Source: a virus. From it: a DNA stretch of 27,939 nt. Shown here in pieces: positions 1-27,939 of the stretch. The DNA is taken from positions 1 through 27,939 of the IMG/VR virus record IMGVR_UViG_3300011115_000060; one strand, written 5' to 3'. Within the stretch, counting starts at the first letter, position 1, and every line of letters starts with the position of its first letter. A program made the position numbers and the translations under genes. The notes below the pieces were generated by a model, which was not told where the DNA came from, did not search any database, and saw only the letters and a list, made by a program, of their open reading frames with translations.

Positions 1-1
1 G

Positions 2-2173
2 TCCAAATTCAATATCCTCTGGTCCAACATCCAGACACTTGTCCCAGCGGTGTACAGCCGTTTGCCAAAAGCCATAGCTAAACGCAGATTTGGTGACAAT
101 GACCAAATAGGCCGAGTAGCCAGCCAGATTATAGAACGCGCACTGGACTTTGAGATTGAGCATTACCCGGACTTCAGGGCATCGATGAAACACGCTGTCT
201 ATGACCGCTTCTTGGGTGGCCGTGGTGTAGTGTGGGTACGATACGAGCCGTATCTAAAGAATCAAGAATCACCGGCAGCAGGGCTACAGGTTACAGACGA
301 TACTCTAGGCTATGAACTCACGCCTACGACACCAGAGTTGCCTGAGAACATGGCAGCAGAGCAAGGCGAATTAGAAACACCCGCGCAAGAGATTCAAGAA
401 GAAATAGACTACGAATGTACGCCATGTGATTACGTCCATTGGAAGGATTTTGGGCATTCGATAGCGAGAACGTGGGAAGAAGTCACTTGCGTATGGCGAT
501 GGGTATACATGAGCAAAGACGCGCTGGTTGCCAGATTTGGCGAGAAAGCAGCCAAGAATATACCTTTAGATTCCGCACCGGAAAACCTGAGTGGTTATAA
601 AAACAATAGCTACAACGAAAAAGACAAGGCCAAGATATGTGAATTGTGGGACAAGGACAGCAATAAAGTCTATTGGCTTAGTCGCTCAAGCGCACAGATA
701 ATTGACGAACGTGACGACCCGTTAGAACTAGAAGGGTTCTATCCGTGTTCTATGCCATTGTACGCATCGATGACTAGCGACAGTCTTGTACCAATACCGG
801 ACTTTGTGTTGTATCAGGACCAAGCTAACGAACTAGACATATTAAGCGACAGAATTGACGGGCTGGTAAAGGCGTTAAGAGTACGCGGTGTGTATGACGC
901 AAGCCAGCCAGCGCTTCAAAGGCTACTAACCGAGGGCGATAATAATACGCTCATACCCGTCGATAAATGGCTGGCGTTTTCAGAAAAAGGTGGACTAAAA
1001 GGCAGTATCGACCTGCTACCTATCGACACGATGTCCGAGACCTTGATGCAGTGTTACCGCGCAAGAGACGAGATAAAAGGCCAGATATACGAAATTACAG
1101 GCATATCCGACATTATCCGTGGTGTATCAGCCGCCAGCGAGACAGCGACAGCGCAGCAGATAAAAGGCCAATATGCCGGACTACGTTTAGGGTGGATGCA
1201 GGACGAAGTGGCTATATTTGCCAGTGAGTTGATACGGTTAAAAGCACAGATTATGTGTACAAAGTATCAGGATAAAACCCTGTTGATGTACTCAGCCGCT
1301 GACCAGATGTCAGATGCGGATAAGCAGTTAATTCCACAGGCACTTGAGTTGCTAAAGAACGAACCGCTGAGAAACTTCCGTATCGAGGTAGATTCTGACA
1401 GCTTGATACAGTTAGATGAAAACCAGAACAAAGCGGACCGGATGGAGTTTATCAATACATTCTCAGGTTTCCTGAGTAACGTATTGCCTGTCGCTCAGAA
1501 CATCCCAGAAATTGCACCGATGGTTGTAGAGTTGCTGAAGTTTGGAATAGGCGCGTTTAAGAAGTCTGAAGGCATGGAAGGCACACTAAACACCATGATT
1601 GAACAGATTAAACAGCAGGAAAAAGATCCGCAGCAAGAACAGCCTGACCCTGAGATGATGAAAGCACAAGCAAGCCAGCAACTCGAACAGGCGAAGATGC
1701 AAGCCACTATGCAGAGCGAGCAGATGAAAATGCAAGCAGACGCGCAGGCGTTACAGATGAAAGCGCAGATTGATTCACAGATTAACCAGTCCAAATTACA
1801 GGCTGAATTCCAGATGGCACAGATGAAAGCTCAGATTGAAGACCAGAAAATGCAACACGAAATGGCAATGAAACAACAGGAACTGGCACAGAAAGAGCAG
1901 TTTGACAGATGGAAAGCCGAACTTGATGCAGCCACTAAGATAATGGTTGCCCAGATAGGCGCAAAAGCCACACTTGATGAAGCCGCCCAAGCAGCAGAAC
2001 AGGCAGCAATAAGCGAGATGCAGTCAGCCACCAGTCAGGATTCAGCATCATCACAAATGTTTGATATGCACGGACAGACGCTAAACGCACTGCGTGGAGT
2101 CATGGAAACCCTAGCCAAGCCGAAACAAATAATACGCGGTGAAGACGGCAGGGCAATAGCGGTGGTGCAGTGA
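2..2173 (+). CDS. Phage portal protein (5' end outside the window)
   Basis: This gene encodes the portal, the dodecameric ring at the capsid vertex through which DNA is packaged and ejected. A GTG at 50 could serve as a start, but the frame is open back to base 2 and upstream codons read KFNILWSNIQTLVPAV, which fits portal N-termini. The true start is therefore to the left, and 723 residues are present here. The middle (about 1090-1230) carries a stretch running from GISDIIRG to SETATAQQIKGQ, typical of podovirus portal proteins. The C-terminal third (about 1640-1960) is a Q/M/A/K-rich predicted coiled coil (MKAQ and QMKMQ runs), as expected for a portal barrel or tail-facing extension. The stop overlaps the GTG start of the next gene. 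The call rests on recognised family motifs and on position upstream of scaffold and capsid genes. Confidence 0.88.
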   Translation, partial: SKFNILWSNIQTLVPAVYSRLPKAIAKRRFGDNDQIGRVASQIIERALDFEIEHYPDFRASMKHAVYDRFLGGRGVVWVRYEPYLKNQESPAAGLQVTDDTLGYELTPTTPELPENMAAEQGELETPAQEIQEEIDYECTPCDYVHWKDFGHSIARTWEEVTCVWRWVYMSKDALVARFGEKAAKNIPLDSAPENLSGYKNNSYNEKDKAKICELWDKDSNKVYWLSRSSAQIIDERDDPLELEGFYPCSMPLYASMTSDSLVPIPDFVLYQDQANELDILSDRIDGLVKALRVRGVYDASQPALQRLLTEGDNNTLIPVDKWLAFSEKGGLKGSIDLLPIDTMSETLMQCYRARDEIKGQIYEITGISDIIRGVSAASETATAQQIKGQYAGLRLGWMQDEVAIFASELIRLKAQIMCTKYQDKTLLMYSAADQMSDADKQLIPQALELLKNEPLRNFRIEVDSDSLIQLDENQNKADRMEFINTFSGFLSNVLPVAQNIPEIAPMVVELLKFGIGAFKKSEGMEGTLNTMIEQIKQQEKDPQQEQPDPEMMKAQASQQLEQAKMQATMQSEQMKMQADAQALQMKAQIDSQINQSKLQAEFQMAQMKAQIEDQKMQHEMAMKQQELAQKEQFDRWKAELDAATKIMVAQIGAKATLDEAAQAAEQAAISEMQSATSQDSASSQMFDMHGQTLNALRGVMETLAKPKQIIRGEDGRAIAVVQ

Positions 2174-2355
2174 TAAATACCATCCGAGGCGAGATGGACG
2201 AGAAGCTGTTGACTAAGCGCACTGGTAATATTGACAACGATAACGAAAATACATCATGGGTGGAATATTGGCTTAATGAAGAATTAATGCACCGTTCTGT
2301 CCATGTGTCACTAAAACAACCAATTATAAGCAAAACTGATATAGGTAAATTCTGA
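2170..2355 (+). CDS. Small conserved phage protein of the head region
   Basis: A 61-residue protein starting at a GTG that overlaps the portal stop (GTGA), so it is probably translated by coupling. An in-frame ATG at 2194 with GAGG four bases upstream is an alternative start. I prefer the GTG because the RGEMDE stretch just before that ATG looks like the beginning of a conserved N-terminus. The core NIDNDNENTSWVEYW and the following HRSVHVSLK are the recognisable parts of a small protein I associate with phage head gene clusters. It has no signal peptide or membrane segment, and its function is unknown. Confidence 0.72.
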   Translation: MINTIRGEMDEKLLTKRTGNIDNDNENTSWVEYWLNEELMHRSVHVSLKQPIISKTDIGKF

Positions 2356-2810
2356 TGGCCAACACGCAAGCAATGTGTACCAGTTTCAAGACTGAAATTT
2401 TAGACGGCATACACGCACTCGGAACAACGGTTATCAGGGCTGGAACAGGTGCTGATACACTTAAAGCTGCTTTGTACCTTGCTAGTGCTACTGTAAACGC
2501 TGCCACAACCGCGTACAGCGCAACGGGAGAGGTTACAGGCTCAGGATACAGCGCAGGCGGGATAACGGCTACAAACGGCTACCAACCGTCTAATTCAGGC
2601 ACTACGGCATACTGGACACCATCGGCTAGCTTTGCTTATACAAGCGTTACTTTATCAACCGCGTTTGATGCGGTCCTAATATATAACTCTACTCAAAGTA
2701 ACAAGGCTATCAGCGTACACACATTCGGTTCACAGACAGTAACGGCTGGGACATTTGTACTATCTATGCCAACCAATGACGCGAGTACCGGTTTACTACG
2801 GATTGCATAA
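2355..2810 (+). CDS. Conserved phage structural-region protein
   Basis: A 151-residue protein whose ATG overlaps the preceding stop (TGATG). The N-terminus MANTQAMCTSFK followed by LKAALYLASATVNAATTAYS, then a G/T/S-rich beta-type region, matches a protein type often seen in phage head or neck clusters. The composition (small residues, Thr/Ser/Ala-rich, no charged clusters) is typical of a beta-sheet virion component. It is probably a minor head or decoration protein. I cannot assign a specific role from sequence alone. Confidence 0.7.
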   Translation: MANTQAMCTSFKTEILDGIHALGTTVIRAGTGADTLKAALYLASATVNAATTAYSATGEVTGSGYSAGGITATNGYQPSNSGTTAYWTPSASFAYTSVTLSTAFDAVLIYNSTQSNKAISVHTFGSQTVTAGTFVLSMPTNDASTGLLRIA

Positions 2811-3518
2811 ATGATAGGCGCATGGGATACCGGAACTTGGGATTCTGCGCTATGGGACACATTACCCGTTACGGGCAACCTTGCCACAGGTTCGCCTGGC
2901 AGTGTAAGCACAACCAAAACAGTTGCCCTATCAGGTAACTCGGCCACCGGCAGTGTCGGTGACGTATCTGTAAGCATATCTATAGCACTGTCAGGAAACC
3001 AAGCCAGCACTAGCGTTGGTGACATTTCTGAAAATATAACCGTTTTATTATCAGGAAATGAAGCAACCGGCAATACAGGCAGTGTTGAGGTAAACAGTAA
3101 CTTAACTTTATCAGGAGTATCTGCCACTGGAGAAGTTGGTAACGTAGCTTCTCCAACTACTGTAGAAATTACCGGAGTGTCAGTAACTGGCGAAGTCGGG
3201 ACACTGACCGCAAGCATTATACCAATTATAATTATTGATGACACGCACGACGGTGGAAAAAAGAAACGTAAGAAGTACAAACAGGATGAATTAAAAAGAC
3301 GTAAACAAATTATTGACGCTTACGAAATACTTGTTGAAGGTAGGCCAGAGCAAATTCAACAGATAGTTAAACCGTATACAAATATTATTGTAAATAATAA
3401 TTACAAGGTTAAAATGATAGTTGATTTTGACAAGATGATGCAAGACCTGAACACAGTTGAAAAAGTCTTGGACGCATACATTGAACTTGACGATGAGGAA
3501 ATATTGGCACTGTTATGA
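2811..3518 (+). CDS. Repeat-containing structural protein with charged helical tail
   Basis: A 235-residue protein starting directly after the previous stop. It has three parts. Residues 1-17 form a Trp-rich stretch, AWDTGTWDSALWDT. Residues 18-136 hold six tandem units of about 20 residues built on LSGNxATGxVGxV, which look like short beta-solenoid or Ig-like strands. From about residue 140 come an isoleucine run, a basic cluster (GGKKKRKKYK) and a charged helical tail ending in acidic residues. This layout suggests a filamentous or surface-exposed beta section joined to a particle-binding helix. Its place between portal and scaffold suggests a virion accessory protein. The repeat motif is seen directly; the structural role is inferred. 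Confidence 0.65.
   Translation: MIGAWDTGTWDSALWDTLPVTGNLATGSPGSVSTTKTVALSGNSATGSVGDVSVSISIALSGNQASTSVGDISENITVLLSGNEATGNTGSVEVNSNLTLSGVSATGEVGNVASPTTVEITGVSVTGEVGTLTASIIPIIIIDDTHDGGKKKRKKYKQDELKRRKQIIDAYEILVEGRPEQIQQIVKPYTNIIVNNNYKVKMIVDFDKMMQDLNTVEKVLDAYIELDDEEILALL
2862..3217 (+). repeat. Six tandem ~60-nt coding repeats (LSGNxATGxVG units)
   Basis: Six consecutive units of about 20 codons (the first is 22) begin LPVTGN, LSGNSATG, LSGNQAST, LSGNEATG, LSGVSATG and ITGVSVTG. Protein-level conservation is clear, while the DNA has diverged, so these are old repeats kept by selection on the protein. Confidence 0.85.
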
Positions 3519-3844
3519 AGAAAACCTATCGAGCAGTTGGTAATAACTGGGTGGAGACAACTAAACAGGTAAACGATAGCGCGCCGATGATTATGGGCGA
3601 TATTCAACCGTACAAGTCGATGATTGATGGCTCGATGATAACCAGCCGGTCACACCACAGAAACCATTTGAAAGACCATAACTGCATCGAAGTTGGTAAT
3701 GAGAAAATGGAAAGCAAGCCAGCACCAGTTAAAAGTAAGACGCGGGAAATACTACACGCGCAGCTTGCCAACATGACCAACAATCAAGCCGACAAGATTA
3801 TGCACAACATCCGAGAGTATGCCCGTTTCAACCGATCCGAATGA
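3515..3844 (+). CDS. Conserved hypothetical phage head-region protein
   Basis: A 109-residue basic protein whose ATG overlaps the previous stop (ATGA). The segment MIMGDIQPYKSMIDGS followed by ITSRSHHRNHLKDH and IEVGNE is a pattern I recognise from small proteins encoded just upstream of scaffold or capsid genes in many podoviruses. The SRSxHRxHL stretch is rich in His and Arg and could bind nucleic acid or metal, but no complete zinc-finger motif is present. The C-terminus is helical. Its end overlaps the upstream part of the scaffold frame. Function unknown. Confidence 0.72.
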   Translation: MKKTYRAVGNNWVETTKQVNDSAPMIMGDIQPYKSMIDGSMITSRSHHRNHLKDHNCIEVGNEKMESKPAPVKSKTREILHAQLANMTNNQADKIMHNIREYARFNRSE

Positions 3845-3851
3845 GGAAACT

Positions 3852-4784
3852 ATGTCAGACCTGAATGAAATTGTACCAGTAGAAAATGCCGACGCACGAA
3901 AGGACTTACTTTCTGAGCAATTTGATGAAGTTGCAGAAACTACGGTAGATGACACGCCTGAGCCGGTTGAAGTTGAGGCAGTTGAAGAAGAAACGGACGA
4001 AGTAGAAGCAAGAACGATTGAACCGCCCAGAAGCTGGAAACTTGAATACAAAGAAGTCTGGGACAAGATAGACCCGAAAGTACAGGGCTATATAGACCAG
4101 CGTGAAAGCGAGATGTCACGCGGGTATGAACAGCTTAAACCTAGAATAGAACTTGCCAATAAGGTTGAGGAAGTAGTCCAACCCTATGTTAAAACTATGC
4201 GTGAACTTAATATTGACACACCGACAGCTATCAAGGGATTGCTCGAAGCAGACGACCTGTTAAGAAACGGCAGCAAAGAGGAAAAGGAATATTATTTCGC
4301 TAGACTGGCTGAGAATTATGGCATAAATTTAAATAGTGTTGGTCAGCAGGCACAACCTGTAGACCAGAATATGTACAGTCTCAAGAATGAAGTTAACTCG
4401 GTAAGGCATGAGATTAACTCATTCAAAGAGCAACAAAAGCAAGAACGTGAGCAGATTGAAGAACAGAGATTAATAAGCGAAATAGACCAGTTTCGCGGCA
4501 CTAAAAAAGACTTTGATATATTCCGTGAGGACATGGCTTGGATGCTTCAAAACAACCAAGCAGCAGACTTAAATGAGGCGTATGACAAAGCAAAAGGCAA
4601 ATATGATAGCTACTTTTCTAGCCGACAAGCACAGGAAAGAGCCAGTATTGATAAGGCAGCTAAAACTGCTAGAAGCTCAGCGGTAAGCGTAAAGACATCC
4701 ACACCCGGAGTTGTCGCTTCCAAAGGCAAAGACAGACGGTCTTTGATTGCGGAACAATTAGACGCAGTTAATGACCGATTCTAA
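3852..4784 (+). CDS. Capsid scaffolding protein
   Basis: A 310-residue, strongly acidic, helix-rich protein placed directly before the major capsid gene, where tailed phages encode the scaffold that guides procapsid assembly. The frame is open from 3819 (ATG), but the ATG at 3852 has GAGG (3843-3846) at five bases, so MSDLNEIV is the likely N-terminus. The first 60 residues are nearly all Glu/Asp/Val/Ala. The middle contains EPPRSWKLEYKEVWDKIDPKVQGYI, seen here as EPPRSWKLEYKEVW and then DPKVQGYI, a common scaffold feature. Residues about 170-220 form a coiled coil rich in Gln and Glu. The C-terminus is basic (KGKDRRSLIAEQL), as expected for the capsid-binding helix of a scaffold. Confidence 0.82.
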   Translation: MSDLNEIVPVENADARKDLLSEQFDEVAETTVDDTPEPVEVEAVEEETDEVEARTIEPPRSWKLEYKEVWDKIDPKVQGYIDQRESEMSRGYEQLKPRIELANKVEEVVQPYVKTMRELNIDTPTAIKGLLEADDLLRNGSKEEKEYYFARLAENYGINLNSVGQQAQPVDQNMYSLKNEVNSVRHEINSFKEQQKQEREQIEEQRLISEIDQFRGTKKDFDIFREDMAWMLQNNQAADLNEAYDKAKGKYDSYFSSRQAQERASIDKAAKTARSSAVSVKTSTPGVVASKGKDRRSLIAEQLDAVNDRF

Positions 4785-4807
4785 TTAACAATTTATGAGG
4801 TGATATT

Positions 4808-6030
4808 ATGGCATTTGCAAATAGCAGCATAAGTGACATTATCGCTACTAACATCCAGTCACGCACTGGCGAGTTGGCAGATAATGTAACTAACAACAAC
4901 GCATTGCTAAGACGCTTGAAAGAGCGCGGTAATGTAAAAACAGTTTCTGGTGGTAACGTAATCCTTCAGGAAATTATGTATAACGATTCCTTAATTGCTG
5001 GGGTCACTTTGCATTGAAATGCAGATGTGAGAATTTTCTCTAATTGACTTGGAACTCCAGAAGTGGACAACAGGGCGCAAGCGCAAGCAGCGTGAACGAC
5101 TAAACGAGAAAACATCCGAAAGGATGATGTGATAGTCTGAACTTGGATATAACCAAAGAAGTCCAAGAGTGTGGCAGAAATGACCGCACCTAGTCTGAAA
5201 GCTAGTAACAAAATGCAACCAATAACACCAACAGTTATAGTGGATACGAGGTGCTGAATACCAGCCAGAACAGCCCTATCTCGGCTGCTCAGTTTGGTAT
5301 TACGCAGTATGCGTCAGCTATCAGTATCAGTGGTCTGGAGATGATTCAGAATAGCGGTAAGGAAGCAATAATTGACCTGTTAGATGGTCGTATGTCAGTA
5401 GCAGAAGCGCAGCTAGCCAACCGTATATCAGGTGATATATATTTGGATGGAACTGGCAACAGCGGTAAGAACCTGACTGGTCTGGGTGCTGCTGTACCTG
5501 ATGCACCAACTACTGGAACTTACGGTGGCATTAATCGTGCAACTTATAGTTTCTGGCGTTCAGTTGCTTACAGTGGCACGACTGATGGTGGCTCGGCTGT
5601 TACAGCTTCTAACATCCAGGGTTATATGGATGCGCTGGCTGTGCAGTTGATACGCGGAACGGACAAGCCTGACCTTATTGTTTGTGATAATAACTATTAC
5701 AAGCTGTATCTTCAGTCCTTACAGTCCATTCAGCGCATTACCGATAGCAACTCGTCTGCTGGTGCTGGCTTTGCATCACTGAAGTATTACGGTGCTGGCA
5801 TGGCTTCTGATGTAATTTTGGATGGCGGTGTAGGCTCAAGTGCCACTGCTAACCATATGTGGTTCTTGAACACGAAATACATCTTCTTCAGGCCAATAGC
5901 ATCTAGGAATTTTGTTCCTATCGGTGGAGAAAGACAGGCAGTGAACCAAGACGCTATCGTAAAGCTGATCGGTTGGGCTGGTAATATGACAAGCTCAGGA
6001 CCGCAGTTTTGCGGCGTTCTGATAGCTTAA
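4808..6030 (+). CDS. Major capsid protein, split by a group I intron: join(4808..4988, 5216..6030)
   Basis: This encodes the major head protein. Read without splicing, translation from ATG 4808 (SD GAGGTG at 4797-4802) stops at TGA 5015-5017 after 69 residues, and the rest of the protein lies in another frame up to 6030. Removing 4989-5215 joins the two parts exactly in frame: 181 + 815 nt = 996 nt, or 331 residues plus stop. The junction reads LQEIMYND, then a Ser codon split across the splice site, then TNNTNSYSGYEVLN. The spacing between the IMY and SGYE motifs then matches capsid proteins of this type. Exon 2 holds SGLEMIQNSGKEAIIDLLDG, IYLDGTGNSGKNLTGL and PDLIVCDNNYYK, which are HK97-fold capsid hallmarks. 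Unspliced mRNA would give only a useless 69-residue fragment, so virion production should depend on splicing. Confidence 0.93.
4989..5215 (+). ncRNA. Group I self-splicing intron inside the capsid gene, no homing endonuclease
   Basis: A 227-nt intron. Core elements found by eye, in the canonical order: P1, GATTCC (4985-4990) with GGGGTC (5000-5005), placing the required U.G pair at T4988.G5002; P2, TTTGCA (5008-5013) with TGCAGA (5020-5025); P3, TTTTCTC (5034-5040) with GAGAAAA (5106-5112); P7, GACTA (5098-5102) with TAGTC (5133-5137); P8, CATCC (5113-5117) with GGATG (5122-5126) closed by a GAAA tetraloop; a P9-type stem, CTTGGA (5142-5147) with TCCAAG (5162-5167); and a further CTAG/CTAG hairpin near 5190-5205. 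The R-like segment GTGAACGACTAAACGAG (5092-5108) and S-like GATAGTC (5131-5137) match group I consensus elements. The intron ends in G5215 (omega G). P4-P6 (5041-5097) is present but I could not settle its pairing. The subgroup is not assigned. Confidence 0.92.
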
Positions 6031-6045
6031 CGGGAGATATATAAC

Positions 6046-6597
6046 ATGGCATATACATTTGCAGAAGCACAGACAGGATTGTTGCAGATTGCTAATATCG
6101 ACACTGGCGTAACATCTGCCAGTGGTGTTAGCACCGGTAGCACTTCTGTTATACCAACACCACCTAACGTCCTCGGCAAAATCTGCCGTGCAGATGACCC
6201 AACCTACGGCGAGGGTGAATTCATCCTGCTGCTGGGCCTGGCTGGGACTGAAGTGGGTTCAGTAGTTAAATACAACGCTACCACCTATCAGACTGCATTA
6301 GTGACTAACACTGCAGTACAGGACGTTCCTGTGGCTGTGGCGATGTCTGCTAATCTGGCCGGTACTTTTGGTTGGTATCAGATTGCCGGTAATGCAGTTA
6401 TCAAGAAAACGGCAGTGGCTGTAACACCGCAGGTGACTCTGTTCCTGTCGGCTACTTCTGGGCGCGTAAAGGTACTGGCTTCGGCTGGTTTGCAGATTGT
6501 AGCAGCACGGTCGGCTAATTTGGCCACCATTGCAGCAACAGTCTCCACTGTAACTGTGACAATTAACCGTCCGCATTTGCAGAGCCAGATTACCTAG
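6046..6597 (+). CDS. Head decoration-like structural protein
   Basis: A 183-residue protein following the capsid gene after an SD GGGAG (6032-6036). The sequence is rich in Ala, Thr, Val and Gly with GEGEFILLLGLAGTEVGSVV, VAVAMSANLAGTFGWYQIAG and a beta-rich C-terminus, a pattern common to proteins encoded immediately after the major capsid gene in podoviruses. The likely role is capsid decoration or head stabilisation, inferred from composition and position. The stop overlaps the next start. A minor capsid or fibre protein remains possible. Confidence 0.7.
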   Translation: MAYTFAEAQTGLLQIANIDTGVTSASGVSTGSTSVIPTPPNVLGKICRADDPTYGEGEFILLLGLAGTEVGSVVKYNATTYQTALVTNTAVQDVPVAVAMSANLAGTFGWYQIAGNAVIKKTAVAVTPQVTLFLSATSGRVKVLASAGLQIVAARSANLATIAATVSTVTVTINRPHLQSQIT

Positions 6598-7388
6598 TGA
6601 TTGAAGCTGTTTTAGATGTGATAGGAAACACGTTGGCGGGAGATATGCTCGCCAACGTGGTTCTTTCTTCTAAGTTAGATTTACCGTGGTTTGATTTCAA
6701 CGATGAGCCAAAAGAAGACAGTATCTGTATAGTTGGTGGCGCACCGTCACTGATTGATATGTTTCCACAGCTACAAGCTAGGTATAAAAATGGCTCAAAA
6801 GTCTGGGCAGTAAATGGCTCATTCGACTGGTTGACAGAAAGAAACATCATTCCACACGCTCATGTCATGCTGGATGCTCGACCTGAAAACATCCGTTTTG
6901 TAAATAACCCAGATAAAGATACGGATTACTATATAGCCAGCCAGTGTGACCCGTCTATATTTGAAGCATTAAAGAATAGTAAAGTTACGCTTGTCCATGT
7001 CAACACGGAAGGCGTATACGAGTTATTAGAGGACGAGAAAGACCGTCCAACACACTTACTGAGTGGATTCACCACTGTGGGAATGATGGCAATGGTCTTG
7101 GCCAAGCTGTCAGGATATAAGCACATTTACCTATTCGGCATGGATTCAAGTTATAAGGACGGTGAACATCACGTTTACTCTGTGACGAATAATGATAATG
7201 TGATTAAAGCAAGAATACACGAACAGGAATTTGATGCTGCACCGTGGATGTGCCAACAGGCGCGAGACTTTCAAAATTTAGCGCGTGAATTCGCACAAGA
7301 TGATGTCATAATAGAAGTATGTGGTAGTGGTACACTTTTGTACGCGATGGCGCAAGCCATGACTAAACCAATAACAACGAGGATTTAA
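6597..7388 (+). CDS. DUF115 / MptE-like Rossmann-fold protein
   Basis: A 263-residue protein with SICIVGGAPSLIDM (GGAPSL near residue 46) and HIYLFGMDSSY (FGMDSS near residue 180), the nucleotide-binding and second conserved motifs of the DUF115 family. That family includes archaeal MptE (6-hydroxymethylpterin diphosphokinase) and Maf-type glycosyltransferase-like proteins of flagellar glycosylation. Phage members are usually uncharacterised and lie in structural modules, as here. The start used is a GTG overlapping the previous stop; an ATG at 6646 is an alternative. A role in modifying a virion component or a nucleotide-linked metabolite is inference only. Confidence 0.75.
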   Translation: MIEAVLDVIGNTLAGDMLANVVLSSKLDLPWFDFNDEPKEDSICIVGGAPSLIDMFPQLQARYKNGSKVWAVNGSFDWLTERNIIPHAHVMLDARPENIRFVNNPDKDTDYYIASQCDPSIFEALKNSKVTLVHVNTEGVYELLEDEKDRPTHLLSGFTTVGMMAMVLAKLSGYKHIYLFGMDSSYKDGEHHVYSVTNNDNVIKARIHEQEFDAAPWMCQQARDFQNLAREFAQDDVIIEVCGSGTLLYAMAQAMTKPITTRI

Positions 7389-7390
7389 TA

Positions 7391-7753
7391 ATGGCAATAC
7401 CATCACGAGTACTATCAGCAGGAAATTCACCACTGTCATCAACGGTTATATGCGGTGATGGCGCAACTGGTCTGGTTGCAGTTGGCACGACAGCCGCAGA
7501 CGCATTACAGCTATCAGCGGTATTCAACTCGATTACGACCAGCTCGGCCAGTACGGGCGTGAAACTGCCACCAACAGAAGTCGGGATGGTGATCGGAATT
7601 CGTAACGATTCTGGCCAGACCATAGCGGTATATCCGTATTCGACTGCTAGCACGATTAACGCAGCAGCCACCAGTGTTAACTTGGCAGATGCCAAAACCA
7701 TGCTTTTATTTGCAACTTCCAGCACTAAACTTGCTAGCGTAACAACCGCCTAA
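7391..7753 (+). CDS. Small beta-rich structural-region protein
   Basis: A 120-residue protein rich in Ser, Thr, Ala and Val. The segments NSITTSSASTGVKLPP, VIGIRNDSGQTIAVYPYS and INAAATSVNLADAKTMLLFATSS resemble small phage structural proteins with an N-terminal strand region and a compact beta domain (pattern TGVxLP, then NxSGxxxxVYP). It sits between the DUF115 gene and a conserved tail-region gene. It is probably a minor virion component; the exact role is unknown. Confidence 0.6.
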   Translation: MAIPSRVLSAGNSPLSSTVICGDGATGLVAVGTTAADALQLSAVFNSITTSSASTGVKLPPTEVGMVIGIRNDSGQTIAVYPYSTASTINAAATSVNLADAKTMLLFATSSTKLASVTTA

Positions 7754-7765
7754 AGGGAAAAATAT

Positions 7766-8311
7766 ATGCTTGACTCAGATAATTACAATGCAGATGAAAA
7801 CCTAAACGTTGAGTTTTACTACAGTAAAGAGCCGCGTTACGAAGGGAAGCCGTTTGTAAGGATTATCATCCCGTCTGACAAGCATAACTGTCCTGAAAAG
7901 CTGGTGGATGAAGATATAAAAAGACGTTTTCCTCGGCAGTGGTTACATTTCCAGATGCAGCATGATAATAACCATGTCATCGGTACGCCACTGTCTGAGT
8001 GGAACGCAAAACACCCAGAAGAACTGACTGAGTATCAGATGCAGGAATTGTTTATTTTAAAATTCCAGACTATTGAGCAACTGGCTAATGCGACTGACGC
8101 CCAGATACAGCGTATCGGTATGAACGCCCAGGGTTTACGAAGCAATGCAAAAAGGTATTTAGTCTCTAAAAACCAGTCGCAGTCTGAACTGAAGGCAAAC
8201 TATGCAGCCAGCGAAGTAGACGAACTTAAGAAAATCATTGCTGATATGCAGATTGCTATGAGTGAAAAGTCTCGCAAAACTGGAAGACCCAAAAAACAAC
8301 CAGAGGAATAA
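7766..8311 (+). CDS. Conserved phage protein with helix-hairpin-helix-like region
   Basis: A 181-residue protein with a good SD (AAGGGAAA before ATG 7766). The N-terminal half contains EGKPFVRIIIPSDK and RRFPRQWLHFQ. Residues about 87-132 read LTEYQMQELFILKFQTIEQL, then ANATDAQIQRIGMNAQGLRS, a spacing resembling a helix-hairpin-helix or SAM-like fold. A short coiled coil and a basic tail (KSRKTGRPKKQPEE) follow. I recognise the overall pattern from conserved hypothetical proteins of podovirus structural modules. A scaffold, adaptor or DNA-contacting role in the particle is possible; none can be proven from sequence. Confidence 0.62.
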   Translation: MLDSDNYNADENLNVEFYYSKEPRYEGKPFVRIIIPSDKHNCPEKLVDEDIKRRFPRQWLHFQMQHDNNHVIGTPLSEWNAKHPEELTEYQMQELFILKFQTIEQLANATDAQIQRIGMNAQGLRSNAKRYLVSKNQSQSELKANYAASEVDELKKIIADMQIAMSEKSRKTGRPKKQPEE

Positions 8312-8314
8312 ACC

Positions 8315-9223
8315 ATGTCCAGCACCATGTTGCAGTTGGTTCAGCAGGTAACTGGTGAACTCGGAGTATCAACACCGACAAGTGTTGCTGGTAACACCAA
8401 TCAAGACGTAATCCAAATACTCGCATTGATGAACGCTTGTGGGTATGAATTATTGCGTAAAGCTGATTGGCGCGAATTAACAAAACAACACCAATTCTAT
8501 ACTGAATACCTAACGACTACTGGCACGTACACAGCGTCCAGCAGTGTAATATCAGGAATTCCGTCTACCACTGGCCTTGATACTACCTATATGGTGACAG
8601 GCACAGGTATAGGACAAAATACCTTTATCAGCACAGTGGATTCTGGTACGCAGGTAACCGTTAATCAAGACATAACAGAAGCCGTCACAGCCGGTGATAT
8701 TTACTTTCAGAAGATGAAGTATGACTTTCCTGCTGACTACGAGAGCATTGTTCCTAGAACCATGTGGGACAAGGATAAGCACTGGGAAATGCTTGGACCT
8801 GAAAGTCCGCAACAGTGGGAGTGGATACTATCGGGTTACATAGCCACCGGACCGCGTGTTAGATGGCGGTTATTAGGCTCATACTTTCAGATATGGCCTG
8901 GCTTTTCAAATGATGAATTACTAGGCTTTGAGTATCGCTCTAACGGCTGGGCAACGTCTGCTGCTGGTGTAGCTAAAACATCATTTACGGTTGATACAGA
9001 TACTTGTCAATACCCTAGTCGGCTTATGGTGCTATTCACCAAGCTCAAGTATTTTGAAGCCAAAGGATTTGATACTACGGCTATGTTTAGGAATTACACC
9101 ACTGAACTTGAAGCTGCGATGGCACTTGATATGTCTGCTGCAAACTTATCCTTTGCACCGAAGCCTGGCTCAGTCCTAATTGGCTGGGATAATATTCCGG
9201 ATTCTGGGTACGGGAGTAATTAG
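8315..9223 (+). CDS. Head-tail adaptor / connector-like protein
   Basis: A 302-residue protein. The N-terminus has the pattern LVQQVTGELG ... IQILALMNACGYELLRKADWREL, characteristic of adaptor proteins that stack under the portal in podoviruses. The rest is beta-rich with VTVNQDITEAVTAGDIYFQK, YDFPADYESIVPRTMWD, VRWRLLGSYFQIWPG and a C-terminal helical region (LMVLFTKLKYFEAKGFD). Position between head proteins and the large tail proteins agrees. Its stop (TAG) overlaps the GTG start of the next gene. The adaptor role is inferred from motif and order. Confidence 0.7.
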   Translation: MSSTMLQLVQQVTGELGVSTPTSVAGNTNQDVIQILALMNACGYELLRKADWRELTKQHQFYTEYLTTTGTYTASSSVISGIPSTTGLDTTYMVTGTGIGQNTFISTVDSGTQVTVNQDITEAVTAGDIYFQKMKYDFPADYESIVPRTMWDKDKHWEMLGPESPQQWEWILSGYIATGPRVRWRLLGSYFQIWPGFSNDELLGFEYRSNGWATSAAGVAKTSFTVDTDTCQYPSRLMVLFTKLKYFEAKGFDTTAMFRNYTTELEAAMALDMSAANLSFAPKPGSVLIGWDNIPDSGYGSN

Positions 9224-10782
9224 TGGCACTCCGTGATTTAGTCCAAAAGACCGCAGCCAGTGTTGCGTCAATTCCTTCGCCTGTCGGTGGTTGGAACGCC
9301 CGTGATTCTATTGCGAACATGGACCCAGTGGATGCTGTCCAGTTAACTAACCTGTTTCCTAACGTCAACAATGTCGTTTTAAGAGGCGGTTATACCAACT
9401 GGGCTACTGGTCTGCCCGGACAGGTGCAGACGCTTGCCAACTACAGCACAGGCACTGCAAACAAGCTATTTGCGTGGGCAGGTACGGATATCTACGATGT
9501 CACTGCAACAGGCGCGGTTGGCGCAGCGGTAAAGACTTCATTGACTAACGCAAAGTGGGAATGCATCAACGTCACCACAGCCGGTGGAAGTTATCTTTAC
9601 TGTGTAAACGGCACAGATGCGCCACTGCTATATAACAACAGCACTTGGTCAAGCATTACTGACGTTTCAACACCAATAGCAATTACTGGTATTACTCCCA
9701 GCACCGTATTATCCAACATAGCACTGCATAAAACCCGCGTCTGGTTTATCCAGAAGGACACACTGAAGGCGTGGTACTTACCTACCAATGCAGTAGGCGG
9801 TGCAGCAGTTGCATTGGATATGTCTGCTGTCGCAAGGCTTGGCGGTACGCTGGTTGATGTAAGCACTTGGACGATAGATGCTGGATATGGTGTCGATGAT
9901 AACTTAGTTTTTATTACGTCAAAGGGCGAGGCTATTGTATGGTCTGGCACTGACCCTAGTGACCCTGATGCTTGGGCGTTGATTGGCGTGTGGACTGTGG
10001 GCGAGCCGATTGGTAGTCGATGCTTATTGAAATACGGTGGTGACATCTTACTATTGACGATGGACGGCCTAGTACCTTTAGCCGGTGGTCTACAGTCATC
10101 AAGACTTGATCCACAAGTTAACTTGTCAAATAAAATACAAGGCGCGTTTGACCTTGCGTCCGTAAATTACAGGTCTAATTTTGGTTGGCAAATTTACTAT
10201 TCTGCTAAAAATAACGCAGTTTGGGTAAATGTGCCTGTCAGTGAAGGCAGCCAACAGCAGCAGTATGTTATGAATAACACGACAAAAAGCTGGTGCAACT
10301 TTACCGGCTGGTATGCCAACTGCTGGGAAACATTCAGCGATGACCCGTACTTCGGTGGCAATGGCGTTGTAGGAAAGGCATGGACACCAACGTATGTTGA
10401 CGATGTATCAAACATTACAACCGTGGCACTCCAGGCTTTTAACTACTTTGACAGCCGTGGTGTCAAGAAATACTGGACCCGCGCCCGCCCGTCAATATTT
10501 AGTGACGGCCAGCCAGCAATAGCCATTGGAATGAATGTAGACTTTGACCTAAGCGACACTACATCTACTTTGTCATTTAACCCTACAAGCGTAGGACTGT
10601 GGGACACTGGATTATGGGACACAGCATTGTGGGGTTCAGGACTTCAGATTACAAACAACTGGCAGGGAATTACTGGTATAGGATACTGCGGCAGTATACA
10701 GTTTAAGTCATCAAGCTCAGGCATACAGATACAGTGGGCAAGCACAGATATTGTGTATCAGACCGGATGGGCTGGAATATAA
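9223..10782 (+). CDS. Large tail structural protein (nozzle/stabilisation-like)
   Basis: A 519-residue beta-rich protein starting at a GTG coupled to the previous stop. The N-terminus SIPSPVGGWNARDSIANMDP, followed by DAVQLTNLFP and VVLRGGY, is the pattern seen in podovirus tail proteins that bridge adaptor and tail tip (P22 gp10-like position). Repeated strand-rich blocks (LLKYGGDILLLTMDGLVPL, WQIYYSAKNNAVWVNVPVS) suggest a beta-propeller. The C-terminal part holds GLWDTGLWDTALWGSG, a Trp-Asp motif also present at the N-terminus of the protein at 2811. The nozzle or stabilisation role is inferred from position and fold type. Confidence 0.68.
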   Translation: MALRDLVQKTAASVASIPSPVGGWNARDSIANMDPVDAVQLTNLFPNVNNVVLRGGYTNWATGLPGQVQTLANYSTGTANKLFAWAGTDIYDVTATGAVGAAVKTSLTNAKWECINVTTAGGSYLYCVNGTDAPLLYNNSTWSSITDVSTPIAITGITPSTVLSNIALHKTRVWFIQKDTLKAWYLPTNAVGGAAVALDMSAVARLGGTLVDVSTWTIDAGYGVDDNLVFITSKGEAIVWSGTDPSDPDAWALIGVWTVGEPIGSRCLLKYGGDILLLTMDGLVPLAGGLQSSRLDPQVNLSNKIQGAFDLASVNYRSNFGWQIYYSAKNNAVWVNVPVSEGSQQQQYVMNNTTKSWCNFTGWYANCWETFSDDPYFGGNGVVGKAWTPTYVDDVSNITTVALQAFNYFDSRGVKKYWTRARPSIFSDGQPAIAIGMNVDFDLSDTTSTLSFNPTSVGLWDTGLWDTALWGSGLQITNNWQGITGIGYCGSIQFKSSSSGIQIQWASTDIVYQTGWAGI

Positions 10783-11168
10783 TAACAGGCATTGATGTCG
10801 GTAACTGGGTAGCTGAAAGGGTACAGGGTAATTACCATGATGACGATTCAGAGGCTATAGGGCTGGAACGTGATGGTAAGATAATTGCTGGAGTGATTTA
10901 CGAGAATTACAACGGCAGGTCAATATTCTGCCATTTAGCTGTCGAAAGGATGAATAAGGTATTTTTAAATGCGATATTTGACTATCCGTTTATGGTTTGT
11001 GATGTGAAACAGATTTATGCGCCTACACTTAGTGATAACCATAGGCAAATAAAAATACTGTATAAAATGGGATTTGTGGAAGAATCAAGATTGATAGACA
11101 GTGATGAAAATGGCGATTTGATATTTTTCAAATTGGAAAAAAAGAACTGCAAATATATTCGGAGTTAA
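10767..11168 (+). CDS. GNAT-like acetyltransferase-fold protein
   Basis: A 133-residue protein. The frame is open from a GTG at 10734, but ATG 10767, overlapping the end of the tail gene by 16 nt, is the more likely start (MGWNIITGIDVGNWVAERV). The pattern AIGLERDGKIIAGVIYENY, a central strand FCHLAV, YAPTLSDNHRQIKILYKMGF (helix then KMGF) and a final strand LIFFKLE follows the GNAT fold. Phage virion modules often carry such a protein at this place, of unknown substrate. The acetyl-CoA loop (Q/RxxGxG/A) is not well preserved, so it may not be an active acetyltransferase. Confidence 0.62.
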   Translation: MGWNIITGIDVGNWVAERVQGNYHDDDSEAIGLERDGKIIAGVIYENYNGRSIFCHLAVERMNKVFLNAIFDYPFMVCDVKQIYAPTLSDNHRQIKILYKMGFVEESRLIDSDENGDLIFFKLEKKNCKYIRS

Positions 11169-11169
11169 T

Positions 11170-13464
11170 ATGGGCAAGAAAAAAGTAAAACCACCGGCAG
11201 CACCTAACTATCGACAGGTGCAACAGGAACAGACAGCAGCCGACACTGAGACTACGCAGGCGCAGTCACAAATGAATAACCCTAATCAGGTTAACCCGTT
11301 TGGCAGCCAGACTACTACCTATGACGAAACAGGTACGCCAACTGTCACACAGAAATTGACTGATGATTCACAGTCTGCTTTGACCGCCCAGCAGCAGACA
11401 CAGAAGATGCTTGCAGAGTCAGGCGCAGCAGCAGCTAAACGCTATCAGGACATGATAAGCCAGCCGTTTAATCCTAATTTAGCCGGTATTCAAACAAGTT
11501 TCAATCAGGGTGGCAGAATAATGTCTGATCCAAACCAACTGGCAAGACAGTCATCCAATGCAAGCTATGATCCGAGCGCACGAGATATGCTAGATCGCTC
11601 CGCAAAACTGCGAGCAAACAGAGGTCAACAGTCCGGTGGAGGCGTATTCGACAAGTCTGCCAGCGGTGATTTTACAGGTGGCAACATAACTAACGACCCA
11701 AACACGGACCGATTTGGTGACGCAAGCGGTAATTATCAGGGTGGCAACATCATGCTGGATTCAGGCATGAGCCGTTTTGGCGATGCCAGCGGTAATTATC
11801 AGGGCGGGAATATCATGCTGGATTCAGGCATGAGCAAATTTGGTAACGCAGCAAACAGCTTTGATCGCGGTGGCAACATCATGATGGATTCAGGCATGAG
11901 CAAATTTGGTAATGCAACCGGCAGCTTTGACCGTGGTGGCAACATCATGATGGATTCGGGCATGAGTAAATTCGGTAACGCAACCGGCAGCTTTGACCGT
12001 GGTGGCAATATTATGTCTGACCCAAATATAGACCGATTCGGTGATGCCAGCGGTAATTTTAGAGGGCAACGAGCAAGGACAGACCTTGACTTGTCTAACG
12101 TGGCCAAAATGCCAGTTAATGCAGGAATGACCGGACAGCAAGCAATTATGTCCAGACTTGACCCGCAGATACAAAGAATGGACGAGCGAGCAAGACAGAG
12201 GCTAGCCAATCAAGGGCTAACCTATGGCGGAGAGGCTTATAATCGTGCAATGGGCGATGTGAACCAAAGCAATAATGACCTGTTAAGTCAGGCTGCACTG
12301 CAAGGCATTGGACTCGATATGTCTGCGAATCAACAGGGCTACAATCAGGCATTAAGTAATGCTGGTTTCTACAATCAAGGCGTAGGCCAGAACTACCAGC
12401 AGGGAATGGGTAGTCAGGCTGCCAAAAACGCAGCACTAGGGCAGAATCAGAGCGCAGCTTTTTCCAAGCAAGCAGCAATCAACGCTGCCCAACAGCAGGG
12501 CTACAATCAGAATATGGGTATGGCAAACTTTGGCAACCAAGCACTATTGCAAAACCAAAATGCGGCACTTGCTAACCAGCGGTCGCTTAACGAGGCCCAG
12601 CAGCAGGGATATAATCAAAATATGGGCATGGCTGAATTTGGCAACCAAGCGTTATTGCAGAACCAAAATGCTGCTTTGGCCAATCAGCAGTCGCTTAATC
12701 AGGCTCAACAGCAGGGCTATAATCAAAATTTAGGCATGGCCGATTTTAGCAGGGCTTCGCTATTGCAGAACCAAAATGCGGCACTTGCCAACCAGCAGTC
12801 ACTCAATCAGGCTCAACAGCAACAGTATGGCCAAGGAATGGATACTCAACAAGCCAGAAACCAAGCGCTGCTACAAAACCAAAACAGCGCACTTGCCCAA
12901 AACCAATTTGCCAATCAAGCCCAGCAACAGCAGTACGGCCAAGGTATGGATACACAGGCTGCAAAGAACGCTGCCATTGCCCAGAATAAACAGGAAGCGA
13001 TTGCTCGAAGCCAATTTGCCAACCAAGCCCAGCAGCAGGGCTTTTCACAGGGTATGTCTCGCCAAGATGCGATGAACGCTGCTATAGGACAGAACCAAAA
13101 CAGTGCATTGGCTAGACAGCAGGCCATGAATCAAGGTCAACAGCAGCAATTTTCCCAAGACTTGGCTCGCGCACAATTTGGCAACACAGCACAAGACCAG
13201 TCTTTGAACCAGCAGCTTCAGATCAGACAGCAGCCATTGAATGAGGTCATGGGACTAATGGGTGGCTCACAAATTCAGTTGCCACAATTCCAAGGCTACC
13301 AAGCAGCAACCAAGTCACCACAGGAAATTATGCTTGCACAGCAGATGCAAGATAAGGCTTTAATGGACAGGTACGGCATACAGTCTGCTAATGCTAATGC
13401 TAGTAATTCTGGAACGGCGGGATTGATTGGCAGCACTGCTATGGCAGCAGCAACAGCATATTAA
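11170..13464 (+). CDS. Large Gln/Asn-rich repetitive virion protein (candidate ejection or tail protein)
   Basis: A 764-residue protein. The N-terminus MGKKKVKPPAAPNYRQVQQEQ, then NPNQVNPFGSQTTTYDETG, resembles phage proteins from the ejection/tail gene cluster of podoviruses. Residues 170-298 are six tandem GGNIM-type units of 21-22 residues. Residues 408-659 are seven Q/N/A-rich units of 36 residues with an eighth partial one, predicted to be long helices or coiled coil. The C-terminus ends with a small Gly/Ala segment (GTAGLIGSTAMAAATAY) that may interact with membrane. It has no catalytic motif. A role as a virion protein delivered or extended during DNA ejection is inferred from position and composition. 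Confidence 0.65.
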   Translation: MGKKKVKPPAAPNYRQVQQEQTAADTETTQAQSQMNNPNQVNPFGSQTTTYDETGTPTVTQKLTDDSQSALTAQQQTQKMLAESGAAAAKRYQDMISQPFNPNLAGIQTSFNQGGRIMSDPNQLARQSSNASYDPSARDMLDRSAKLRANRGQQSGGGVFDKSASGDFTGGNITNDPNTDRFGDASGNYQGGNIMLDSGMSRFGDASGNYQGGNIMLDSGMSKFGNAANSFDRGGNIMMDSGMSKFGNATGSFDRGGNIMMDSGMSKFGNATGSFDRGGNIMSDPNIDRFGDASGNFRGQRARTDLDLSNVAKMPVNAGMTGQQAIMSRLDPQIQRMDERARQRLANQGLTYGGEAYNRAMGDVNQSNNDLLSQAALQGIGLDMSANQQGYNQALSNAGFYNQGVGQNYQQGMGSQAAKNAALGQNQSAAFSKQAAINAAQQQGYNQNMGMANFGNQALLQNQNAALANQRSLNEAQQQGYNQNMGMAEFGNQALLQNQNAALANQQSLNQAQQQGYNQNLGMADFSRASLLQNQNAALANQQSLNQAQQQQYGQGMDTQQARNQALLQNQNSALAQNQFANQAQQQQYGQGMDTQAAKNAAIAQNKQEAIARSQFANQAQQQGFSQGMSRQDAMNAAIGQNQNSALARQQAMNQGQQQQFSQDLARAQFGNTAQDQSLNQQLQIRQQPLNEVMGLMGGSQIQLPQFQGYQAATKSPQEIMLAQQMQDKALMDRYGIQSANANASNSGTAGLIGSTAMAAATAY
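11677..12063 (+). repeat. Six tandem 63/66-nt coding repeats (GGNIMxDSGMSKFGNA units)
   Basis: Six adjacent units of 21, 21, 22, 22, 22 and 21 codons, 129 codons in all. The first and last units share DPNxDRFGDASG, and the inner four share DSGMSxFG. Units 4 and 5 are identical as protein but differ at synonymous third positions, showing selection on the protein rather than recent copying. Confidence 0.92.
12391..13146 (+). repeat. Seven tandem 108-nt coding repeats (36-residue Q/N/A-rich units)
   Basis: Seven units of exactly 36 codons, each ending AQQQ or a near variant, with QNQNAALANQ in the middle. An eighth degenerate unit begins at 13147 (QFSQDLARAQFGN). The regular length and Ala/Leu/Gln spacing suggest a repeated helical hairpin or coiled coil. 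Confidence 0.92.
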
Positions 13465-14166
13465 ATGTTAGGACTGGCATTTTCAGGCGGTAAGGATTCA
13501 CTCGCTTGTTGGTATTTATACAAGCAGCATAACCCTGTTGTCTTGTGGGTCAATACTGGAAAAGTCTATCCTGAGACTAAAAGTATTATTGACGAGATTA
13601 AAAGCCAGTCTTGTTTTATAGAGATAAACGCAGACCAAGATAGTCACAATGAAACTCATGGAATACCGTCCGATATTGTGCCTGTAGATTACACTTATCT
13701 TGGTATGCTGATTACGGGTGAAAAACCTATAAAAGTACAAAGTTATCACAAATGCTGTTATGAAAACATTGCAGAACCATTGAACAAAAAGGCTAAAGAA
13801 ATAGGCATAACTGCACTTATAAAAGGGCAGAGACTAGACGAAAGCCACAAGTCTACGGCAGTCAATGGCAGTATTGTCGATGGCATTGTAGTATTACAAC
13901 CGATTGAAACATGGACAAAAGAACAAGTATTAAGCTATATAATTGAACAGCGCGGCAGTTTGCCAGAGCATTATTCACTTAATCATACAAGTTTAGACTG
14001 TTACGACTGTACGGCATTTTTACAAGATTCTGCTGACAGGGTTGAATGGATGAAGCATAAGTATCCAGAATATTATAATAGTTATGCCGAAAGAATGGGC
14101 AAACTGAGGATTGCGATTAAACCAAGTTGGGACGCAATGAACATGAATAATTTAACAGGTGACTAA
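13465..14166 (+). CDS. PAPS-reductase-like PP-loop ATP pyrophosphatase
   Basis: A 233-residue protein with the PP-loop motif FSGGKDSL at residues 6-13, which binds ATP in the N-type ATP pyrophosphatase superfamily (PAPS reductase, ATP sulfurylase CysD, DndC and related enzymes). A later KCCYENIAEPL (about residue 96), KGQRLDESHKS (about 129) and LDCYDC (about 177) supply cysteines and a basic loop typical of the PAPS reductase-like branch. It starts right after the stop of the repetitive virion protein and is followed by another virion protein. Substrate is unknown: sulfate or adenylyl transfer, or nucleic-acid thiolation, are family options. The PP-loop assignment is firm; the reaction is not. 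Confidence 0.82.
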   Translation: MLGLAFSGGKDSLACWYLYKQHNPVVLWVNTGKVYPETKSIIDEIKSQSCFIEINADQDSHNETHGIPSDIVPVDYTYLGMLITGEKPIKVQSYHKCCYENIAEPLNKKAKEIGITALIKGQRLDESHKSTAVNGSIVDGIVVLQPIETWTKEQVLSYIIEQRGSLPEHYSLNHTSLDCYDCTAFLQDSADRVEWMKHKYPEYYNSYAERMGKLRIAIKPSWDAMNMNNLTGD

Positions 14167-14167
14167 A

Positions 14168-15505
14168 ATGGCAAACTTTGATCCATACAAAGCTGGTGAA
14201 GACGAAAGAAAGCAACGCATGGCCAGTATGCTTACGCCTAACGCTTACACAGCAAAGACAAAAAGCGAACAGGCCAACATTGACCGCAGAGCCAAAATGA
14301 TAGAACTACTCCAAGGTCAGGCAGATGCACCTATTGAGAAATTTGGCTACGGTGGCATCGAGGCAGTCACGCCACCTGCTGCGTACCTTGCAAAGATACT
14401 CTCAGGCGCAATGGCTGGTTACCAGTCAGGCAAAGCAAGACGCGAACAGGAAGCACTGGATAAGTACAAAGAACAGGCACAAACTCAAGACATGAATACC
14501 ATGATTGAGATGATGAATAAAGGAACTGGTAAAACAGATGTATCGTCAATTTATGACACATCATTCATAAAAGACCCTGCTAAACGTGCAGAGCAAGATG
14601 CTTATCTGTCTGCACCAACTACGTCAATGTCTCAGTCACAACCGCCAAGTTACACGGGTGGCGCACTTAACATGACAATGCCAACTGCACAGCCATCCGC
14701 ACCAGTTAACGATATTCAGGAAAGACGTTACAGCATGAGAACGCCTGAAGGCCAGATGGAGTTATTGAGGCAGACAGCGTCAGATAAGCAAGCAATGGCT
14801 AAATTATTGTTAGACCAAAGAAATAAAGAAGATGATGCACAGATTCGTGCAGACAAAGAGGCTGGCTTAGACAGGCGTGCTGGCAATCGAGATACTGCGT
14901 TGGTTAAGGCTGCTACAGAACGCACAAATTTAGCTGAATTTAAAGCAAATAATAAACCTGTTCCTCCTTTACAATTAAATGCAAGGTTAGCTAATAAAAA
15001 CCAGTTGGATGTAATAAAACAAGCATATGACGCTGTTGTAAAAAATCCAGATGCTTTTGGAGCAAAAAATTATTTAGGTAGCAATATTACACAAAGAACT
15101 GACGTAGAAGGAATAGACCCTAGATCAAAAGTTGGAAAAATAAATGCTATACAAGTCCATGATTTATCTGGTGCTGCTGTAAATGCTTCAGAAGCACCTA
15201 GATTTACACCATTTTTACCATCTAGCACTGATACTCCAGAAAAAATTAAAATAAATTTAAGAAATATGTATTCTGAAATTTTAAATATGGAGCAAGAAAG
15301 AGGCTCAATGTATAGCGATGGATTTGCGCCAACACTTAAACCTTTAGATGATTATGTTAATTATAGTTTTGATAAACCAGAAAACCCTGCTGTTGCAGCG
15401 GAAAATCCTCCAAGTTTAGATGATTTAAAAGAAGGTTCTGTATCAAATTTTGATGATGGTCAGCAATGGACGTTAGAAAATGGTAAGGCAAAGAGGATTA
15501 AATAA
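14168..15505 (+). CDS. Internal virion / ejection-type protein
   Basis: A 445-residue protein. ATG 14168 is chosen over the GTG at 14159 because AGGTG (14157-14161) sits six bases before it. The N-terminus MANFDPYKAGEDERKQRMA leads into a Gln/Ala/Lys-rich helical region, with a short Gly/Ala segment (YLAKILSGAMAGYQSGKARREQ) likely to interact with membrane. The C-terminal half has TLENGKAKRIK at its end. The DNA of that half is clearly more AT-rich than the first half, as if it had a different origin. Position and composition suggest an ejection-associated protein; no enzyme motif is visible. Confidence 0.6.
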   Translation: MANFDPYKAGEDERKQRMASMLTPNAYTAKTKSEQANIDRRAKMIELLQGQADAPIEKFGYGGIEAVTPPAAYLAKILSGAMAGYQSGKARREQEALDKYKEQAQTQDMNTMIEMMNKGTGKTDVSSIYDTSFIKDPAKRAEQDAYLSAPTTSMSQSQPPSYTGGALNMTMPTAQPSAPVNDIQERRYSMRTPEGQMELLRQTASDKQAMAKLLLDQRNKEDDAQIRADKEAGLDRRAGNRDTALVKAATERTNLAEFKANNKPVPPLQLNARLANKNQLDVIKQAYDAVVKNPDAFGAKNYLGSNITQRTDVEGIDPRSKVGKINAIQVHDLSGAAVNASEAPRFTPFLPSSTDTPEKIKINLRNMYSEILNMEQERGSMYSDGFAPTLKPLDDYVNYSFDKPENPAVAAENPPSLDDLKEGSVSNFDDGQQWTLENGKAKRIK

Positions 15506-17067
15506 TGGCTAAAACACGGACTTTAGTTAGCCAAGAGCCAATAAAAAGCTCACGGACTTTAGTTAGTCAAGAGCCAATAACACGCTCATGGTCTGACGTA
15601 CCTGGCGAAGCATTGTCAAACATTCCATCTAGCGCAGGACGGTTTGCAGAAGGCATGGTCCAGCCATTTATTCATCCGATAGACACGGCCACCGCATTAG
15701 GCACAGCAGCGTTATCACCAATGCAAACCGGCAGAGCAATAAAAGCAGCCGCGATAGACAGATACGGCAGCATGGAAGGGCTAAAGAATACCCTAGCCAC
15801 TGACCCAGTTGGCGTACTTGGAGACATATCCACAATATTCACAGGCGGTGGAATGGCTGCTGGTAAGGTTGCATCAACACTATCAAAAGCCAGTAAGTTA
15901 GGTAATGCGCTAAGAAAGACCGGAGAGGTAGCTACTAAGGTTGGTGACTATACGAATCCTTTGTCACTTACTTTGGCTGCTGGCAAAAAAGTAGCGCAAG
16001 GGACTGGCACGATGAGTAAAGTATTATTAGGTATGTCCACAGGCGCAGGAACTGAAGCAATCGGACAAGCTGTAAAAGCCGGAACAACTGGAAATAAATC
16101 TTTTATAGATCAGATGCGAGGCAATGCCGACATAAGCGAACCATTAAACTTAATGAAACAAAACCTTTCAAAAATGGTGCAAGAAAAAAACAAAGCATAC
16201 AAGGAAGGAATTGTTGATATTAAAAACGATAAATCTATATTAGATTTTAATGCAATAGACAAAGCATTAATAGATGCGGAAGAAATAGTTAAGTACAAAG
16301 GCAAAGTAAAAGACAAGACTGCGGCTACTGTTTTAGAAAACATTAAATCTAAAGTTAACGAATGGAAGTATGCTAACCCTGATGATTTTCATACACCAGA
16401 GGCTTTTGATGCTTTGAAACAAAGTATATACGAGGACTTTGGTAAATTAGGAATAGAAGAAAAAACAGCCTATTCAGTCGGTAAAAATATATACGACACA
16501 ATAAAAGGTGAAATAAACAAAAACTCACCAGAATACGCAAAGCTGATGAAAGACTATTCTGAAGCCAGTGAGCTAATAAAAGAAATTGAACGCGCTTTAT
16601 CATTAGGCAAAAAAGCCAGTGCTGATACGGCTACAAGAAAATTACAATCCTTGATGAGAAATAATGTTAATACAAATTATGGGCAAAGGCTAAACTTGGC
16701 TAAAGAACTGGAAACTGTTGGAGGCAATGAAGTTATGCCAGCACTTGCAGGTCAAACATTAAGCAGCTTAATGCCCAGAGGCTTGCAAGGCACAGCAGCA
16801 ATACCAACTGCTTATGTAGCATCGCTTGCAAGTAATCCAGTAGTGGGTGCAGGTACTTTACTTTCAACTTCACCAAGACTTGTTGGCGAAGCATCATACC
16901 TGTACGGTAAAGGTAAAAAATATGCTGCTCCAGTATTGGGAGCATTGACTGGCACAAAGGCGCAACGCATAGCATTGTTACTAACTCAGGCAAACAAAAT
17001 GCCTAGAGGCTCAAACGAGCAAGAAGAAGCACTATCACAAATTGAACAACTACAGGGTGCAAAATAA
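15505..17067 (+). CDS. Large internal virion protein with glycine/alanine membrane-active segments
   Basis: A 520-residue protein overlapping the previous stop by one base. The N-terminus carries a duplicated stretch, RTLVSQEPI twice. Residues about 45-200 are Ala/Gly-rich with TATALGTAALSPMQTGRAIK, GVLGDISTIFTGGGMAAGKV and GTGTMSKVLLGMSTGAGTEA, typical of phage ejection proteins that insert in the host envelope. The middle (about 200-395) is helical and charged. The C-terminus again has Ala/Gly helices and ends in a Gln-rich tail. No lytic transglycosylase motif is present. The DNA-ejection role is inferred from composition and position. Confidence 0.62.
   Translation: MAKTRTLVSQEPIKSSRTLVSQEPITRSWSDVPGEALSNIPSSAGRFAEGMVQPFIHPIDTATALGTAALSPMQTGRAIKAAAIDRYGSMEGLKNTLATDPVGVLGDISTIFTGGGMAAGKVASTLSKASKLGNALRKTGEVATKVGDYTNPLSLTLAAGKKVAQGTGTMSKVLLGMSTGAGTEAIGQAVKAGTTGNKSFIDQMRGNADISEPLNLMKQNLSKMVQEKNKAYKEGIVDIKNDKSILDFNAIDKALIDAEEIVKYKGKVKDKTAATVLENIKSKVNEWKYANPDDFHTPEAFDALKQSIYEDFGKLGIEEKTAYSVGKNIYDTIKGEINKNSPEYAKLMKDYSEASELIKEIERALSLGKKASADTATRKLQSLMRNNVNTNYGQRLNLAKELETVGGNEVMPALAGQTLSSLMPRGLQGTAAIPTAYVASLASNPVVGAGTLLSTSPRLVGEASYLYGKGKKYAAPVLGALTGTKAQRIALLLTQANKMPRGSNEQEEALSQIEQLQGAK
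15517..15588 (+). repeat. Two direct repeats of ~36 nt (RTLVSQEPI duplicated)
   Basis: The first repeat spans the RTLVSQEPIKSS codons and the second RTLVSQEPITRS. The DNA of the two copies is nearly identical over about 28 bases, so this looks like a recent duplication at the protein N-terminus. Confidence 0.8.
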
Positions 17068-18317
17068 TGTCATATAATGGTTCAGGCACATTCGTCATCA
17101 ACTCTGCTGGCACACCGTACGTCAGCGGCACAGTCATAAGCTCAACCGCAGCCAATGCGCTAAACTCTGACCTAGCGACTGGGCTGACCACTGCCATCAC
17201 TAAAGATGGCCAGACTACACCCACGGCTAACATACCGTTGGGTGGATTTAAGATAACAAATTTAGGCGCAGGTACTGTCGCAAGCGACGCAGCTAGACTA
17301 AGTCAGGTGCAGAACTCCACCACAACCACGCTAATATCTATTACAGGCACTGACACGATAACTGGCACAGTCTCGCCTACGCTAACAGCCTATGCCATTG
17401 GGCAGGTATTTAGCTTCGTTGTAGCTGCCACAAACACGGGCGCAGTTACCCTAAACATCAACAGTCTTGGTGCTACAGCCGTAACTCGCACTGGCGCAGT
17501 TGCACTAGTCGCTGGCGATATGGTTACAGGCCAAGTTGCCATTGTCGAATATGACGGAACACGCTTTCAGCTCATCAACGGCAACAGTTTTACCAACCTG
17601 AAGGCATCTGGAACGATGGGTGTCACTGGTGCTACTACTTTATCCAGCACCCTTTCAACGAGTGGCGATGCGACTATAGCCGGACACACAGTCGGACGCG
17701 GTGCAGGTGATATCAGCAGCAACTTGGTTGTTGGTTCTGGATCATTGACGTCTACAACCGCTGGGAGCAACAACAACACAGTGATCGGAGCTTCTTCCGG
17801 CACTAATCTTACGACCGGAAGTGGAAACGTGCTTATTGGAGGAAGCAACTCTGCGTCAAGCGCAACAGTAAATTACGAAACCGTGATTGGCTTTGCGGGT
17901 ACAGGGAAGGGCACGACTACGTTTTTCGCTTGCACCAATGGCGGTGGCGCGTACCAGAGCAACAACGCCACAACTTGGACTCAAACATCTGACAGACGCC
18001 TGAAGAAAAATATTGTAGACAACACGGTTGGCTTAAATAAAATTACGGCTTTGCAAATCAGGAATTTTGAGTATCGTTTGCCCGAAGAAGTCGAGGAATT
18101 AGACGGGCATTGCGCGATTGATGTTAAAGGAATTCAGCTCGGTGTTATTTCGCAAGAAATCCAACAAATACTTCCAGACTGCGTTAAAACAGAATCGACA
18201 GGTGTTATGTCCGTTGATAGCACAAACCTAACTTTTTATTTGGTCAACGCGGTGAAAGAATTGAAGTTAATTATTGACGCACAAACTGCTCGTATAACAG
18301 CACTGGAAAAAGCGTAA
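17067..18317 (+). CDS. Tail fibre with C-terminal S74 self-cleaving chaperone domain
   Basis: A 416-residue receptor-binding protein. The N-terminus has SGTVISSTAANALNSDLATG, then PLGGFKITNLGAGT and a beta-rich fibre shaft, a common attachment end of podovirus fibres. From about residue 309, SDRRLKKNI, IRNFEYRL, IQLGVISQEIQQILP and a terminal helix (LVNAVKELKLIIDAQTARI) form the intramolecular chaperone / peptidase S74 domain. In this family the domain helps the fibre trimerise and then cuts itself off at a conserved serine near the domain's start; here SDRRLKKNI contains the expected Ser-Asp. It is followed by the lysis cassette with TAATG overlap. Confidence 0.85.
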   Translation: MSYNGSGTFVINSAGTPYVSGTVISSTAANALNSDLATGLTTAITKDGQTTPTANIPLGGFKITNLGAGTVASDAARLSQVQNSTTTTLISITGTDTITGTVSPTLTAYAIGQVFSFVVAATNTGAVTLNINSLGATAVTRTGAVALVAGDMVTGQVAIVEYDGTRFQLINGNSFTNLKASGTMGVTGATTLSSTLSTSGDATIAGHTVGRGAGDISSNLVVGSGSLTSTTAGSNNNTVIGASSGTNLTTGSGNVLIGGSNSASSATVNYETVIGFAGTGKGTTTFFACTNGGGAYQSNNATTWTQTSDRRLKKNIVDNTVGLNKITALQIRNFEYRLPEEVEELDGHCAIDVKGIQLGVISQEIQQILPDCVKTESTGVMSVDSTNLTFYLVNAVKELKLIIDAQTARITALEKA

Positions 18318-18541
18318 TGGACATCAACATTGGCTTGATATTTAACATTTTCATAACCTTAGTTTTAATGCCATTTGGCTGGTTTTTACGCTCGCTCGCA
18401 GGTGAATTAAAGGACGTAACACGGTTGGTCTACGAGACGCGAGAACGGTACGTCAGCAAAGATGACTTGAAGCACGATATGGACAGGCTTGTTGAGATGA
18501 TGATCCGAATGGAAGACAAAATTGACAGGATAAGCAAATGA
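18317..18541 (+). CDS. Small membrane protein with coiled coil (lysis-region)
   Basis: A 74-residue protein starting at an ATG overlapping the fibre stop. One N-terminal membrane helix (IGLIFNIFITLVLMPFGWFL) is followed by a charged helix, DDLKHDMDRLVEMMIRMEDK, likely a coiled coil. Similar small proteins appear next to holins in phage lysis cassettes and may act as a holin partner or antiholin. No spanin features, such as a lipobox, are present. Function uncertain. Confidence 0.62.
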   Translation: MDINIGLIFNIFITLVLMPFGWFLRSLAGELKDVTRLVYETRERYVSKDDLKHDMDRLVEMMIRMEDKIDRISK

Positions 18542-19074
18542 AAATATTAATATTGGTTATTGCATTTTATTCGTTTAACTCATTTGCCGAAAGCACAGTA
18601 AAAGTCTGCGTCGGTGAATACGCTTTGTGTGCTGCATCGCCTACTATCAAGACTGGTAAAGTTATGTATGTCGGTGATGTAGCATTTGACGAGGGCGTGT
18701 CAGTGTGTCCAGTTTTAACGGGTGCAAGTCTGGCAGACATGAGTTTGATGGCTGGCTCATGTGACGCACCAGAAGGACAGGTATGGTCATTATTCTCGCC
18801 ACAGTCTGAGTTTCCACAAGCACCAACTTGGGAAGTCAAGCCTGCTGCAATTAGAACGTTTGTGACTACTGATAAAAAAGGCGGTGGCATGAGCAATATG
18901 TGGAGTTTTCCGTGCGTAGTACGCAAGCATAAAATTAATGGCGTGAAATTAGCAGACTGTCACGGTCCGATGAACGAGTCACCGAAGAATTCACAGCCTG
19001 TCGGTGTAGGTATAAGCATTATCACGCAAGCACCAGAAGGCGCACTTAATCCTGTCGGTGGCGATCTAAAGTGA
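18538..19074 (+). CDS. Secreted cysteine-containing protein of unknown function
   Basis: A 178-residue protein whose ATG overlaps the previous stop (ATGA). The first 17 residues (MKILILVIAFYSFNSFA) form a signal peptide with cleavage likely after SFA. The mature part has several cysteines (VCVGEYALCAA, VCPVLTG, GSCDAPEG, FPCVVRK, ADCHGP) that could pair into disulfides in the periplasm. No catalytic motif is seen. Placement in the lysis block suggests an envelope role or a phage-encoded secreted factor. No family is recognised. Confidence 0.55.
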   Translation: MKILILVIAFYSFNSFAESTVKVCVGEYALCAASPTIKTGKVMYVGDVAFDEGVSVCPVLTGASLADMSLMAGSCDAPEGQVWSLFSPQSEFPQAPTWEVKPAAIRTFVTTDKKGGGMSNMWSFPCVVRKHKINGVKLADCHGPMNESPKNSQPVGVGISIITQAPEGALNPVGGDLK

Positions 19075-19289
19075 TGGACGATAAGCAGTTGTCGGCTAGG
19101 GTAACGCTGGTGGCTTGCTACACGCTTTCAGTAATTTTATTGTCGATGGTTTTTGTGTTTTTAATGGGTTTTTTCAATGAAAGCATAGATAATAACCAAC
19201 TTTTTGCAATAGTCGGACCGGCATTTCAGACCATTGTTGGCGGGTTTATAGGTCTAATCACAGGCATTAAAATAGGGTTAAACAAATGA
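19074..19289 (+). CDS. Two-helix membrane protein (possible holin or antiholin)
   Basis: A 71-residue protein beginning at ATG 19074 inside the previous stop (TGATG); a GTG at 19071 is a weaker alternative. There are two membrane helices: LVACYTLSVILLSMVFVFLM, and one in the second half running from FAIVGPAFQTIVGGF to LITGIKIGL. The layout (short N-terminal charged start, two TM, no domain) is that of a small holin or antiholin. It is followed by the 3TM holin gene with ATGA overlap, so one of the two may control the other. Confidence 0.62.
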   Translation: MDDKQLSARVTLVACYTLSVILLSMVFVFLMGFFNESIDNNQLFAIVGPAFQTIVGGFIGLITGIKIGLNK

Positions 19290-19690
19290 TATTGGACGCG
19301 CTATTGAATGTAGGCGGGAAACTGATAGACAAGCTAATCCCAGACCCGCAAGCAAAGGCTGCAGCACAACTGGAACTGGCGAAACTTGCCCAGACAGGTG
19401 AACTGGCTGCGATGGCCAGCGAAACCAAGCTGTACGAGCTTGAGCAGGGCAACGTGACAGACCGGCATAAGTCGGACATGAATTCTGATAGCTGGCTGTC
19501 AAAGAATATTCGTCCAGCAACACTGATATTCATCATGTCAGCTTTTCTCATATTTGCCATTATGTCAGCTTGTGGCGTAGGAGTGGACCAGCAATATAAT
19601 TCTATCCTTAGCCAGATATTCATGCTGTCGCTTAGTTTCTACTTCGGTGGCCGCACTATTGAGAAGCTGGCAGAAAGCAGAAAGAAATGA
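19286..19690 (+). CDS. Holin of the 3TM family
   Basis: A 134-residue protein. The N-terminal half is amphipathic and Ala/Leu/Glu-rich (LIPDPQAKAAAQLELAKLAQ). The C-terminal half carries KSDMNSDSWLSKNIRPATL and then membrane helices LIFIMSAFLIFAIMSA and QIFMLSLSFYFGGRTIE. This layout, with DSWLSKNIRPA before the membrane region, is the signature of the 3TM phage holin family. It makes membrane lesions at the end of infection so that the endolysin reaches the cell wall. The ATG overlaps the previous stop, and the next small gene overlaps its stop. Confidence 0.82.
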   Translation: MILDALLNVGGKLIDKLIPDPQAKAAAQLELAKLAQTGELAAMASETKLYELEQGNVTDRHKSDMNSDSWLSKNIRPATLIFIMSAFLIFAIMSACGVGVDQQYNSILSQIFMLSLSFYFGGRTIEKLAESRKK

Positions 19691-19767
19691 ACAGCGAAAA
19701 TATTATTTATGCACTAGTCCTGTCCATGTGCATTAATTTAGTATTTTTTATTGCTTTGTGTCTTTAA
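19687..19767 (+). CDS. 26-residue single-helix membrane peptide between holin and endolysin
   Basis: A short ORF starting at an ATG overlapping the holin stop (ATGA). The peptide starts MNSENIIYA, and the remainder (LVLSMCINLVFFIALCL) is one hydrophobic membrane helix. The tight coupling to the holin gene and one-base gap to the endolysin start argue for real translation. No family recognised; it may be a lysis modulator. Confidence 0.5.
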   Translation: MNSENIIYALVLSMCINLVFFIALCL

Positions 19768-19768
19768 A

Positions 19769-20230
19769 ATGCTGACTAAAAACTTCACCCTAGCTGAATT
19801 GACTTTTAGCCAGATGGCCAATGACTGTAAACTTGACAACACGCCTGACGCATTGACAACAGAGAATTTAAAGCTGTTGTGTGAGAACATCTTACAGCCT
19901 ATCCGTGACCACTACGGCAAACCAGTCAAAGTAAATTCAGGTTATCGGTCAGCAGAAGTAAACTCCCTAGTCCGCGGCAGTAGTGTCTCGGACCATGTTT
20001 TCGGATGTGCGGCTGACATCGAAATACAGGGCTCTACTAACGTAGAGTTAGCCGTGTGGATAAAAGAAAACCTGAAATTTAGCCAGTGCATATTGGAATT
20101 CTATACGCCTGGACAACCATCATCCGGCTGGGTACACGTGAGTTACAAACCGCAAAACCTGAAATGCCAGACCCTAACTGCATCGAAGACTGGTGGGAAA
20201 ACCCACTATCAGACCGGTATCATCGCTTAA
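19769..20230 (+). CDS. M15-family endolysin (peptidoglycan peptidase)
   Basis: A 153-residue protein. The frame is open from 19751, but ATG 19769 (MLTKNFTLAELTFS) gives the standard N-terminus of the peptidase M15A / DUF882-like family. Zinc-binding motifs are present: SDHVFGCAADIE supplies the first His and an Asp near residues 75-82, and VHVSYKP near residue 122 supplies the last His. GKPVKVNSGYRSAEVNSLVRG is the conserved loop before them. It cuts the peptide cross-links of peptidoglycan. There is no signal peptide, so it needs the holin upstream to escape. Confidence 0.87.
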   Translation: MLTKNFTLAELTFSQMANDCKLDNTPDALTTENLKLLCENILQPIRDHYGKPVKVNSGYRSAEVNSLVRGSSVSDHVFGCAADIEIQGSTNVELAVWIKENLKFSQCILEFYTPGQPSSGWVHVSYKPQNLKCQTLTASKTGGKTHYQTGIIA

Positions 20231-20353
20231 ATATCCATTCTAAGGCTGTTATTCATCGTTTCTAGCGTAGTTTATGCCTGTACCAGTACATAGGTAGCGG
20301 GTACGCTCGTATTGTCTCGATATGTAGCTATAAAAATAAAAGTAAATAATTAG

Positions 20354-20381
20354 TTGACAACAGTACGTTTACTATTATTAT
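20354..20381 (+). promoter_or_regulatory. Strong sigma70-type promoter for the early block
   Basis: TTGACA (20354-20359) and TATTAT (20376-20381) are separated by 16 bases, near-consensus for a bacterial housekeeping sigma factor. It lies in the 189-bp gap after the endolysin and 38 bp before ATG 20420. I see no clear terminator in the gap, but it has several GTAC dyad halves (for example TGTACCAGTACA at 20279-20290). Confidence 0.72.
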
Positions 20382-20419
20382 GGATACAAGTTAATCACAA
20401 AAGGGAATAAAAAAAGACA

Positions 20420-20701
20420 ATGAAATACGCAGACAGACTGCTTGCACTGATAGCAAGCAAAACAAACCTTGATCCGCAGTCACTGCGGGACGAGGTTATT
20501 ACTCGTTTTTTTGAAGTGCTTGACGATGAAGGAAGTATATTCATCGACAGCATTTTGAAGTTTCGGGAAAACTCCGCAGTCCTAGCAGCCATTGTTATTG
20601 CTCGGCTGGAGGAAAAAGTTGAAGAAGTTGTCAACGATGAAGAAAGTCTTGAAATGACGCTGGAAGAAGAATCTGCTGAAAAGCGGAGGATAAGCCATTG
20701 A
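20420..20701 (+). CDS. Small acidic early protein, unknown function
   Basis: A 93-residue protein, first gene after the promoter. AAGGGA at 20401-20406 is a recognisable SD but with unusually long spacing to ATG 20420. The C-terminal half is strongly acidic and helical (RLEEKVEEVVNDEESLEMTL). No domain is recognised. Early position and acidity are typical of small host-takeover or DNA-mimic proteins, which is only a guess. Confidence 0.6.
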   Translation: MKYADRLLALIASKTNLDPQSLRDEVITRFFEVLDDEGSIFIDSILKFRENSAVLAAIVIARLEEKVEEVVNDEESLEMTLEEESAEKRRISH

Positions 20702-20823
20702 GCGACTTCTGGTGGCAAGTTGCCGAGCAAGAGCAACAGCAGCAAGAATTCGAGATGACACAAGAGCAGCAGGAACTTGAGCTGATTGAGTTTCATAAGT
20801 GGCTTGATGAAATTGGGATGTAG
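20698..20823 (+). CDS. 41-residue Gln/Glu-rich small protein with TTG start
   Basis: A small ORF starting at TTG 20698, which overlaps the previous stop (TTGA). GGAGG at 20685-20689 lies eight bases upstream, a near-perfect SD, and is the reason for this start. The peptide reads SDFWWQVAEQEQQQQEFEMT, then an amphipathic Gln/Glu helix, and ends HKWLDEIGM. The second promoter and the leader RNA begin right at its end. Function unknown. Confidence 0.6.
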   Translation: MSDFWWQVAEQEQQQQEFEMTQEQQELELIEFHKWLDEIGM

Positions 20824-20831
20824 TGTATAAT
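20804..20831 (+). promoter_or_regulatory. Sigma70-type promoter before the structured leader
   Basis: TTGATG (20804-20809) and a perfect TATAAT (20826-20831) are separated by 16 bases. Transcription would start near 20838, exactly where the folded leader RNA begins. The promoter overlaps the end of the 41-residue gene. Confidence 0.68.
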
Positions 20832-20837
20832 TAAAAC

Positions 20838-20890
20838 CGGCAGGACAGCCTACGGTTTCTGGTGCTCAATCCACCGGATTACTGCCACTT
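20838..20890 (+). ncRNA. Leader RNA resembling the C4 antisense RNA of phage P1
   Basis: This folded leader forms a three-way junction by hand pairing. The outer stem is GGCAG (20839-20843) with CTGCC (20882-20886). Hairpin A is AGCC (20847-20850) with GGTT (20854-20857) around TAC. Hairpin B is CTGGTG (20859-20864) with CACCGG (20872-20877) around the 7-nt loop CTCAATC (20865-20871). That loop is exactly complementary to GATTGAG (20899-20905), which runs into the ribosome-binding site of the following 13-codon ORF. A promoter sits just upstream. This is the layout of C4 RNA, which in P1/P7 silences icd/ant translation by pairing near the icd ribosome-binding site. The family assignment is by structure and context and needs a covariance search. 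Confidence 0.65.
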
Positions 20891-20892
20891 TT

Positions 20893-20910
20893 AAACCTGA
20901 TTGAGAGGTG
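20893..20910 (+). promoter_or_regulatory. Target site of the leader loop, overlapping the ribosome-binding site
   Basis: AAACC (20893-20897) and GATTGAG (20899-20905) are complementary to GGTTT (20854-20858) and to loop CTCAATC (20865-20871) of the leader. GAGAGGTG (20903-20910) is the SD for ATG 20914. Pairing would block initiation on the small ORF and, through overlap, on the DUF1376 gene. Confidence 0.6.
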
Positions 20911-20913
20911 TCT

Positions 20914-20955
20914 ATGAACAAAAACTTCCACATTGGAGTATTCCATCATGGCTAA
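20914..20955 (+). CDS. 13-residue leader peptide overlapping the replication gene
   Basis: ATG 20914 with SD GAGAGGTG gives MNKNFHIGVFHHG and stops at TAA 20953-20955, a few bases past the ATG of the DUF1376 gene (20948). Ribosomes finishing this peptide would be at the next start, so translation of the two is likely coupled. The arrangement parallels the icd ORF ahead of ant in phage P1. Small size limits certainty. Confidence 0.5.
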   Translation: MNKNFHIGVFHHG

Positions 20956-21775
20956 ATGCGATGTATGGATGCCACTTTATATTGGCGATTACCTGTCCAA
21001 TACGTCAAGGCTGACAACAGAACAGCATGGCGCATACCTGCTTTTAATTATGGACTACTGGGTTAACGGCCGTCTGCCTGACGATGATGCAGCCCTGGCT
21101 AACATAACAAAACTTGCGTTCGACCGTTGGTTGGTACTTAGACCAACAATAATAAAGTATTTTGATACGCAAAACGGTGAATTAATCCAGAACAGAATTG
21201 AGTCTGAAAAGGGAAAGGCAGAGTATCTTTCTAAGGTTAGGTCTGTTGCAGGAAGCAAAGGTGGTAGCAAAACTCAAGCAAATGCTCAAGCAAATGCTCA
21301 AGCAAACGAGCAGCACGGATTAACACCTTCACAATCACCTTCACCTTCACCTTTACCACCACAGTTACCATCACCACCACAGCCACCTAGTTCCGACAAG
21401 CCTACGGCATTGCCGGTTGAAAAAAAATACTATAAGTCAGCAGAAACTTTTAAGGCATACAGTGCTGCATACGAAATTAGGTACAAAGCAAAGCCGGTTA
21501 GAAACACATCTGTTTCATCAAAGTTATGTCAATTTGTCGATAGAGTCGGAGTAGAAGAAGCGCCATTAATTGCTGCATATTTCGTTAGTCACAACAACGA
21601 GTGGTATGTAAAAAATGGCCATCAAGTTGGCGCATTGCTTCAAGATGCTGAAAAACTGCGAACAGAATGGGCAACAAATACACAAATAACTTCAACAAAA
21701 GCTAGCCAGTCAGACAAAAAACAATCAAACCTTAATGTTTTTCAGGAGGTAGCAAATGTCCTTAAACTTACTTAA
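20948..21775 (+). CDS. DUF1376-family replication protein
   Basis: A 275-residue protein. TTG 20933 could extend it by five codons, but ATG 20948 with GGAG (20935-20938) nine bases upstream is preferred. Residues 1-90 (MAKCDVWMPLYIGDYLSNTS, then LTTEQHGAYLLLIMDYWVNG) are the DUF1376 domain, a winged-helix-like region of phage replication initiator and primosome proteins. A low-complexity linker (QANAQANAQANEQ, then a Ser/Pro-rich stretch) joins it to a C-terminal domain with WYVKNGHQVGALLQDAEKLR. It probably starts phage DNA replication or loads helicase, with the partner encoded next. Its translation seems to be controlled by the upstream leader. Confidence 0.82.
   Translation: MAKCDVWMPLYIGDYLSNTSRLTTEQHGAYLLLIMDYWVNGRLPDDDAALANITKLAFDRWLVLRPTIIKYFDTQNGELIQNRIESEKGKAEYLSKVRSVAGSKGGSKTQANAQANAQANEQHGLTPSQSPSPSPLPPQLPSPPQPPSSDKPTALPVEKKYYKSAETFKAYSAAYEIRYKAKPVRNTSVSSKLCQFVDRVGVEEAPLIAAYFVSHNNEWYVKNGHQVGALLQDAEKLRTEWATNTQITSTKASQSDKKQSNLNVFQEVANVLKLT
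21273..21308 (+). repeat. Three 12-bp direct repeats in the replication gene
   Basis: CTCAAGCAAATG occurs at 21273-21284 and 21285-21296, and as CTCAAGCAAACG at 21297-21308. They encode the QANAQAN linker. A run of ccttcac/ccacca units follows. Direct repeats inside a replication initiator gene recall the lambda O gene, whose iterons form the origin. Confidence 0.8.
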
Positions 21776-22424
21776 AGCACTAACAATTACTGCTGAATTA
21801 ACTGGTACAGAATTATCAAAAGACGCTGTTTTGGTCATGTTAGATGACTTAAATGGATACCCAGAGGAACAAGTGATTACAGCTTTGTCACGTTGCCGAA
21901 AGGAAGTTAGGAATAGGGTTACTTTGGCTGACATCATTGCCAGGATAGATGATGGAAGGCCTGGCGTTGAAAAAGCATGGAGCATGATACCAAAAGACGA
22001 GGATAGATCATGCCTATGGACTGACGAAATGCGAGAAGCATTTGGAGCAGCTTCACCATTAATGAACGATGGAGACATGATTGGTGGAAGAATGGCGTTT
22101 AAGGAAACTTATGAAAAGCTGTGTATGAAGGCAAGGGACGAGAAAAAGATTATAAATTGGACTGTTTCTTTTGGACATGACCCTAAAGCCAGAGAAGATG
22201 CAGTGCTTGCAGGCGTTAGAAATAAACTAATAACTGTTGATAGGGCAATGTATTTATTACCAAGCTCGGATGCAGTTATGAACTTAAAACAATATAACGC
22301 ACCAATGTTAGAAAACTTGGATAGGATTAAACAGATAGTTTCTGTTAAACCGACACAAACAGAACCAGTGGAACACGTTGACGAATCGGTGCTGATTGCG
22401 CGAGTAAAGGCGATATTGAAATGA
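21756..22424 (+). CDS. Replication-module protein, helicase-loader-like position
   Basis: A 222-residue protein with a perfect SD (AGGAGGT, 21744-21750), overlapping the end of the DUF1376 gene by 20 bases. The pattern LTGTELSKDAVLVMLDDLNG, QVITALSRCRKEVRNRVTLA, RIDDGRPGVEKAWSMIPKDE and WTVSFGHDPKAREDAV is a conserved phage family that accompanies DUF1376 genes. It has no ATPase motif. It likely acts as an accessory in replication initiation; the exact task is unknown. The next gene overlaps its stop by four bases. Confidence 0.68.
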   Translation: MSLNLLKALTITAELTGTELSKDAVLVMLDDLNGYPEEQVITALSRCRKEVRNRVTLADIIARIDDGRPGVEKAWSMIPKDEDRSCLWTDEMREAFGAASPLMNDGDMIGGRMAFKETYEKLCMKARDEKKIINWTVSFGHDPKAREDAVLAGVRNKLITVDRAMYLLPSSDAVMNLKQYNAPMLENLDRIKQIVSVKPTQTEPVEHVDESVLIARVKAILK

Positions 22425-22732
22425 AAGTTGAACTGTATAAAACCATAGACGGACTGGTTTATAAGTTGTGCAGTGGCAGTTATGGCTGTGGAGAATACCT
22501 GCCTACAACTGATTATTTAAGCTACAAAACAAAGCAAGGAATCACAAAGCACTTGGCAAAATGCTATGAGTGCAGAATCAAGTATATGCACGACTGGAGC
22601 ATAAATATACCGAGAAAGCAACGAGAATGTTACACAAAAGAAAATATAAATAAATTAGACTATGGTGTGCTTGTTTACCCTGTAAAACGTGGTAATGTAA
22701 ACAAAGTGTTTACTGGTATGTTTGGTTCATAA
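22421..22732 (+). CDS. Small cysteine-containing early protein
   Basis: A 103-residue basic protein starting at an ATG overlapping the previous stop (ATGA). Cysteines at LCSGSYGCGEYLP and LAKCYECRIK (two CxxC-type pairs, roughly residues 17-23 and 48-51) could bind zinc, in the way of small phage HNH-like or zinc-ribbon proteins. No HNH catalytic His is seen. It may be a nucleic acid-binding protein; unknown. Confidence 0.6.
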   Translation: MKVELYKTIDGLVYKLCSGSYGCGEYLPTTDYLSYKTKQGITKHLAKCYECRIKYMHDWSINIPRKQRECYTKENINKLDYGVLVYPVKRGNVNKVFTGMFGS

Positions 22733-22744
22733 AGGGAGAATGTC

Positions 22745-22873
22745 ATGAGAGAATTATTTTTATGCATAGTAACAGCAGCAGTATTCGTTTATATAATTAT
22801 GCAGTGGTCACAGGGATGTGGCGAGCATTACATAGACAGCGAGGGAGTAAAACATGAATATTCTTGTAAGTAG
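22745..22873 (+). CDS. 42-residue single-pass membrane protein
   Basis: A small ORF with SD AAGGGAG (22731-22737) before ATG 22745. One N-terminal membrane helix (LFLCIVTAAVFVYIIMQW) precedes a short polar tail with CGEHYIDSEGVKHEYSCK. It ends just before a terminator. Function unknown; possibly a superinfection or envelope protein. Confidence 0.55.
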   Translation: MRELFLCIVTAAVFVYIIMQWSQGCGEHYIDSEGVKHEYSCK

Positions 22874-22916
22874 TGATATCATGCCCAGGCTGTTAATCCC
22901 TTTTCAGCGAGAAATT

Positions 22917-22949
22917 GGCAAGACGTATCATGCGTCTTGCCTTTTTTTT
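22917..22949 (+). terminator. Strong intrinsic terminator
   Basis: GGCAAGACG (22917-22925) pairs perfectly with CGTCTTGCC (22933-22941) around a 7-nt loop, followed by eight T residues. It ends 11 bp before the ATG at 22961, so it lies inside the leader of the next gene as well as ending the replication operon. Some control by read-through is likely. Confidence 0.88.
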
Positions 22950-22960
22950 AGTGAAAAATC

Positions 22961-23503
22961 ATGCTAATTGCAGACACACCGTACCAGCAAGTGTTGATTA
23001 GGAACGAGTTTTTCTACGACGAAAAGTCAGGACATGGCGAGTACACAAAAGCCGTAGTTTTTGGCTTTCGTGCTGAACCAGCCAGAGTACCAATGTTCCA
23101 GATTATGACTGAGCATGGAGCGCAGTGGGCAAGATGCCCTATCCACATGATAGTAACTAAACCCTGCGAACCGATGCCAGTTGATGTAGTGACATGGTGG
23201 GACAGCTACGGGTATCACTTTGCGGTCCATGAATTCACATTCCTGCGTGGTTTTAGCTGTACGGCACTGGGACGCGACAAAGTCATCCGCAAGGGCAACT
23301 ACCTTTTTACTATCGACTGGATGAAAGACGGGTACAGCGAAATACCAGACCAGCATAAATGCCATCATGTGATTGCGCTTGAGACAGGACAGTGGATAGC
23401 GTATCCAAATAACAGGTTAGTATGGAACGATGAGTCTTGGATTAAGCCAAATCCGCAAAAAGAATGGCGGTGTCCGACTAAGATATATTCAGCAGAATCG
23501 TAA
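22961..23503 (+). CDS. Conserved hypothetical phage protein
   Basis: A 180-residue protein. The N-terminus (ADTPYQQVLIRNEFFYDEKS, then HGEYTKAVVFGFRAEPAR) and the C-terminal part (GNYLFTIDWM, IPDQHKCHHVIALETGQWIA, YPNNRLVW) follow a pattern I know from conserved hypothetical proteins in diverse phages. No metal or catalytic motif can be named with confidence. The gene has no good SD and starts 11 bp after a terminator, an odd position. It may use a promoter further upstream or depend on anti-termination. Confidence 0.65.
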   Translation: MLIADTPYQQVLIRNEFFYDEKSGHGEYTKAVVFGFRAEPARVPMFQIMTEHGAQWARCPIHMIVTKPCEPMPVDVVTWWDSYGYHFAVHEFTFLRGFSCTALGRDKVIRKGNYLFTIDWMKDGYSEIPDQHKCHHVIALETGQWIAYPNNRLVWNDESWIKPNPQKEWRCPTKIYSAES

Positions 23504-23509
23504 AATAAT

Positions 23510-23540
23510 TGTTTACAATGGTAAACACTAAGTTTAATAT
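23510..23540 (+). promoter_or_regulatory. Promoter overlapping a perfect dyad (candidate operator)
   Basis: TGTTTAC (23510-23516) and GTAAACA (23521-23527) form a perfect 18-bp inverted repeat with a 4-bp spacer. TTTACA (23512-23517) and TAATAT (23535-23540) are separated by 17 bp and can serve as -35 and -10 boxes. A protein bound to the dyad would block the promoter of the ERF/exonuclease operon. Confidence 0.6.
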
Positions 23541-23576
23541 CAAGACTCAAAGAGTTTAATTTAAAAGGGAAAAACA

Positions 23577-24137
23577 ATGGAAAAGCTAGCAAAAATACAA
23601 GCAACACTCAAAGCGCCGAAGGGACAAACAAATTCCTTTGGTAATTATAAATACAGGAGCTGTGAGGACATTCTTACGGCAGTAAAGCCATTACTTGATG
23701 GCTGCATATTAACTATTAGCGATGAAATTGTAGCTATTGTTGACAGGGTATATGTCAAAGCTACCGCGACAATATCAGACGGTGAACAGTACAGAGAAAC
23801 AACAGCGTTCGCACGAGAGGCAAGCGAAAAGAAAGGCATGGACGCTGCACAGATAACCGGCAGTGCATCAAGCTACGCGAGGAAGTATGCACTTAACGGC
23901 CTATTTTGCATAGACGATACCAGAGACGCAGACGCTGCCGAGCCAGAAGTAAAGTCTGCAAGCAAGCAAATTATACAAGCCGCAGTATCAATGCTGGATG
24001 CAGCAGCATCAACCAGCGATGACACAAAAACATTAGAAAGCTGGACTGATATGGCCGATGAATTGAAGAAACTAGTTTGGCCTGAACTGCACGACCTTAC
24101 AAAGACTAAAATCAAAGAATTAAAAGGTGCAAAATAA
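23577..24137 (+). CDS. ERF-family single-strand annealing protein
   Basis: A 186-residue recombinase. KIQATLKAPKGQTNSFGNYK, YRSCEDILTAVKPLLD and MDAAQITGSASSYARKYALN followed by LFCIDDTRD are the signature blocks of the ERF superfamily, which anneals complementary single strands in phage recombination (as P22 Erf does). The length is typical of the core domain plus an acidic C-terminal linker and helical tail. SD AAGGGAAA lies before ATG 23577. It starts a recombination operon and is followed by the nuclease gene with a one-base overlap. Confidence 0.9.
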   Translation: MEKLAKIQATLKAPKGQTNSFGNYKYRSCEDILTAVKPLLDGCILTISDEIVAIVDRVYVKATATISDGEQYRETTAFAREASEKKGMDAAQITGSASSYARKYALNGLFCIDDTRDADAAEPEVKSASKQIIQAAVSMLDAAASTSDDTKTLESWTDMADELKKLVWPELHDLTKTKIKELKGAK

Positions 24138-24877
24138 TGCACGTTTATGAAAAAACACCAACGGGCATTGAACCCAGGCACTTAGTCCAAGCCAAGAACG
24201 GTAATCTACGGCCAACTTATGTGTCTGACTTTAAGAAATGGCTAGCAGAAGGCAAGCTGGTAGCACCGTCTGTTACAACTATACTTGGCATATTAGATAA
24301 ACCTGCACTGGTTAACTGGAAAGTTGACAAACATTTAGAACAAGCGTTTGCGTGTAAATCTGACAACTACGATAATTACCTGACGGAAGTTAAAAGGTTG
24401 ACAGAGTTAAGTCTAGACGCTGCACCCAGGGCTGGTACGGACTTCCATAAGGTCTTATCAGACTATCAGGCAGGTATATTCCCAGACAACGCGCACGAAA
24501 GAATGTGCGCAGACAACACGTATTACCAGATAGAAGAATTTACTGGTTTTAAGGCGCACCAGTTTGATTCTGAGGTGTCATTCTGCAAGCCGTCTTATGC
24601 AGGGCAGGCTGACTTGGTAAACGACCACTGGGTAATTGATTTTAAAACAAAGCAAGAAGCCAGCAGGTTTAAGCCAGGCAAAATGGCGTATGAAGAACAT
24701 AGGCTACAGTTAGCCGCCTACCGCATGGGACTGGACAAACCTAACGTTCGATGTGCCAATGTTTTTATATGCTTGGAGGACGGAAGAGTAGATTTTCAGG
24801 AGCATTTGCAGCTTGATTTACACAAAGCAGAATTAATTTTCAATCATTGTGTCGAGATATGGCACTTAAAACTTTAA
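24137..24877 (+). CDS. PD-(D/E)XK exonuclease partner of the annealing protein
   Basis: A 246-residue nuclease. PSVTTILGILDKPALVNWKV near the N-terminus, GTDFHKVL, YAGQADLVNDHWVIDFKTKQ (residues about 154-173, holding the D...DxK active site) and HRLQLAAYRMG are the RecB/Cas4-like PD-(D/E)XK pattern of phage 5'-3' exonucleases that pair with ERF- or RecT-type annealers. The exonuclease makes single strands that the annealer uses. It overlaps the ERF stop by one base, and an SD-led operon continues downstream. Confidence 0.85.
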   Translation: MHVYEKTPTGIEPRHLVQAKNGNLRPTYVSDFKKWLAEGKLVAPSVTTILGILDKPALVNWKVDKHLEQAFACKSDNYDNYLTEVKRLTELSLDAAPRAGTDFHKVLSDYQAGIFPDNAHERMCADNTYYQIEEFTGFKAHQFDSEVSFCKPSYAGQADLVNDHWVIDFKTKQEASRFKPGKMAYEEHRLQLAAYRMGLDKPNVRCANVFICLEDGRVDFQEHLQLDLHKAELIFNHCVEIWHLKL

Positions 24878-24887
24878 AGGGAAATAT

Positions 24888-25133
24888 ATGAAAATAACAA
24901 AAGAAAGTCTTGAAAATTACAATAAAGCAAACATTATTGCGTTGGAGGACATCATTTCGCAAGGAGCAAACACAATTATAAAGCTGAATCTGGCTGAAGG
25001 AGATCGTACGCACAGACTAGAGCAAAGCGACATAGAACGCGCCAAAAGAACCATATTAAATCTGTCTCAAGATGTAACTCATAATGACGTTATGGAAGTA
25101 TCAATGAGAATATCAGGAAGGAGATTCGCATGA
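24888..25133 (+). CDS. Small early protein, unknown function
   Basis: An 81-residue, largely helical charged protein with SD AAAGGGAAAT before ATG 24888. No domain or motif is recognised (KITKESLENYNKANIIALED at the start, RISGRRFA at the end). It lies inside the recombination operon and overlaps the next gene by four bases (ATGA). Confidence 0.6.
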   Translation: MKITKESLENYNKANIIALEDIISQGANTIIKLNLAEGDRTHRLEQSDIERAKRTILNLSQDVTHNDVMEVSMRISGRRFA

Positions 25134-25393
25134 ATACCAGCAAAGAAGCATACGCAAGTATTAAGCCAGTAATGGGTAGTTTACAAGCGCAGATATACAA
25201 GATTATAGGCAAGTACAAACGTGGTTGCATTTACGACCAAGTATTAATGCAGATGTCTATGAACGGATATATCTCATCCAGTTCGGTGTCAAGCCGGTTT
25301 TCAGAACTAGAACGTAAGGGACTGATTGAATACACAGACGAAAAAAGAAAAGGCAGAAGTAAAAGAAACCAACGAGTGATGAGGGTAATTTAA
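25130..25393 (+). CDS. Winged-helix-type small DNA-binding protein
   Basis: An 87-residue basic protein. SLQAQIYKIIGKYKRGCIYD, then the helix SSSVSSRFSELERKGLIEYT and the basic wing DEKRKGRSKRNQ, make a winged helix-turn-helix as in many small phage regulators. It probably binds DNA and could regulate the recombination operon or the replication genes. The target is unknown; the candidate operator at 23510 is one possibility. It overlaps neighbours on both sides. Confidence 0.72.
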   Translation: MNTSKEAYASIKPVMGSLQAQIYKIIGKYKRGCIYDQVLMQMSMNGYISSSSVSSRFSELERKGLIEYTDEKRKGRSKRNQRVMRVI

Positions 25394-25680
25394 TGGAATT
25401 TGATAACACAAACCGTGGAACTTTATTTGTAAACAACCGTAAAACTACTGATAAACAACCAGATTATACGGGAGATATACATTTTGGTACGGTAAAAATG
25501 AAACTAGCAGCTTGGGAAAGAACCAGCAAGGCGGGTAATACTTTTTTGTCGCTATCAGTGTCTGAATGGGTAGAGAAAATACAAGAAACTCCACCGAACG
25601 GACTAGTAAAAATGCCGAGAGCAAAGCCAGTACCGGAGCAAAAATTGGTCGATGATAATTTATTGGATATACCATTTTGA
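25393..25680 (+). CDS. SSB-like protein
   Basis: A 95-residue protein with NRGTLFVNNRKTTDKQPDYT, then GDIHFGTVKMKLAAWERTSK and FLSLSVSEW, resembling DUF736-type OB-fold-like phage proteins. It ends in the acidic tip LVDDNLLDIPF, similar to the DDDIPF tail by which bacterial single-stranded DNA-binding proteins recruit partners. Being in an operon with an annealing protein and an exonuclease supports a role covering single-stranded DNA. The OB-fold and tail are read from motif, not proven. Confidence 0.68.
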   Translation: MEFDNTNRGTLFVNNRKTTDKQPDYTGDIHFGTVKMKLAAWERTSKAGNTFLSLSVSEWVEKIQETPPNGLVKMPRAKPVPEQKLVDDNLLDIPF

Positions 25681-25898
25681 AAGCTAATATCCCAGCAGAC
25701 GCACAAAAACACTTTGAGCATATGTATTATAAATTGGTCAAAAAAGGCACAAGGACTGTGCCGTTCGTGTGGCTAAATGGCGAATGGATTAAAACAACGA
25801 CAGACCCGCATATAATCAATCAAATGCTAAATATTGGCGAAATAAAAAAACAAAGAAAGTTAACTTATCTGATTAATGATGATGATAACCGACACTGA
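25677..25898 (+). CDS. Small conserved early protein with TTG start
   Basis: A 73-residue protein starting at TTG 25677, which overlaps the preceding stop (TTGA) and is probably reached by termination-reinitiation. The segment RTVPFVWLNGEWIKTTTDPH is beta-type, followed by helices. No known domain. Its end overlaps the next gene. Confidence 0.58.
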   Translation: MKANIPADAQKHFEHMYYKLVKKGTRTVPFVWLNGEWIKTTTDPHIINQMLNIGEIKKQRKLTYLINDDDNRH

Positions 25899-26199
25899 GG
25901 CAGAGGCAGCTAATGACTACATCATGGACAATGCGGGCGCGTTCGCTAAGGCTAAAGCTGAATATCTATATCTGGAGCAGTTTAGAAAGAGCAAAAAAGC
26001 ACTTATATTCCTACAAAAAACTGGTACGGTGGCTGAAAGAGAGGCACACGCCTACGCTGACCCTGACTATATTTCGCTTCTGGATGGCATTAAAGTTGCG
26101 GTTGAGACAATGGAAACGCTACGCTGGAAGATAGAGGCATCAAGCCTAAAGATTGAAATATGGAGAACACAGCAGGCTAATAGCAGAAAAGGATACTAA
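25876..26199 (+). CDS. Conserved phage hypothetical protein
   Basis: A 107-residue helical protein. ANDYIMDNAGAFAKAKAEYL, YLEQFRKSKKALIF, HAYADPDYISLLDGIKVAVE and LRWKIEASSLKIEIWRTQ are blocks of a small protein found in early regions of many podoviruses and siphoviruses. Three ATG codons occur in a row at 25876-25884, so the exact start is uncertain. Predicted to be all helix; function unknown. Confidence 0.7.
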   Translation: MMMITDTEAEAANDYIMDNAGAFAKAKAEYLYLEQFRKSKKALIFLQKTGTVAEREAHAYADPDYISLLDGIKVAVETMETLRWKIEASSLKIEIWRTQQANSRKGY

Positions 26200-26215
26200 A
26201 CGATGAGGTGCAATT

Positions 26216-26713
26216 ATGATCGTGAAAACAATTCTATGTGCGGCTGGATTGGCAATATCAACACAAACACAGGTGCAGTATCTGGCCTGTGAAGCAAATT
26301 TAGACTTAACGGCTGGATACTTTGATAGATTTACAAAGGCAGACGAGAAGCAGATTAATTGCCTGGCTGAAAATATTTATCACGAGGCACGAGGTGAACC
26401 GGAAAAAGGCATGGTAGCTGTTACAAATGTAGTTATGAATAGGGTGCATAACGACAAGTTTCCGAAAAACCCATGTGATGTAATTGCAGAGAAGAAAAAG
26501 AAAAGGTGTCAATTTAGCTGGAAATGCAAGAAAGTAGGACCGGCAAAGCCAGACGACGAAATGATTGACATAGCAGAACAGGCTTACACAAACGAATTGC
26601 CGGACGTTACAGGTGGCGCATTATTTTTCCATGCTAACTACATCAAACCCAGATGGAAGTTGAAACGTACAGCGGTGATTGGTAACCATATATTTTACAA
26701 GGGTAAAACTTGA
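26216..26713 (+). CDS. SleB-family cell wall hydrolase with signal peptide
   Basis: A 165-residue protein with SD GAGGTG (26204-26209). The N-terminus MIVKTILCAAGLAISTQTQ is a likely signal peptide. CLAENIYHEARGEPEKGMVA (catalytic-type Glu), then VTNVVMNRV, CQFSWKC and ALFFHANYIKP are the motifs of the SleB / Hydrolase_2 family of peptidoglycan lytic enzymes. It lies among early genes, far from the endolysin at 19769. It could act from the periplasm, for example at infection or in superinfection control, or be an auxiliary lysin. The stop overlaps the next gene. Confidence 0.85.
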   Translation: MIVKTILCAAGLAISTQTQVQYLACEANLDLTAGYFDRFTKADEKQINCLAENIYHEARGEPEKGMVAVTNVVMNRVHNDKFPKNPCDVIAEKKKKRCQFSWKCKKVGPAKPDDEMIDIAEQAYTNELPDVTGGALFFHANYIKPRWKLKRTAVIGNHIFYKGKT

Positions 26714-27153
26714 AATATAACCTGACTTACAGCCATTTTGACGAGTTAATGGCTAACCCAGTCAATCCTTTCTCGGTTGAGAAACGCACGTATTTTTTGA
26801 CTAAGATATACGAAGCACTGGATTCAATAAAAGTTGATCCAGATATAGAGAACTGGCGCACCATTGCAGATGTAATTAATCTGTTGACAACGATGGTTGA
26901 AGATATGGACGTATTGGAAGACGCAGACAAAACAATACAAACGTGTAAAGACGTTATTGCTAAATACTTTTCGACCGGAAAACATATTCTATCTTCTGTT
27001 GAAACTGATATAATTCACTCATTAATTGAAAGTTTAGCAGAAGCGGTTGAAGTATTGCCTGAGAGGGCAATTATAAAGGCACACAGGATTACAGAAAAGC
27101 GGGTGCAGTCTATTTTAAATGGAAACAGGAAGCATGGCGATATTGTAATATGA
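26710..27153 (+). CDS. Conserved phage protein of the ninG neighbourhood
   Basis: A 147-residue protein with a TTG start overlapping the hydrolase stop (TTGA). YNLTYSHFDELMANPVNPFS, then WRTIADVINLLTTMVEDM and an EAVEVLPERAIIKAHRIT block form a helical protein often placed next to NinG-like genes in lambdoid and podovirus genomes. It may help antitermination or recombination. No active-site motif. Overlaps the next gene by four bases. Confidence 0.62.
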   Translation: MKYNLTYSHFDELMANPVNPFSVEKRTYFLTKIYEALDSIKVDPDIENWRTIADVINLLTTMVEDMDVLEDADKTIQTCKDVIAKYFSTGKHILSSVETDIIHSLIESLAEAVEVLPERAIIKAHRITEKRVQSILNGNRKHGDIVI

Positions 27154-27560
27154 TTAAAATCAACATGGCTGATAAGTGGTTTTCTAAGTGTGTCCGAAGA
27201 CGCAATAACTGGACTTGTGAACGATGCAATGCTGTCTACGGAGAATCATACAGCGGATTGCATTGCAGTCATTACTTCGGAAGACGGAGTTATTCGACTA
27301 GGTATGACGCAGATAACGCTTTTGCACACTGTTACGGATGTCATCAATATTTAGGCAGCAATCCTGATTTATTCCAGTTATGGGTAAACTCAATGCTGGG
27401 AGAGACAAGGCTAGACCAGTTGAGACAGCGAAACAGAGACATAAGCCTGGGCAAGTCGATAAAGAAAAACCAGAAAGATGTAACAAAGCATTACAAGGCG
27501 CAGTTTGAGTGGATGCAGACACAAGATGATTCACGCATAGAGTTTATAAATTACATTTGA
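27150..27560 (+). CDS. NinG-like zinc-binding recombination protein
   Basis: A 136-residue protein with ADKWFSKCVRRRNNWTCERC, LHCSHYFGRRSYSTRYDADN, then AFAHCYGCHQYLG, which gives two CxxC pairs and several His: a zinc-binding, HNH-nuclease-like fold as in lambda NinG (Rap-type Holliday-junction or recombination nuclease family). The TTG/ATG alternative start (M at 27165) fits the common MADKW beginning. It is placed at the end of the recombination block, consistent with a role in resolving recombination intermediates. Confidence 0.75.
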   Translation: MIKINMADKWFSKCVRRRNNWTCERCNAVYGESYSGLHCSHYFGRRSYSTRYDADNAFAHCYGCHQYLGSNPDLFQLWVNSMLGETRLDQLRQRNRDISLGKSIKKNQKDVTKHYKAQFEWMQTQDDSRIEFINYI

Positions 27561-27566
27561 GGCATT

Positions 27567-27794
27567 ATGAAACTTAAAAAATGGCTAAAAGACACAGACA
27601 CAAAAGTAGTTGACTTTGCAAAAACACTTGGTGTCACAAAGCAAGCGGTGTATAAATGGATGGAAGGCACTATGCCCAGGCATGATATTATGTGGAAAAT
27701 TATAACCGCAACGAGCGGAAGTGTAATGCCACTGGATTTTATGAGGCTAAAAAATGAGCAAGATGTCCGAAGCACTGAAGAATTACGTCCCTAA
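27567..27794 (+). CDS. Cro-like helix-turn-helix regulator
   Basis: A 75-residue protein with SD GAGG before ATG 27567. VVDFAKTLGVTKQAVYKWME (residues 14-33) is a classic Cro/CI-type HTH with a turn around GVTKQAV. The N-terminus MKLKKWLKD is typical of a short dimerising repressor. It probably acts at phage early promoters. The C-terminal 14 residues overlap another small gene in a different frame. Operators cannot be assigned; the dyad at 23510 is a candidate site. Confidence 0.75.
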   Translation: MKLKKWLKDTDTKVVDFAKTLGVTKQAVYKWMEGTMPRHDIMWKIITATSGSVMPLDFMRLKNEQDVRSTEELRP

Positions 27795-27912
27795 AACCAC
27801 TGTCGGGAAGGGCAGGCACTACCTGTCAACCGAGGAAGGCGCGGGTATGACTGCAAAGCCTGTCAAGAAGTCACGCAGGGACATGATTGCATACTCAATG
27901 AAGGATATGTAA
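27754..27912 (+). CDS. 52-residue basic small protein overlapping the HTH gene
   Basis: An ORF in another frame from ATG 27754 to TAA 27912, starting MSKMSEALKNYVPK and ending RRDMIAYSMKDM, with many Lys/Arg residues. It overlaps the HTH gene by 41 bases, so either both are expressed or the real start is the second ATG at 27763. It is near the right edge of the window. Function unknown. Confidence 0.45.
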   Translation: MSKMSEALKNYVPKTTVGKGRHYLSTEEGAGMTAKPVKKSRRDMIAYSMKDM

Positions 27913-27939
27913 CTAAACTTAATTTAGACATGATTGACT

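Follow-up and report, generated by a model that had tools for sequence, protein, structure and literature searches.

The window (the whole 27,939-nucleotide stretch of viral DNA analyzed here) carries on its + strand a gene for a 275-aa primosomal/replication-initiation-like protein of the DUF1376 family (PF07120; 20948..21775), recognized by Pfam (1.1e-14, in a search that used the ORF taken from 20933) and by PHROG primosomal-protein families. The ATG of this gene at 20948 lies inside a 13-codon ORF on the same strand (MNKNFHIGVFHHG; 20914..20955), which ends with its stop at 20955, so that the two reading frames overlap. The initial annotation had likened the small ORF to icd. The ORF and its overlap with the DUF1376 start codon are indeed there, but the arrangement is not general: in that form the ORF is unique to the window and is absent from the relatives (L120, L112 and L548) and from the int-alpA-like leaders described below.

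Upstream of both genes is a sigma-70-like promoter (TTGATG-16-TATAAT; 20804..20831, + strand). Its −10 hexamer, TATAAT (20826-20831), follows TTGATG at a distance of 16 nt and ends 7 nt before the first stem of a predicted RNA, and the transcript should start at or next to this stem. Fold prediction gives the RNA three stems in the layout P1-GACA-P2-P3-UUA-P1', all on the + strand. P1 has only 5 bp, formed by GGCAG (20839..20843) and CUGCC (20882..20886) in both the predicted fold and a composite alignment with two relatives (see below). It is followed by the junction GACA (20844..20847), the last A of which may open P2, a weak hairpin in the MFE fold (AGCC-UAC-GGUU, 20847..20857; strands 20847-20850/20854-20857) that has its 5' A in common with the junction. 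Fold and alignment both place P3 next (UCUGGUG-7-nt loop-CACCGGA, 20858..20878; strands 20858-20864/20872-20878), a hairpin with a conserved U.G wobble, and the linker UUA (20879..20881) connects it to P1'.

The P3 loop, CUCAAUC (CTCAATC in DNA; 20865..20871), is the candidate antisense element and is comparable to b' of C4 RNA. All 7 of its nucleotides are complementary to GAUUGAG (GATTGAG; 20899..20905, + strand), which lies 27 nt further along the same molecule, directly 5' of and overlapping the Shine-Dalgarno sequence GAG/AGGUG. A TATAAT promoter, a three-stem RNA, the loop, its target and the ORF overlap had all been described in the initial annotation, as had an exact loop-target match at the ribosome-binding site (RBS), and each of them is present where it had been placed.

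Other features of the region carry less weight. Energy alone is no argument, since the folding energy departs only mildly from shuffled sequence (z about −1.8 to −2.0), and GATTGAG by itself is not rare (6 occurrences in the window versus 3.5 expected). One extra copy at 20784-20790, ~80 nt before the loop and upstream of the promoter, was weighed as a site of the a1/b1 kind and then dropped, because chance would allow for it. A possible weak second target, AUUGGAG at the Shine-Dalgarno sequence of DUF1376 (20932..20938, + strand), matches the loop over 4 contiguous bases; this is within chance, not significant alone, and too weak to support a second site in the window.

The window stops within the early region, and its annotated part showed no integrase; the only protein resembling a regulator is a short match of HTH type at the right edge. 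Since no integrase was seen and the early region is cut off where the record ends, the sequence does not establish lysogeny. The proposal in the initial annotation that the RNA decides whether the phage replicates or stays silent goes beyond the evidence. The window also holds two different endolysin-type genes, one for a peptidase M15 in a lysis cassette (19751-20230) and one for an endolysin-like protein inside the early/recombination region (26216-26713).

Relatives of the leader and loop-target covariation

Viral contigs were searched with the pattern CTGRTGN7CAYCGGATTAC, in which the P3 stem and the linker are fixed and both loop and target are free. Of 12 stretches returned, 2 (L120 and L112) also have the rest of the structure, and each of these carries a 7/7 complement of its loop abutting an RBS; the other 10 matches reach at most 6 nt. 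L120 is the closest relative. Its leader (loop CTGATAC, target GTATCAG) precedes a GIY-YIG-like ORF, which occupies 7705-8049 between the leader and a DUF1376 gene, and the DUF1376 protein is 79-80% identical to that of the window. The 13-codon ORF of the window may be a remnant of such a GIY-YIG-like insertion or the place where one entered. In L112, the leader (loop CCCGTAT, target ATACGGG) lies between tail genes, before a tail-operon gene that follows a major tail protein gene, and has no promoter-like hexamer; a single function for the class is therefore not established.

The window, L120 and L112 were combined into a compact composite alignment of P1, GACA, P3, loop, UUA, P1' and target. 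In this alignment, each of the three sequences pairs along the whole loop-target helix, and 6 of the 7 pairs show double-sided change. The structure as a whole is 98.2% paired versus 80.9% when shuffled, and sliding destroys the pairing. Loop-target complementarity is thus kept, by compensatory change, in unrelated sequence contexts. A covariance model built from the same three sequences found a fourth, L548, which lies directly before another DUF1376 gene and reads GCCGG-GACA-P2-GCCCU[ACCCUAA]AGGGC-UUA-CCGGC. Its loop matches the RBS region over 5 bp only (CCCUA/UAGGG), with GACA, UUA and P1 kept, and the GACA and UUA junctions are invariant in all four otherwise different sequences. Conservation of the loop-target match in related phages, which the initial annotation had named as a check on its reading, is borne out in full in L120 and L112 and as a shorter helix in L548.

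Could the loop-target match nevertheless be chance complementarity in an ordinary 5' UTR? The folding energy alone is unremarkable (z −1.8) and the target heptamer is common, which speaks for chance. However, the 7/7 covariation was seen in two loci that had been found without using loop or target. In addition, a full descriptor (hairpin of at least 7 bp, 7-nt loop complementary to an RBS site, closing stem of at least 5 bp) was run over both strands of 549 sequences (4.27 Mb); it returned 6 rows, and none in dinucleotide shuffles. The six rows are the window, L120 and L001 (one contig), L112, and two AT-rich coding matches. Since L120 and L112 had entered the set through other patterns, it is the covariation and not the descriptor count that provides the real test. 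We consider a chance match very improbable.

The class is rare, with four members known. Four further scans, with broader viral patterns and over genome contigs, yielded no more members with loop-RBS complementarity, and a covariance model of the class found no member in 760 genomes (369 gammaproteobacterial and 391 clostridial). Three matches of the model in those genomes were judged to be chance, being either coding sequence or without GACA and target; one of them had an E of 2e-7, a value that comes from a rough calibration. A weak match in Undibacterium (L551) was rejected as coding-like, and three related contigs with partial similarity turned out to be coding and to lack the fold. No relative came up when phage records were searched by BLAST with the window and with the L112/L120 leaders. 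The spaced pair CTCAATC-N27-GATTGAG occurs in 109 stretches across viral contigs and is uninformative alone.

Comparison with C4, P4 CI and IsrK RNAs

The leader resembles the C4 RNA of P1/P7 (RF01695) in three respects: (i) a closing stem surrounds two hairpins, the second of which holds the antisense loop, (ii) the RNA lies just upstream of its target on the same transcript, and (iii) the loop (b', pairing with b2 in C4) matches a site right next to the Shine-Dalgarno sequence of a downstream ORF, which in the window, though not in the relatives, is a small ORF overlapping the regulated gene. In P1, b2 abuts the icd Shine-Dalgarno sequence 10 nt before the ATG, and the target in the window has the same spacing and position. 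This overall order and b'/b2 geometry are what a genuine C4 member, processed by RNase P and pairing via a' and b', would have. We nonetheless regard membership as hardly tenable. The Rfam C4 search suggested by the initial annotation gave no RF01695 match in the window at the gathering score (45 bits), nor in 20780-20960 at E up to 10; with the same tool, P1 C4 and P4 CI scored 68.8 and 74.9 bits, so the model works here and the non-match is informative. A general Rfam scan of the window and the leader region returned nothing relevant. The linker between P3 and P1' is the 3-nt UUA, hence there is no a', and the two junctions (none and a' in C4) are GACA and UUA in the window. Where C4 makes contacts through both a' and b', the window has one 7-nt loop contact. 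P1 C4 is trimmed by RNase P (PMC5320573). In the window, unlike in phage P1, the promoter abuts stem P1 and would leave no 5' precursor to trim; given the −10-like hexamer so near, the transcript probably begins with this RNA. Finally, C4 of P1/P7 targets an antirepressor, whereas the putative target here is a replication gene. Of the earlier comparison with C4, the order of elements and the loop-RBS logic are thus supported, and the family membership is not.

A replication target has a precedent in phage P4: its CI RNA shuts off the expression of replication genes and base-pairs with two sites, seqA and seqC (PMC4825925). Because P4 CI RNA already silences replication genes, a C4-type RNA gating replication would not be new. 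P4 CI has the C4 fold and acts on the class of target proposed for the window, but it is a processed RNA that acts by transcription termination via two flanking sites. The window has one target site, at the RBS, which suggests translation control. In the P4 sequence (L549), the CI region lies at 1921-2008 (74.9 bits with the C4 model) and is preceded by two elements, one resembling isrK (60.8 bits) and one resembling c4-a1b1.

We consider it probable that the leader is a C4-like translational switch at the start of the replication operon, in a sequence class separate from C4. The best supported part of this reading is that loop-RBS pairing would control translation of the first ORF and hence of DUF1376. 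By analogy, the leader most likely controls replication-gene translation in the manner of P1 C4 from outside the C4 family, and we propose that it works like the b'/b2 half of that RNA. Transcription would start next to P1 and produce a compact three-way-junction RNA, the 7-nt loop of P3 would pair with GAUUGAG abutting the RBS of the first ORF, and this pairing would block ribosome loading on the 13-codon ORF. Through translational coupling between that ORF (stop at 20955) and DUF1376 (start at 20948), less of the primosomal protein would then be made. Within one molecule, the pairing would take the form of a loop-RBS pseudoknot; a leader set free as a short RNA could also act in trans as C4 does. 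We infer both the repressive sign and the coupling through the 13-codon ORF. Since this ORF is particular to the window phage and not conserved, the coupling proposed through it is tentative.

Sequence alone does not separate a cis pseudoknot from a trans antisense RNA. In a cis-only switch, the junction (GACA, UUA and the U.G wobble) would bind a small ligand or a phage or host protein, the P3 loop-RBS pseudoknot would be the expression platform, and no diffusible RNA would be needed. The junction nucleotides are invariant in four different sequences, which is beyond the needs of a plain antisense hairpin. The short distance from loop to target on one molecule (27 nt), the promoter directly before P1, and the location of the L112 element among the genes of a tail operon, where an immunity RNA would hardly be expected, point the same way. 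However, the junctions of C4 and int-alpA are also invariant without a known ligand, there is no metabolic gene theme, and no Rfam riboswitch matched. A cis-only switch therefore seems to us a rather unlikely, if serious, alternative.

The direction of control could also be the opposite. In Gifsy-1, a promoter is followed by the IsrK sRNA and the small orf45, which is coupled to anrP, and the short form of the RNA activates the read-through mRNA (PMC4825925). The window likewise has an RNA close to the promoter and, after it, a small ORF overlapping or linked to the regulated gene. The direction of the effect cannot be read from the sequence; IsrK, from a similar read-through layout, activates. 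If the window worked in this way, the read-through mRNA would be closed in cis by loop-RBS pairing, and a short leader RNA from the same promoter would open it in trans and so activate. We judge such positive control to be improbable. IsrK exists in short and read-through forms. The window has no terminator of quality after P1' (only ACUUUUAAA). There is no sequence relation to isrK, and the folds differ. Activation in trans would in addition need a second interaction, and the analysis identified no site that could serve it.

int-alpA RNAs and other DUF1376 leaders

Ninety-eight distinct upstream regions of DUF1376 homologues were collected from two alignment-based scans. About thirty of them have a different three-stem leader (CUAG...GAAAAG...CUGC) that resembles the int-alpA RNA of Rfam (RF02996). 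These int-alpA-like leaders share with the window their place before DUF1376, a promoter abutting P1, three stems, and complementarity of the P3 loop to a downstream site. They differ in their letters (CUAG-P2-CGAAAAG-P3-CUG) and in that they usually have two target sites; the RF02996 consensus also has a U-run after P1. The window region, with its GACA/UUA junctions, has no RF02996 match at E up to 10. Several of the int-alpA-like leaders scanned gave 35.1, 34.8, 34.1, 33.4 and 33.0 bits, where the gathering threshold of RF02996 is 35.8. Of 28 leaders of either class that were examined for a promoter, 27 have a −10-like hexamer at a distance of 2-11 nt upstream of P1, the exception being L112. 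The int-alpA-like leaders, a more common class before DUF1376 than that of the window, are found ~100 nt before the gene in L513, L526, L532, L474, L486, L490, L495, L516, L521, L533 and others.

Across 24 distinct int-alpA-like leaders, a site that lies ~24-30 nt ahead of the start of DUF1376 can pair with the P3 region. The complementarity is at least 6 nt in 23 of the 24, versus 1.3% in mismatched controls in which loops were paired with the downstream regions of leaders having a different loop; many of the 24 are close relatives and do not represent 24 independent events. Loop and site change together between subgroups, as seen in the pairs CATCAC/GTGATG, CTTCAC/GTGAAG, CACCTT/AAGGTG, ACCCTT/AAGGGT, TAGTCA/TGACTA and AGTCAA/TTGACT. 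A second, shorter site nearer the DUF1376 start is complementary over at least 4 nt in 96% (30% in the control) and over at least 5 nt in 43% (5% in the control).

RF02996 itself scored above threshold in 38 of the 369 gammaproteobacterial genomes scanned. At the 17 int-alpA loci in which arms and loops were readable, two sites ahead of the next ORF can pair with the P3 loop, site 1 at ~20-34 nt and site 2 at ~10-13 nt from the start of that ORF. The mean complementarity is 5.88 nt at site 1 and 5.00 nt at site 2. When loops were permuted among loci the means fell to 4.66 and 3.86, and not one permutation in 3000 was as high as the real mean at either site. Together with the complementarity in the int-alpA-like phage leaders, this backs the loop-target logic of the window independently. 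The same complementarity is present in the consensus letters of RF02996, between the loop AaaCCuUua and the conserved tail uaAgGG. No proposed mechanism for int-alpA was found in the literature searched, which did not include the 2017 paper describing the family. The int-alpA loci are those numbered L635-L663; the first 60 residues of two downstream ORFs gave no Pfam match.

On balance, we lean toward the view that C4, int-alpA and the window class are separate sequence classes of one widespread control principle of phages and satellites. A promoter-proximal three-way-junction RNA would pair through a loop with the sequence around the Shine-Dalgarno of the gene that follows it, and in many cases also with another copy of the site further upstream, and would thereby set expression of replication or satellite genes. 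If so, int-alpA, an orphan Rfam family, would gain a testable function and a concrete mechanism, and C4-type control would extend beyond P1/P7/P4. The DUF1376 gene would be preceded by interchangeable RNA leaders of different sequence with one loop-against-RBS logic, and the 7-nt loop/target pairs would be programmable with predictable specificity.

Two other DUF1376 leaders (L472, 1380-1500; L580, 870-985) have a long three-stem structure that ends in 8-9 T. The loop of the L580 leader, CTTAAAAAA, can pair with the T-run together with the AAG of the Shine-Dalgarno sequence. From its sequence, this leader type looks like an attenuator that would also hide the RBS.
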